Positions 1-59,343 of a DNA stretch of 59,343 nucleotides are shown piece by piece. Under the pieces are notes generated by a model. The model had not been told where the DNA came from. It searched no databases and saw only the letters and a program-made list of their open reading frames with translations. A program made the translations under genes and the position numbers. Every line of letters starts with the position of its first letter. The first letter of the stretch is position 1. Origin of the DNA: an uncultured Bacilli bacterium (GTDB taxonomy: Bacteria; Bacillota_I; Bacilli_A; ML615J-28; CAG-313); contig CANQDG010000010.1 in the NCBI GenBank assembly GCA_947591495.1, forward strand, positions 1 to 59,343. Reading direction: 5' to 3'.

Positions 1-1
1 T

Positions 2-94
2 AAAGAAGTAATTTTTGAATTAACAAGTGATGGAAAATTAAAACATAAAAGTGGCGATGAATATAATAATTATACATACACTAAAGAAGTATAA
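2..94 (+). CDS. 3' end of an upstream gene (partial, unknown)
   Basis: An open frame enters from the left edge and stops at TAA 92-94, giving about 30 residues rich in Lys, Glu, Asn and Tyr and ending TYTKEV. A good intrinsic terminator lies 15 bases after the stop, which supports it as the true end of a gene. Too little is visible to assign a function. The composition would fit the tail of another extracytoplasmic protein, but that is a guess. Confidence 0.55.
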   Translation, partial: KEVIFELTSDGKLKHKSGDEYNNYTYTKEV

Positions 95-108
95 GTAGTA
101 CTACATGT

Positions 109-142
109 AAAAACATGCAAACAAAGACATTTGCATGTTTTT
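109..142 (+). terminator. Intrinsic terminator of the upstream gene
   Basis: A 13-bp perfect stem (109-121 with 130-142) encloses an 8-base loop, and the 3' arm ends in five T. It separates the leftmost partial gene from the protease-opp operon. Confidence 0.85.
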
Positions 143-164
143 ACCTTGTAATGGTTGAAAAAAT

Positions 165-170
165 TATAAT
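165..170 (+). promoter_or_regulatory. Candidate -10 box of the protease-opp operon
   Basis: TATAAT lies about 35 bases upstream of the protease start, just after the terminator. No good -35 box is seen at 16-18 bases upstream (the best is a poor match around 142-149), so the assignment rests on position and the perfect -10. Confidence 0.45.
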
Positions 171-190
171 ACATTTTAATTAATTTATAC

Positions 191-207
191 AGGAGGTAAA
201 AATGTGA
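191..207 (+). promoter_or_regulatory. RBS with overlapping ATG-TGA start-stop and GTG start
   Basis: AGGAGG (191-196) is followed by ATG at 202-204, which meets TGA at once (205-207). The long reading frame begins with the overlapping GTG at 204-206. Both starts are at workable distances from the Shine-Dalgarno (5 and 7 bases). A ribosome choosing the ATG would make a one-residue product and have to restart, which could damp translation of the giant protease. Confidence 0.6.
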
Positions 208-3200
208 AATTAATTAAGAAAGTTGTTGTTGCGATAAGTATTGCCTTTATTTTATTAGTTGCAAGTTGTGCAAAGAAGGTAATGCCTAGTAGTAGCGACG
301 TTGATAATGATCATCAAAAGTTAGATGTTAATAAGATTTCTGATACTTTAAGAGCTGATTTTTTTGATTCTTTAAACAAAGATTTAGTTAAAAAGGTTTC
401 AGATTTTGAAAAAAATGAAGAAGTGGGTGTTATTATTACTTTATCAAGTGATTCATTAGTAAATGAATTTACTAGTAGTAATTTTAATAAATTTAGTGAC
501 TTCCTTAATTCTAACAAGGCTAAAAAAATAGCTAAGGATATGGAAGATTCACAAAAATCACTTGTTCAAACTTTAGAAAAAAGACATTTAATTAGTTCGA
601 CAAAATATTATTTTTCAAGTATTTTAGATGGTATTTATGTTCGAACAACGTATGATAAAATAGATGATATTATAAAATTATCAGGTATTGAAAGAGTATT
701 TATTTCAAATACCTATGAAAAACCAAATGCTGTACAAAATCCTGTAAGTGTTTATGAAACAGGTATTTTTGATAGCAGTAATGTTGAATATACTGGTAAA
801 GGAACCATTGTGGCTATTCTTGATACTGGTTGTGACTATACGCATACAGCATTTACAACTCATGAAGTTGTTAATCCGCTTTATTCACGGACTGATATTG
901 AAAATAAACTTTCAAAAATGTTAGCAAGTAGCCTTTCAAGTGGCCTTGAAACAAGAGATGTATATTATTCTTCTAAAATTCCTTTTGGTTATGATTATGC
1001 TGATAAAGATCCTGATATAATGCCATATTCAAGTGAACATGGAACCCATGTTGCAGGTATTATTGGCGGATATGATGATCGAATTTGTGGAGTTGCAATT
1101 GACACTCAACTTGCTATTATGAAAGTTTTCTCCGATTATGCTGAAGGTGCTGAAGACGGTGATATTTTAGCAGCGTTAGAAGATGCGGTTAATCTAGGGG
1201 TTGATGCTATTAATATGAGCCTTGGAACATCTTGTGGTTTTACGCGTGAAGAAGATGAAGAATATAAAAGTGAAATTTATGATAATATTGAAAAAGCTGG
1301 TATTAGTTTGATTGCGGCAGCATCAAACGATTATAGTAGTGCTTATGGCTCAGAAGCTGGAAATACTAATAAAGCTTCAAATCCTGATTCTGGAACGGTT
1401 GGTGCACCATCAACATATCATGCGGCCTTATCCGTTGCATCAATTAACGGAAATATGGATAAATATATGCTTGCTAATGGCACGCAAAATGTTTTTTTCC
1501 TTGAAGCTTATAATCAATCGGCTAAAGAATACAATTTTTATGAAATGTTAAATGTTCCAGCTAATCAATCGGTTGTTTATGAATATGTAACAGTTCCTGG
1601 ATATGGACTTAGTGCTAACTATATGGGTATCGATGTTAAAGGTAAAATTGCCTTAGTAAAAAGAGGTGATATTTCCTTTGAAGAAAAAGTTCAATACGCG
1701 GCCGAGGCTGGTGCAATCGCTTGTATTATTTATAATAATGTCTTTGGTGATATTGTTATGACCGTTGGTAATAATGTACAAATTCCGGTTGTATCAATTT
1801 CAAAAGATGATGGTGTTCAACTAGCATCGATTCCAAATGGTCGAATTGAATTTAATATGAATAATTTAGCCGGTCCATTCATGTCTGATTTTTCAAGTTG
1901 GGGACCAACACCTAATCTTGAATTAAAACCTGAAATTACAGCGCATGGCGGTAATATTTTATCTGCTATCCCTGGTGGTGACTATGATAAATTAAGTGGA
2001 ACATCAATGGCTGCTCCTAATATGTGTGGTGTTGCTATTTTAATAAGACAATATGTTAAAGAAAAATTTCCAAATCTTTCTACCGAAGAAATCCGTGATA
2101 TGGTTAATCAATTAGTTACCTCAACAGCGACAATTGCGCTTGATAGAGTTGGTAATCCTTATTCACCAAGAAAACAAGGAGCAGGACTTGCTGACTTAGT
2201 AAAATCCGTAACGACTGGTGGTTATTTAACCGTTGATGGAAAAAATTCTGCTAAAATTGAATTTGGTGATGACAAAAATCGCAGTGGCGTATATGAATTT
2301 GCTTTTAATGTCGTCAATATTTCTAATAAAGCTTTGACATATGATTTATCATCGATTGTTATGACGGAATCTTTATCAACTTCCGATGAAAATTATGTAG
2401 CTGAACTTGGCCATATTCTTGATGGCAAAACCAGTTTTAGTGTGGAAAATGGAAGTCTTGATGGTAATGTTTGTACAGTTGATGCGGGAAAAACGGCCAT
2501 CGTTAAAGTAAAAATTGAACTTTCAAATGATGATAAAATTTATTTAAATCGTTATTTTGAAAATGGTATGTATATCGAAGGATATATTAAATTAAAAGCT
2601 CATGATGATGTAGATTTAAATATCCCATTCCTTGGCTTTTATGGTGATTGGTCAGTTGCGCCAATCTTTGATAAAGATTATTATGAAGTTGAAACGGAAG
2701 CTCATAATAATGCTATTGATGATGATGATAAAATTAAAGCTGATTATTATGCAACTACTCCATTAGGTAAATATTATTATGATTATGTTATTCCTCTTGG
2801 TAGTTATGTTTACGATATGTCAGGTAACTATCAACCAATCCCCGCAACAAGCGAGCATGCGGCCGTATCTTATTATGTTGACTGTATAAGTGGAATATAT
2901 GCGGTATTTGCGGGATTACTAAGAGGCGCTAAAGAATTAGAAATTAAAATTACTAATACAACAACGGGTGAGGTTGTTTGGGAAGAAGTAGAATATAATT
3001 GTTATAAATCTTATTATTCAGGTGCACCGCGACCATACGTGGCTGATATTAATCTTGATGCTGGTGATTATGGTTGGGACAACAATGCTAAATTTGAAGT
3101 AACGATGTCGGCTTTATTAGATTGGGATGACACAAGTTCTAATAAAAATAGCACATATAGTTTTACTTTCTATGTCGATTATGAAGCACCTCGAATTTTA

Positions 3201-6200
3201 GATGCGACATATCGTTCGGAATATGATAAAGCTGAAAAAGAATGGCATTATTATGCTGATTTAACCGTTTATGATAATCATTATGTTCAATCAATTCGTC
3301 CGGTTGTTTTATATACTAATCCAGAATCAAATAGTTTAACTTATACTTCCCTTGTTGAATATCCAATCCCAGTTTATCAAAAAGCCCTTGGAGAAAAGAC
3401 GGTTGTTGAAGTTGAAATTACCGATTATATTGATGTAATTAAAGAGACTGAGTTAGCCGAAGGACTTGCTTTCTATATTGATGACTATGCTATGAATGCT
3501 AATTTCTACTATGTTTCACTTCCTGAACTTGATAGTAATAATTTAGCTTTCACAGTTGATACGCTTACAATTAATAAACATGATACAGTTGATTTACGTG
3601 ATTATGTTAAAGTAAATGGTAAAGATACAATTAATAAAGATTATTTAGGTAACTTAGAATGGTCATCTACTAATGAGAATGTTATTATTGCAGAAGATGG
3701 TATTATTGAAGCAATTAATACTGGTATTTCTACCATTAGTGCTACAAGCAAAGTAACCGGTAAAAAAATATCATTGGTTGTTAGTGTAGTTGATAGTGAT
3801 GAAAACACTAATCCTTCATCTGGTGCTAATGTAGGAATTGAAGCACTAGAATTTACTTCATATGAAACGAAATTTGCTTTCACAAGTGATAATGATTATA
3901 GTGAAATTGGTTCAACTGGATCATTGAATTTCTTTGATGGTAGTCCTGCTATTTCTTGTTATCCATCTGAAAGTGTTAGATTAATTTATAATTTAAAGCC
4001 TTGGAATTTAGATGAAAGTAGATACACGTTAGAATTTGTTTCATCTAACGAAAGAGTTGTAACAGTTGACCAAAATGGTGTACTAGTTGCCATGGATGAA
4101 GGGGTAGCTAGAATATCGCTTAGAATTACTATTGATGGTAAATTATCGACAATGGCTGCTAGATGTACTGTTACGGTCAAGAGTCCATTTATTGTGGAAA
4201 ATCGTATCTTAACCGAATATAAAGGTTTTGGCGGTATTGTTGAGATTCCTGATGATTTAGGTATTATGTATATTGGATCTTTTGCTTTCTGTCATTATAC
4301 AATTGATGATAGTATTGAAATTGAAGATCCTGATGATTTTGATTCGAAAAAGATTCCTTATGGTGATTCAACAATTACAACAGTTATAATCCCTGAAGGA
4401 GTAGAAGAAATTCAAAAATATGCATTTTATAAATGTAGTGCATTAAAAAAGGTTGTTTTACCAACCTCTTGTAAACGCATTTTTGAATATGGTTTTTATG
4501 ATTGTACAAAATTAGAAGAAATCAATTTAGAAAATGTTGTCGTTGTCGCTGAAAGAACTTTTTATAATTGTACAAGTCTTTTAGAAATTAATGCTAGCAA
4601 TCTTAACACAATAGGTAAAGAAGCTTTCTATCGTTGTGCCAACATTCGTTCGATTGATATTCGTGAATTAAAAAGAACGGGCGAAAGAGCATTTGCTGAA
4701 TGTTCAAGACTTACTACTGTTCTTTTTGGTCGCTGGACTAAATTAAGTGAAGGAATGTTTACTAATAGTAAAATTGTTGAAGCAACCATTTATAGTAATA
4801 ATATTCCTGATAATGCTTTTGAAGGATGTAATAAATTAACGAAAGTTGATTTTATGAATGATTTGGTTTATTTAGGTAGTTATGCTTTCCGAAATTGTAC
4901 CTCACTTGCTGAAATCAACTTCCATGGTGGTGTCGAATATATTTCATCTAATATGATTAGTGGTTGTAGTTCTTTGAAAAATTTAACTCTTCCATCATCT
5001 GATGTTGAAATTGCCGATTATGCTTTTGCTAATAGTGGTCTTGAAAAATTAATTTTGGCTCAAAATACTTATTTTACCAAAGTTGGTGGCGCAATTTTAG
5101 CTAATTGTAATAACTTAACACAAATTAATGTTAGTGACTCTAAAAATTATCGCGTTTATAACGAAATGATTTGTTCGAACGATTTAAAGACAATTGTGTT
5201 AGTTATGCCAAGAAATGGCATTACCACTCTTAATGTTCCTGATTCGATTGAAGAAATTGGTGAGGGTGCTTTAAGTGGTCATTTGACATTAACAACTGTG
5301 GTAATTAGCAATTCAAGTAAACTTGCAAAAATTGCAAGTAATGCGTTTGCTGAATGTATTAATTTACAAAGTGTAACCCTTCCAAATAAAGCTTTAACAA
5401 TAGAAGATTATGCTTTCTATTATTGCCAAAAATTAAGTTCAATTAATCTTGAACAAGTTAGTGTGATTGGTCCTTATGCTTTTACTAATACTAATTTACG
5501 TAATATTACAATCGGTGATAATACGCAAGTAAATGAAGGAGCATTCTATCAAACTAATAATATGCTAAATGTTACCCTTGGTGCTAACGTTGAATTAGGA
5601 CTTGGAGCATTTAGAGAAAGTACAGTTGAAACGGTTAATATGTCAACAGGTGGCAATGTGGTAATTGGTCCACAAACTTTCTATTCAGCTAGAAATTTAA
5701 AAACAATTGATTTAACAAAAGCAGTTGGTAAAATTGGTGATATGGCTTTCTACCATTGCCCTAAACTTACCGAAATTGCTTTAGGTAATGTTACCGAAAT
5801 TGGCCTTCGGGCGTTTGCAGATTGCAATAATTTAGCAACCATTGATTTAGGAAATACCCTTGAAAGAATAGGTGAAAGTGCTTTTGCATCTTATGCAACC
5901 GGTTCTGCTCATGGTGCTTTATTTACCGAAATCGTTTTACCTGATACTTTAACATATATTGGTCCAGATGCTTTTTATGATTGTCAATTACTTGAAAGCA
6001 TTAATTTAAATAAGGTGGCTTATGTTGGTGAACAAGCATTTGCTTATTGCACAAGCTTAGCTAATGTTATTCTTGGTGATCAATTGAAAGTGTTAAATGA
6101 TAGTACATTCTTTAGTTGTACATCTTTAAAGAATATCAATCTTGAAAATATTGAAAGAATTAATAATACGGTTTTCTATTTAACTATTATTGAAAATATT

Positions 6201-7628
6201 AATCTTGCTAATTGTCAATATATTGGTCAATCTGCTTTCCATAGTTGTAACGCTTTAACAACTGTTTTAGCACCAGAAGTTGAAGTGCTTGCGGAATCAG
6301 CTTTCCAAGATTGTCCTCTAACAACAATTAGTTTACCAAAATTAGTTGAAGTTAGAGCCCAAGCTTTCTATGATACCCAAATTACTTCATTTGAAGTAAG
6401 TGATACCTTAAAACAAGTTGATTATACAGCTTTTGTTGGTATGAATAATTTAACCGAATTCTTTGCGTATGTTAATGGTGAAAAACAAACAACTGCTACG
6501 CTTAGTAATTTAATTATTGATGACGGTGTGCTTTATACCATTTTACCAAATGGATATTATCAATTAGCTCAATATCCGGTTGCAAAAGAAGATGATACAT
6601 ATCGCGTCATCGATCATACAATTCGAATCGAATATTTTGCGGCTGCATATAATCAATTTTTAACGAAAGTTATCTTACCTATGAGTCTTGAAGCAATTGG
6701 CGATTTTGCCTTCTATGCATCCCCTAATCTAACTGAAGTTGAATTTAATTCGTATTATGCTCCACGATTAGAAGGCACGATGACGTTATATTCAACTATT
6801 AGTGTTGATCGTGATTCATTTGAAGCATTTGATATGATTTATGGTAAAGATTATTATTATTTTGAATCAGAAGTCATTCTTGATTATGCAATTTTACTTT
6901 ATAATAATTTTGTTGATACTTTAGGTAAAAAATTAAAACCATTAACTTATTCATATCCAGAAAATTCAAGTGGTTATGATGGACTTATGTATAGTGTTTA
7001 CTTCCATGATAAATTAGATGATGAGGGAAATCGCATCACAACCGGTCAAACAATGGATAATTATGCTATTAATTTCCTTAAAGCTATGGAAAAAGTTCCG
7101 GATGAAGTTACTATTAATGATAAAAAAACTATTAAAGATGCTCGAACTGCTTATAATGCTTTATTAGCTCATCCTGAACAATTAGAGTATATTCCTAAAG
7201 AATTAATTGATGAAATTCTTGCTAAAGATCAACAATTAAATGTTATGATTGTAACGGATTTAATTAATGGTATTTATTTTGTTGATGCAAGCAAATATTC
7301 TTATGATCGTATTCGTAATGTCTATACTGAGTTTAATAATTTAACAGTTGATGAACAAAACTTAATCACTAATAAAGCTCATTTAGACCAAGCGATGAGT
7401 GAACTTGCAACCAAGATGGGTTGTGAAATTGATTTTACGAAAGAATTTGTTGATTATGACTTAGATATAGAACCAGAAAATCCAGAAGTGAATCCACCAC
7501 AAGCTAAACCTGTAGGTTTAATCATTACATTAGTGGTCGTAGGGGTAGTAGTTGTTGCGACTGCTACAACAGTAACGATAATTTTATTAAAGAAAAGAAC
7601 AGGTAAAAAAGATGAAAAAGACGTATAA
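204..7628 (+). CDS. Giant cell-surface subtilisin-like protease with BspA-type leucine-rich repeats (lipoprotein)
   Basis: 2474 residues. A signal peptide ends in a lipobox (VASC, Cys22), predicting lipid anchoring. Residues about 25-175 look like a protease prodomain. The S8 subtilase catalytic domain (about 180-665) shows Asp207 in DTG, His279 in HGTHVAG and Ser601 in GTSMAAP, with a PA-type insert at about 455-545. An Fn3-like domain of the C5a-peptidase/lactocepin kind follows (about 685-813), then further beta domains, two Big-type Ig domains (about 1113-1196 and 1255-1330) and a long array of BspA-like LRR_5 repeats (about 1333-2185, recurring 'AF..C..L..I.L'). A helical region precedes a membrane segment at about 2436-2463 and a Lys/Arg-rich tail. 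The start is GTG 204, because the ATG at 202 stops immediately. It is inferred to cleave extracellular proteins, feeding the Opp transporter encoded downstream. Anchoring at both ends is unusual. Substrate is unknown. Confidence 0.9.
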   Translation: MKLIKKVVVAISIAFILLVASCAKKVMPSSSDVDNDHQKLDVNKISDTLRADFFDSLNKDLVKKVSDFEKNEEVGVIITLSSDSLVNEFTSSNFNKFSDFLNSNKAKKIAKDMEDSQKSLVQTLEKRHLISSTKYYFSSILDGIYVRTTYDKIDDIIKLSGIERVFISNTYEKPNAVQNPVSVYETGIFDSSNVEYTGKGTIVAILDTGCDYTHTAFTTHEVVNPLYSRTDIENKLSKMLASSLSSGLETRDVYYSSKIPFGYDYADKDPDIMPYSSEHGTHVAGIIGGYDDRICGVAIDTQLAIMKVFSDYAEGAEDGDILAALEDAVNLGVDAINMSLGTSCGFTREEDEEYKSEIYDNIEKAGISLIAAASNDYSSAYGSEAGNTNKASNPDSGTVGAPSTYHAALSVASINGNMDKYMLANGTQNVFFLEAYNQSAKEYNFYEMLNVPANQSVVYEYVTVPGYGLSANYMGIDVKGKIALVKRGDISFEEKVQYAAEAGAIACIIYNNVFGDIVMTVGNNVQIPVVSISKDDGVQLASIPNGRIEFNMNNLAGPFMSDFSSWGPTPNLELKPEITAHGGNILSAIPGGDYDKLSGTSMAAPNMCGVAILIRQYVKEKFPNLSTEEIRDMVNQLVTSTATIALDRVGNPYSPRKQGAGLADLVKSVTTGGYLTVDGKNSAKIEFGDDKNRSGVYEFAFNVVNISNKALTYDLSSIVMTESLSTSDENYVAELGHILDGKTSFSVENGSLDGNVCTVDAGKTAIVKVKIELSNDDKIYLNRYFENGMYIEGYIKLKAHDDVDLNIPFLGFYGDWSVAPIFDKDYYEVETEAHNNAIDDDDKIKADYYATTPLGKYYYDYVIPLGSYVYDMSGNYQPIPATSEHAAVSYYVDCISGIYAVFAGLLRGAKELEIKITNTTTGEVVWEEVEYNCYKSYYSGAPRPYVADINLDAGDYGWDNNAKFEVTMSALLDWDDTSSNKNSTYSFTFYVDYEAPRILDATYRSEYDKAEKEWHYYADLTVYDNHYVQSIRPVVLYTNPESNSLTYTSLVEYPIPVYQKALGEKTVVEVEITDYIDVIKETELAEGLAFYIDDYAMNANFYYVSLPELDSNNLAFTVDTLTINKHDTVDLRDYVKVNGKDTINKDYLGNLEWSSTNENVIIAEDGIIEAINTGISTISATSKVTGKKISLVVSVVDSDENTNPSSGANVGIEALEFTSYETKFAFTSDNDYSEIGSTGSLNFFDGSPAISCYPSESVRLIYNLKPWNLDESRYTLEFVSSNERVVTVDQNGVLVAMDEGVARISLRITIDGKLSTMAARCTVTVKSPFIVENRILTEYKGFGGIVEIPDDLGIMYIGSFAFCHYTIDDSIEIEDPDDFDSKKIPYGDSTITTVIIPEGVEEIQKYAFYKCSALKKVVLPTSCKRIFEYGFYDCTKLEEINLENVVVVAERTFYNCTSLLEINASNLNTIGKEAFYRCANIRSIDIRELKRTGERAFAECSRLTTVLFGRWTKLSEGMFTNSKIVEATIYSNNIPDNAFEGCNKLTKVDFMNDLVYLGSYAFRNCTSLAEINFHGGVEYISSNMISGCSSLKNLTLPSSDVEIADYAFANSGLEKLILAQNTYFTKVGGAILANCNNLTQINVSDSKNYRVYNEMICSNDLKTIVLVMPRNGITTLNVPDSIEEIGEGALSGHLTLTTVVISNSSKLAKIASNAFAECINLQSVTLPNKALTIEDYAFYYCQKLSSINLEQVSVIGPYAFTNTNLRNITIGDNTQVNEGAFYQTNNMLNVTLGANVELGLGAFRESTVETVNMSTGGNVVIGPQTFYSARNLKTIDLTKAVGKIGDMAFYHCPKLTEIALGNVTEIGLRAFADCNNLATIDLGNTLERIGESAFASYATGSAHGALFTEIVLPDTLTYIGPDAFYDCQLLESINLNKVAYVGEQAFAYCTSLANVILGDQLKVLNDSTFFSCTSLKNINLENIERINNTVFYLTIIENINLANCQYIGQSAFHSCNALTTVLAPEVEVLAESAFQDCPLTTISLPKLVEVRAQAFYDTQITSFEVSDTLKQVDYTAFVGMNNLTEFFAYVNGEKQTTATLSNLIIDDGVLYTILPNGYYQLAQYPVAKEDDTYRVIDHTIRIEYFAAAYNQFLTKVILPMSLEAIGDFAFYASPNLTEVEFNSYYAPRLEGTMTLYSTISVDRDSFEAFDMIYGKDYYYFESEVILDYAILLYNNFVDTLGKKLKPLTYSYPENSSGYDGLMYSVYFHDKLDDEGNRITTGQTMDNYAINFLKAMEKVPDEVTINDKKTIKDARTAYNALLAHPEQLEYIPKELIDEILAKDQQLNVMIVTDLINGIYFVDASKYSYDRIRNVYTEFNNLTVDEQNLITNKAHLDQAMSELATKMGCEIDFTKEFVDYDLDIEPENPEVNPPQAKPVGLIITLVVVGVVVVATATTVTIILLKKRTGKKDEKDV

Positions 7629-8709
7629 AATTTCTCTTTTGTTTTTTGCTTTACTATTAGTATGCCTGCTTAGTTCTTGTAAACGTAATATTGATGATTA
7701 TGCTGGTAAAGGTTTTAATAGTTTAGTTACTTTTGATTTTAATGGTGGTTTTATGGATAATGGTGTTACTAATATTAGTGATCATATTAAATATGCCTAT
7801 AAACCTCATTCTAAAATTGTTGATCCAACGACTTTACCACGTTATAGTATTAATAAAGAAGGATATAATTTTGTTGGCTGGTATATTGATCAAGATTATT
7901 CCGCAAAATGGAATTTTGAAACTGATTCAATCGGTGATGAAGCAATTACGCTATATGCTAAATGGGAAAAAACCCTTAAATATTCGTATATGTTAAGAAG
8001 AATTGATGAAAATGGTAAAATAATTGATTTATACGAATATACAGTTGATGCAGGTAGTCCTTTTAATGACTATTTAAATAAAGCTAAAATTGCCGATTAT
8101 ACGGTTATTGGCTTTTACGATGAAGATGGTAAACCTTGGGATAATAATTTTAAACATCCAGGTGGTAATGCCGATTTATGTATTTATGTATATGCTCATT
8201 ATATTGAAGGAGAATATACTTTAGTTTCTTCTTATAACGAATTAGTAAACGCAGATGGCAATATTTATTTGTTAAATGATATTGATTGTGAAGGTCAAGT
8301 TTTAAATTTTGGTGATTTTGAAAATATTTTAGATGGTAATAATTATACAATTAGTAATTTTGTGGTAAATGCCCCTAATGGCCTTAATCCACAATATGGT
8401 ATTTTTAGAAAATTACAAGATGGTGCAACTATTAATAATGTTAATTTTACAAATGTCACAATTAATTCACCAAGTGGCATCAAAGCCTCTTTAAAAATGG
8501 CGCCGCTTGCAGGATCAAGTGAAGGAAAGGTTGTAATTAACAATGTTTCGGTTAGTGGTAAAATCGTTATTGATAGTGAATTGCACTTTAACGATAGCGA
8601 ATATGAAATAGAAATAAAATTAAACCAAGCTGTTTTTGATTTATCAAATATAGATTTAAAAGTTGATAATTTTAGATCTGATTTTGTTTTAGAAGATAGT
8701 AGAAAGTAG
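7612..8709 (+). CDS. B-repeat lipoprotein of the protease-opp operon
   Basis: 365 residues; its start overlaps the end of the protease gene by 17 bases, so translation is probably coupled. A signal peptide ends in LSSC (Cys23), predicting a lipoprotein. Residues about 35-125 form an InlB-type B-repeat (Listeria-Bacteroides repeat: FDFNGG at the start, FVGWY in the middle, LYAKW at the end). The rest has short turns such as NNVNFTNVTI that resemble beta-helix or GLUG-like repeats. No catalytic motif is seen. Its position between protease and transporter suggests a surface adhesin or accessory protein, but this is inference. Confidence 0.75.
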   Translation: MKKTYKISLLFFALLLVCLLSSCKRNIDDYAGKGFNSLVTFDFNGGFMDNGVTNISDHIKYAYKPHSKIVDPTTLPRYSINKEGYNFVGWYIDQDYSAKWNFETDSIGDEAITLYAKWEKTLKYSYMLRRIDENGKIIDLYEYTVDAGSPFNDYLNKAKIADYTVIGFYDEDGKPWDNNFKHPGGNADLCIYVYAHYIEGEYTLVSSYNELVNADGNIYLLNDIDCEGQVLNFGDFENILDGNNYTISNFVVNAPNGLNPQYGIFRKLQDGATINNVNFTNVTINSPSGIKASLKMAPLAGSSEGKVVINNVSVSGKIVIDSELHFNDSEYEIEIKLNQAVFDLSNIDLKVDNFRSDFVLEDSRK

Positions 8710-8717
8710 AGGTAAAT

Positions 8718-11216
8718 ATGAAAAATTTAAATCGAAAAATATTTACGATTGTCTTGGTTGCGTTATTAGTTGTTACGGCTACAAGTTGTAAGAGTTGTAA
8801 AAAAGATAAAAATAACATTAGTAATGAAACCACAAGACTTGTTATTAGTAGTGAAGAAGTTGATGGAGTTTTTAATCCATTCTATAGTTCATCAGGACCA
8901 GATAGTAGTATCGTTGGGATGACACAAATATCAATGTTAAGCAGTGATAAAGATGGTAATCCTGCTTATGGTGTCAATGAACCAGTTGTTGTATTAGATT
9001 ATGAACAAAAAACGGAGGGAAGTGGTGATGATGAAAGAACCACCTATCGCTTTGTTTTAAAAAATGATATAAAATTTAGTAATGGTTCACAACTTACAAT
9101 GAAAGATGTTCTTTTCAATTTATATGTTTATTTAGACCCTGTCTATTATGGTTCTGCCACTTTATATTCAACGGAAATAGTTGGTTTGCAAGAATATCGA
9201 ACTCAAACAAGAAACGCTAACGAACAAAAGAACTTTGAAGAAGGATTCCTTGATCTTGCGGATGAACGTGTCCAAAAATTAATTGATATCGCTAATGAAG
9301 TTAAAGAATTAGATAAACATTCTTTTACAACGGCTGATTTCCGTAAACAATTAATTGAAGTAGGAAAGCAATTTGGTTCGGAATATGATGGCGTAGCTGA
9401 TGATTTTGATTTAGCTTGTAAATTATTTAGAGAAGAATTAGAAACCGATTATAATAATAATATTGGTTCTTATGAAACAATTACCTTTGTTAATACTAAC
9501 ACTGGTAAAGAAGTTTCTCTTACAAGTGATGTTGAGGCTTTCTTATATGCTGAAGGTTATATTAAATGGAATGAAAAAGAAAATACCTTTGAATATAGCT
9601 TTGGTGAAAGTGTAACTAAAAAATTAACCAAAGATGAAGCAATTGAATATGTTTATAACGATAATATTCCTAATAAAATTATTGATGTAGTATCAGGATG
9701 GAATACCGCTAATACATTAAGAACATATTTTGCTAATTTAGAAAAAGAAAATTACTTTAATTCCATAACACGTGAATTTAAGAATATTTCAGGTATTAAA
9801 TTTGCTAATCGAACTGAATCAACCATTGTTAATGGTAAAACTTACAAAGTACCAACTTATGATGCAACTGGTAAAGTAAATAATGATACCAATGAAGTCT
9901 TAGAAATTACCATTAAGGGTGTTGACCCTAAAGCTATTTGGAATTTTGGTTTTACGGTTGCGCCAATGTATTATTACTCAAATGCCGAAGAAATTGCGAA
10001 ATTTGATTATGAAGAAAATTTTGGGGTTAAATATAGTAGCCAAGCTTTCCAAGATGATGTTATAAAAGATGCTAAGAAAATTGGTTTACCTGTTGGTGCT
10101 GGTCCTTATAAAGCAACAACTAAAGGTGGCGATTCGGCGAATGTTACAAGTGCAACCTTTAAAGATCATAACGTTATGTATTTTGAAAGAAACGATTATT
10201 TCTTACTTGGTGCACCTAAAATTCGTTATATTAATTATCAAGTAATTCCACAAAATCAATTAACAACTAGCTTATTTAGCGGTCAAGTTCATTTTGTGCA
10301 ACCAGCTGCTAAGACGGAAATAATTAATGAGTTAAAACAACGTAAATCAGAAGGTTTTGATTATAAGACGGTTGCAACAAATGGTTATGGTTATATCGGA
10401 ATTAACCCTTCTAAAGTTCCTGATTTAGAGGTTAGACAAGCAATTATGCATGCTATTAATGTTCAACTTTGTGTAGACTATTATCCAGGTTATGCTAGTG
10501 CGATTTATCGACCAATGAGTAAGGAAAGTTGGGCTTATCCTAAAGGGGTTAATTCACAATATTATGCATTTGATGAAACTGGTAAAACTTCTGAAGATTT
10601 AGTAAAAGCTGCTGGTTATACACTTGGTTCAGATGGTATTTATACTAAAAATGGTCACAAATTAGAATATACCTTTACGATTGCGGGAAGTTCTAATGAC
10701 CACCCTGCTTATCTTGCCTTTAAGAAAGCATCGGAAATTTTAAATCAACATGGCTTTAAAATAACCGTTAAACCTGATAATAATGCTCTTAAAAAATTAA
10801 ATTCTGGTGATTTAGCTGTTTGGGCTGCTGCTTGGAGTTCCGCAATTGATCCTGATATGTATCAAGTTTATCATATGAACTCAAAAGCTGGTTCAACGGA
10901 AAACTGGGGCTATAGTGCAATTAAACGTGATCGTCAAACATATAAACGTGAATATGAAAAAATTGTTGAATTAAGTGAATTAATTGATGCTGGTCGTGCT
11001 ACACTTGTTCAAAGTGAACGTATCGCAATTTATGCCGAAGCATTAGATAAAGTTATGGAACTTGCTGTAGAACTTCCTACATATCAAAGAAGTGACCTTT
11101 ATGCTTATAATACAAATATTATCGATGCTTCAACTTTAACTAAAGATAGTGATATTACTTCACTTAATGGTCCAATTAGTCGAATTTGGGAAGTAAGTTT
11201 GAAGGAAAGTAAATAG
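8718..11216 (+). CDS. oppA: Oligopeptide ABC transporter substrate-binding lipoprotein (OppA-like, enlarged)
   Basis: 832 residues, SBP_bac_5 family. The signal peptide ends in TATSC (Cys24). Family features include the N-terminal FVLKNDIKFSNGSQLT segment, the central GAGPYKATT region, and a C-terminal half with VRQAIMHAIN and YQVYHMNS. Typical OppA proteins are about 540-600 residues. The excess here lies mainly at about residues 150-370, a charged, mostly helical insertion. It starts 8 bases after the previous gene and is followed by oppBCDF, so the role of binding extracellular peptides and delivering them to OppBC is well supported. Peptide length preference cannot be read from the sequence. 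The insertion might alter ligand range or dock with the neighbouring surface proteins. Confidence 0.9.
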   Translation: MKNLNRKIFTIVLVALLVVTATSCKSCKKDKNNISNETTRLVISSEEVDGVFNPFYSSSGPDSSIVGMTQISMLSSDKDGNPAYGVNEPVVVLDYEQKTEGSGDDERTTYRFVLKNDIKFSNGSQLTMKDVLFNLYVYLDPVYYGSATLYSTEIVGLQEYRTQTRNANEQKNFEEGFLDLADERVQKLIDIANEVKELDKHSFTTADFRKQLIEVGKQFGSEYDGVADDFDLACKLFREELETDYNNNIGSYETITFVNTNTGKEVSLTSDVEAFLYAEGYIKWNEKENTFEYSFGESVTKKLTKDEAIEYVYNDNIPNKIIDVVSGWNTANTLRTYFANLEKENYFNSITREFKNISGIKFANRTESTIVNGKTYKVPTYDATGKVNNDTNEVLEITIKGVDPKAIWNFGFTVAPMYYYSNAEEIAKFDYEENFGVKYSSQAFQDDVIKDAKKIGLPVGAGPYKATTKGGDSANVTSATFKDHNVMYFERNDYFLLGAPKIRYINYQVIPQNQLTTSLFSGQVHFVQPAAKTEIINELKQRKSEGFDYKTVATNGYGYIGINPSKVPDLEVRQAIMHAINVQLCVDYYPGYASAIYRPMSKESWAYPKGVNSQYYAFDETGKTSEDLVKAAGYTLGSDGIYTKNGHKLEYTFTIAGSSNDHPAYLAFKKASEILNQHGFKITVKPDNNALKKLNSGDLAVWAAAWSSAIDPDMYQVYHMNSKAGSTENWGYSAIKRDRQTYKREYEKIVELSELIDAGRATLVQSERIAIYAEALDKVMELAVELPTYQRSDLYAYNTNIIDASTLTKDSDITSLNGPISRIWEVSLKESK

Positions 11217-11225
11217 GTTTATTTT

Positions 11226-12233
11226 ATGTTTAAATATATCTTAAAAAGAATAGGATTATCAATTATTATTCTTTTTGGAGTTTCTGTCATCATTTATTTC
11301 TTGGTTAGATTAATGCCAACCGACTATTTAACTACTAAATTTTCATCACAATTGCAACAAGGTACAATCAAACAAGAAGATATCGACCGCATTAAAGAAC
11401 TATATGGTCTTGCCGATAATTCTTTTAAAGGTATTTTAACAGGATATTTTAACTGGGCGGGCAATTTATTACGTGGCGAACTAGGTGATTCATTTATTTA
11501 TGAAAAACCCGTTGCGCAAGTAATAGTTGAAAATATGGGCATATCATTTATCATTGCTTTTATTGCGATGATCTTTCAATTTGCTATTTCCATCCCGCTT
11601 GGTATTTCTTCCGCAACCCATCAGTATTCTTTTCGCGATTATACCGTAACGGTCTTAGCGATGGTTGGTATTTCGCTTCCTTCCTTTTTCTTCGCAGCAT
11701 TACTCATTAGAGTATTTGCTGCCGAACTGGGATGGTTCCCGGTTAGTGGGCTTGTATCAGCTCAGGAAGTTTATACTAATAGCTTTTCTGATCGAATAAG
11801 GTATTTATTAGATATGGGTCACCATTTAGTTTTACCAATGATTGTTCTAGTCGTATTATCAATTGGTAGCTTAATGCGTTATACAAGAACAAATACTTTA
11901 GAAGTTTTAAATGCTGATTATATCCGCACCGCGCGTGCTAAAGGATTATCAGAGAAAAAAGTCATTTATGTTCATGCATTTAGAAATACAATGATTCCCC
12001 TTGTTACATTGCTTGCGGGGATCTTACCATCACTTTTTGGTGGTGCCATGATTACCGAAGAAGTTTTTGCGATTGATGGAATTGGTCGTTTAGCCTATAA
12101 AGCTTTACAAGCAGGTGATATTCCTTTTGTTATGGGATATAATATGTTTTTAGCCGTTTTAACGGTTATCGGAACGCTTTTTTCTGATCTTATGTATGCC
12201 GTTGTTGACCCACGGGTTAAACTTGGAAAGTAG
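11226..12233 (+). CDS. oppB: Oligopeptide ABC transporter permease OppB
   Basis: 335 residues, binding-protein-dependent transport inner-membrane family. The N-terminal helix (FKYILKRIGLSIIILFGV) and the following LMPTD segment are typical of OppB/DppB. Several further membrane helices follow, and the EAA loop that contacts the ATPases is visible at about residues 232-256 (RTARAKGLSEKKVIY). It should form the translocation pore with OppC. It begins 9 bases after oppA with only a weak AGG upstream, and stops 9 bases before oppC; the stop codon's last G begins the hairpin covering the oppC RBS. Confidence 0.93.
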   Translation: MFKYILKRIGLSIIILFGVSVIIYFLVRLMPTDYLTTKFSSQLQQGTIKQEDIDRIKELYGLADNSFKGILTGYFNWAGNLLRGELGDSFIYEKPVAQVIVENMGISFIIAFIAMIFQFAISIPLGISSATHQYSFRDYTVTVLAMVGISLPSFFFAALLIRVFAAELGWFPVSGLVSAQEVYTNSFSDRIRYLLDMGHHLVLPMIVLVVLSIGSLMRYTRTNTLEVLNADYIRTARAKGLSEKKVIYVHAFRNTMIPLVTLLAGILPSLFGGAMITEEVFAIDGIGRLAYKALQAGDIPFVMGYNMFLAVLTVIGTLFSDLMYAVVDPRVKLGK

Positions 12234-12293
12234 AGGTAGCCTATGATTATTTTACTTATGATTTTAATCTTTTTTGGCATAGGCTGCTACCTC
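12233..12293 (+). promoter_or_regulatory. Hairpin covering the oppC RBS and start codon
   Basis: Bases 12233-12240 pair perfectly with 12286-12293 (8 bp), and 12241-12245 pair with 12278-12282 (5 bp), with a 3-base bulge (12283-12285) and a 32-base A+T-rich loop. The 5' arm contains the Shine-Dalgarno GAGGT and the ATG at 12243. The 3' arm lies inside oppC codons 12-17 and uses the G+C-richer run TGC TAC CTC. Pairing would hide the initiation site unless ribosomes leaving oppB, or a bound factor, open it. This is seen in the sequence; function is inferred. Confidence 0.6.
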
Positions 12294-13394
12294 AATAATA
12301 AACGCAAAAAAACGAATATAGTTTTAGAAAATATTCAACAAGTAGCTCAAAATGATGAGAAGGCGTTAATTAATGATGAAAATCTAGAAGATGAAGAAGA
12401 AGCCACCTATAAAGAACTTACCCCAATGCAAATGGTGATAAAACGATTCTTTCGATCAAAATTGTCACTTATAGGTTTAATTATGTTAATCGTTCTTTTT
12501 GCTTTTTCATTCTTGGGACCACTCATTTTACATGGCTTTGGCTATAAATGGGGTGAAACCGAAACTGATGAAACAAGAACGATTGTTGAAATTGTTGAAG
12601 AAAGAACTTTTGTTGATAGTGATGGTAATGAAGTTACTACTTATCAAATTATTGAACAAGAAAAATATATAAATGATAAAGCTGCTCCAAGTAAAAGTCA
12701 TTTTCTTGGAACTGATGAAAAAGGAATGGATGTTTTCATTAGGTTAATGTATGGCGGTCGAATTTCCTTAACGCTTGGCTTTGTTGTTATCATTTTAGAA
12801 ACATTCTTAGGAGTCGTCTTAGGTGGTATTGCTGGCTATTTTGGTAAATGGGTTGATCAGGTCATTATGCGAATCGTTGATATTTTTAATTGTATACCTA
12901 CACTACCTATTTTGTTAATTGCTAGTGCCGTTTTAGATTCATGGGATATTGATTTAAAATATCGAATTTATTATTTAATGATCATTTTAACCATTTTTGG
13001 TTGGGCTGGAACGGCTCGCCTTGTTCGAGGTCAAATTTTATATTTACGTGAACAAGAATATATTATTGCCACCGAAGTAATGGGATTACCAGTTTGGCGC
13101 CGAATTTTCAAACATTTAATTCCTAATATAATGCCACAACTTATTGTTTCAATGACTTTAGGTTTAGGAAGTATTATTTTGTATGAAGCAACCCTTAGCT
13201 ATTTAAATCTAGGTATACCACTTCCTTATGCCGCATGGGGCACCATGATTTCATCAGCTAATGATCAAACCATTTTATTAAATTATCCTAATCTTTGGAT
13301 TCCAGCAGGTCTATTAATTATTTTTGCGGTCTTAGGCTTTAACTTTGTCGGTGATGGTTTAAGAGATGCCATGGATCCTAAAATGAAGAGGTAA
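12243..13394 (+). CDS. oppC: Oligopeptide ABC transporter permease OppC, with extra N-terminal helix
   Basis: 383 residues. The core after about residue 60 is a normal OppC: conserved N-terminal helix (SLIGLIMLIVLFAFSFLGP), the SHFLGTDEKGMDVF motif, membrane helices, and an EAA loop at about residues 273-300 (EYIIATEVMGLPVWRR). Two additions are visible. Residues 1-17 form an extra hydrophobic segment followed by NNKRKK and an acidic linker (about 37-52). A roughly 50-residue charged extracytoplasmic insert follows the first core helix (about 100-152). The start is fixed by GAGGT at 12233-12237 and agrees with the close packing; no RBS is seen near the first Met of the conventional core. Partner of OppB. 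Confidence 0.9.
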   Translation: MIILLMILIFFGIGCYLNNKRKKTNIVLENIQQVAQNDEKALINDENLEDEEEATYKELTPMQMVIKRFFRSKLSLIGLIMLIVLFAFSFLGPLILHGFGYKWGETETDETRTIVEIVEERTFVDSDGNEVTTYQIIEQEKYINDKAAPSKSHFLGTDEKGMDVFIRLMYGGRISLTLGFVVIILETFLGVVLGGIAGYFGKWVDQVIMRIVDIFNCIPTLPILLIASAVLDSWDIDLKYRIYYLMIILTIFGWAGTARLVRGQILYLREQEYIIATEVMGLPVWRRIFKHLIPNIMPQLIVSMTLGLGSIILYEATLSYLNLGIPLPYAAWGTMISSANDQTILLNYPNLWIPAGLLIIFAVLGFNFVGDGLRDAMDPKMKR

Positions 13395-13398
13395 AGCG

Positions 13399-14571
13399 AT
13401 GAAAAAGCAAAATTCAGGTATGCTTTCTCTTAAAGAAAGTAGGAAAATTTCGAAAGAAAATTTCCGAATTACGAAAGAATTTGAAAAGAACAAAAAGCGA
13501 AAAGTTGATGCTTCATTTTATACGACCACGATGCATAATAATGAAAATGTAATTGAATTTGATGACCTTCATACCTTCTTTTTCACTGATTTAGGAGTTG
13601 TAAAAAGTGTTAATGGCATTAGCTTTGATATTTCAAAGAACTCAATTGTTGGATTAGTAGGTGAATCGGGTTGTGGTAAAAGTGTTACATCGCTTTCCAT
13701 AATGCAACTTGTCCAAGCACCTCAAGGTCAAATTGTATCAGGTGAAATCCGTTTTAACAATGATACTTTAGGCCTTGATGAAGAAGGTCATGCTAAATGT
13801 TTTGATATTGTTAAAATGCCAACCGACCAAATGTATAAGATTCGTGGTAAAGATATAACAATGATTTTCCAAGAACCAATGACTAGTTTAAATCCAGTTT
13901 TTACGGTTGGTTATCAATTAGATGAGGTTATTTTGTTACATCAAGAAGGGGCTACGAAAGAAATTGCCAAAGAAAAATCCATTGAAATGTTAAAATTAGT
14001 CGGCATTTCGGATGCGGAAAGTGTTTATAAAAGATATCCGCATCAATTATCAGGGGGAATGCGCCAAAGAGTTATGATTGCAATGGCACTTGCGGGAAAT
14101 CCTAAATTAATTATTGCCGACGAACCTACAACGGCTCTTGATGTAACAATTCAAGCCCAAATTTTGGAATTGTTAAAAGACGTTCAAAAGAAAACTTCGG
14201 CAAGCATTTTATTAATAACCCATGATTTAGGGGTAATTGCTGAAATGGCCGATTATGTTGTTGTAATGTATGCCGGACGAATTGTGGAAAAAGGCACTGT
14301 TTTAGAAATTTTTGAAAATCCTCTTCATCCTTATACGATTGGGTTACAAAAATCTAAACCATTAATCAATTCGGATAATGATGATCCACTATACAGTATT
14401 CCCGGGCAAGTTCCTAATCCGATAAATATGCTAAATACTTGTTTTTTCAAAGATCGTTGTGAAAGATGTATCCAAAAGTGTGAAACCGGTTATCCTAATG
14501 AAATTAAAGTTACCAAAACTCATAGTGTATTTTGCTATTTATACGAAGATGTAAAAGAAGAGGTGAAATAA
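13399..14571 (+). CDS. oppD: Oligopeptide ABC transporter ATPase OppD
   Basis: 390 residues. A Lys/Arg-rich N-terminal extension of about 50 residues precedes the ABC domain. Walker A GESGCGKS is at 88-95, the signature LSGGMRQR at 217-224, and Walker B LIIADEPT with Asp241. The C-terminal oligo_HPY domain has four cysteines ([14 protein letters not shown]), a pattern known in the family to be able to hold an Fe-S cluster. It hydrolyses ATP to drive peptide import through OppBC. It begins 4 bases after oppC and its stop overlaps the oppF start by one base (TAATG). Confidence 0.95.
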
Positions 14572-15569
14572 TGGCAGAAGAAATTAAATATATTCTTGAA
14601 GTAGATCATTTAAAAGAATATTTTCCGGTTGAAACTAATTTCTTTGGTAAGCCGACCGCCTTTTTAAAAGCAGTTGATGATGTTAGTTTTAAAATAAGTA
14701 GTGGTAAAACCTTAGGAATTGTAGGTGAATCAGGGTGTGGTAAAACAACCCTAGGTAGAACCATTCTCAAACTTTACGAACCAACCAGTGGAACGGTTAT
14801 TTTTGAAGGTCAAGATTTAAGTAAAATTAAGGGTAAGAAGATGCAAAAACTTCGTTGTGATATTCAACTAATCTTTCAAGACCCTTATTCAAGCCTTCCT
14901 CCACGCAAAACGGTTGGAGAAATTATTGGTGAGGCTGTCAAGGTTCATAAAATTGTGCCACCTGAAGAATTACATAGTTATGTAATAAATATCATGAAAC
15001 AATGTGGTTTGCAAAAACATTATTATGACCGTTATCCCCATGAATTTAGTGGTGGACAGCGTCAAAGAATTTGCATTGCAAGAGCGCTTGCGGTAAAACC
15101 TAAACTTATTGTTTGTGATGAACCTGTTAGTGCTTTAGATGTTTCAATTCAAGCCCAAATCATTAATTTATTAAAAAATTTACAAAATGAACTTAACTTG
15201 ACTTATATTTTTATATCCCATGATTTATCGGTTGTTAAATATATTTCAGATGAAATCGGTGTTATGTATCTAGGTTCAATTGTTGAAAAGGGTAATAAAA
15301 AAGATGTCTTTAAAAATCCCCTTCATCCATATACGCAAGCCTTATTTTCAGCGGTTCCAATTCCGAATCCTAAAGAAAAAATGCAACGTATTGTTTTAGC
15401 AGGTGATATTCCGTCTCCTGCTAATCCACCCAAGGGTTGTAAATTTCATACAAGATGTAATAAATGTATGGAAATTTGTCAAGAAGTTACACCTGAATTT
15501 TTAGAAATTGAAAAGGATCATTTTGTGGCTTGCCACTTATATGATAATTACGAGAAAAAAGATGAGTAA
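14571..15569 (+). CDS. oppF: Oligopeptide ABC transporter ATPase OppF
   Basis: 332 residues from the ATG at 14571, chosen because AGGTG (14561-14565) precedes it and it overlaps the oppD stop as TAATG; an upstream in-frame ATG at 14532 lies inside oppD without an RBS. Walker A GESGCGKT is at 52-59, signature FSGGQRQR, Walker B LIVCDEPVSALD. The C-terminal Cys motif (GCKFHTRCNKCMEIC) matches OppD. It is the second ATPase of the importer. The operon continues, with the next start inside its last codons. Confidence 0.95.
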   Translation: MAEEIKYILEVDHLKEYFPVETNFFGKPTAFLKAVDDVSFKISSGKTLGIVGESGCGKTTLGRTILKLYEPTSGTVIFEGQDLSKIKGKKMQKLRCDIQLIFQDPYSSLPPRKTVGEIIGEAVKVHKIVPPEELHSYVINIMKQCGLQKHYYDRYPHEFSGGQRQRICIARALAVKPKLIVCDEPVSALDVSIQAQIINLLKNLQNELNLTYIFISHDLSVVKYISDEIGVMYLGSIVEKGNKKDVFKNPLHPYTQALFSAVPIPNPKEKMQRIVLAGDIPSPANPPKGCKFHTRCNKCMEICQEVTPEFLEIEKDHFVACHLYDNYEKKDE

Positions 15570-15801
15570 GCCTAAAAAAAAATTTCAAGATGATGGGCGC
15601 ACTATTTTTTCAATGGATGCGTTAAATGATGATTATTATTTAAAAAAGAATAATAAAAATGATGAAAATCATGTCGTACTTACGAAAAAAGAACAAAAGG
15701 CTCTACGAAAAGGAGCATTTATATCGCTACTACCTATGTTAATATGTTCGGTAATTGGATTTGGTTTAGTTGCCCTTTTAATATGGTTGTGGCTTAAGTA
15801 A
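15562..15801 (+). CDS. Small single-pass membrane protein in the opp operon (unknown)
   Basis: 79 residues from the ATG at 15562, which overlaps the oppF stop by eight bases; an earlier in-frame ATG at 15508 lies well inside oppF. Residues 1-50 are polar and strongly basic (MSKPKKKFQDDG...), and residues about 51-78 form a hydrophobic segment ending in WLWLK. It is probably a membrane protein with a cytoplasmic basic domain. I do not recognise a family. Translational coupling to oppF and placement before the last lipoprotein suggest a helper of this system, which is inference. Confidence 0.65.
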   Translation: MSKPKKKFQDDGRTIFSMDALNDDYYLKKNNKNDENHVVLTKKEQKALRKGAFISLLPMLICSVIGFGLVALLIWLWLK

Positions 15802-15818
15802 AGGAGATAGAAATACTA

Positions 15819-18212
15819 ATGAAAAAAGTAAAAGTTGGTTTTTTAAGTATCTTATTTCTTTTTCTTATGCTTTTTGTTGCTTCGTGTACAAATAGTAAAG
15901 AAAAAAATTTAGAATTAAAACTTAAAAACGAAAATCCTATTAAAGTTGTAGTAGGTACAACGATTAATTGGGAAAATTATGTTGATTTAACTTATGATGA
16001 TGAAAAGTTAGATATCAGTAATTTAAATGCTATCTTACAAGTAGGTAATCCGAATGTTGTTGGTCAATGTTCATATTATTTATATTGCAATTATGATGGC
16101 AAAAGTGTTGATTTAATTGTTAGCATTGAATATATTGCAGATAGCACCAAAACTTTACAAATTAATGTTGAACAAAATGTTCGCGTCGAAATATCTTCAA
16201 CAATTAATCCAGCTGATTATTTTACGGTTACTTATGGCGATGAAACCTTACCAAACACGGCAGCTGTTATTAAAAAAGTTTCTGGTGATATTAATACGGT
16301 TGGTAATTTAGTTTATTCGATAACTTATACTTATTTAGGAATAACCGAAACGGCTACTTTAACTATTGAAGTATATAAAAATACCGATCCGCTAATGGCT
16401 AAATTTGAAGAAGCACTTCAAAAAACTTATGATAGTTATAGTTTTAAATCAACTTTTGACACTTTAGATGGTTATCAAATCGTTGATGAAGAAGCATATG
16501 CTAATGATTGTTATCAAATTGACTATTATGAAGTAGTAGATGGCGAGGCTAGTACTGATACCGCCATTAAATTATTTATCGCCGAAGACGAAAAATATGT
16601 TTATATTTATGAATATGATAGTGATACTGATACATGGACTAATACACCATTAACCCATACCGTTTGGGAATATGAAGATGAATATGGCGATTTAATTTAT
16701 GGTGATTATTATCCAATTATGGCTCTTCCAAGTGAATTAGGTCTTGATGTTAATGACTTTGAAGTAGTTGAGGGAAGAATTTTATGTAAAAGCAATAAAT
16801 TAAATATTGTTGGTGAAAGTATTGCGAAAACTGGTAGCACAACTGCTGAATTTAGTGAAGTTGAAGTAGTATTAAATGAAAATGGCGATATTGTTCAATT
16901 AATCGTTAGTTATACTGATGAAGATGACAGCGGTGAATTTAGTGTAGTATATACCATTGATTATAGTAAATTTAATGCAACTACAATCACTTTACCTGAT
17001 GTTGAACCAGAGTTTGAACAAGCTCCTGATTATGTAGATCCAACTACCGCTGTTGATTTAACAGCTGAACAAAAAGCTAAACTTCAAGAAGCTTTATTAA
17101 AAGAATATGATTCATTTATTGGTGAATATTTATATAATGCTTCAGAAGGATATGAAGTTCAATATGAAAAAGATATTGTATATCAAAATTTAGTTAATAT
17201 TTTATATGAATACTATTTAAATGGTAGTCTTGAATCAAGCATACAATATTATTTTGAAGAAAATAATGGTAATTATTTTGCTTATGAATTAGATCCTGCA
17301 ACATTAACCTATGTTAAAACAGCTTTAACTTCAGATGAAGCATCTAATTTAAGTATGATTGTTATTTTAGCATCCGAATTCGGTTTAAGTGCCGATTGGT
17401 TTGGCTATGCTAATGGTAAATACGTTATAAAACCAGCCTTTTTAACTGATGCAGCTAGCGCAATAGGTGCTGATAGTGATAGTATGCTTTTAGGTTTAGA
17501 AATAGAAATAGATGCTAATAATAATGTTACTGATCTTTATTACGTCTTCAAAGTTACGGACAATACTTATGGTGACTATTATTTCTCAGAAGAATTTAGT
17601 TATTCGGATTTCGATAGTGTAACATTACCAAATGTTGTTGAAGGTGGAAGTGTTCTTAGTGAATTAACTGAAGATCAAAAAGCTTCCTTACAAGCTGCTT
17701 TTGCGAAAGATTTTTCTAATGTAACAGTTGATGATACTTTATTTGGTTCAACTTTCTATTTCTCAGGTGATGAAATTGTTGCTTTTGTTTATACAGAAGA
17801 AGGTTATGTAATCGATACTTATAAAATTGTTGATGGCACATATTATGAAGTTACCGAAGAGGGCGATCTTGAAATTCCTTATGATGGCTCATATGATGAA
17901 GTAGCCCAAGAAGGAGAAGGCTTTACTTACTTTGTACCAGTTGCTGATTTTAGTAAAATTGATTTAACTAAAATGAAATATGATAGTTTTACAAATAGTT
18001 ATTACATCAGTGCTGCTGATTTATCAATTACCGATTTCATTTTCTATTATGATTATAGTTATGAATTCATTTATTTTGAAATCGAATTAAATGATGAAGG
18101 TTTTGTAAGCGCAATATATGCTGCCTTTGAATATACTGATACCGATAATACAACTAGTACAATTAGATATTCACTTATGGCATATAGTGAATATGGCACA
18201 ACCGGCTTATAA
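15819..18212 (+). CDS. Repeat-containing lipoprotein, last gene of the opp operon (unknown)
   Basis: 797 residues with AAGGAGA upstream at 15801-15807. The signal peptide ends in VASC (Cys23). Residues about 30-105 and 108-190 look like two bacterial Ig-type beta domains. Three related units of about 200 residues follow, starting near 192 (MAKFEEALQKTYDSYS), 413 (LTAEQKAKLQEALLKEYDS) and 615 (LTEDQKASLQAAFAKDFS). Each opens with a helix and continues with Tyr/Asp/Glu-rich beta strands. The protein is very acidic. No enzyme motif is visible. Since it ends the protease-opp unit it may bind substrate or peptide at the surface, but the function is unknown. Confidence 0.75.
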   Translation: MKKVKVGFLSILFLFLMLFVASCTNSKEKNLELKLKNENPIKVVVGTTINWENYVDLTYDDEKLDISNLNAILQVGNPNVVGQCSYYLYCNYDGKSVDLIVSIEYIADSTKTLQINVEQNVRVEISSTINPADYFTVTYGDETLPNTAAVIKKVSGDINTVGNLVYSITYTYLGITETATLTIEVYKNTDPLMAKFEEALQKTYDSYSFKSTFDTLDGYQIVDEEAYANDCYQIDYYEVVDGEASTDTAIKLFIAEDEKYVYIYEYDSDTDTWTNTPLTHTVWEYEDEYGDLIYGDYYPIMALPSELGLDVNDFEVVEGRILCKSNKLNIVGESIAKTGSTTAEFSEVEVVLNENGDIVQLIVSYTDEDDSGEFSVVYTIDYSKFNATTITLPDVEPEFEQAPDYVDPTTAVDLTAEQKAKLQEALLKEYDSFIGEYLYNASEGYEVQYEKDIVYQNLVNILYEYYLNGSLESSIQYYFEENNGNYFAYELDPATLTYVKTALTSDEASNLSMIVILASEFGLSADWFGYANGKYVIKPAFLTDAASAIGADSDSMLLGLEIEIDANNNVTDLYYVFKVTDNTYGDYYFSEEFSYSDFDSVTLPNVVEGGSVLSELTEDQKASLQAAFAKDFSNVTVDDTLFGSTFYFSGDEIVAFVYTEEGYVIDTYKIVDGTYYEVTEEGDLEIPYDGSYDEVAQEGEGFTYFVPVADFSKIDLTKMKYDSFTNSYYISAADLSITDFIFYYDYSYEFIYFEIELNDEGFVSAIYAAFEYTDTDNTTSTIRYSLMAYSEYGTTGL

Positions 18213-18231
18213 AATTTTATAAACAAAACAA

Positions 18232-18263
18232 AAAAGGCTTTTAGGATTTCCTAAAAGCCTTTT
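18232..18263. terminator. Bidirectional terminator between opp operon and ferredoxin gene
   Basis: A 14-bp perfect stem (18232-18245 with 18250-18263) has a 4-base ATTT loop. A runs precede the stem on the + strand and T follows it, so it can end both the opp operon and the minus-strand ferredoxin transcript. The T tract is better in the minus direction. Confidence 0.88.
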
Positions 18264-18284
18264 AACCGCTATAGTCTTTATTAA

Positions 18285-18452
18285 TTATTCTTCAACGATA
18301 GCTTCTGCAGGGCAATTTTCTTGGCATGCACCACAATCGATACATTGAGAAGCATCGATTACATAAATATCACCCTCACTAATACATTCAACTGGGCAGT
18401 TTGCTGCACAAGTTCCACATGCAATGCATGATTCAGTAATTTTTCTTGGCAT
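18285..18452 (-). CDS. 2[4Fe-4S] ferredoxin
   Basis: 55 residues from the ATG at 18452. GGAGG (18465-18461) precedes it by 8 bases; the in-frame ATG at 18467 overlaps that RBS and is unlikely to be the start. Two cluster motifs are clear: CIACGTCAANCP and CIDCGACQENCP. Clostridial-type ferredoxins of this length carry low-potential electrons between redox enzymes in the cytoplasm. It stands alone between two terminator-bounded + strand units. Its presence supports an anaerobic life style. Confidence 0.95.
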   Translation of the reverse strand: MPRKITESCIACGTCAANCPVECISEGDIYVIDASQCIDCGACQENCPAEAIVEE

Positions 18453-18592
18453 AATTAATTCCTCCATAAAATTTATGTAATAAAATTATATTTAAAAAAA
18501 ATTTAAATTGCAAGAATATTGCAAGATAACATCTCATAGTTATTTTTTGTCAAAAATAAACCCTAATCAAATTGATTTAATTTTCATATAAC

Positions 18593-18621
18593 TTGAAAGA
18601 AAAAAATAAATTTGCTATAAT
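18593..18621 (+). promoter_or_regulatory. Sigma-A type promoter of yneF
   Basis: TTGAAA (18593-18598), a 17-base spacer and TATAAT (18616-18621), about 32 bases before the yneF start, with AAAGGAGA as its RBS. Confidence 0.8.
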
Positions 18622-18653
18622 TTATTCAACTAGTCGAAAGGAGACTTTTTAAT

Positions 18654-18872
18654 ATGATACCATGGTATATTGGCTTAATTATTGGCATTGCTTGTTTATT
18701 AGTTGGTTTTGTAATTGGTTTTTTCGTTATTCGTAAAGTATTTACGCGTCAATTAGAGAAGAACCCTCCAATTAATCGTGATATGATTAGAGCAATGTTC
18801 ATGCAAATGGGGAGAAAACCTTCCGAAAAAGATATTACAAGAGTTATGAATTCAATGAATCAATATAAGTAA
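18654..18872 (+). CDS. yneF: YneF/UPF0154 family membrane protein
   Basis: 72 residues. An N-terminal membrane segment (about 4-27, WYIGLIIGIACLLVGFVIG) is followed by a short cytoplasmic domain with NPPINRDMIRAMFMQMGRKPS, the hallmark of the YneF family found across Bacilli and Mollicutes. Function is not established in the family. It has its own promoter and a shared terminator, so it is monocistronic. Confidence 0.88.
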   Translation: MIPWYIGLIIGIACLLVGFVIGFFVIRKVFTRQLEKNPPINRDMIRAMFMQMGRKPSEKDITRVMNSMNQYK

Positions 18873-18910
18873 AAAGCCTGATGTGAGTAATCTCACTTAT
18901 CAGGCTTTTT
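18871..18910. terminator. Bidirectional terminator of yneF and plsY
   Basis: A long stem (18871-18887 with 18892-18910, two-base bulge, TAAT loop) has A5 on its left and T5 on its right. It begins inside the yneF stop codon, and the plsY stop (minus strand, 18895-18893) lies within its 3' arm. Confidence 0.85.
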
Positions 18911-19528
18911 CTTTTTAAAACTAATTTTATTTTCTGTTCCTTTAATTAAACGTTTATAATTAGGAAGATGTTTAATTACTACGAAAATTAAGACAATTAA
19001 TAAAAAGGCAAGTAAATAATAATCCGTCGGACAAAAAATCGCATAGCCAACAAACAAAGCTAAAGCAGCACTTGTTGATCCGAGCGATACATAACGCGTA
19101 ATAGCAACGACAATGATAAAGGCTAAAAGACCAAACAAGGAAACTTTCCAAGAATATGCAATCATTACGCCTGCTGTACAAGAAATACCTTTACCTCCCT
19201 TAAATTTTAAATAAACAGGGAAGAGGTGACCTAAGATAGCTAACATCCCAAAAATTAATGGATGAGGGTTAATCGCAAACGAAGTCATTTCACTTTGCAT
19301 TAAATATTTAGTGATAAAAACAAATAGGCCTCCTTTTAAAAAGTCAAGAAGAAAAACCAGTAAGCCCCATCCAGTACCGAGCGTTCGTAAAGCATTAGTG
19401 GCGCCAATATTATGACTTCCATAATTTCTAATATCGATGCCTTTTAATTTACCAATTAGAAGGCCAAAAGGAATTGCCCCTATTAAATAGGAACTAACAA
19501 GCATTAAAATGGGGATAAAAAAATTCAT
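18893..19528 (-). CDS. plsY: Acyl-phosphate:glycerol-3-phosphate acyltransferase PlsY
   Basis: 211 residues, polytopic membrane protein. It makes lysophosphatidate from acyl-phosphate and glycerol-3-phosphate, the first acylation in phospholipid synthesis. Family motifs are visible: GSHNIGATNALRTLG near residues 37-51 and the phosphate-binding FKGGKGISCTAG in the middle. GGAGG precedes the start (plus-strand CCTCC at 19538-19542). The C-terminal basic tail overlaps the terminator shared with yneF. gpsA, which makes its substrate, lies further along in this window. Confidence 0.95.
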   Translation of the reverse strand: MNFFIPILMLVSSYLIGAIPFGLLIGKLKGIDIRNYGSHNIGATNALRTLGTGWGLLVFLLDFLKGGLFVFITKYLMQSEMTSFAINPHPLIFGMLAILGHLFPVYLKFKGGKGISCTAGVMIAYSWKVSLFGLLAFIIVVAITRYVSLGSTSAALALFVGYAIFCPTDYYLLAFLLIVLIFVVIKHLPNYKRLIKGTENKISFKKKKPDK

Positions 19529-19556
19529 TATAACCGGCCTCCAAAATATTGTTTCT

Positions 19557-19585
19557 ATTATACATCAAGGGGAAAATTTTTTCAA
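19557..19585 (-). promoter_or_regulatory. plsY: Promoter of plsY
   Basis: Read on the minus strand: TTGAAA (19585-19580), a 17-base spacer and TATAAT (19562-19557), about 28 bases before the plsY start. Confidence 0.78.
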
Positions 19586-19745
19586 TAAAAATCTCTTATT
19601 ATTGGAAAAAGATTTAAATTTGTAATATAATTCACAATAGAAAAAAAGGTTATTTTTTTTAACAAAACTCGACAAAAAAAGCTTTGGCTTATTTGTCAAA
19701 TTTTTAATTTATGTATGTTTTAGTTAGATATTTTAACTATTTTTC

Positions 19746-19774
19746 TTGCCAAAAAAATTGGTTTATGGTATAAT
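19746..19774 (+). promoter_or_regulatory. Promoter of the HNH gene, with extended -10
   Basis: TTGCCA (19746-19751), a 17-base spacer and TATAAT (19769-19774), preceded by TTATGG. The 11-mer TTATGGTATAA recurs before cmk, the aro operon, proS and the gene after lepA. Confidence 0.85.
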
Positions 19775-19841
19775 AATTTAAAGAGGCCAAGTAATAATAA
19801 GTATTTTTAAGGCACAAATTTAAAAAAGGATTATAATTAAA

Positions 19842-20666
19842 ATGGGGAAAGTTATGTGGGGAATTTTAATTAGTTTTGTAATCATTTTTCTTATTGGACT
19901 AATTATTAGACAACTTTATTTAAGTTTTGTCAAAAAGTATAGTATCTTACTTAACAAAGTCCAAGAAATTAATAAAAGATATGCCTTCTATAAATTTTCT
20001 TGTGAATGTGATTTAAGCCATACTTATGATAATGAAAAATTTTTTCAGAATATTTCCGAAGAAGATTATTTAATTTATCAATTACAATTTTATAATTATA
20101 AAAATAAAGTTCTTAATCAAATTGGTTTTATGAATTACAATTACCTTAATTTTCCTAAATATCAAAATGAAATTAAAGAGCTTACGATTAAAAACGAATA
20201 TTCCAAAAAGCCAAAAGGTTATGTAGTTAAACTTTTAAATTATTATGAAAATAAATTATATCAAAAAAGTTTACAAAAGCCAGTTACTAGTTTTTATCTT
20301 AAAGTCACTTTATATTTAGCTAAAATTAATGGCCAAGTATATAATAAAAAAGAAAAAAGTTTTACTAGTGAAAGAATTAAAAATTTAGTAAATAGACTAA
20401 AAAATAAAAATGGTGATTTCTATTTAGATAAAGGTATTTGGGATGCAATCAGTCGGGTTGAAAGAGGTCGTGTTACAAATAAGTTGCGGTTTGCGGTATA
20501 CAAAAGAGATGGATATCGCTGTAGGTATTGTCATCGCAGCCAAAATGTAGCCGTGTTAGAAGTTGATCATATTATACCAATAGCGAAAGGTGGCAAATCA
20601 ACTTTTAATAATTTACAGACTTTGTGTCATGATTGCAATAGTTCAAAAAGTGATCGACTTTTATAA
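19842..20666 (+). CDS. Membrane-anchored HNH-family protein
   Basis: 274 residues. A hydrophobic N-terminal segment (about 5-28) is followed by a Lys/Tyr/Asn-rich, mostly helical middle (30-200) of no recognised family. A four-cysteine HNH domain ends the protein (about 213-274): CRYC, VDHIIPIAKGG, FNNLQTLCHDCN. These are the normal zinc and catalytic positions, so the nuclease fold looks intact. The start at 19842 has AAAGGA upstream; MWG at 19854 is a possible alternative. There is no terminator before parE, 43 bases downstream, so it may be co-transcribed with topoisomerase IV. Whether it cuts DNA, and why it sits at the membrane, is unknown. Confidence 0.8.
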   Translation: MGKVMWGILISFVIIFLIGLIIRQLYLSFVKKYSILLNKVQEINKRYAFYKFSCECDLSHTYDNEKFFQNISEEDYLIYQLQFYNYKNKVLNQIGFMNYNYLNFPKYQNEIKELTIKNEYSKKPKGYVVKLLNYYENKLYQKSLQKPVTSFYLKVTLYLAKINGQVYNKKEKSFTSERIKNLVNRLKNKNGDFYLDKGIWDAISRVERGRVTNKLRFAVYKRDGYRCRYCHRSQNVAVLEVDHIIPIAKGGKSTFNNLQTLCHDCNSSKSDRLL

Positions 20667-20709
20667 GATTCAAATAAACGAATATAAAAATTAAAGAAAG
20701 GGTGATATT

Positions 20710-22650
20710 ATGGCCAAAACTACAAATATTTATAATGAGGATTCCATTCAAGTCCTTCAAGGATTAGAGGCAGTTCGTAAAAGACCTGGTATGTATATCG
20801 GTTCAACTGATACAAGAGGTCTTCATCATTTAGTATGGGAAATTGTTGACAATGCCATTGATGAAACTCTTTCAGGCTATGGTAATAATATTATTGTTAA
20901 CATCCATAAAGACAATAGCGTTGAAGTAATCGATAATGGTCGGGGTATTCCAACCGGAATTCATAAAGTTGAAAAACGGCCAACCCCTGAAGTTATTTTT
21001 AATACGCTTCATGCCGGTGGTAAATTTGATAATAATGGTGGATATAAAGTATCTGGTGGTTTACATGGTGTTGGTTCTAGTGTTGTTAATGCCTTAAGTG
21101 AATGGTTGACGGTTACTATTTATCGTGATGGTAAAATCTATAATCAAACCTATCGTAATGGGGGTAAGGTTATTGAAAAACCCCGTAACTTAGGTGATAC
21201 CAAAAGAACAGGAACGACTGTTCACTTTAAACCAGATCCTAAAATTTTTTCTTCAACTATTTATGATTATAAGATAATTGCTCAAAGACTTAAAGAATCA
21301 GCTTATTTAATTAAAGGCTTAAAAATAGATCTAAATGATTTAAGAACTAATAAATCGGATAGTTTCCATTTCGAAAATGGAATTGTTGAATTTATTAAAA
21401 GCTTAACCGCTGGTAAAGATGCTTTATATGAACCCGTATTTTTATCCGGTAATATGTTAAAAATTAATATTGAAGCATCACTTATTTATTGTGAAAAAAC
21501 TTATAATGAAAACATTTTATCGTTTGTTAATAATATTAGAACAAGAGATGGTGGAACGCACGAAATTGGTTTTAAATCGGCTATTACACGTGCTTTTAAT
21601 GATCATGCAAGACAAATCGGTGCTTTAAAAGATAAAGACGTCAACTTAGATGGTGCTGATATTAGAGAAGGTTTAACCGCGATTATTTCCATTAGAATTC
21701 CAGAAGATTTATTACAATTTGAAGGGCAAACCAAAAATAAACTTGGAACACCCGAAGCTAAAATGGCAGTCGAACAAGTTGTCTATGATCAAATGAAATC
21801 TTATCTTGCGGAAAACGGCCAAATATCTAGTAACTTAATTTCTAGAGCAATTAGAGCGGCTAAAGCTCGTGAAGCTGCCAAAAAGGCTCGTGATGAAGTT
21901 CGAATGGTTAAACAAAAAACTTCAAAACCTGCTAATTTAATTGGTAAACTTACCCCTGCCCAATATCGTAATCCGAAAAAAAATGAATTATTCTTAGTCG
22001 AAGGTGATTCAGCAGGTGGTACAGCTAAACAAGGTCGTGATCGTAGTTTCCAAGCGATTTTACCTTTAAGAGGTAAAGTTATCAATACTGCCAAAGCTAA
22101 AATCGAAGAAGTTTTGAAAAACGAAGAAATTATGTCAATTATTAATGCGATCGGTGGCGGTTTTGGTCCAGACTTTGATGTAGAAAAGTCTAATTATAAT
22201 AAAGTAATAATTATGACCGATGCTGATACCGATGGTGCTCATATTCAAATTCTTTTGTTAACTTTCTTTTATCGCTATATGAAACAATTAGTAGAAAAAG
22301 GCATGGTTTATATTGCAACACCACCGCTATATAAAATTTCTTCGAAAAGTGGCGTTGAATATGCTTGGACTGATGAAGAATTACGCGAAAAGATTCAAAA
22401 ACGTAATGTCCAAATTCAACGTTATAAAGGACTTGGTGAAATGAACGATCAACAACTTTGGGAAACAACGATGGATCCAACGAGAAGAACCCTTATTCAA
22501 GTTTTAATTGGTGAAGATGATGATGCAGAAAATAAAATGGAAATTTTAATGGGTGATGATGTTGAACCACGTCGTGAATGGATTGAAAATAACGTAGTTT
22601 TTGAAAATGATGATAATTTTATTTTGGAGGATATGACCGAAGATGAATAG
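20710..22650 (+). CDS. parE: DNA topoisomerase IV subunit B
   Basis: 646 residues; GHKL ATPase, transducer and TOPRIM domains in order. Visible motifs: [15 protein letters not shown], the ATP-lid [36 protein letters not shown] and the metal-binding DADTDGAH, then RYKGLGEMN. Choice of ParE over GyrB rests on TAKQ and INTAKA in the TOPRIM region and on the partner gene. RBS AAAGGGTGAT lies upstream. It overlaps parC by 8 bases. With ParC it decatenates daughter chromosomes. Confidence 0.93.
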
Positions 22651-25120
22651 TAATAAAAATAATATTTCCAAAAAAGTCGAAAAATTTGTTGAAAATTGCG
22701 TTAGTGAATATTTTGAAGATATTATGGGTGATCGCTTTGGGCGTTACTCAAAATATATTATTCAAGATCGTGCCCTTCCTGATGTTCGTGATGGTTTAAA
22801 ACCTGTTCAAAGACGTATTTTATTTGCCATGCATAAACTTGGTTTAACTTCTAATAAGCAATTTAAAAAGTCAGCCCGGATTGTCGGTGATGTTATTGGT
22901 AAATATCATCCACATGGTGATACGGCCGTTTATGATGCGATGGTTAGAATGAGTCAAAACTTTAAAATTTTGTTACCACTTGTTGATATGCATGGTAACA
23001 ATGGTAGTATTGATGGTGACCCACCTGCTGCTATGCGTTATACTGAGGCTAGGATGAGTGCTTACTCAGAACTTATGCTTGAAGATTTAGCTAAAAGAAC
23101 CGTTGGCTTTGTGCCTAATTTTGATGATGAAGAACTAGAACCTATTGTTTTACCTTCTAAATTTCCGAATATCTTAATTAATGGCGCAAGTGGTATTTCT
23201 GCTGGTTATGCAACCGAAATTCCACCTCATAATCCTGGCGAAGTAATCGATGCTGCTATCTATCGTATTAGCAATCCGAATTGCACATTAGAAGAATTAA
23301 TGCAATTTGTTCAAGGCCCTGATTTTCCAACAGGAGCAATTGTTCAAGGCTTAGATGGTTTAAAAAGCGCATATGAAAATGGTCGTGGAAAGGTTATTGT
23401 TAAATCACGATATGAAATTGATCGCTCCAAAGTTGAACCACAAATTATTATCACTGAAATACCTTTTGATGTTAATAAAGCGCTTCTATTAAGAAAAATG
23501 AGTGAAGTTATTCAACTTAAAGGAATTGATGGCGTTAAAATGATTCGGGATGAATCAAGTAGACAAGGTCAACGAATTGTTATTGATTTAAGACGTGAGG
23601 CTAACCCCGAAAATATCATGAATTTTCTTTTGAAACAAACCGACTTACAAACAACTTATAACTTTAATATGGTTGCTATATCTCAAGGTCGGCCAATGCA
23701 AATGGGGCTTGCGGACATCTTAGATGCTTATATTACGCACCAAAAAGAAGTAATTACTAATCGTTGTAATTTTGATTTAGAAAAATCCCTTAAACGTTTA
23801 GAAGTTGTTCAAGGTTTAATTTCCATGGTTTCAATTTTAGATGCGGTCATTGCAACTATTAGAAATTCTAAAAATAAAGCTGATGCTAAAGAAAACATTA
23901 TTTCTAAATATGGTTTTACCGATATTCAAGCTGAAGCCATCGTTACTTTACAATTATATCGTTTAACAAATACCGATATTTTTGCATTAAGAACTGAACA
24001 AAAAGAATTAGAACAAGCAATTAAACAACTTCGACATATTTTATCAAGTGAAACAGCTTTACAAAAAACCATTATTGCTGAACTTACACGCGTTAAAGAA
24101 ATTGTTAAAATGGATCGTAAAACGACAATTGAACACGAAGTTGAAGAAGTTGAAGTTAAGACGGAAGAATTTATCCCTAAAGAAGAAGTTATGTTAATTA
24201 TTACCCATGATGGATACTTAAAACGTCTTAGCAAAAAAGCTTTCCTTGCTAATACTGAACCAACTAAACTAAAAGATGGGGATGTTATTACTGATATCTA
24301 TGAAACTTCAACCACTGATACGCTTATTCAATTTACAGATCGTGGTAATTACATTTTCTTACCAATTCATAAAATACCAGAAACAAAACATAAAGATTTA
24401 GGCTTTCATGTTAGTACATTAATAGGAATGGAACCAAATGAAAAAGTTATTTTCTCTTTCCCAGTTGATGATTTTAATAAAGAACGTTATGTTTTACTTG
24501 CTACGAAATCGGGTTTAATTAAGCGTATTCAACTTTCTAGTCTATACGTTACAAGATATTCAAAAGCATTAAAAGCAACTAAACTTAAAGATGATGATTT
24601 AGTAGTTAGCGCCGATGTTGTAACTGGTAGTAACTATGAGGTTGTTATTGCGACGAAAGATGGTTATATGAATCGATATGATGCATCAGAAGTTAGTATT
24701 ATTGAGCCTGCCTCATTTGGGGTTAAATCAATTGAATTAAAGAGTCGACCAAATGATTATGTTGTTGGTGCAAAATATGTTAGTGAAAAAGATATCGTAA
24801 TCATTTTAACTAATCGTGGTAACATTAAACGTTTCCGTCCTGATGAAATTAATAAAGGCAAGAAAAATAATGTTGGTAAGATGTACTTAAAAGCTGTTAA
24901 ATCTAATATGCATGAAGCAATTGATTTAGAAGTTATTCATAATAAAAATGCTAATGGTGATCTTGCTAGTTATATTTTCTGTGAAAATGGTTATGTGGAA
25001 ATTGATTATACCATTTTAAGAACAGCGATAGCTGATAATGGTAAAAAATTTACTTCATCTAGTGATGGTAAACCCGAAGAAATTGTTATTTGCCGAAATG
25101 GTAATGATTTAGAATTATAA
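22643..25120 (+). CDS. parC: DNA topoisomerase IV subunit A
   Basis: 825 residues. The breakage-reunion domain includes [15 protein letters not shown], the winged-helix region with [18 protein letters not shown], and the catalytic tyrosine Tyr133 in [11 protein letters not shown]. The C-terminal half holds the beta-pinwheel repeats. It starts inside the last codons of parE, using GGAGG at 22626-22630. Ser/Asp positions in the quinolone-resistance region cannot be called resistant or sensitive without alignment. Confidence 0.93.
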
Positions 25121-25160
25121 GATTAATAAATTTATCATTTAATATACGAAGATTTTAAAG

Positions 25161-25172
25161 TTATGGTATAAT
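25161..25172 (+). promoter_or_regulatory. Extended -10 promoter of the cmk operon
   Basis: TTATGGTATAAT lies about 20 bases before the cmk start; the -35 region (25144-25149) is a poor match. No terminator is seen after parC, so read-through is also possible. Confidence 0.7.
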
Positions 25173-25192
25173 ATTGCGAAGAGGTGGAAGAT

Positions 25193-27238
25193 ATGATAAG
25201 AGTTGCAATCGATGGACCAGCAGGATCTGGTAAGTCAACAATTGCTAAAAACTTAGCTAGCAAACTAGATTTTGAATATATTGACACCGGTGCAATGTAT
25301 CGTGCCATTACCCTCAAAGCCTTAAAATCTGGCATTAATTTAGAAGATGAATCTCAATATACTTTTTTACAAGACACCGTTTTAGACATCCAAAATGGTA
25401 AATACATTATGGATGGCGAAGATGTTAGTGAAAGCATTCGTTCCGTTTTAGTTACTAATAATGTTTCAACTCCTTCTAAATTAGAAGTTGTGCGAAATTA
25501 TTTAGTTAATTATCAACGTAAAATTTGCAATCAAAAAAATTGTATTGTTGATGGTCGTGATATCGGTACGGTTGTTTTACCCCATGCTGAAGTTAAAATT
25601 TATCTTGATGCGACCATTGAATGTCGGGCGCGTCGCCGGATGCTTGAAAGAAAAGAAAAAGGTATTAATCTTACTTTAGATGCAACAATCAAAGAAATTG
25701 AGCTTCGTGATTGGAAAGATTCGACGCGAAAAATTAGTCCTTTAAGATGTCCAGAAGATGCTTTCGTAATTGATAGTACGGAGTTATCAATTGATGAAGT
25801 AGTTAGTCAAATTATAAAATTAATAAATGAGAGGTCAAAAAAAATGAGCAAACATACTTATTATGAAGGTCAATCTGTTAGAGGAATGATCATTAATGTG
25901 ACAAGAGATGCAATTTACTTAACTCTTGATGATGAAACCAAAGCGGTTATTTATGATAATGATTTAAAATCATATCAAGAAGGTCAAAAACTTTATGATA
26001 TTTATCATGAAGGTGAAGAATTTGAAGCTTTAGTTAAACAAGTAACTAAAGACAAAAAAACACAAGAACCACTTTGTATTTTATCAACTAAATTAGCTGA
26101 TGAAAAAGCTAAACTTTCTTTATTTGAAAAACTTAAAGAAGATGATGAAATCTTTAAAGCCAAAGTCACTAAAGTTACATCAGCTGGAGCTGATTTAGAA
26201 TATGAAGGCGTTAAATTATTTTTACCTAGCAAATTTATTGACTTAAAAGAAGAAGCATTAAGAACCCTTCGTGGTCAAACTTTAGATGTTATGGTAGTAT
26301 ACGTTAACAAAGATCATTTACAAGTTACAGTTTCTAATATAATGGCGATGAAAAAACAACATCGTCTTGCTAAAGAAGCGGCTTTTGCGGCCTTAGAAGA
26401 AGGAATGGTTGTTGAAGGTGAAGTTGTTAACATTTTACCATACGGCGCTATCGTTAGTTTAGGTGAGGTAAGTGGTTTATTACATCAAACTGAAATTGAT
26501 CACAAGCTTGTTCGTAATGTGGCATCTCATTTACAAGTAGGACAAAAAGTAAAAGTTAAAATCTTAGAAATTAAAGATAACAAAATTGCTCTTTCAATGA
26601 AAGCTCTTGTTAAACATCCATGGGAAGTTTTAAAAGAACAATATCATGTTGGTGATATTTTTGATGGATTAGTTGAAAAAATCATTCCTGCTGGCTTAAT
26701 TATTAAATTAACTGATGATTATGCTGGCTTAATGCCAAGAGTTGAATATTCATGGTTTACTAATGTAAAACTAGAAGATGAAGTTCATGAAGGCGATACT
26801 TTAAAAGTTAAAATTAAAAATATCGATGATGCAAAAAAACGTGTAAGCTTATCTCATAAAGAAACACTTGAAAATACTTGGGCTGATATTAAACTACAAC
26901 GTGGTGATACCATTGATGTTGTAATCGCTGAAATAAACGATAAAGGTGCCCTTGTTAATTACAAAAATGTTCAAGGCTTCTTACCTGTTAGTGAAGTTAC
27001 TTCAGCGAAAAGAATTAACCGGGTAGATGAGGTTTTCGCAGTTGGTAGCACAGTTAGTGTAATGGTTAGAGAATGTGATCCAAGTGTTGCCAAACTTCGC
27101 GTTAGTGCTAAGGCTCTTGAAATTGCGAAAGAAAGAGCAACCTTTAATAAATATTTTGCAGAACAAGAAAAAGAAACACCAACTAGCACAATTGGTGATC
27201 TAATCGGTAATTTTGATATAAAGAAAGAAGACAAATAG
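25193..27238 (+). CDS. cmk: Cytidylate kinase fused to a five-domain S1 RNA-binding protein
   Basis: 681 residues from ATG 25193 (AGGTGG 5 bases upstream); the in-frame GTG at 25184 is part of that RBS. Residues 1-217 are a complete Cmk: P-loop DGPAGSGKST, YIDTGAMYRA, VDGRDIGTVV, CRARRR. It phosphorylates CMP and dCMP. Residues 218-681 carry five S1 domains (about 226-290, 318-383, 403-475, 487-560, 571-642), like the YpfD/RpsA-type protein encoded just after cmk in Bacillus. The join is at an A8 tract, where an RBS-like GAGAGGT and an in-frame ATG (25844, codon 218) remain. With seven A's, Cmk would end TCA AAA AAA TGA, overlapping that ATG. The fusion may therefore be recent, slippage-controlled or a sequence error. 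S1 protein may be made separately from the internal start. Confidence 0.9.
   Translation: MIRVAIDGPAGSGKSTIAKNLASKLDFEYIDTGAMYRAITLKALKSGINLEDESQYTFLQDTVLDIQNGKYIMDGEDVSESIRSVLVTNNVSTPSKLEVVRNYLVNYQRKICNQKNCIVDGRDIGTVVLPHAEVKIYLDATIECRARRRMLERKEKGINLTLDATIKEIELRDWKDSTRKISPLRCPEDAFVIDSTELSIDEVVSQIIKLINERSKKMSKHTYYEGQSVRGMIINVTRDAIYLTLDDETKAVIYDNDLKSYQEGQKLYDIYHEGEEFEALVKQVTKDKKTQEPLCILSTKLADEKAKLSLFEKLKEDDEIFKAKVTKVTSAGADLEYEGVKLFLPSKFIDLKEEALRTLRGQTLDVMVVYVNKDHLQVTVSNIMAMKKQHRLAKEAAFAALEEGMVVEGEVVNILPYGAIVSLGEVSGLLHQTEIDHKLVRNVASHLQVGQKVKVKILEIKDNKIALSMKALVKHPWEVLKEQYHVGDIFDGLVEKIIPAGLIIKLTDDYAGLMPRVEYSWFTNVKLEDEVHEGDTLKVKIKNIDDAKKRVSLSHKETLENTWADIKLQRGDTIDVVIAEINDKGALVNYKNVQGFLPVSEVTSAKRINRVDEVFAVGSTVSVMVRECDPSVAKLRVSAKALEIAKERATFNKYFAEQEKETPTSTIGDLIGNFDIKKEDK
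25829..25846 (+). promoter_or_regulatory. Internal RBS and start of the S1 part, at an A8 tract
   Basis: GAGAGGT (25829-25835) lies 8 bases before ATG 25844-25846, which is in frame with cmk. The eight A's at 25837-25844 are the only thing that keeps the two reading frames joined. The site has the form of a normal gene start, so a 464-residue S1 protein can be expected regardless of the fusion. Confidence 0.7.
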
Positions 27239-27239
27239 G

Positions 27240-28550
27240 ATGAAACGTGGAACAGTAGCGATTGTTGGACGGCCCAATGTTGGTAAATCAAGTCTTTTTA
27301 ATCGTTTAGCTGGTAGTAAACTTGCCATAACAGATGATGCAAGTGGGATAACAAGAGATCGCCTTTATACAAATGTGGAATGGTTAGATCAAGAATTTTC
27401 TTTGATTGATACGGGTGGAATTGAGTTAAAGAATCTGCCCTTTATGGCCGAGATTAAAGCTCAAGCCGAACTAGCAATTGATGAGGCTGATGTAATTGTT
27501 TTGGTAACCGATGGACGCGTTGGAATTACCAATGGCGATATGGACGTAGTAAATATTTTACATAGTTCTAAAAAACCCATAATCGTTGCTGCGAATAAAA
27601 TAGATGACGTAAAATTCATGGATAATATCTATGAATTTTATAATTTAGGAGTCGAAGAAGTTTTTCCTGTTAGTACTTTACATGGCATTGGGATTGGTGA
27701 TCTTTTAGATGCTTTAGTTAAATTACTACCAGTAAAAAAAGAAAAAGCATACGATGATTCAATTGCTTTTTCTATTATTGGTCAACCCAATGTGGGAAAA
27801 AGTTCATTAACTAATGCAATTCTTGGCACGCAAAGAGTTATCGTCAGTGATATTGCCGGAACAACTCGTGATGCTATCGATTCAAAGTTTACAAGAGATG
27901 GTCAAAATTATGTTGTCATTGATACAGCAGGTATTAGAAAACAAGGCAAAATTTATGAAAATGCTGAAAAGTATAGTGTGTTAAGAGCCATTCGCGCAAT
28001 TGAAAGATCCCAAGTTGTTTTAGTTGTTTTAGATGGCACTAAAGAAATTGAAGAACAAGATAAAAGAATAGCTGGTTATGCATCTGAATATAATAAAGCG
28101 GTTATTATCGTTGTTAATAAATGGGATGCGATTACTAAAGATGAAAATTCAATGAAAGAATACACGAAAAAAATTCGTAATCAATTTTTGTTTTTAAGTT
28201 ATGCCCCTATTGTTTTTGTGTCGGCGCTTTATAATAAAAGAATTCAAACTCTCTTTGAACAAATCAAAATGGTTTATGAAAACTATACAAGAAGAGTATC
28301 AACTAGTGTCTTAAATGATATTATTCTTGATGCCTCGGTTATGAGTCAAGCTCCGATTTTTAATGGTGACCGTATTAAAATTTATTATGGTTCGCAAGTT
28401 GCAACTAATCCTCCGTCGTTTGTGCTTTTTGTTAATGACCCTAATTATATGCATTTTTCATATCAACGATATATTGAAAATAAAATGCGCGAAGCCTTTA
28501 TGCTAGAAGGAACACCGATAAAAATAATTTTAAGAAAGCGTGAAAACTGA
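27240..28550 (+). CDS. der: Ribosome biogenesis GTPase Der (EngA)
   Basis: 436 residues, with the two tandem GTPase domains that define Der. The first P-loop is GRPNVGKSSLFNRL (about residues 8-21), with DTGG and NKID. The second is GQPNVGKSSLTNAIL (about 181-195), with DTAGI and NKWD. A KH-like domain follows (about 350-436). It acts in 50S subunit maturation. It starts one base after the upstream stop, without a clear RBS, so translational coupling is likely. The same order, cmk - S1 gene - der - gpsA, is known from Bacillus. Confidence 0.96.
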   Translation: MKRGTVAIVGRPNVGKSSLFNRLAGSKLAITDDASGITRDRLYTNVEWLDQEFSLIDTGGIELKNLPFMAEIKAQAELAIDEADVIVLVTDGRVGITNGDMDVVNILHSSKKPIIVAANKIDDVKFMDNIYEFYNLGVEEVFPVSTLHGIGIGDLLDALVKLLPVKKEKAYDDSIAFSIIGQPNVGKSSLTNAILGTQRVIVSDIAGTTRDAIDSKFTRDGQNYVVIDTAGIRKQGKIYENAEKYSVLRAIRAIERSQVVLVVLDGTKEIEEQDKRIAGYASEYNKAVIIVVNKWDAITKDENSMKEYTKKIRNQFLFLSYAPIVFVSALYNKRIQTLFEQIKMVYENYTRRVSTSVLNDIILDASVMSQAPIFNGDRIKIYYGSQVATNPPSFVLFVNDPNYMHFSYQRYIENKMREAFMLEGTPIKIILRKREN

Positions 28551-29551
28551 TGGAAAAAGTATCAATTATTGGAGCTGGAAGTTGGGGAAGTGCTCTTGCT
28601 CGCATCTTAGGTGATAACGGTCATCAAGTCTTACTTTATGATACTGATGAAAAAACTGTTGAGGAAATAAATCAATATCATACTAATGTTGCTAAATTAC
28701 CAATTGGGATGTTACCATTAAACGTTCAAGCAACAACTGATGTAAAAAAAGTTGCTGAATTTGCGGAAATAATAATTTTAAGTGTGCCTACCAAAGTTTT
28801 ACGAACCGTTTTAAATGAATTAACTAAAGTTCTTACATCCCCTAAATTATTTGTTAACACATCAAAGGGGTTAGAACCTGATACTTTCTTAAGAGTATCA
28901 GAAATTCTTGATGAGGTTTTAGATAAAAAATACATTAAAGGCTTTGTTGCTTTAACTGGACCTTCGCATGCCGAAGAGGTTATTAGACAATTACCAACCA
29001 TGATTTGTTCGGTATCTAATTGTCATCAAGATGCCGTTAAAATCCAATATCTTTTTAGTAATAAAACTTATTTTCGCGTATATACAGGCCATGATTTAAT
29101 TGGATCAGAACTTTGTAGTGCAATAAAAAACGTATATGCCATTGCCTCAGGTATGCTTGAAGGACTTGGCTATGGTGATAATGCACGGGCTGGTTTAATT
29201 TCGCGGGCTTTAGTTGAAATGAAACGGATTGTTATTGCGATGGGAGGAAAAGAAGAAACCATCTATGGCCTTACCGGCGTTGGCGATTTAATTGTAACAA
29301 CAACATCTCATCATTCACGTAACTACCAAGCAGGCGTCAAACTTGCTCAAGGCAAAGACTTAAATGAAACGATTGCTTCAATGTCAATGGTTGTTGAAGG
29401 GGCTAGAACGGCCGAAGCTATTTACTTTGCTGCACGCAAATATAAATTAGAAACCCCGATTATTGATGCCGTTTACCAAATTATTTATGAAAAAAAAGCC
29501 GTTGCTAAAGTTGTTAAAGAACTTATGAATCGGGCTTTAAAAGATGAATAA
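28550..29551 (+). CDS. gpsA: Glycerol-3-phosphate dehydrogenase (NAD(P)+)
   Basis: 333 residues; its ATG overlaps the der stop as TGATG. NAD-binding IGAGSWGSALARIL is at the N terminus, followed by NTSKGLEP, GPSHAEEV, and the substrate-binding SAIKNVYAIASGMLEGLG. It reduces dihydroxyacetone phosphate to glycerol-3-phosphate for lipid synthesis and so supplies PlsY. A terminator follows. Confidence 0.96.
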   Translation: MEKVSIIGAGSWGSALARILGDNGHQVLLYDTDEKTVEEINQYHTNVAKLPIGMLPLNVQATTDVKKVAEFAEIIILSVPTKVLRTVLNELTKVLTSPKLFVNTSKGLEPDTFLRVSEILDEVLDKKYIKGFVALTGPSHAEEVIRQLPTMICSVSNCHQDAVKIQYLFSNKTYFRVYTGHDLIGSELCSAIKNVYAIASGMLEGLGYGDNARAGLISRALVEMKRIVIAMGGKEETIYGLTGVGDLIVTTTSHHSRNYQAGVKLAQGKDLNETIASMSMVVEGARTAEAIYFAARKYKLETPIIDAVYQIIYEKKAVAKVVKELMNRALKDE

Positions 29552-29566
29552 AATAAAATAATAAAT

Positions 29567-29604
29567 AAAAGGATTCGAACTTTGTGATTTTCGAATCCTT
29601 TTTT
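29567..29604 (+). terminator. Terminator of the cmk-der-gpsA operon
   Basis: A 13-bp stem (29567-29579 with 29590-29602) has a 10-base loop and a run of six T. The arm TTCGAATCC resembles a tRNA T-arm by chance. Confidence 0.88.
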
Positions 29605-29646
29605 AGGCTTTTTTTACAACTTTTTTACAATTTTAATAAAAATTAC

Positions 29647-29675
29647 TTGAAATATATAATTATTAATAGTATAAT
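29647..29675 (+). promoter_or_regulatory. Promoter of the 1331-residue surface lipoprotein
   Basis: TTGAAA (29647-29652), a 17-base spacer and TATAAT (29670-29675), followed by the RBS GAAAGGAAA. Confidence 0.82.
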
Positions 29676-29706
29676 TTATATGTAAAAAAATGAAAGGAAA
29701 AAGAAA

Positions 29707-32700
29707 ATGATAAAGTTATCTAAAAAATTTTATTTGTTTTTTGCATTAGTTAGTGCACTTTTAGTACTAACATCATGTGCGACAATTTTAAATGGTTACA
29801 AGATTAGCTTAGATGATAGCGAATATCAAATAAGACTTGGTCAATCATTAGAAATTAATCCCACAGTTACTCAAAATAACGAACCATGTGAAGTGAAACT
29901 TGTTTTTCACTCATATAATGAAGAGGTTGTTAGTTTTGAGGGAAATGTATTAACAGCTAAAAAAGCTGGTACTGCTAAAATTAAAGTAGCTATTGCTGAA
30001 GATACCAAAGTATATGATACCGCAATCGTTACTGTAGTTGATGATGCTTCACTTGAAGCAGAATTCGTTTATGAAAAACATATGATAAAAGGTAAAACGC
30101 AAGAAATCACTTACCATTTTGTTAATGGTGATGATACAAGAGTTCTTGACTTTGTTTCTCAAAATGAAGATGTTATTCAAGTAGTTAATCATAACCAATT
30201 GAAAGCAGTTGGTAAAGGTATTGCGATTGTTGAAACAAGAGTATATTCAACCTTTGATGAAAGAATTTATCTTGATTATGAATTTGAAATTACGGTTGAT
30301 TATCAAGATTACACAATCGAATATGATTTTAGTGGTGGCGTAGAAGATGAACATTTAAATCCAATGACATATAACGAAGGTAGTGATTTTGTTTTAAATA
30401 ATCCTACAAGAGAATATTATAAATTTGACGGCTGGTATAATGGTGAAGTTAAAGTTGAACGCCTTGCAGGTGATCAAACTGGTGATTTAACACTTAAAGC
30501 TCATTGGATTCCTGAAGAATATCATATTAATTATGTTTACGAAGGTGGACACGAAGGAACTGCTAATCCTACCACATACAATGTTGAAAGTGACTTTACT
30601 TTAAATAGCCCTGTAAGAGATGATTACGAATTTGTTGGTTGGTTTAGTGGTGATACAAAAGTTGAAAAATTAGCCAACGGCTTACATGGTGATCTTACAT
30701 TAGTTGCTCGTTGGGCAGCAAAATCATATCATATTACATATGACTTTGCTAAAGGAACAGAAGATCCTGCTTTAAATCCTACTACTTATTCAGTTGAAAG
30801 TGACTTTACCTTAAAAGCTCCTACCAGAGAGCATTATGAATTTGTTGGTTGGTTTAATGGTGATGTTAAAGTAGAACACCTTGCAGGTGATCAAACAGGT
30901 GATCTAACACTTACTGCTCATTGGGAAGCAACTAAATATAGTGTTACTTATGAGTTTGCAGGTGGAACTGTAGATAATAATTTAAACCCTGCTACTTATA
31001 CTGTCGAAGATAACTTTACTTTAAAAGCTCCTACCAGAGCTGGCTATGATTTTACTGGTTGGTATGATGAAAAAGGCACCAAAGTAGAACATCTTGGTGG
31101 CGATGTAACAGGCAATTTAAAATTAACCGCTCAATATGATGAAATATTTAATAAGATTAGTGATGTTTTAGATGCTAGTTTTACAGGCACAGCCAAAGTT
31201 CGTGGTATTGTTGTTGCCGTATACAATGAAGGTTTACTATTAAAAGATGAAACAGGTTATATTTTAGCTTATAAAGCATCAACTGAACCAAATTTTGCAA
31301 AGGGTGATTTTGTTAAAATTGAAGGCACAAAGGGTAATTATAATAATTCTACTCGATTTGAATATACAGAAATTACTGCTTTAGATAGTGAAATCGAAGG
31401 CCTTGAATTACCTAACGATAGTTCATTAGTTAAAGCAACTGCTGAAAATGTTGATAATGCTTATGATAATAGTTCATATAATGAGTCATATTTTGAATTC
31501 ATTTTAAAATTATCAAGTACAGGAACTTATGTTAATGCACCATTAGAAGGCGCAAAAGTAACGATTAGTTTAAAATTATCAAAAGCAAATAGTGCAGGTC
31601 TTTCAACAGCATTTGGTAAATATTATCGTGTAAAAGGTTACTATATTAATAATTCAGTGCCATCATATTTCAATGTTATTGTTGCTGAAATAACTGAACT
31701 TACTGCTCAAGAAAAAGTAGATATAACATTTGATAACCTTGGCGAAATTAGTTTACCAGAATTTTATAAAGATGGTGAAACATTTATTGAACCAGAAGTA
31801 AGTAGTCCATTTGAGGATGTAAAATTCAAATGGGAAGTTATTCCTAGTGAATTACTTGTTGAAGATATATGGGTTATTACAGAAGATGGTAAGGCAACAA
31901 TAAAATTAACAATTACTTGTGAAACTGCAACAAAAGAAAAGAATTTTGATGTTAATGTTAAATGTATTTCTGGTCAAGAAAAAATTGATGCTGTAATGGA
32001 ACAACTTAATAGCATGTTGATTCCTGATCAATTTAATGGTGATCCATTAAATATTCCTACTTTCAATTTAATAGAAGGCGTAAGTGTTGATTGGTCAGCT
32101 GATAATTTAATAGATGGTAAATGGAGTGTTACTAGAAATGTAACAACAACTCTTAAGGCTACAGTTAGCTTTGAAGGAGCTGATTCCAAATCCAAAGAAT
32201 TTACAAATGTTAATGTTTATGCTTTCTTTAGATACGAATTTGCAGAAGTTGGTGAATATTCTTTAGTTACTGATGTAAATGATTTAGAAATAGGCGCTAA
32301 GATTATTATAGTTGCAAAAGATAGCAATAAAGCAATGGGTGCCCTAAAAACCAATAATTTTTCTGAAGTTGATATAGTTAAAGATGGTAACATAATTAGA
32401 GATGTAACTGACGTTACTATTATAATTTTAGAAAAAGGTTTAAAAGATGGTCAATTTGCTTTAAAAGTTGGTGATAAATATTTATACGCAGCTTCTTCAG
32501 GTAGCAACCATTTGAAAGAGGAAGACACGTTGACTGTTAATTCTAGTTGGACTATATCAATTAATGGTGGTGTTACTAGTATTATAGCAACAGATAGTTC
32601 AAATCGTAATATTTTAAGATATAATAGCAATAGTAATTTATTCTCATGTTATGCATCAGGACAAGATGAAGTACAAATTTTTAAATGCTCTAAGATAAAA

Positions 32701-33702
32701 GTAGGTATTGACGAGGAAACGTATGCAAATCAATTATGGGAACAACTTGAAAATATAATTCAAAAAGAAGTAAAAGATGAGTTAACATTAGATGATTTAG
32801 ATGGAAAAATAACATGGACAATGGATGAGACTTATGAAATATATGCTCTTTTAGAAGATAATTATCTTGTCGTTGACCAACAAGAGGAAGACACAATTAT
32901 TAAATTGGTAGCTCATTTCCTTGAATTTACTAAAGAATTTGAAATAACAATTTTGGCAAAAGAAAAAGACATGACTGATGAACAAATCAATGCAATTTTA
33001 GATAGTATACTTGAAGAAATTACTGATACTATTCCTGCTGAAGAGGATTCAATTGCTTTACCTTCTAGTGATTCTCATATTTCTTACTCAATCGCATCAG
33101 GTGATGCAGGAAAAGTATCTGGCAATACATTAACAGTTAAACATCCTAATGGCAGTTCTGATGCAGAGATTACATTACGTGTTACATACGAAATTAATGA
33201 AAAATCACTTTATAAAGATAAAATTATTAAGATAGTAGCAGTTCAAGCTGTTGAGAAAACATATAAACATACTTTTGTAAGTGGTGATTTTAAAGTATCT
33301 TCAAATACAACTAATGGTGGAACTGCTGATTTATCTGGAATTAATTGGACTTATACTGCAGTTAAAACTTATTTTGCTTTTAATGGAACAGATGGTTATC
33401 AAATAGGTAAAAAGAATACTGCAGGAGGTAATTTTACATTAACTACTAGCGATATTAAAGGTAAAATAAAGAAGATAATAATTAATGGAAGATTACAAAG
33501 TGGTAGCGATGCTGCAATTGAAGTAACAGTAAATGGTTCTATTGTTGGAAGTAGAACAAAATTTAAAGGAACTTCATTAGTTGATCATGCTTTTGAACTT
33601 GGAACACCTACAGCAGGCGAAATTAAAATAGCTTTCATTTCTAGTGCTGCATATGCATATTTTATTAAATCTATCACAGTTGTATACGAAGAAACATTAT
33701 AA
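29707..33702 (+). CDS. B-repeat surface lipoprotein with OB-like and putative ligand-binding modules
   Basis: 1331 residues. The signal peptide ends in LTSC (Cys24). Two Big-type Ig domains (about 30-110 and 118-200) precede four InlB-type B-repeats of about 69 residues (about 202-476; FVGWF and LTAHW motifs). At about 483-575 is an OB-fold-like domain (GTAKVRGIVVAVYNEGLLL, GDFVKIEG) of a kind often found next to secreted nucleases. Ig-like stretches follow, then a domain at about 848-995 (EYSLVTDVNDLEIGAKIII) and a C-terminal beta domain (about 1185-1331) that may bind ligand. No catalytic motif was recognised, so an adhesin or binding role is more likely. Paralogue of the next gene: nearly the same N terminus (KLSKKFYLF). 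It has its own promoter and terminator. Confidence 0.8.
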   Translation: MIKLSKKFYLFFALVSALLVLTSCATILNGYKISLDDSEYQIRLGQSLEINPTVTQNNEPCEVKLVFHSYNEEVVSFEGNVLTAKKAGTAKIKVAIAEDTKVYDTAIVTVVDDASLEAEFVYEKHMIKGKTQEITYHFVNGDDTRVLDFVSQNEDVIQVVNHNQLKAVGKGIAIVETRVYSTFDERIYLDYEFEITVDYQDYTIEYDFSGGVEDEHLNPMTYNEGSDFVLNNPTREYYKFDGWYNGEVKVERLAGDQTGDLTLKAHWIPEEYHINYVYEGGHEGTANPTTYNVESDFTLNSPVRDDYEFVGWFSGDTKVEKLANGLHGDLTLVARWAAKSYHITYDFAKGTEDPALNPTTYSVESDFTLKAPTREHYEFVGWFNGDVKVEHLAGDQTGDLTLTAHWEATKYSVTYEFAGGTVDNNLNPATYTVEDNFTLKAPTRAGYDFTGWYDEKGTKVEHLGGDVTGNLKLTAQYDEIFNKISDVLDASFTGTAKVRGIVVAVYNEGLLLKDETGYILAYKASTEPNFAKGDFVKIEGTKGNYNNSTRFEYTEITALDSEIEGLELPNDSSLVKATAENVDNAYDNSSYNESYFEFILKLSSTGTYVNAPLEGAKVTISLKLSKANSAGLSTAFGKYYRVKGYYINNSVPSYFNVIVAEITELTAQEKVDITFDNLGEISLPEFYKDGETFIEPEVSSPFEDVKFKWEVIPSELLVEDIWVITEDGKATIKLTITCETATKEKNFDVNVKCISGQEKIDAVMEQLNSMLIPDQFNGDPLNIPTFNLIEGVSVDWSADNLIDGKWSVTRNVTTTLKATVSFEGADSKSKEFTNVNVYAFFRYEFAEVGEYSLVTDVNDLEIGAKIIIVAKDSNKAMGALKTNNFSEVDIVKDGNIIRDVTDVTIIILEKGLKDGQFALKVGDKYLYAASSGSNHLKEEDTLTVNSSWTISINGGVTSIIATDSSNRNILRYNSNSNLFSCYASGQDEVQIFKCSKIKVGIDEETYANQLWEQLENIIQKEVKDELTLDDLDGKITWTMDETYEIYALLEDNYLVVDQQEEDTIIKLVAHFLEFTKEFEITILAKEKDMTDEQINAILDSILEEITDTIPAEEDSIALPSSDSHISYSIASGDAGKVSGNTLTVKHPNGSSDAEITLRVTYEINEKSLYKDKIIKIVAVQAVEKTYKHTFVSGDFKVSSNTTNGGTADLSGINWTYTAVKTYFAFNGTDGYQIGKKNTAGGNFTLTTSDIKGKIKKIIINGRLQSGSDAAIEVTVNGSIVGSRTKFKGTSLVDHAFELGTPTAGEIKIAFISSAAYAYFIKSITVVYEETL

Positions 33703-33730
33703 AATAAAATATTAATCATTATCAAAATGA

Positions 33731-33765
33731 GAGGTAATAGCTCTAGTCTATTACCTCCTTTTTTT
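33731..33765 (+). terminator. Terminator after the 1331-residue lipoprotein
   Basis: A 10-bp stem (33731-33740 with 33748-33757) has a 7-base loop, followed by T7. The rest of the 273-bp gap to the next gene is A+T-rich and holds only that gene's promoter. Confidence 0.87.
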
Positions 33766-33917
33766 GCTATATTTAAGATAAATATTACTATTTTTAATTA
33801 GTTGGTATTAATATTAAATAAAACTAATTGTTTTTGTTAATTAATTTTAATGATTGATAAATATTTAAATTATTAGTTAGATTTTTTATTTCATTTGCGA
33901 ATTAAAAAGTAAAACGC

Positions 33918-33947
33918 TTGCATAAATCATAAATAAATAGGTATAAT
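33918..33947 (+). promoter_or_regulatory. Promoter of the 1657-residue surface lipoprotein
   Basis: TTGCAT (33918-33923), an 18-base spacer and TATAAT (33942-33947). RBS GGAAAGGAAA lies just before the start. Confidence 0.78.
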
Positions 33948-33975
33948 TAATATGTAATTTGGAAAGGAAATTATT

Positions 33976-36900
33976 ATGTTAAAGTTATCTAAAAAATTTT
34001 ATTTATTTTTATTTGTAATTGGTGCAATTTTTACTTTAACATCATGTACAAAGAGCGAGAATACGTATCGAATTGCACTCGATGAAAAGAATTATGAAGT
34101 AATGGAAGGAGAAAGCTTAAGTTTTACACCAAGTGTAACTTATGGTGGTGAAGTAGTTGAAAAAGAAGTTCTTTATCATTCTTACAATCCGGAAATTGCA
34201 AGTTTTGAGGATGGAACTTTAGTAACTCATAAAAGTGGAGTTGCTCATGTTCGTATTTCTCTTGCAGAAGATGCTAAAGTTTTCACTACTGCAACCGTTA
34301 ATGTTCTTGAAGATCCATCACTAAGCGTGAAATTCACGTATGAAAAGTCGATGGCCAAAGGCACAACGCAAAAAATTGACTATAAGTTTGCTGATGAAAA
34401 GAAAGCTGGAACAATTACTTTTAGTTCGATGAATAGCGAAATTGTCAAAATTGTTGATGAAAATACGCTAGAAGCATTAAGCGAAGGAACTACAACAATT
34501 GTTGCTCATGTTGCTTCAACCATTATTGAAGGATCAACACGTGATTATGAATTAGCAATTGTTGTTTATGATCATACTTATACCATTAGTTATGTTTTAA
34601 ATGGTGGTATCAATGATTCTGATAATCCTAATCAATATATATCTGAATTATTACCAGTTAAATTGAATAACCCAACTAAAGTTGGTTATCAATTTATGGG
34701 ATGGTATGATAATGATCGTTTTTCAGGAAAAGCTATTTCGGAAATAGTTGAAGGAACTGAAGGAAATATAACTTTATATGCTAAATGGCAAATTATTGAT
34801 TATGAGATTACTTACGAACTTTCAGGCGGTAAAAATTCTAGTAATAACCCTGAAACATATAATGTAGAAAAGTTACCACTTGAACTTGCTGCACCAACAA
34901 GAGTTGGATATGAGTTTATGGGTTGGATGCTTGATGAAAAAGTAGTTGAAAGTTTACCAAAAGATTTAGTAGGTAAAGTTACTTTAACTGCTACATGGCA
35001 AATTATCGATTATAAGATTACGTATGAACTTTCAGGCGGTAAAAATTCTAGTAACAATCCTGAAACATATAATGTAGAAAAGTTACCAATCGAACTTGTT
35101 GAACCAACCAGAGCTGGATATGAGTTTATGGGTTGGATGCTTGCTGGAAAAGTAGTTGAAAGTTTACCAAAAGATTTAGTAGGTGAAATTACTTTAGTTG
35201 CAACTTGGAAAGTAATTGATTATACAATTAATTATGATTTAAAAGATGGCGTTAATAATAAGGCTAATCCTAAAACATATAATGTAGAACAATTACCACT
35301 TGAGCTTGCTGAGCCAACTAGAGCTGGATATGAATTTATGGGTTGGATGCTTGATGGAAAAGTTATTGAAAGTTTACCAAAAGATTTACTAGAAGAAGTT
35401 ACTTTAGTTGCAACTTGGAAAGCAATTGATTATGCCATTACATATGAACTTGCCGGTGGCAAAAATTCTGTTAACAATCCTAATACATACAATGTTGAAA
35501 GTGACTTTGATTTAGAAGATCCAACAAGAGATCATTACACTTTTAAGGGTTGGTTTATTGATGATGTAAAAGTAACTCATCTTGCTGGCGAATATCAAGG
35601 ACCATTAACAATTACTGCTGTATGGGAACCTATAACTTATACAATTACATATGATGAAGATGGTGGCGTAATGCCAGAAGAATATGTTACCAAATTTGTT
35701 GATGGTGATGTTGTTGAACTTCCAACACCAACTAAAAAAGGTTACGAATTTGTTGGTTGGTTTGAAGGAAAAGACCAAGTAACCGAAATCGAAAGTCGTA
35801 ATTACGAACTTGTTGCTCATTGGGATCTTTTAGAATATCAAATCAATTATCACTTTGATTATGGAACATGGCCATTTAGACCTGAATTAAAAACTTTCGA
35901 AGATTTAACCGAAGAATTAATTCATGATTTCTATGTTTTCGTTAATCCTACAGAAACTTATCACCAATTCTCTAAAGGTGAAGATGGTAAATATGCATCA
36001 GGTCTTTGGTATACTAAATATAATAGCAAATTGTTTAGTGTAGAGAAAAAAGAAATTTATCTTGCTGATAATGATGATTACTTTGTTAATAGTCCTCAAT
36101 ATTATCCTAAGTGGAATAAATTCTTTACTAGATTTGCTGAATATGTTACGATACAAAATAGTTCTCAAAGTTTCTTTGGCGGTTTATCTGGCACTTTAAC
36201 AATTGGTATTTTAAGACTTAGTGAATTCTTAGATAATTCAGCTAATCGTGTATTTAACAATGATGAAGTTCGTAATGAATTACGTGCTTTAGTTGTTGAA
36301 CCAGTTTTACCAACAAGTTATACTCTTTTAGAAACTGTATCATTTTATAATCTTGTAACACCAGAAGGCCGTGAATTCTTAGGTTGGTATACAACTCCTA
36401 CCTTTAGTGAAGGTACAAAAGTAACAACTACAGAAGGCTTAGAAGGTAACCTTGATTTATATGCTAAATGGGGTGATCTAGTTGAAAAAGATATTACTTA
36501 CGTTCTTGGTGAAAATGGAGAATTAGTAGGTGATGCTCCTAAGAAATATGTTGTAAGCGAAGGAATTGATTTATCTAGTGTTAAAGCTGCAAGAGAAGGT
36601 TATAATTTTACTGGTTGGTTTACCGATGTTAGTTGCACTAAACCTATTACAAGTATTTCGAAAGAAGAATATGATAATGTAACTTTATATGCTGGCTGGG
36701 AAGCAATTTTATACGATATCGAATATAACTATGATAAAGGTACATTAGATGCCGAAATGGTAGATGAGAAATTATATAAGACCTTTGATGAAATAGTTGC
36801 CGAATATATTAAAGACTATAATAAAGTAGCAGGCACATCTTATGATGACCCTAGTGATTTTGGCACGAGTAGTTGGACTCCTAGTACACAAAAATGGCAT

Positions 36901-38949
36901 TACTATGTAATTTTTGGTAATTATGAAAAGTGGGGTTGGTTAATTGATTATTTCTATAATAATCTAGATACAGCTGGTGCATTAGTAAAATCACATATGA
37001 CGACTTATCATACTCAAGGTGCAAGTTATGATTATAGTAGTGAGGAAACTGATTCAAAAAATGGACTTTATACTTTATTCTATTGCGTAAGGGGTTTCTT
37101 ACAAAAAACACAATATCGTCCTAATACTGATTGGGCAAGCCCTAACTTTAGCGATGCTACCATTTTGAATAACGTATTTGAATACGTTCCAGTTCATCAA
37201 GTTTCTACTACAACTCATCAATATTCAGTAGATATGTTACCATTTGAATTATTAACGCTTAATGATGTTCCTAGTGGATTTAAATTTATTGGTTGGTGTA
37301 GACTTGAAGATTGTTCTGATGAACCATGGCTTGAAATCCCAACTGGTACAACAGGCAAATTAACTTTATATGCAAAATATGAAGAAGTAGATGTAAATGT
37401 AAAACATACAATTGAATATAAATTAGATGAAGGTGCAAGTTTACCTGATGGCACATGGAATGAATATACTGTTAAAGATGGTTTAGTTTTACCTATTCCA
37501 ATTTATGAAGGACATCGTTTTGTTGGTTGGTCATTAAATCAAGAAGGAACTAACTTCATTGATAAAATTGAACCAGGTTCAGAAGATGATTATACATTAT
37601 ATGGTATTTTCTATGAAGAAACGGGAACTTTAATGGTTGGTAGTTCACAAACATATAAAACTTTAAAAGATGCTGTTGCTGCAGCAAAACCAGGTGATAT
37701 TATTGTGGTTGAAGCTGGCACATATAGTGATAGTTTTACTATTAGTGTAGCTGATCTAACAATTTTAGGACCTAATGCTTCAATTGATCCAACTAAAGGT
37801 GTTCGAAAAGATGAAGCAATTATTACAGGTAAAATTACTGTAGCAACGACAGCTAGCAATTTAACTATTAATGGTTTAGCATTTACGGCAGGTGGTAGTC
37901 TTGAAGGAGCAACTGGTAATCATAGCGGATTAACCTTCATCAATAATAAAGTTTATGATATTACGGTTGCCGCAACCCCTTGGAAAAATGGTTCAACTGC
38001 AGCTGATCGTTATAATCAAGCAGGTTTTCTTGATTTTGCGCCATCATCAAGCTCAGTAATGCATGATTTTGTTATTACTAATAATAGTTTTACTAATATT
38101 GAAGCGATGGTTATTTATATTGGTCTTCCAATAAATTTAACCGTATCAGATAATACTTTTAAAGATTTTGGCCGTGATGCCGTTAGAGTATCAGGAGGTC
38201 ACGTATCAGGTGATTTAGTATTTACTAATAATACGTTTGAACAAACAACTAAAAATCATGGTTATAATGCCATCTATACTCAATCATTAGCAGGTAATTC
38301 TAATAGTGCATTATGCAGAGTTTTCATTGAAAATAATACTTTCAAACAAATTGGTACTGATAAAGAAACAGTTGCAAATGGTGTAATTAGTGCTTTTAAT
38401 TTTCAAGAGCATACAACCGAAATTTATATTAGAAATAATGTTTTTGATCATTGTCAAGATTATATTTATCTTCGTAACAATGCTGGAAACGAAACTACTT
38501 GGAAATGTGAAATTGAAAACAATCAATTTTTAGGCTTACCAAATGCTTATTATTATGCTAACTTAAATGGTACGACTGATTCATATACTTCTAATCCAAA
38601 ACTTGCAGTATTCAAAGCTAATTATTATGAAGATAATGAAGGTGCTGTAATAAAAGATTTAACAACTTATGCTGAGTATTTTGAAGGCGCAAAAACCGCC
38701 GGAACAGCCCTTGAGACTAAACCAACTACTACTAATAATTATCTTGTTTATATAACAAATGGTGGTAGTTTAAGTCAAACTTTTGTAACATATGATGCAT
38801 CAACTAGTAAAGTGGTTTTACCAGCTCCGACTAAAGCGGGATATCGTTTTGTTGGTTGGACAAAAGCTGATGGTACATTCGTTGATGAAATAGCCGTAGG
38901 CACTAAAGGAACAATTATCCTTTTTGCTAAGTGGTGGAAAGTTGCATAA
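33976..38949 (+). CDS. Large B-repeat surface lipoprotein with inserted domains and a beta-helix
   Basis: 1657 residues. The signal peptide ends in LTSC (Cys24), and two Big-type domains follow (about 28-115, 118-200). A first B-repeat (204-274) leads into four near-identical 70-residue copies (about 276-554) and one more (555-620). Two later B-repeats each carry an extra domain of about 140 residues between their strands (about 636-785 and 929-1075), both opening with a TF(E/D)(D/E)..E.I.D motif. A right-handed parallel beta-helix of the pectate-lyase type spans about 1216-1560 (AKPGDIIVVEAGTY, repeated NN.F). A final B-repeat ends LFAKWWKVA. There is no LPXTG or C-terminal membrane segment. 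The beta-helix may bind or cut polysaccharide, but no catalytic residues can be assigned. Likely adhesin or glycan-interacting surface protein. Confidence 0.8.
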   Translation: MLKLSKKFYLFLFVIGAIFTLTSCTKSENTYRIALDEKNYEVMEGESLSFTPSVTYGGEVVEKEVLYHSYNPEIASFEDGTLVTHKSGVAHVRISLAEDAKVFTTATVNVLEDPSLSVKFTYEKSMAKGTTQKIDYKFADEKKAGTITFSSMNSEIVKIVDENTLEALSEGTTTIVAHVASTIIEGSTRDYELAIVVYDHTYTISYVLNGGINDSDNPNQYISELLPVKLNNPTKVGYQFMGWYDNDRFSGKAISEIVEGTEGNITLYAKWQIIDYEITYELSGGKNSSNNPETYNVEKLPLELAAPTRVGYEFMGWMLDEKVVESLPKDLVGKVTLTATWQIIDYKITYELSGGKNSSNNPETYNVEKLPIELVEPTRAGYEFMGWMLAGKVVESLPKDLVGEITLVATWKVIDYTINYDLKDGVNNKANPKTYNVEQLPLELAEPTRAGYEFMGWMLDGKVIESLPKDLLEEVTLVATWKAIDYAITYELAGGKNSVNNPNTYNVESDFDLEDPTRDHYTFKGWFIDDVKVTHLAGEYQGPLTITAVWEPITYTITYDEDGGVMPEEYVTKFVDGDVVELPTPTKKGYEFVGWFEGKDQVTEIESRNYELVAHWDLLEYQINYHFDYGTWPFRPELKTFEDLTEELIHDFYVFVNPTETYHQFSKGEDGKYASGLWYTKYNSKLFSVEKKEIYLADNDDYFVNSPQYYPKWNKFFTRFAEYVTIQNSSQSFFGGLSGTLTIGILRLSEFLDNSANRVFNNDEVRNELRALVVEPVLPTSYTLLETVSFYNLVTPEGREFLGWYTTPTFSEGTKVTTTEGLEGNLDLYAKWGDLVEKDITYVLGENGELVGDAPKKYVVSEGIDLSSVKAAREGYNFTGWFTDVSCTKPITSISKEEYDNVTLYAGWEAILYDIEYNYDKGTLDAEMVDEKLYKTFDEIVAEYIKDYNKVAGTSYDDPSDFGTSSWTPSTQKWHYYVIFGNYEKWGWLIDYFYNNLDTAGALVKSHMTTYHTQGASYDYSSEETDSKNGLYTLFYCVRGFLQKTQYRPNTDWASPNFSDATILNNVFEYVPVHQVSTTTHQYSVDMLPFELLTLNDVPSGFKFIGWCRLEDCSDEPWLEIPTGTTGKLTLYAKYEEVDVNVKHTIEYKLDEGASLPDGTWNEYTVKDGLVLPIPIYEGHRFVGWSLNQEGTNFIDKIEPGSEDDYTLYGIFYEETGTLMVGSSQTYKTLKDAVAAAKPGDIIVVEAGTYSDSFTISVADLTILGPNASIDPTKGVRKDEAIITGKITVATTASNLTINGLAFTAGGSLEGATGNHSGLTFINNKVYDITVAATPWKNGSTAADRYNQAGFLDFAPSSSSVMHDFVITNNSFTNIEAMVIYIGLPINLTVSDNTFKDFGRDAVRVSGGHVSGDLVFTNNTFEQTTKNHGYNAIYTQSLAGNSNSALCRVFIENNTFKQIGTDKETVANGVISAFNFQEHTTEIYIRNNVFDHCQDYIYLRNNAGNETTWKCEIENNQFLGLPNAYYYANLNGTTDSYTSNPKLAVFKANYYEDNEGAVIKDLTTYAEYFEGAKTAGTALETKPTTTNNYLVYITNGGSLSQTFVTYDASTSKVVLPAPTKAGYRFVGWTKADGTFVDEIAVGTKGTIILFAKWWKVA
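34801..35640 (+). repeat. Four tandem 210-bp B-repeat units
   Basis: Copies start at 34801, 35011, 35221 and 35431 with an exact 210-base period (70 codons). The first two are nearly identical at the DNA level over most of their length, the third and fourth more diverged. This suggests recent duplication and makes copy number prone to change by recombination or to collapse in assembly. Confidence 0.9.
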
Positions 38950-38955
38950 TTTATT

Positions 38956-38984
38956 AAAAGAGATAGAGTTTTCTATCTCTTTTT
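38956..38984 (+). terminator. Terminator after the 1657-residue lipoprotein
   Basis: A 12-bp stem (38956-38967 with 38972-38983) has a GTTT loop and ends in five T. Confidence 0.85.
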
Positions 38985-39032
38985 GGCATTTAGACACTAA
39001 AAAAGTATGTTATTTAATTAAAAAAATAAAAG

Positions 39033-39063
39033 TTATGGTATAATAAACATAAATAGGCGCCTA
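39033..39063 (+). promoter_or_regulatory. aro operon promoter (extended -10) with adjacent palindrome
   Basis: TTATGGTATAAT (39033-39044) is the shared extended -10; no clear -35. The perfect 10-base palindrome TAGGCGCCTA lies at 39054-39063, near the expected transcription start, where a repressor could act. GGAGGA precedes the first gene. No T-box or leader peptide is seen in the roughly 40-base leader. Confidence 0.65.
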
Positions 39064-39089
39064 AAATAGCCATTTTTGGAGGAATACAG

Positions 39090-40280
39090 ATGATTAACGA
39101 TAAAATGTTTGAACTTGGTAATAGTGCCTCAATTATTAGAGAACTATTTGAATATGGCAAGAAACGTAAAAAAATCATTGGTGATGAGAATGTTTTTGAT
39201 TATAGTATTGGTAATCCTAGTAATCCAGCGCCTGAAATTGTTAATGAAACATTAACTAAGTTACTTAAAGAAAAAAGTAGTATTGAATTACACGGCTATA
39301 CATCAGCACAAGGTGATTATGAAGTGCGAACGGCTATTACTAATTACTTAAATAAAACTTATGGTTGTGCTGAAAGTGGTGATTTAATTTATTTAACAGT
39401 TGGTGCGGCGGCGGCTCTTACTATTTTGCTTCATGCTATTTTAACTACTGGTGATGAAGTCATTGTTTTTGCACCATACTTTCCGGAATATAAAGTGTTT
39501 ATTGAACAAGCAGGTGGCAAAGTAGTAGTAGTAAACTGTGAAGTTCCTAGTTTTCAAATTGATTTTTGTGCTTTACGTAAATCAATTACGAAAAACACCA
39601 AAGCTATTATTATTGATTCACCAAATAATCCAACTGGTGTAGTTTTAACAAATGAAACCATCACTTTGCTAGCTAAGGTTTTAAATGAAAAGGAGAAAGA
39701 ATTTCATCACCCTATTTATCTAATTTCTGATGAACCATATCGAGAATTAATTTATGATGATACGAAGTATCCGTTTGTCACTAATTTTTATGATAATACG
39801 ATTGTTTGTTATTCCTTTAGTAAGTCATTATCGCTTGCGGGAGAACGGATTGGATATATTTTAGTTGGAAGTAAGGCTGTTGATGCTAAGCGCTTATATA
39901 CAGCTGTTTGTGGTGCAGGACGCGCATTAGGTTACGTTTGTGCCCCTGCTATTTTCCAGTATATGCTACCAGCTTGTCTAGGTCATACGGCTGATTTAAG
40001 TGTTTATCAAAAAAATCGTGATATGTTATATCAGGAATTAACTAAAATAGGTTATGAGGTTGTTTATCCTAATGGAGCTTTCTATTTATTTGTGAAGGCT
40101 TTAGAGGAAGATGACTTAAGTTTTTCTAAAAGAGCTCAAGCTTATGAATTATTATTAGTGCCTAGTAAATCATTTGGTTTTTCCGGATATGTTAGAATAT
40201 CATATTGTGTTAATCCAAAAATGATTGAAAATAGTTTAAAGGCTTTTAGAGCCTTATATGATTCTTATAACAAGAGGTAA
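39090..40280 (+). CDS. Class I PLP-dependent aminotransferase (likely aromatic/prephenate)
   Basis: 396 residues, aspartate-aminotransferase fold type I. The PLP lysine is Lys245 in SFSKSLSLAGERIGY; IDSPNNPTG and ISDEPYREL are the other family motifs. As the first gene of an operon that otherwise makes prephenate, phenylpyruvate and 4-hydroxyphenylpyruvate, it most likely performs the final transamination to phenylalanine and tyrosine. Aspartate aminotransferase activity cannot be excluded. It starts after GGAGGA and ends 3 bases before pheA. Confidence 0.88.
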   Translation: MINDKMFELGNSASIIRELFEYGKKRKKIIGDENVFDYSIGNPSNPAPEIVNETLTKLLKEKSSIELHGYTSAQGDYEVRTAITNYLNKTYGCAESGDLIYLTVGAAAALTILLHAILTTGDEVIVFAPYFPEYKVFIEQAGGKVVVVNCEVPSFQIDFCALRKSITKNTKAIIIDSPNNPTGVVLTNETITLLAKVLNEKEKEFHHPIYLISDEPYRELIYDDTKYPFVTNFYDNTIVCYSFSKSLSLAGERIGYILVGSKAVDAKRLYTAVCGAGRALGYVCAPAIFQYMLPACLGHTADLSVYQKNRDMLYQELTKIGYEVVYPNGAFYLFVKALEEDDLSFSKRAQAYELLLVPSKSFGFSGYVRISYCVNPKMIENSLKAFRALYDSYNKR

Positions 40281-40283
40281 AAA

Positions 40284-41381
40284 ATGCGTAGTCTAGATGA
40301 AACAAGAAAAGAAATTAATAAAATAGATGAAGAAATGGCAAAACTATTTGCGAAAAGAATGGAATGTAGTAAAGACGTTGCTGAATATAAAAAAGCTCAT
40401 GCTTTACCAATTTTAGATGCTACTAGAGAAGATGAAATGGTAAATCGCAATGCTTTATTAATTCAAGAGCCGACAATTAGAGAATATTATATCAATTTTC
40501 TAAAAAAGACAATTGATCTTTCTAAGCAATATCAACTGCGTCTAAACGAAGGAATGAAAGTAGCTTATAGTGGAGTTGAAGGAGCTTTTGCACATGTTGC
40601 GGCCCAAAAAATGTTTCCTAATACCATTTTAGTATCGTATCCTAGTTTTAATGATGCGTATAATGCAGTAGTAGAAGGTGAATGTGATAGCTGTGTATTA
40701 CCAGTTGAAAATAGTTACGCTGGTGATGTAGGCACAGTTATGGATTTAATCTTTTCGGGACCTTTATATATTAATCAAATGCTTGATTTAGAAATTGTCC
40801 AAAATCTTATTGCCAAAGAAAATACTACATTAGCTGATATCAAAACAGTTATTAGTCATCCTCAAGCATTAGAACAATGTCATAAATATTTAAATAATCA
40901 TCATTTTGCAACCAAAGAGGCTGTTAATACCGCACTTGCTGCAAAAGAAGTCGCATCATCAACTGATAATACGATTGCGGCAGTTGCCTCAAGCCTTACA
41001 GCCTCATTATATGGATTAAAAATCATTGATCATAATATCAATACTAAATTAAATAATACCACAAGATTTGCGGCCTTTTCCCGTTCAAGAGCGCTTGTTA
41101 ATCCGAAAGTTAAAATGGGTGAACATTTTATTTTAGTTTTCACCGTTTTAAATGAAGCCGGTTCCCTTGCTAAAACGCTTAATATTATTGGCTCACATGG
41201 CTTTAATATGCGTAATTTAAGAAGTAGACCAATGAAAGAATTAATGTGGAACTATTATTTTTATGTTGAATTAGATGGTAATATTGATTGTGCTAATGGT
41301 CAAGAAATGTTAGTTGAATTAAGTAGTATTTGTGATCATCTAAAACTTGTTGGCACATACTATTCACATGCGGAAAAATAG
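40284..41381 (+). CDS. pheA: Bifunctional chorismate mutase / prephenate dehydratase
   Basis: 365 residues. Residues 1-85 are an AroQ-type chorismate mutase (LDETRKEINKIDEEMAKLF, with VAEYKKAH). Prephenate dehydratase begins near 93 (VAYSGVEGAFAHVAA) and includes NTTRFAAF. The C-terminal ACT domain (about 283-365) carries GSLAKTLNIIGSHGFNMRNL, close to the ESRP-type phenylalanine site, here as RSRP. It converts chorismate through prephenate to phenylpyruvate and is likely inhibited by phenylalanine. Its mutase domain may also supply prephenate to TyrA, as no other mutase is in the operon. Confidence 0.94.
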   Translation: MRSLDETRKEINKIDEEMAKLFAKRMECSKDVAEYKKAHALPILDATREDEMVNRNALLIQEPTIREYYINFLKKTIDLSKQYQLRLNEGMKVAYSGVEGAFAHVAAQKMFPNTILVSYPSFNDAYNAVVEGECDSCVLPVENSYAGDVGTVMDLIFSGPLYINQMLDLEIVQNLIAKENTTLADIKTVISHPQALEQCHKYLNNHHFATKEAVNTALAAKEVASSTDNTIAAVASSLTASLYGLKIIDHNINTKLNNTTRFAAFSRSRALVNPKVKMGEHFILVFTVLNEAGSLAKTLNIIGSHGFNMRNLRSRPMKELMWNYYFYVELDGNIDCANGQEMLVELSSICDHLKLVGTYYSHAEK

Positions 41382-41389
41382 GTGAGGAA

Positions 41390-42400
41390 ATGATTTTAAC
41401 CGTTAATCTTAACAGTCCATATCAAATTATAATTGAACGGGGTGCTTTAGGTAAAGTTAGCAATTATTTAGACTTAAATCATCAAGTTTTAATTTTAACC
41501 GATGATGGAATTCCCCATTCCTATATTGAATTTGTTGAAAAAGCTTGTCCCAATCATTTTCTTTATACAATTAAACAAGGTGAAGCTAGTAAATCAATGG
41601 CTAATTTTAGTGCTATTTTGACTTTTATGGCAGATCATCACTTCACTAGAAAAGATTGCTTAATTGCGTTAGGCGGTGGTGTTGTTGGTGATTTAGGTGG
41701 TTTTGTTGCCTCAACTTATATGCGTGGCATTACTTTTTATAATATTCCTACCACCCTCCTTGCTCAAGTGGATTCTTCCATTGGTGGTAAAACAGCCATT
41801 GATTTTGCGGGATACAAAAACCTTGTGGGATCATTTTATCAACCTAAGAAAGTTATTATTGATCCTAACGTGTTAGATACTTTAGACGAACGAATGCTAC
41901 ATGCAGGACTAGTTGAAGCCCTTAAAATGGCAGTAACCTTTGATCTTGATTTATTTAATCTTATAAATGATGCAAATAATTTAAAAGATCATTTAGAAGA
42001 AATCATTACTAAAGCTTTAACTATAAAAAAAATGGTTGTTGAACAAGACGTTAAAGAAGAACATTTACGTCAAGTTTTAAATTTTGGCCATACTTTTGGT
42101 CATGCGTTTGAAAGTTATTATCAAGGAAAATATTATCATGGTGAATGTGTAGCAAATGGCATGCTTTATATGGTAACTCCTGATGTTAGGGAAAAACTTC
42201 TAGAAGTTTTGAAAAAATATCAGTTACCATTTATGGAAAAATTTGATTTGGACAAAATAATGGAATATTTTTATCATGATAAAAAAGCTGATGGTAATTT
42301 TATAAATATTGTTTTTGTTAACGAAATTGGAAGCTTTGAAATTAAAAAAGTTACAATACCGAGCCTTAAACAATTTTTGGAGGTAAAAATTAATGCGTAA
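41390..42400 (+). CDS. aroB: 3-dehydroquinate synthase
   Basis: 336 residues. NAD-binding GGGVVGDLGGFVAST, PTTLLAQVDSSIGGKT and the metal ligands in GHTFGHAFE and YYHGECVANG are visible. It cyclises DAHP to 3-dehydroquinate, step 2 of the shikimate pathway. RBS GGTGAGG lies just upstream. Its stop overlaps aroC by 8 bases, so the two are probably translationally coupled. Confidence 0.96.
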   Translation: MILTVNLNSPYQIIIERGALGKVSNYLDLNHQVLILTDDGIPHSYIEFVEKACPNHFLYTIKQGEASKSMANFSAILTFMADHHFTRKDCLIALGGGVVGDLGGFVASTYMRGITFYNIPTTLLAQVDSSIGGKTAIDFAGYKNLVGSFYQPKKVIIDPNVLDTLDERMLHAGLVEALKMAVTFDLDLFNLINDANNLKDHLEEIITKALTIKKMVVEQDVKEEHLRQVLNFGHTFGHAFESYYQGKYYHGECVANGMLYMVTPDVREKLLEVLKKYQLPFMEKFDLDKIMEYFYHDKKADGNFINIVFVNEIGSFEIKKVTIPSLKQFLEVKINA

Positions 42401-43484
42401 TTCAATCGGTAATAGTTTAATTTTAACCATTTTTGGAGAAAGTCATGGTGAAATGATTGGCGCAACCTTAGACGGATTACCTGCCGGGATTAAAGTAGAG
42501 TGCGAAAATATAAAAAAAATGCTAACTAAAAGACGTCCACAAGCTTTAATAGATACAAGTCGTCATGAAGAAGATGACTTTAATATTGTAAGTGGGGTTT
42601 ATAATGGCTATACAAATGGTAATCCCTTAACTATCTTAATTAAAAATCAAGATGTTAAAAGTCGTGATTATGAAAAAAATGCTAATTTACCACGGCCATC
42701 CCATGCCGATTACCCTGCTCATATAAAATATCATGGATATGAAGATTTTCGCGGTGGTGGTCATTTTTCGGGCCGAATTACAGCAGGGATTGTTGCAATA
42801 GGTGCAATTTGTTTAAATATTTTACAAAATAAAAATATTTTAGTAGCATCGCATATCTTACAATGTGGCAATATTTGTGATCAACCTTTTAAGGATTTTG
42901 ATGATGAAATAAAGATGCTTGATAAAAAGGTTTTTCCAACAATTTTAGATGCTGAAGAACAAATGACAAATGCCATTTTAAAAGCTAAAGAAGAAAAAGA
43001 TTCAATCGGTGGAATTATTGAAACGGCTGTTACCGGTCTTGAGGTAGGGCTTGGTGAACCATGGTTTGATTCAGTCGAAAGCGTTCTTGCGAAAGCTTTA
43101 TTTGCCATTGGTGGGGTAAAAGGTCTTGAATTTGGTAGTGGGTTTAATTTTGCAACGATGAAAGGCTCAACTGCTAATGATCAATTTAGTCTAAAAGATG
43201 ACAAAATCATCACTACTACCAATCATAATGGTGGAATTAATGGTGGTCTAACTAATGGCATGCCAGTGGTAATGCGCCTTGCGATAAAGCCAACACCATC
43301 AATTGGTCAAATTCAAGATTCCGTTAATTTAGCAACGCATAAAATGGAAAAATTGACAATTACCGGACGTCACGATCCAGCTATTATTAGGCGGATTTGT
43401 CCAGTTATTAATAGTATGGTTGCTATTACATTATGTGATATACTTGCTAGTGCCCATGGTAGTGATTATTTATTAGATAAGTAG
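42393..43484 (+). CDS. aroC: Chorismate synthase
   Basis: 363 residues; GGAGGT precedes the start inside the end of aroB. Family motifs include GESHG near the N terminus, RRPQALIDTSR, RPSHADYPAHIKYHGYEDFR (FMN site region) and GGGHFSGRIT. It performs the FMN-dependent 1,4-elimination of EPSP to chorismate. This is the last common step, although the gene is third in order. Confidence 0.96.
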   Translation: MRNSIGNSLILTIFGESHGEMIGATLDGLPAGIKVECENIKKMLTKRRPQALIDTSRHEEDDFNIVSGVYNGYTNGNPLTILIKNQDVKSRDYEKNANLPRPSHADYPAHIKYHGYEDFRGGGHFSGRITAGIVAIGAICLNILQNKNILVASHILQCGNICDQPFKDFDDEIKMLDKKVFPTILDAEEQMTNAILKAKEEKDSIGGIIETAVTGLEVGLGEPWFDSVESVLAKALFAIGGVKGLEFGSGFNFATMKGSTANDQFSLKDDKIITTTNHNGGINGGLTNGMPVVMRLAIKPTPSIGQIQDSVNLATHKMEKLTITGRHDPAIIRRICPVINSMVAITLCDILASAHGSDYLLDK

Positions 43485-43494
43485 AGGATTAAAA

Positions 43495-44733
43495 ATGAAA
43501 TATGGTTTAATAGGCAAAAAACTAGGACATAGTTTTTCCGCAATCATTCATCATGAATTTGCTTCTTATGATTATGAGTTAAAAGAACTTGATTTAGAAG
43601 ATTTTGCCAAATTTATGATAGAAAAAGCATTTTTAGGCATTAATGTGACAATTCCTTACAAAGAACAAGTCATTCCTTATTTAGATTATCTTGATCCCCT
43701 CGCAAAGCGGATTGGTGCTGTAAATACGATTGTAAATCAAAGTGGTCGATTATTTGGCTATAATACCGATTATTATGGCTTTAAAGCATTAATTAATAAA
43801 CTACAGTTATCACTTGTCGGAAAAAAAGTTTTAATTTTAGGAACTGGGGGAACATCTAAAACCGTTAAAGCCGTTTTAGAAGATGAAGGATGCACTGATT
43901 ATTTATTTGTTTCAAGGTCACCTAAAGATAATGCCATTACATACGAAGATGCCATAACTCATCATTGCGATACATCAATTATTATTAATACAACTCCTTG
44001 TGGGATGTATCCTAATAATGATGACTTAATTATTGATCTTGACCATTTTAATCATCTTGAAGCCGTCATTGATGTGATTTTTAATCCACTACGAACAACC
44101 CTTTTACAAAAAGCTAAAGCTAAAGGAGTTAAATATTTAAATGGCTTATATATGCTAGTTGCGCAAGCCTTTTTTGCCTCTATACTTTTTACTAATCAAC
44201 AATTAGATGATAAATTAATTGATGAAGTATTTAACCAAATGGAAAAAAGGAAAGAAAATATTGTTTTAATTGGAATGCCATCGTCTGGTAAAACTACAAT
44301 TGGTCAAGAAGTGGCAAAAAGATTAAACCGTAAATTTGTTGATTTGGATGATTTAATTGAGGCTAAAATTAATTCATCAATTAAAGATTATTTTCTTAAA
44401 CATACAGAAGATGAATTTAGAGCAATCGAATCGGATGTTATTAAAGAAGTAGCAAAATTAAATGGTTTAGTTATTGCAACCGGTGGGGGTGCTATTTTAA
44501 AAGCGGAAAATGTTCAAAGACTCAAACAAAATGGTCGCCTTTTTTGGTTAAATAGGCGCCTTGAATTATTAACCCCCACAACTACTAGGCCTCTATCGGC
44601 CGATTTTGAAACACTTAAAAAACGCTATATGGAGCGTTTACCTTTATATGAGCAATCTTGCGATACTATAATTGCGGCAAATGGTTCAATCGATGAGGTT
44701 GCAAGTTTAGTGATAAGGAGTTTTGAAAAATGA
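43495..44733 (+). CDS. aroE: Shikimate dehydrogenase - shikimate kinase fusion
   Basis: 412 residues. Residues 1-255 are AroE: GKKLGHSFSAIIHHEF, the catalytic lysine in NVTIPYKEQV, GYNTDYYGF, NADP-binding LGTGGTSKT and the C-terminal GLYMLVAQA. Residues about 256-412 are shikimate kinase: P-loop GMPSSGKT at 260-267, FVDLDDLIEAK, FRAIESDVI and ATGGGAI. The linker (NQMEKRKEN) is short, with no internal RBS, stop or long homopolymer, so the fusion looks genuine. It covers two successive steps, 3-dehydroshikimate to shikimate-3-phosphate. No separate aroK is in the operon, which agrees with the kinase half being functional. Confidence 0.94.
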   Translation: MKYGLIGKKLGHSFSAIIHHEFASYDYELKELDLEDFAKFMIEKAFLGINVTIPYKEQVIPYLDYLDPLAKRIGAVNTIVNQSGRLFGYNTDYYGFKALINKLQLSLVGKKVLILGTGGTSKTVKAVLEDEGCTDYLFVSRSPKDNAITYEDAITHHCDTSIIINTTPCGMYPNNDDLIIDLDHFNHLEAVIDVIFNPLRTTLLQKAKAKGVKYLNGLYMLVAQAFFASILFTNQQLDDKLIDEVFNQMEKRKENIVLIGMPSSGKTTIGQEVAKRLNRKFVDLDDLIEAKINSSIKDYFLKHTEDEFRAIESDVIKEVAKLNGLVIATGGGAILKAENVQRLKQNGRLFWLNRRLELLTPTTTRPLSADFETLKKRYMERLPLYEQSCDTIIAANGSIDEVASLVIRSFEK

Positions 44734-45158
44734 AAATATTAGTCTTAAATGGTCCTAATCTTAATTTTATTGGCATTAGAGAACCCCACATTTATGGTAA
44801 AGAAACTTATCAAGATTTATGTAATTTACTAACGTCTTACGCAAATACTAAAAATCTTGACTTAACAATTTATCAGTCAAATCATGAAGGTGATTTAGTT
44901 GATAAAATTCAACAAGCCTATTTTGATCAAGTAGATGGTATTATTATCAATCCAGGCGCTTATACTCATACTAGCGTTGCAATTTTAGATGCTTTAAAAG
45001 CTACCATGATAAAAACCGTTGAAGTTCATTTATCAAATGTTTTAGAACGCGAAGATTTTCGTAAAAAAAGTTATGTTAGTTTATATGCTAGTAAAACAAT
45101 TATGGGGCATGGCTTTAAAGGCTATTTAGAAGCAATCGATTATCTTTTAGGAGCCTAA
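44730..45158 (+). CDS. aroQ: Type II 3-dehydroquinate dehydratase
   Basis: 142 residues, the normal size of the dodecameric type II enzyme. NGPNLNFIG, the loop REPHIYG with the catalytic tyrosine, INPGAYTHTSVAILDAL, EVHLSN and GHGFKGY are all present. It dehydrates 3-dehydroquinate to 3-dehydroshikimate. Its ATG overlaps the end of aroE by 4 bases, after AAGGAG. Confidence 0.96.
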   Translation: MKILVLNGPNLNFIGIREPHIYGKETYQDLCNLLTSYANTKNLDLTIYQSNHEGDLVDKIQQAYFDQVDGIIINPGAYTHTSVAILDALKATMIKTVEVHLSNVLEREDFRKKSYVSLYASKTIMGHGFKGYLEAIDYLLGA

Positions 45159-45161
45159 ATT

Positions 45162-46376
45162 ATGGATTTATTAATTGAAAAAAGCCTTGCTAGAGGATCA
45201 GTTAGTGCACCACCTTCCAAAAGTTATACGCATCGTTATTTACTTGCTGCGGCGCTTGCAGATGGAATTACTTATCTTGAAAATGTTGATTTATCAAACG
45301 ATATTATGGAAACTCTTTCATGTATAAAAGTTCTAGGGGCTGAATATGAAATTAAGAATCAGACGATAATAATTAAAGGAAGCAAAAAACGCTCATCTTG
45401 TCCACTCTTTTTTGAACTAGGTGAAAGTGGAAGCAGTTTGCGTTTTTTAATTCCCATCGCGCTTGCTTTAAATAATAAGATTACTATTAAAGCAAGCGAG
45501 CGCTTGATTAAACGGGGAATTGCGGTATATGAAAAGATTTTTCAAGAAGATCATTTTAATTATGAAATTACCGATACCACTATCACAATTGAAGGCGCTC
45601 TAAGAGCGCGTGAATATCAAATATTAGGTAATATTAGTAGTCAGTTTATTACCGGGCTCCTTTATGCATTACCTCTATTAGAAGAAGATTCAAAAATTAT
45701 TGTGACTTCCGAGATTGAAAGTAAAAATTATCTCGATATGACCATTGATGTTCTTCATCAATTTGGAATAGAAATTGAGTGGTCGGATAACCTTTTTTTG
45801 ATAAAAGGTAATCAAAAATATCATCCCGTTAATGCTAAGATTGAAGCTGATTTTTCTAACGCGGCCTTTCTTGATGCTTTTAATCTTATTGGAGGAAAGG
45901 TTGATATTATTAATTTACCTTTTAATTCGTTACAAGGTGATAAAATCTATTTAACTTATTATAAGTTATTACAGTCATCATCTCCGATAATCGATATGGC
46001 TAATTGTGTTGATTTAGGTCCAATCTTAATGAGTCTTGCCGCATGTTTGAATGGCGCAAAATTTATTAATACTAAGCGTTTACGTCTTAAAGAAAGTGAT
46101 CGTATCCTGGCTATTCAAAATGAATTAGCAAAGTTTGGAGCAGTTGTAGATGCTTTAGATAATGAAGTGATTGTTTTTAAAAAACCACTTCATAAACCCC
46201 TAACGGCGATTGATTCTCATAATGATCATCGCATTGCGATGGCAATGACCATTCTTTTAAGTTTATTTGGTGGAACTTTAAAAAAGGCAGAAGCGGTTAA
46301 TAAAAGTTATCCAAGTTTCTTTGAAGTTATTAAAAAATTAGGAATTGAGGTGCATGATGATGTTATCGACAAATAA
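45162..46376 (+). CDS. aroA: 5-enolpyruvylshikimate-3-phosphate synthase
   Basis: 404 residues, slightly short for the family (about 425-440). Motifs: PPSKSYTHRYLLAAALA (PEP/shikimate site), GESGSSLRFLIPIAL, LKESDRILAIQNEL and DSHNDHRIAMAM. In place of the commoner G-N-A-G-T it has GESGSS; glyphosate sensitivity class cannot be judged by eye. It transfers enolpyruvyl to shikimate-3-phosphate. Overlaps the start of tyrA. Confidence 0.95.
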   Translation: MDLLIEKSLARGSVSAPPSKSYTHRYLLAAALADGITYLENVDLSNDIMETLSCIKVLGAEYEIKNQTIIIKGSKKRSSCPLFFELGESGSSLRFLIPIALALNNKITIKASERLIKRGIAVYEKIFQEDHFNYEITDTTITIEGALRAREYQILGNISSQFITGLLYALPLLEEDSKIIVTSEIESKNYLDMTIDVLHQFGIEIEWSDNLFLIKGNQKYHPVNAKIEADFSNAAFLDAFNLIGGKVDIINLPFNSLQGDKIYLTYYKLLQSSSPIIDMANCVDLGPILMSLAACLNGAKFINTKRLRLKESDRILAIQNELAKFGAVVDALDNEVIVFKKPLHKPLTAIDSHNDHRIAMAMTILLSLFGGTLKKAEAVNKSYPSFFEVIKKLGIEVHDDVIDK

Positions 46377-47208
46377 AAAAATCTTAATCGTAGGCTTAGG
46401 TTTAATTGGTGGATCGTATGCGGCCGCCCTAACTGCGAAAGGCTTTGAAGTAGGCGCTATTACCAAAGATGAAGAGTCGATTACATATGCTTTAGCCCAT
46501 AATATTATTAAACATGGGACAACGGTTGTTACCAAGTCATATGTTAATCAATTTGATTTAATTGTCTTTGCGCTATATCCGCATATTTTTGTTGAATGGA
46601 TTAATCAATATGGCCATTTTATTAACAAAAAAGCTCTTGTAACTGATGTAACAGGTGTTAAACAAGCAATCGTTGAACAAATTCAAGATAAACTTGCACC
46701 GGTAGAATTTATTCCAGCTCATCCAATGGCAGGTCGCGAGGTATATGGAGTTTATAATAGTTCGAAAGATTTATTTGTTGGTGCCAATTTAATTATTACC
46801 CCAACAAATAAAAATACCCAAGAAGCAATTGATACGATTAAATCATTAGGTGAACTTTTAGAATTTAAAAATATTGCGATTTTGTCCCCTAAAGAACATG
46901 ATGAAATGATTGGCTTTTTATCGCAACTTACCCATTGTATTGCGATAGCCTTAATGACATGTAAAAAGTCCCATCATTTAGTTGAATATACGGGTGATTC
47001 ATTTCGTGATTTAACAAGAATTGCGAAAATCAATGAAGAAATGTGGACTGAATTATTCTTATTAAATAAAGAAGAACTTTTAGCACAAATGGATTTGTTC
47101 TTGCAATCTTTTACAAAATTACAAAAAGCCATTGCCAGTGATGATGTTTCGACCATTAAGGAAATGATGAAAATTTCGACAATTCGGCGAACTTATTTTG
47201 ATAAATAG
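46360..47208 (+). CDS. tyrA: Prephenate dehydrogenase
   Basis: 282 residues from ATG 46360. Three consecutive ATG codons (46354, 46357, 46360) are in frame; GAGGTG at 46347-46352 is best spaced (7 bases) for the last. NAD-binding GLGLIGGSYAAAL, TDVTGVK, PAHPMAGRE and the C-terminal helical domain with SQLTHCIAIAL are present. There is no fused chorismate mutase and no ACT domain, so it depends on PheA's mutase and may lack tyrosine feedback. It makes 4-hydroxyphenylpyruvate. Confidence 0.93.
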   Translation: MLSTNKKILIVGLGLIGGSYAAALTAKGFEVGAITKDEESITYALAHNIIKHGTTVVTKSYVNQFDLIVFALYPHIFVEWINQYGHFINKKALVTDVTGVKQAIVEQIQDKLAPVEFIPAHPMAGREVYGVYNSSKDLFVGANLIITPTNKNTQEAIDTIKSLGELLEFKNIAILSPKEHDEMIGFLSQLTHCIAIALMTCKKSHHLVEYTGDSFRDLTRIAKINEEMWTELFLLNKEELLAQMDLFLQSFTKLQKAIASDDVSTIKEMMKISTIRRTYFDK

Positions 47209-47219
47209 GATGTGATAAT

Positions 47220-48251
47220 ATGAATATGGATTTTAAAAGAAAATTACCAATACCAGCTGAAATAAAAGAAATGTATCCCGTAAGTAATGAAGGACTTAAC
47301 GCTAAAAAAAACAATGATCTAAAAATCAAAGAAGTTTTTACAGGTCAAAACGATAAATTAATTTTAGTTATTGGTCCTTGTTCAGCTGACCGCGAAGATG
47401 CAGTTCTCGACTATATAACAAGACTTAGAAAAATTCAAGAAGAAGTAGCCGAAAAAATTGTTATTATACCGAGGGTTTATACTAATAAGCCAAGAACGAC
47501 TGGTGAAGGTTATAAAGGAATGCTTCATCAACCTAATCCTAATCAAAAACCTGATATGTTAAAAGGATTAATTGCGATTAGAAAACTTCATATGCGAGTT
47601 TTAAATGAAACGGGTTTTTCTTGCGCTGATGAAATGTTATATCCTGAAAATCATCGGTATTTATCGGATTTATTATCGTATGTCGCTGTTGGTGCACGCT
47701 CAGTTGAAGATCAACAACATCGCCTTACCGCAAGTGGCTTGGATTTACCGGTTGGGATGAAAAATCCTACAAGTGGTGATTTATCTGTTATGATGAACGC
47801 TATTAAAGCTGCTCAAAATCCTCATACTTTCATTTATCGGGGCTGGGAAGTTGAAAGTAAAGGCAATGCGCTTGCCCATGCTATTTTAAGAGGTTATGTC
47901 AACAAACAAGGTCATTCAAATCCTAATTATCATTATGAAGATTTAATTAGTTTGGCCGAAATTTATCATGATGCTAATTTATTAAACCCCGCCATCATTG
48001 TCGATACTAATCATTCTAATTCAGGAAAACAATATTTAGAACAAATTAGAATTGCCAAAGAAGTTTTACATAGCACAAGACATAGTAGTGATGTTTATCA
48101 ATTAGTAAAAGGCTTGATGATTGAATCTTACCTTGAGGATGGCTGCCAAAAATTAGGTGATGGCATCTATGGTAAATCAATTACTGATCCATGTCTTGGC
48201 TGGGAAAAGACGGCTAAATTAATTTATGAAATAGCAGACTTGCGAAAATAA
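47220..48251 (+). CDS. aroG: 3-deoxy-7-phosphoheptulonate synthase, class I (AroFGH type)
   Basis: 343 residues. VIGPCSADREDAV, KPRTTGEGYKGML, ADEMLYPENHRYL, GARSVEDQQHR, MKNPTSGDLSVMMNA and DTNHSNSGKQ match the E. coli AroF/G/H subfamily, rather than the KDO8PS-like form common in Bacillus. It condenses PEP and erythrose-4-phosphate, the committed step, and is usually feedback-inhibited by one aromatic amino acid, which cannot be predicted here. It is the last gene of the aro operon. No clear terminator follows before the next gene. Confidence 0.95.
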   Translation: MNMDFKRKLPIPAEIKEMYPVSNEGLNAKKNNDLKIKEVFTGQNDKLILVIGPCSADREDAVLDYITRLRKIQEEVAEKIVIIPRVYTNKPRTTGEGYKGMLHQPNPNQKPDMLKGLIAIRKLHMRVLNETGFSCADEMLYPENHRYLSDLLSYVAVGARSVEDQQHRLTASGLDLPVGMKNPTSGDLSVMMNAIKAAQNPHTFIYRGWEVESKGNALAHAILRGYVNKQGHSNPNYHYEDLISLAEIYHDANLLNPAIIVDTNHSNSGKQYLEQIRIAKEVLHSTRHSSDVYQLVKGLMIESYLEDGCQKLGDGIYGKSITDPCLGWEKTAKLIYEIADLRK

Positions 48252-48260
48252 TTAACTTTA

Positions 48261-48303
48261 GTCACCTTTTTGGGTATTTGTCATATACTATAACTGAGGT
48301 GAC
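48261..48303 (+). promoter_or_regulatory. Hairpin covering the RBS of the SpoVIF-like gene
   Basis: GTCACCT (48261-48267) is the exact complement of AGGTGAC (48297-48303), which is the Shine-Dalgarno of the gene starting at 48308. The loop is 29 bases. Seven pairs are enough to compete with the ribosome but not decisive alone. Confidence 0.45.
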
Positions 48304-48307
48304 GATA

Positions 48308-48547
48308 ATGAATTTAAATAAAATTATGAATTTTATAGCTGAAAATAATATTCAGCCTGATGCTGTGTTCGCATTAGTTGAAAAGGTGCGATATATGGAT
48401 TTAAATAATGAAGAAAGTATTAGGCAAGTTATTAAGGAGGTTTCGAAGATCGCGGGAAAGACACTTGACAAAGCCGAAGAAAACAAATTAGTACGTGATA
48501 TTTTAGCTAATGGGGTTAATGAAAGCATTTTCGATGCCATAAAATAA
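48308..48547 (+). CDS. SpoVIF-like small protein
   Basis: 79 residues from ATG 48308, chosen for GAGGTGAC just upstream; the earlier in-frame TTG at 48278 has no RBS. The pattern (INxxAVFxLVEKV..MDLNNEESIRQVIKEVSKIAGK, then ..KAEENKLVRDIL) agrees with the stage VI sporulation protein F (YjcC) family as I remember it: all-helical, about 80-90 residues. In Bacillus that protein acts in spore-coat assembly. Nothing else in the window is sporulation-specific, so it may have another role here. Family call by eye only. Confidence 0.6.
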   Translation: MNLNKIMNFIAENNIQPDAVFALVEKVRYMDLNNEESIRQVIKEVSKIAGKTLDKAEENKLVRDILANGVNESIFDAIK

Positions 48548-48564
48548 ATATTTTCTTAAATAAA

Positions 48565-48607
48565 TGCTATAATAAAGTTATTAATTAATTGTAAAATTTT
48601 TACAATT
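48565..48607 (+). promoter_or_regulatory. tldD promoter (TGCTATAAT) and following dyad
   Basis: An extended -10, TGC then TATAAT at 48568-48573, has no clear -35. About 15 bases downstream is a near-perfect dyad: 48587-48596 complements 48598-48607 around one central base, within the expected leader. Its short loop makes a protein-binding site as likely as an RNA hairpin. Confidence 0.5.
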
Positions 48608-48639
48608 TTTAAGTAGCTAGAAAATTGGAGGTAAAAATA

Positions 48640-50055
48640 ATGAGTGTAAAACATGTCGAAGTTTTTGGCATTAATGAAAAAGTTGCCAAAGAAATTTTAA
48701 GCACTGCCCTTGCAACCGGTGGTGAATTCGCGGAAGTTTATATGGAAAATCAAACTTCCGAATCATTGCAAATGCGTTCAGGTAAACTTGCAAGTGCTAA
48801 TGTTTCCAAAGTTAAAGGTGCAGCGCTTCGTATTATTAAAGATGATACAGAGGTGAATTGTTCAATTACCGAATATACACCAGAAAATTTGTTGCAAGCC
48901 GCTAAAAATCTTGCGACGAGTTTTGATGGTAGATGTAGCACCGAATTAAAACCTTTTGTTGAAAAAGATGTCGAATTAGTCGTTAATCCGCAAAAAATTA
49001 GAGGTAACGATAATAGCCAAGAATTACAACTACTTACCGATACATCGGTTGCAGCTATGTCATATAGTGAAGAAGTAGTGCAAGTTATTGCTAATCTTAC
49101 AAAGCAAGAAAAAAAGATTTTCGTTTTTGCAAGTGATGGCACGTGGCAAACCGATCATCGTTGCAATATGCGCCTTTCTTGTCAAGTTGTAGCAAGCGAT
49201 GGTCAAGATATGCAATCAGCTAATAACTCTTTTGGTCGCAATCAAGGTATGGAAATGTTTGAAGGTTTTGATCCAAAACAATTTGGCCATGATATTGCCA
49301 AAGATGCCGTTGAAATGCTTCATGCTGACCAAATTCAAGGTGGCGAAATGCCGGTTGTTATTCATAATGGTTTTGGTGGAGTTATTCTTCATGAGGCTTG
49401 TGTGCATGGACTTGAAGCAACCTCAGTTGCAAAAGGTATGTCGGTTTTTTGTGGTAAATTAGGCACAAAAGTTGCAAGTGATATAGTTAATGCTGTTGAT
49501 GATGGCACTAATCTTAACGCTTGGGGATCAATTAATGTTGATGACGAAGGAACACCATCACAATGTAACGTTCTAATTGAAAATGGTATTTTGAAATCTT
49601 ATTTAGTTGATAAGAAAAATGCTAAAAAAATGAATCATCCGATTACTGGTTCATCTAGAAGAGAATCTTACAAATATCAAACAACCTCACGAATGACTAA
49701 TACATATTTCTTAAATGGTCACTCAACTTTTGATGAAATTATCAAAAATACTAAAAAGGGCTTGTTTGCTAAAAAAATGGGTGGTGGATCAGTTAATCCA
49801 GCAACTGGTGAGTTTAATTTCGCTGTTGATGTTGCATATTTAATCGAAGATGGTAAAATTACCAAACCAGTTAAAGGCGCCACTTTAGTTGGTTCAGGTA
49901 AAGATGTCTTATTAAAAATTGATATGATTGCGGACAACTTAGCATGTGGTTATGGGGTATGTGGTTCAGCAAGTGGATCAGTTCCTACCATTGTTGGCCA
50001 ACCAACTATTAGAGTTTCAAGTATGACAGTAGGTGGTAAAGGAGGTAACGAATAA
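48640..50055 (+). CDS. tldD: TldD metallopeptidase
   Basis: 471 residues from ATG 48640 (GGAGGT 48627-48632 upstream; the in-frame TTG at 48625 overlaps the RBS region). The zinc motif HExxxH is present as HEACVH, with His251, Glu252 and His256; most relatives have Gly where Val255 stands. GLEATSVAKGMSVF and the C-terminal GGKGGNE are typical. TldD and TldE form a heteromeric peptidase known to process modified peptides such as microcin B17 and to degrade CcdA. In this organism it may finish degradation of imported or modified peptides. The stop overlaps tldE as TAATG. Confidence 0.93.
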   Translation: MSVKHVEVFGINEKVAKEILSTALATGGEFAEVYMENQTSESLQMRSGKLASANVSKVKGAALRIIKDDTEVNCSITEYTPENLLQAAKNLATSFDGRCSTELKPFVEKDVELVVNPQKIRGNDNSQELQLLTDTSVAAMSYSEEVVQVIANLTKQEKKIFVFASDGTWQTDHRCNMRLSCQVVASDGQDMQSANNSFGRNQGMEMFEGFDPKQFGHDIAKDAVEMLHADQIQGGEMPVVIHNGFGGVILHEACVHGLEATSVAKGMSVFCGKLGTKVASDIVNAVDDGTNLNAWGSINVDDEGTPSQCNVLIENGILKSYLVDKKNAKKMNHPITGSSRRESYKYQTTSRMTNTYFLNGHSTFDEIIKNTKKGLFAKKMGGGSVNPATGEFNFAVDVAYLIEDGKITKPVKGATLVGSGKDVLLKIDMIADNLACGYGVCGSASGSVPTIVGQPTIRVSSMTVGGKGGNE

Positions 50056-51386
50056 TGACTTTTAAACAAATTATTGCTCGTGGTTTAGAGTTAGGGCTTG
50101 AAGCCGTTGAAATTTATGCAACTACTTCAGAAAGTAATACTTTAAAACTTGATGAAGGAAAACTTGAGTCTTACAACATTCAAAATATTTTTGGTGTATC
50201 AATTCGGGGGCTTCTAAATGGCAAAATGGGATATGTTTACACTGAAACTTTAGATGAAGAAGCCATTGAACAAGTTTTAAAACAATTAGTTGAAAATGTT
50301 AAATTAATTAATGCAACCGAAGAAGAATTTATTTTTGCGGGTGGGGCAACTTATCAAGATGTTCCTGCCATCAAAGCTGATTATAAAAATCATTCAACTT
50401 CCGAAAAAATCGCCTTATTAAAAGAACTTGAAACTTCAACGAAAGCAGTTAGCGACAAAATTGTTAAAATTGGTTATTGTCAATATAGTGAAAATTTAGA
50501 AAAAGTTGAAATTATAAATTCTAAAGGCTTAGACTTAATGCGTGAATTCTCTTATATGAGTGCCTTTGTTGGGGCTGTTGCGGCCGAAAATGATCAAACA
50601 GTTCTTGGAATTAGCGGTGATATTAATACGGAATTTGACAAAATTGAAAAAGAACGAATTGTTCAAGAAGCATCATCTAATGCTTTAGATCAATTAGGTG
50701 CAACTTTTGTTAAAAGTGGTAAATATCCCGTTGTTCTAAAAAGAGATGTTGCAACTGATTTATTAAGTGCTTTCTCATCGGTTTTTTCAGGTGATGCAGC
50801 CCTTCGAAAAATGACGAGTTTAACTGATAAAGTTGGTCAAAAAATTATGGGTGACAATATTACTATTGTTGATGATCCATTTTATCAAGATGCTTTAGTT
50901 AAATCACCATTTGATGATGAAGGTGTTCCTTGCCTTACTAAAACAGTAGTTGAAAAAGGTGTATTTAAAGGTTTATTACATAATTTAAAAACAGCTAATT
51001 ACTTTAAAACAACCTCAACTGGTAACGGTTTTAGAATGGGTGCTAATGGTGCTGTAACAACAATGCCTACTAATTTATATATTAAGGAAGGCACCTTTAC
51101 TAAAGATGAAATGATAAGTAGTGTTGAAGATGGTATTTATATAACCGAAATTAGTGGTCTACATGCCGGACTTAATCCAATATCAGGTGATTTTAATGTT
51201 CAATCAAGTGGCTTTTTAATTAAAAATGGTAAGCTTGATCAACCAATTACTTTATTTGTTACATCCGGTAATTTCTATGAATTAATGAATAATGTTGAAA
51301 TGATTGGTAATGACATTGAAAAGCGGTTTATCAATACGGCTTCACCAACCCTTAAAATTAAGAGTCTTGCAATATCAGGAAAATAA
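50055..51386 (+). CDS. tldE: TldE/PmbA, partner of TldD
   Basis: 443 residues, homologous to TldD in overall fold but without the HExxxH zinc motif, as expected for the non-catalytic partner. Motifs include the N-terminal EIYATTSESNTLKLDEGKLE and, near the C terminus, GLHAGLNPISGDFNVQSSGF. It starts after GGAGGT inside the end of tldD. A terminator follows. Confidence 0.93.
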   Translation: MTFKQIIARGLELGLEAVEIYATTSESNTLKLDEGKLESYNIQNIFGVSIRGLLNGKMGYVYTETLDEEAIEQVLKQLVENVKLINATEEEFIFAGGATYQDVPAIKADYKNHSTSEKIALLKELETSTKAVSDKIVKIGYCQYSENLEKVEIINSKGLDLMREFSYMSAFVGAVAAENDQTVLGISGDINTEFDKIEKERIVQEASSNALDQLGATFVKSGKYPVVLKRDVATDLLSAFSSVFSGDAALRKMTSLTDKVGQKIMGDNITIVDDPFYQDALVKSPFDDEGVPCLTKTVVEKGVFKGLLHNLKTANYFKTTSTGNGFRMGANGAVTTMPTNLYIKEGTFTKDEMISSVEDGIYITEISGLHAGLNPISGDFNVQSSGFLIKNGKLDQPITLFVTSGNFYELMNNVEMIGNDIEKRFINTASPTLKIKSLAISGK

Positions 51387-51395
51387 AGTTATTAA

Positions 51396-51425
51396 AAAAG
51401 CGGAAAAGTAAAATCCGCTTTTTTT
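51396..51425 (+). terminator. Terminator of tldD-tldE
   Basis: A 9-bp stem (51396-51404 with 51414-51422) with a 9-base A-rich loop is followed by a T run. Confidence 0.85.
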
Positions 51426-51527
51426 GGCCTCTGTAAGAAGATGAAAAGTTTTTTAGCTTGATAATTGGTTTTCGTTTGCTAAAATATGCGGTTATTGTTT
51501 AGTAAATCAATAGTAAATTTTTCATAA

Positions 51528-51539
51528 TTATGGTATAAT
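51528..51539 (+). promoter_or_regulatory. Extended -10 promoter of proS
   Basis: TTATGGTATAAT ends 22 bases before the proS start; the leader is too short for a T-box. The -35 region (TAGTAA, 51511-51516) is weak. Confidence 0.72.
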
Positions 51540-51561
51540 TATTTAGCGGAGGTAACGCAAA

Positions 51562-53271
51562 ATGAAAGCAAGTAAAATGCTAATAGCAACCCTTAAAGAA
51601 GCTCCAAATGAAGCAATTATCGCAAGTCATATCCTATTAATAAGAGCTGGTATGATTAGAAAACTAGTGGCAGGTGTTTATAATTATTTACCACTAGGCT
51701 TGCGGACCTTAAGAAAAATTGAAAATATTATTCGTGAAGAAATGGATCAAGCAGGCTCACTTGAAATTTTATCTAGTGCCATTCAACCTAAAGAATTATG
51801 GGAAGAATCAGGACGCTGGCAAAAATATGGTCCTGAATTGATGCGCTTTAAAGATCGTCACGATCGGGAATTCTGTTTAGGTCCAACCCATGAAGAAATA
51901 TTTACTAACCTTGTTCGTAATGAAATAAAATCTAGGAAAAACTTGCCGATTAATTTATATCAAATTCAAACAAAATATCGTGATGAATTACGCCCTCGCT
52001 TTGGTTTAATGCGTGGTCGTGAGTTTATTATGAAAGATGCTTATTCCTTTGATTTAACTTATGATGGCCTTGATGCCTCATATGATTTAATGTATAAAAC
52101 TTATCAAAGAATTTTTGACCGGCTACATTTAAATTATCAAGTAGTTTTAGCCGATACTGGTGCTATTGGTGGAAGTGGATCACACCAATTTATGGCCCTT
52201 TCTGATGTTGGCGAAAGTGATATAATTTATTGTGATCAATGTGGTTACGCTGCCGATGTAGAAAAAGCCACCGCCCTTTTAGAAAAGCCTTCAACAACTG
52301 ATAATTTAAAACCTATACAAGAAGTCTATACACCTAATCAAAAGTCAATTGAAGAAGTGAGTGCTTTCTTAAAAGTTGACAAAAAGCAAATTGTTAAATC
52401 TCTTGTTTATAAAAATCTTACAAATAATCAATTTGTGATGGTTTTAATCAGAGGTGATCGGGAAGTTAACGAAATAAAACTAATCAATCATTTGCAAATT
52501 GCCGAGCACGAACTTGCCCTTGCAAGTTATGAAGATATTCTTAACTTAAATTCGGTTGAAGGTTTTGTTGGACCAGTTAATCTAGCTATTACAATTTTAG
52601 TTGATGAAGAAGTTACCACAATGACTAATTTTGTAACTGGTAGTAATCATCAAGATTATCACCTATTGAATGTTAATTTTAAACGCGATTTTGATGGTGA
52701 AGTTTTAGATTTACGTAAGGCTGCCGTAAATGATTTATGTCCTTGTTGTGGTAAACCTTTAAAAATTGAACGGGGAATTGAAATCGGCCAAATCTTTAAA
52801 CTTGGTACTAAATATTCTGAACCACTAAAGTGCACTTATCAAGATGAAAATGGTCAAACTAAACCGATGATTATGGGTTGTTATGGAATAGGTGTAACAA
52901 GAACAATGTCAAGCATTATCGAACAAAACCATGACGAAAACGGAATTATTTGGCCAATTAATGTTGCACCATATCATGTTGTGATTGTGCCAATTAATTA
53001 TGATGATCCGGCTATTAAAGAAGGAAGCGATTATTTGTATGATAAATTATGCGCTGAACATCTTGAGGTAATTTTAGATGATCGTGATGCTAAAGCCGGC
53101 TTCAAATTTAAAGACTGGGAATTAATCGGTATTCCTTTTATAATTACTGTTGGTAGAAGAGCAAGTGAAAAAATTTGTGAATTTAAAGTTCGTAAAACCT
53201 TAGAAAAAACCGAATTAAGTTTTGATGAGGCAATTAACGAAGTTAAGAATCAAGTTCTTAAAGCTAAATAA
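51562..53271 (+). CDS. proS: Prolyl-tRNA synthetase (bacterial type)
   Basis: 569 residues, class II synthetase. LGPTHEEIFTNL and the motif-2 segment YRDELRPRFGLMRGREFIMKDAYSFD (quoted in two overlapping parts: YRDELRPRFGLMRGR, REFIMKDAYSFD) are clear. The YbaK-like editing insertion lies at about 230-400. GCYGIGVTRTMS belongs to motif 3, and an anticodon-binding domain ends the protein. It charges tRNA-Pro and edits Ala-tRNA-Pro. GGAGGT precedes the start. Confidence 0.96.
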   Translation: MKASKMLIATLKEAPNEAIIASHILLIRAGMIRKLVAGVYNYLPLGLRTLRKIENIIREEMDQAGSLEILSSAIQPKELWEESGRWQKYGPELMRFKDRHDREFCLGPTHEEIFTNLVRNEIKSRKNLPINLYQIQTKYRDELRPRFGLMRGREFIMKDAYSFDLTYDGLDASYDLMYKTYQRIFDRLHLNYQVVLADTGAIGGSGSHQFMALSDVGESDIIYCDQCGYAADVEKATALLEKPSTTDNLKPIQEVYTPNQKSIEEVSAFLKVDKKQIVKSLVYKNLTNNQFVMVLIRGDREVNEIKLINHLQIAEHELALASYEDILNLNSVEGFVGPVNLAITILVDEEVTTMTNFVTGSNHQDYHLLNVNFKRDFDGEVLDLRKAAVNDLCPCCGKPLKIERGIEIGQIFKLGTKYSEPLKCTYQDENGQTKPMIMGCYGIGVTRTMSSIIEQNHDENGIIWPINVAPYHVVIVPINYDDPAIKEGSDYLYDKLCAEHLEVILDDRDAKAGFKFKDWELIGIPFIITVGRRASEKICEFKVRKTLEKTELSFDEAINEVKNQVLKAK

Positions 53272-53302
53272 AAAATAGTCAAGGTAAGTCCTTGGCTATT
53301 TT
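53272..53302. terminator. Terminator shared by proS and the convergent minus-strand gene
   Basis: A 13-bp stem (53272-53284 with 53290-53302, one G-T pair) with a TAAGT loop. T runs border it better in the minus direction; the minus-strand gene's last codons lie in its right arm. Confidence 0.75.
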
Positions 53303-53802
53303 AATGAACTGAATTTATCAGGTGTAATAATCTTCGATCCATAGATATCGGTTTTTTCATCAACGATAATCATTTCTGATTCATTAATGTATTTAACAAT
53401 CCGTTTAGGATTAGGATAAACAATCACAATTTTTTGAATATCATTAGGAAAAGTTGTACTTTGAAAAGGTACAATCTTTTTTAATATTTGGCGCTTCGTA
53501 AAAGCACTGTTAGGTGTTTTTTTAATACCATAACGAAGTTCCCAAGTTGTTTTATTGTTAATTTGAAGTTCTGCATGGCGCTTTATAATTAAAATTTTGA
53601 GATAGTAATGGAAACTTGCAGTTTTTAAATCAATGTCATATTTGGCACTTTTAATGCGCTTAAGTTCATAAGGAAGACATCGCTTTTCAAGATGTTTTTT
53701 TAATAATTTAGTAATTTTTTTAAAATATATTAAAGGCAAAAGCAATTTGAAAATTAACCAAATAACAATTATAAAAGCCAAAATAAAGCAAACAATAATC
53801 AT
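53296..53802 (-). CDS. Small membrane-anchored protein (unknown)
   Basis: 168 residues, with AAGGTGATG just upstream of the ATG. An N-terminal membrane segment (about 2-27) is followed by a strongly basic soluble domain, residues 35-168, with a hydrophobic core stretch IQKIVIVYPNPKRIVKYIN and then KTDIYGSKII near the C terminus. I do not recognise the family. It is the only minus-strand gene in the right half and converges on proS. Its layout (one helix plus a basic alpha/beta domain) would suit a membrane-tethered nucleic-acid-binding or nuclease-like protein, but there is no motif to prove that. Confidence 0.65.
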   Translation of the reverse strand: MIIVCFILAFIIVIWLIFKLLLPLIYFKKITKLLKKHLEKRCLPYELKRIKSAKYDIDLKTASFHYYLKILIIKRHAELQINNKTTWELRYGIKKTPNSAFTKRQILKKIVPFQSTTFPNDIQKIVIVYPNPKRIVKYINESEMIIVDEKTDIYGSKIITPDKFSSLK

Positions 53803-53882
53803 ATCATCACCTTGTTAAATGTTAGCATAAATTATAAAGTTTTGCAACCAATTAAGCGTTTAAAATTTTTTAAACTTTTTAT

Positions 53883-53911
53883 TTGACGACATTTTTTTTT
53901 TGTAATATAAT
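53883..53911 (+). promoter_or_regulatory. Promoter of nrdD-nrdG
   Basis: TTGACG (53883-53888), a 17-base spacer and TATAAT (53906-53911). No obvious NrdR-box pair was seen around it. Confidence 0.83.
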
Positions 53912-53976
53912 TTTTCTACATTTTGCAAAAAAAGACAAATTTTTTTGCGTATTATTTTTTTAGGAGGTGTTTTATA

Positions 53977-56313
53977 ATGGTTAAAAAAATTGTTAAAAGA
54001 GATGGCAGAAAGAAAGTTTTCGATCCTAAAAAAATTGAAAGTGCCATTTATAAAGCCCAAATTGCTTGTGGTGAAGATGATTTAGATTTATGTAAAGCAA
54101 TCACTGAAAAAGTTTTGGCTGAGGTTAATAATAAATTTGAAAATAGCGTTTCGGTTGAAAATGTTCAAAACATTATCGAAAATGTTTTAATCGAAATGGG
54201 TGAAACCGAAATTGCTAAGGCATTTATTAAATACCGGGCTGAACGAACAAAAGTTAGAGAACGTAAAACTAACTTAATGCAAGCCTTACATGATATTACG
54301 TTTAAAGATTCAAAAGATGAAGATTCTAAGCGAGAAAATGCTAATATAAATGCTGATACCCCCATGGGTATGATGTTAAAGTATGGTAGTGAATCAGCTA
54401 AACAATTTTATCTTAATGATTTAATTAAGCCTGAATATGCTAGTGCTCATATAAAAGGTGATATTCATATTCATGATTTGGATTTTTATGCCCTTACAAT
54501 GACTTGTTGCCAAATTGATTTAATCAAACTTTTTAAGGGTGGTTTTTCAACTGGTAATGGTTATTTAAGAGAACCTAATGGGATTCGTAGTTATGCCTCT
54601 TTAGCATGTATTGCCATTCAAGCCGATCAAAATGATCAACATGGTGGTCAAAGTGTTCCTAACTTTGATTATGCAATGGCGCTTGGTGTTCGTAAAACTT
54701 ACAAAAAAGAATTGCGTAAAGCAGTAAGTAAAATGTTAAGATTTTATGGCAAAAAGGTTAATGATGATGAACTTAAATTATTATTTGCAAATGTTGAGGC
54801 TAAATGTAATCACGAAATTCGCATGCATGATGATAAGACAATTGAAATCCTTTATAAAGCTTTAAAAGAAAAATATGGTCTAATCGATGGTAAGGCTTTT
54901 GATCAAGCTGTCATGATGGCTTTAGAAGAAACCGAAGATGCGACTTATCAAGCAATGGAAGCCCTAGTTCATAATCTTAATACGATGCATTCAAGAGCAG
55001 GTGCGCAAGTTCCATTTAGTTCTTTAAATTATGGAACTGATACTTCACCTGAAGGAAGAATGGTTGTTAATGCCCTTTTAGATGCTACAATTGCCGGACT
55101 TGGAAATGGGGAAACGCCTATTTTCCCTATTCAAATTTTCAAAGTAAAAGAAGGTATCAACTACAATCCTGGCGATGTTAATTATGATTTATTTAAAAAA
55201 GCTATGCTTTGTTCAGGCAAGCGCTTATTTCCTAATTTCTCTTTTATTGATGCTCCGTATAATCTTCAATATTATAAAGAAGGTGATTACCGAACTGAAG
55301 TTGCTTATATGGGATGTAGAACAAGAGTAATTGGTAATACTTATGATCCAACTAATGAGATTGTTACCGGCCGTGGTAATCTAAGTTTTACTTCCATTAA
55401 TTTACCACGAATTGCTCTTAAATTACGTAATGTTGAAGATCAAAATGAACGTATCAAAAAATTCTTTGAAAATTTAGAGGGCTTAATCGATTTATGTGCT
55501 AATCAATTATTAGAACGCTTTGCGATTCAACAAAATAAATATGTTTATAATTTCCCTTTCTTAATGGGACAAGGAATTTGGCTTGATAGTGATAAATTAA
55601 AACCAAATGACAAAATTTCGGAAGTTATCAAACATGGTACTTTAACAGTTGGTTTTATTGGGCTTGCGGAAACATTAAAAGTTTTAATCGGTAAGCATCA
55701 TGGTGAAAGTGATGAAGCTCAAGCTTTAGGCTTAAGTATCGTTAAATTTATGCGCGATAAAATGGATAAATATTCGAAAAAATATAAACTAAATTTCTCT
55801 TTGATTGCGACTCCTGCTGAAGGATTATCTGGTCGTTTTGTTAAAATGGATCAAAAAATCTTTGGTGAAATTGAAGATGTAACTAATCATAAATTCTATA
55901 CGAACTCTTTCCACATTCCAGTTTATTACAATATTTCGGTTTTTGATAAAATCAAAAAAGAAGCGCCTTATCATGCCCTAACTAATGGTGGCCATATTTC
56001 TTATATTGAAGTTGATGGCGATATTGCGAAAAATATTGATGCATTTGAAGCTATTATTAGATGTATGAAAGAAGAAGGTATCGGTTATGGGGCAGTCAAC
56101 CATCCAGTTGATCGTGATAGTATTTGTGGCTATAATGGTATCATTGATAATGTTTGTCCTAAATGTGGTAGAACTGAAGATGAAGTTCCTTTTGAAAGAA
56201 TTAGAAGAATTACTGGTTATTTAGTTGGTACCCTTGATCGCTTTAATGACGCAAAACGTGATGAAGTCGAAAATCGAGTAAAACATATGAAGGCAAGCGA
56301 TAATGCAAATTAG
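53977..56313 (+). CDS. nrdD: Anaerobic ribonucleoside-triphosphate reductase
   Basis: 778 residues from ATG 53977, set by AGGAGGTG at 53962-53969; the in-frame ATG at 53923 is upstream of that site. An ATP-cone domain (about 1-95, MVKKIVKRDGRKKVFD) precedes the glycyl-radical catalytic domain. The zinc site (SICGYNG...VCPKCGR) and the C-terminal radical loop RITGYLVGTLDRFN are visible. It reduces NTPs to dNTPs without oxygen, usually with formate as reductant. It overlaps nrdG by 11 bases. Confidence 0.95.
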   Translation: MVKKIVKRDGRKKVFDPKKIESAIYKAQIACGEDDLDLCKAITEKVLAEVNNKFENSVSVENVQNIIENVLIEMGETEIAKAFIKYRAERTKVRERKTNLMQALHDITFKDSKDEDSKRENANINADTPMGMMLKYGSESAKQFYLNDLIKPEYASAHIKGDIHIHDLDFYALTMTCCQIDLIKLFKGGFSTGNGYLREPNGIRSYASLACIAIQADQNDQHGGQSVPNFDYAMALGVRKTYKKELRKAVSKMLRFYGKKVNDDELKLLFANVEAKCNHEIRMHDDKTIEILYKALKEKYGLIDGKAFDQAVMMALEETEDATYQAMEALVHNLNTMHSRAGAQVPFSSLNYGTDTSPEGRMVVNALLDATIAGLGNGETPIFPIQIFKVKEGINYNPGDVNYDLFKKAMLCSGKRLFPNFSFIDAPYNLQYYKEGDYRTEVAYMGCRTRVIGNTYDPTNEIVTGRGNLSFTSINLPRIALKLRNVEDQNERIKKFFENLEGLIDLCANQLLERFAIQQNKYVYNFPFLMGQGIWLDSDKLKPNDKISEVIKHGTLTVGFIGLAETLKVLIGKHHGESDEAQALGLSIVKFMRDKMDKYSKKYKLNFSLIATPAEGLSGRFVKMDQKIFGEIEDVTNHKFYTNSFHIPVYYNISVFDKIKKEAPYHALTNGGHISYIEVDGDIAKNIDAFEAIIRCMKEEGIGYGAVNHPVDRDSICGYNGIIDNVCPKCGRTEDEVPFERIRRITGYLVGTLDRFNDAKRDEVENRVKHMKASDNAN

Positions 56314-56806
56314 AATAGCATCAACGATTGCTGAATCGATTGTCGATGGCCCTGGTATTAGATATGTTGTTTTTACCCAGGGTTGTCCCCATCATTGTCC
56401 TGGCTGTCATAATCCTAGCACTCATGATTTTAATCAAGGTAAATTAATTGAAATTGATGAACTAATTAACGATATGAAAAAATATCCCTATATGAGTGGC
56501 CTTACAATCAGTGGAGGTGAACCTTTTGCTCAAGATGTTGCCCTTTTGGAATTAATTAATAAATATCATCAACTGTATAAAAATAAAAATATTTTAATTT
56601 TTACTGGTTATACTTATGAAGAATTAAAAGAAAAACATAGTAATATAGTAGAAGAAATCTTTGCTAAAATTGACTATTTAATCGATGGACGCTATGTTGC
56701 TAGTTTAAGGGATTTATCACTTGTTTATCGTGGTAGTTCAAATCAAAGAATTATTGATATGAAAAAAACTTACAATAATACACAAATTGTTATCAAAGAA
56801 TTTTAA
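56303..56806 (+). CDS. nrdG: Anaerobic ribonucleotide reductase activating protein (radical SAM)
   Basis: 167 residues. The radical-SAM cluster motif is Cys28-x3-Cys32-x2-Cys35 (GCPHHCPGCHNPSTHDF), with TISGGEPFAQ for SAM binding. It generates the glycyl radical on NrdD. Its start is inside the 3' end of nrdD, and its stop TAA overlaps the terminator stem. Confidence 0.95.
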   Translation: MQIRIASTIAESIVDGPGIRYVVFTQGCPHHCPGCHNPSTHDFNQGKLIEIDELINDMKKYPYMSGLTISGGEPFAQDVALLELINKYHQLYKNKNILIFTGYTYEELKEKHSNIVEEIFAKIDYLIDGRYVASLRDLSLVYRGSSNQRIIDMKKTYNNTQIVIKEF

Positions 56807-56833
56807 GTTATGAGGATTCCTCATAACTTTTTT
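56805..56833 (+). terminator. Terminator of nrdD-nrdG
   Basis: An 11-bp perfect stem (56805-56815 with 56819-56829) has a tight 3-base loop and a run of six T. Confidence 0.88.
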
Positions 56834-56878
56834 GTTGCTCATTTTTATGATTAAACATAAAATAATATGGGTGATAAA

Positions 56879-57214
56879 ATGAAATTAATTGTTGCAAATA
56901 TGAGTTATCGACTTCGGGATTTTATTAAAAAATATCAGTTCACTAGTAAAGTAATGGTTATTAACAAAATGTGTAATGTCAAAACAATTAAGGAAATTGT
57001 TGATGTAATAATTCCATTTGGCAAAGTGGAAAATAATGGACTAATAAGTGCAACGCAAGTACATTTAGAAGAACTTTTGATGACAATTAACGTTAATAAA
57101 ATTATTTATAGTAATCCAAAAGCGGAAAACGAATTAACCAACATAGCCAATAAATATGGTGTAAAATTAGAATATTTAGATCTTAATGCACATGATGTAA
57201 CTCGCACATTATAA
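56879..57214 (+). CDS. Conserved-looking small protein (unknown)
   Basis: 111 residues from ATG 56879, with GGGTGAT just upstream; an in-frame ATG at 56867 overlaps that RBS. It is soluble, basic, with alternating helices and strands, starting MKLIVANMSYRLRDFIKKY and including a VDVIIPFGKVENNG stretch. No motif is recognised. It stands alone between the nrdG terminator and the lepA promoter. The clean RBS and normal codon use support a real gene. Confidence 0.65.
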   Translation: MKLIVANMSYRLRDFIKKYQFTSKVMVINKMCNVKTIKEIVDVIIPFGKVENNGLISATQVHLEELLMTINVNKIIYSNPKAENELTNIANKYGVKLEYLDLNAHDVTRTL

Positions 57215-57244
57215 TAAAAAATAGTTACATAAAAGTTAAGAAAC

Positions 57245-57273
57245 TTGCAAAAAAGGTTATGATATTGTATAAT
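57245..57273 (+). promoter_or_regulatory. Promoter of lepA
   Basis: TTGCAA (57245-57250), a 17-base spacer and TATAAT (57268-57273). This predicts a leader of about 85 bases containing a strong hairpin. Confidence 0.83.
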
Positions 57274-57296
57274 TGATTAGATGTAAAAAAAAGGCT

Positions 57297-57353
57297 TTTG
57301 TGAGCGTTTGAAATTAAAAAAGGAAGACATTTATCCATTTAAACGCTCACAAA
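57297..57353 (+). promoter_or_regulatory. 13-bp hairpin in the lepA leader
   Basis: Bases 57297-57309 pair perfectly with 57341-57353, extended by a G-U and two A-T pairs. The loop of about 25 bases contains a possible GGA/TCC minihelix. No T run follows, so it is not a terminator. It ends just before the weak lepA RBS (TTAGGTAA, about 57354-57361). Confidence 0.65.
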
Positions 57354-57365
57354 TTAGGTAAAACG

Positions 57366-59192
57366 ATGAATAGAAATGAATTATTAGAAAGACAAAAACG
57401 TATCCGAAACTTTTCAATTATTGCTCATATCGACCATGGTAAAAGTACAATTGCCGATCGAATTTTAGAATATACTAAAACGGTTGATGTGCGCGAAATG
57501 AAAGATCAATTACTAGATTCAATGGATCTAGAACGTGAACGAGGCATCACAATTAAACTAAATGCGGTTGAATTAAATTATCTTGCAAAAAATGGTGAAA
57601 CCTATATTTTTCATTTAATCGATACACCTGGACATGTCGATTTCACGTATGAGGTTTCTCGTAGTCTTGCTGCATGTGAAGGTGCTATTTTAGTAGTCGA
57701 TGCAGCACAAGGAATTGAAGCACAAACATTAGCCAATGTTTATCTTGCCATTGACAATAACTTAGAAATAATTCCTTTAATTAATAAGATTGACTTACCT
57801 TCAGCTGACCCTGAAAAGGTTCGTCATGAAATTGAAGATGTCATTGGATTAGATGCCGAAGATGCAATTTTAGCAAGTGCTAAAGAAGGAATTGGCATTG
57901 ACCAATTACTTGAAAAAATTGTGACAAATATTCCAGCTCCTAGTGGTGATCCAGATCTACCTTTACAAGCCTTAATTTTTGATTCTTATTATGATGCTTA
58001 TCGCGGCGTAATTCCATCAGTTCGGATTATTAATGGAACGATTAAAATTGGTGATAAAATTAAGATGATGGCAACCGGTGCTATTTATGAAGTAGTTGAA
58101 TTAGGAGTAAATACCCCCAAACCTAAAAATCGCAATTATTTAACTGTAGGTGATGTAGGTTGGATTGCAGCTAGCATTAAAGAAGTGCAAACTGTTCATG
58201 TAGGTGACACTATTACCAATGCTACAAATGAAGCAGAAAAGCCCCTTCCTGGATATCGCAAAATGAATTCAATGGTTTATTGTGGATTATATCCAGTTGA
58301 ACCAAATAAATACGAAGAATTAAAAGATGCCCTTTTTAAATTACAATTAAATGATGCTTCTTTAATTTTTGAACCTGAAACATCGGAGGCTTTGGGATTT
58401 GGTTTCCGAACGGGATTTTTAGGCCTTTTACATATGGATGTTATTCAAGAACGAATAGAACGTGAATTTAAAATTGCTTTAATTGCTACGGCTCCAAGTG
58501 TTGAATACCATGTTGAATTAACGAATGGCTCAACCATTAAAATTGATAATCCCAGTGAATTACCCGACTTTACCACAATTAAACGGATTTTAGAACCATT
58601 TGTTGAGGCCACCATTATGGTGCCTAGTGAATATATTGGCGTTGTTATGGAACTTTGTCAAAATAAACGGGGAACCTTTGTTGCGATGCACTATATCGAA
58701 GAAACTAGAGCGAGTATTCGTTATGACATACCTTTAGCTGAAATAGTTTATGACTTTTTTGATCGCTTGAAGTCTGCAACACGAGGATATGCCTCCCTTG
58801 ATTATGTTTTGGCCGATTATCGTGAATCAAAACTGGTTAAGCTTGACATCCTTTTAAATGGTGAAAAAATTGATGCTTTAAGCATAATCGTTCATAAAGA
58901 TTTTGCTTACCGGCGCGGTCGCTTATTAACTGAAAAATTACGTGGCTTAATCCCCCGTCAACAATTTGAAATTCCGATTCAAGCAGCCGTTAACAGTAAA
59001 ATTATTGCCCGTGAAAACGTTGCGGCCCTTCGCAAAGATGTACTTGCAAAATGTTATGGGGGTGACATTAGCCGTAAGAAGAAGTTACTAGAAAAACAAA
59101 AAGAAGGGAAAAAACGAATGAAACAAGTTGGAAGTGTTGAAATTCCTCAAGAAGCATTTTTAGCCATTTTACAACTTGATGATGATAAATAG
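57366..59192 (+). CDS. lepA: Translation elongation factor 4 (LepA)
   Basis: 608 residues, the usual length. GTPase motifs: [15 protein letters not shown] (residues about 17-31), the switch region [23 protein letters not shown] and [13 protein letters not shown]. The C-terminal LepA-specific domain includes [20 protein letters not shown]. It binds the ribosome and can back-translocate it; it also affects initiation. It is separately promoted and terminated here. Confidence 0.97.
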
Positions 59193-59215
59193 CACTATTA
59201 AGTGCTATTTTTTTT
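59188..59215 (+). terminator. Terminator of lepA
   Basis: A 9-bp stem (59188-59196 with 59201-59209) has an ATTA loop and a long T run. The stem begins at the lepA stop codon. Confidence 0.87.
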
Positions 59216-59244
59216 GACAAAAAAATTTCAAATTATGGTATAAC
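59214..59244 (+). promoter_or_regulatory. Promoter directed off the right edge
   Basis: A perfect TTGACA (59214-59219) with a 19-base spacer precedes TATAAC (59239-59244), which lies in the shared extended -10 context TTATGG. It should drive a gene or RNA beyond the window. Confidence 0.7.
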
Positions 59245-59343
59245 CCGAGTTTGCCTCGGCGGTTTATGATGGACCACCAAAAAATGAGCTAATTTTGAAA
59301 AAAACAGTTAAAAATAATCGATTTTTTGCTATTTTGTTTAACT
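59245..59343 (+). other. Structured leader or RNA 5' end, cut by the window edge
   Basis: No open frame with an RBS is seen. A hairpin near the expected start pairs 59258-59263 with 59273-59278 (one C-A mismatch). A second has 7 pairs (59306-59312 with 59337-59343) at the very end. This could be a 5' UTR or a small RNA gene; no known RNA class was recognised. Confidence 0.4.

Follow-up and report, generated by a model that had tools for sequence, protein, structure and literature searches.

Proteins in which cytidylate kinase (Cmk) or ribosomal protein S1 is joined in frame to another domain have been annotated before. Protein TP0279 of Treponema pallidum is named a bifunctional cytidylate kinase/ribosomal protein S1 and is 863 aa long (PMC3373638), while NCBIfam models already exist for IspH (LytB)-S1 (NF000907; PRK00087), in which an enzyme also stands N-terminal to S1, and for Cmk-Der (PRK09518), which, like PanC-Cmk (PRK13477) and AroA-Cmk (PRK11860), joins Cmk to another partner. 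Ribosome profiling has further identified pairs of in-frame starts in infB, clpB, mrcB and other genes, with stronger Shine-Dalgarno (SD) sequences at the alternative site (PMC11005335), and overlapping genes can be translationally coupled at a stop/start junction (PMC6728339). The gene described here, from an uncultured Bacilli bacterium, shares features with each of these systems. As in TP0279, Cmk and S1 form a single protein, but Treponema is a spirochete and, compared by name and length, its fusion presumably arose independently. The N-terminal partner is IspH in IspH-S1 and Cmk here, where no IspH domain precedes the S1 part, and der, which is fused to Cmk in PRK09518, is a separate gene downstream. 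Like the proteoform pairs, the gene is predicted to give two products of one frame, the shorter from an internal start preceded by a strong SD; it differs from them in that each of its starts belonged to a gene that was once separate, the short product being a whole ancestral protein. The cmk/S1 junction of unfused relatives is such a stop/start overlap, whereas fused lineages have no stop codon separating cmk from S1. A limited literature search turned up no paper that describes Cmk-S1 from Bacilli or reports, for any such fusion, an internal start of S1.

The gene lies in a contig of 59,343 nucleotides (the whole stretch analysed, hereafter the window), which belongs to a 1.51-Mb genome assembled in 48 contigs. 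A single frame on the + strand, open from GTG 25184 or ATG 25193 to TAG 27236-27238, encodes 681 aa counted from 25193 (25193-27238), with Cmk as residues 1-217 and S1 as residues 218-681; it is flanked by a gyrA/parC-like gene on one side and by der on the other. The cmk start is preceded by an SD region at 25173-25192 (+; GAAGAGGTGGAAGAT; duplex energy, −10.7 kcal/mol). At the junction the letters read AAT GAG AGG TCA AAA AAA ATG AGC, in which GAGAGG (25829-25834, +) is an internal SD that codes for Glu-Arg, the A8 tract (25837-25844, +) spans a Lys-Lys spacer plus the A of ATG, and the ATG (25844-25846, +) is both the S1 start and Met218 of the fusion. A sequence-only reading of this locus had described the single Cmk-S1 frame, the SD and ATG at its junction, and the TCA AAA AAA TGA that deletion of one A from the tract would create, and the window letters and domain matches confirm all three. 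Thirteen matches were returned by a promoter scan, with 10.1 expected. Elsewhere in the window, an open reading frame of 274 aa whose C-terminal part has an HNH-like motif (CRYCHRSQNVAVLEVDHIIPIAKGG...CHDC) is found at 19842-20666, just upstream of a gyrB/parE-like gene, and positions 29707-33702 encode a protein of 1331 aa that looks secreted, begins like a lipoprotein (LLVLTSC) and contains repeats resembling InlB-B units (YDFSGG...GWYNGEVKVERLAG).

Both halves of the frame were supported by Pfam and NCBIfam. The Cmk half (217 codons, 25193-25843, +) matched Cytidylate_kin (PF02224) at residues 4-212 (8.7e-73; 244.9 bits against a cut-off of 26) and TIGR00017 cmk (225 bits against 135.55), and the P-loop and DGRDIGTVVL stretches were conserved in the alignment. 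By these curated cut-offs it is a full-length cytidylate kinase, with predicted CMP kinase activity, and it was the single Cmk match in its own genome. The S1 half (464 aa, 25844-27238, +) has at least four S1 domains, with four Pfam S1 stretches, and solved bS1 structures aligned to residues 225-649 in two stretches (2e-48). The NCBIfam bS1 equivalog cut-offs were not reached, the best scores being 266, 255 and 253 bits against 624, 524 and 368; the first of these was to the S1 part of IspH-S1, far under that family's cut-off. The half is therefore so called solely from its domain content and its synteny (cmk-S1-der). It was the sole multi-domain S1 found in its genome, the next match being a 114-aa frame with a single S1 domain. 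An AlphaFold model of the fusion, built from a three-sequence alignment, had a mean pLDDT of 46.7 and was set aside.

The distribution of the fusion was determined in 43 genomes of the same order and in other genomes, all from the same class. A Cmk-only search found Cmk in 37 of the 43 order genomes, and in 36 of these 37 the frame continued from Cmk into S1. All five genomes of the genus share the in-frame fusion, as do 11 of the 12 Cmk-bearing genomes of its own family (f1) and all 25 of the sister family (f2), including one (G021) in which the frame enters masked bases (N). Seven more fused genomes were found outside the order but within the class (five in f8, one in f15 and one in f21), giving 43 fused junctions in total. 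These genomes are mostly metagenome-assembled, and because they are related to one another, fused junctions cannot be counted as independent cases. A tree built from 77 Cmk sequences placed the order in one well-supported group, with 36 fused sequences and one separated sequence. The fused label had to change seven times on this tree, and strongly supported branches made at least four of these changes unavoidable. The presence of the fusion throughout the genus and the order indicates that it is neither an error nor recent. It had been proposed that the fusion might be recent, or that it hangs on one base of the A8 tract, and neither proposal holds: the junction is order-wide and most fused junctions do not have any long A tract. 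A sequencing or assembly error, with the genes really separate, would suit a homopolymer in a draft metagenome-assembled genome, but we give this almost no credence because genus and order relatives carry the same in-frame junction, mostly without the homopolymer.

All 43 fused junctions had an in-frame ATG at the same place (42 or 45 nt beyond a reference residue), and Met218 was invariant while the surrounding residues varied in sequence and length. Each junction also carried an SD: GAGAGG or GAAAGGGG in f1, AGAGGT or AGAGGA in f2, GGGAAGGTG in f8, AAAAGGAGA in f15 and AAGGTAGGT in f21. The host is represented by a metagenome-assembled genome without a 16S 3' end, and duplex energies were computed with the standard Bacilli anti-SD, assumed for this host. 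The 43 junctions ranged from −7.5 to −11.5 kcal/mol (mean, −10.1), which is like the real gene starts of the window (−10.7 for cmk, −10.0 for the gyrB-like gene and −9.3 for the gyrA-like gene). The window junction itself is at −7.5. Internal Met codons of the same genes (n = 419) had a mean of −2.4, with 2.9% reaching −6 kcal/mol, and synonymous resampling of the junction peptide gave a mean of −5.9; the SD and ATG at the junction thus exceed chance.

Codon usage at the junction pointed in the same direction. In f1, the junction Arg was the top synonymous outlier among 195 invariant degenerate columns (score 12.7; next, 2.4), with AGG in 11 of 11 genomes, yet AGG accounts for only 12 of 319 Arg codons elsewhere. 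The junction Arg also ranked first of 82 such columns in f2 (score 8.8; next, 5.3), with AGA in 24 of 24. All other invariant Arg columns used three to six different codons each. Relatedness does not explain this ranking, since the phylogeny is common to all columns. The AGG of f1 and the AGA of f2 suit the letters that follow them, each retaining a GAGG or AAGGGG core. Most single-genome synonymous tests in f2 did not reach significance, since Glu-Arg-Gly encoded by common codons will often produce an SD anyway; the f2 case depends on the codon-column test. In the youngest fusions, the SD could just be inherited from the overlapped state. Taken together, these alignments support selection on the old S1 start at synonymous sites, so that the survival of that start, noted earlier from the window letters, is borne out and strengthened, and free S1 from the internal start is a likely second product.

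The f2 fusions have a long acidic linker between the two halves. This linker (L019-L034, L088-L101) is variable and Glu-rich, stands directly after the internal ATG and in some members has internal repeats, e.g. EEVQDPKVEETVV in L030; free S1 from the internal start would carry this acidic stretch at its N-terminus.

Unfused relatives provided a comparison for the junction. Where S1 was found next to cmk, its start in most cases fell 1-35 nt upstream of the cmk end or at most 3 nt downstream of it, with the SD inside cmk (the S1 start could not be placed in G202, and the sequence taken from nine others yielded no S1). These relatives use the same SD and ATG as the genuine S1 start. In f15, one species has separate, overlapping genes (TTG AAA AAG GAG AAA TAC C ATG) and another, represented by the single-contig genome G188, has the fusion (TTG AAA AGG AGA ATT ACC ATG), the two differing by one base between SD and ATG. 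The opposite change was found in G010 of f1, where GGC TTA GTT TAA A ATG replaces the GGC TTA ATT AAA ATG of its congeners: the junction is longer by one base, the TAA that ends Cmk is separated by a single base from the S1 ATG, and S1 retains its SD. This looks like a fusion reversed, the genes having been re-separated by a single base. In another f1 member, the 96%-complete G008 (L103, contig C23), S1 was found at 1507-2922 with GAAAGGGG...ATG before it; no recognisable cmk was detected there, the only match elsewhere in that genome being a weak 31-residue P-loop match. The one-base differences in f15 and G010 indicate that the fused and separate states are one indel apart and that the S1 start is the constant. 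The suggestion that one base separates fused from separate genes thus stands as an evolutionary statement, but not as dependence on the A8 tract. On the Cmk tree, the fusion state changed at least four to seven times, with the S1 start retained every time. Fused and unfused Cmk/S1 also occur side by side in f8 (L069-L074, L081-L083) with an identical SD stretch (TTTTAGGGAAGGTG), making this family a good place for dating the gain and loss of the fusion.

These observations bear on what the gene produces. One alternative is a simple obligate fusion, in which Cmk-S1 is the sole product and the SD and ATG are relics. The gene is one open frame, stable across an order, in a genome with no second S1 or Cmk gene, all of which would suit this explanation. 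A relic SD would, on the other hand, drift synonymously, whereas no synonymous site in f1 or f2 is under stronger constraint than the Arg codon that forms part of it, and the SD and ATG were kept in every fused junction, several independent fusions included. We therefore regard an obligate fusion as unlikely.

Less probable still is a slippage switch, in which RNA polymerase or ribosomes slip on the A8 tract to give some free Cmk that ends at the TGA over the S1 ATG, coupled to S1 initiation. The A8 and ATGA are truly present at the junction, in most f1 genomes the ATG is overlapped by a TGA in the +1 frame, and A-run slippage in bacteria climbs steeply with run length (PMC5574713). Programmed slippage would call for a conserved slippery run and a conserved alternative-frame stop, but A8 was found in 3 of the 43 fused genomes (G000, G003 and G004); congeners G001 and G002 read AAAAACAAAATG, with at most A5, and the longest A run in the remaining fused genomes was five or fewer. 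The +1 TGA results from the conserved Ser codon AGY that comes after the ATG. In addition, the switch would need loss of one A, which would be the rarer event: in E. coli and Buchnera transcripts, slippage errors in A/T runs are mainly insertions, and deletions are seldom linked to such runs (PMC5574713). Nor is the tract remarkable in itself: ordinary genes of the window contain other A8 tracts, and the six sense A8 tracts counted in its coding DNA are fewer than the 16.1 ± 2.3 obtained after synonymous-codon shuffling, a deficit that avoidance of long A runs would produce. The A8 tract is thus incidental to the fusion, and slippage, which the sequence-only reading had offered as a switch, is not borne out as a conserved mechanism and would be at most low-level noise.

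The explanation that we consider clearly the most probable is a dual-start fusion gene that yields both Cmk-S1 and free S1, and the frame does contain a second in-frame start with its own SD. Ribosomes starting at cmk (25193) would read through into S1 to give the 681-residue Cmk-S1, other ribosomes would start at the internal SD and ATG (25829-25846) to give free S1 of 464 aa, and free Cmk would not be a planned product. In the ancestor, the 3' end of cmk would have contained the SD and start of S1, with overlap of the two reading frames; gain or loss of single bases between this SD and the ATG would then have aligned the frames and fused the proteins, leaving the S1 start undamaged, and such alignment appears to have occurred several times, with one reversal (G010). 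The analysis shows that the two genes are fused, that the fusion is conserved and that the internal SD is under constraint. From this we infer that both products are made, with free S1 serving translation and the fusion acting as the source of CMP kinase activity, which may be tethered to S1 and RNA; because no other Cmk was found in the genome, the fused product must supply the CMP kinase. Attachment to S1 may be neutral, a by-product of frame alignment that the cell tolerates, or it may be useful; that the fused product serves a purpose is a possibility that we hold only tentatively.

These results describe a simple and repeatable route by which overlapping neighbour genes may fuse while the downstream product is retained, and the fused, unfused, re-separated and cmk-lost genomes form a natural test set for why an enzyme would be tied to S1. 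Automated gene calling would give one bifunctional protein here and overlook free S1. It is conceivable, though we would not expect it, that across the order selection keeps both Cmk-S1 and free S1, that the relative strength of the two starts sets the ratio of tethered kinase to free S1, and that overlapping genes arrived at this state several times as their frames became aligned. Should S1 in the fusion retain its binding to ribosomes or mRNA, the CMP released by mRNA decay might be recycled in place.
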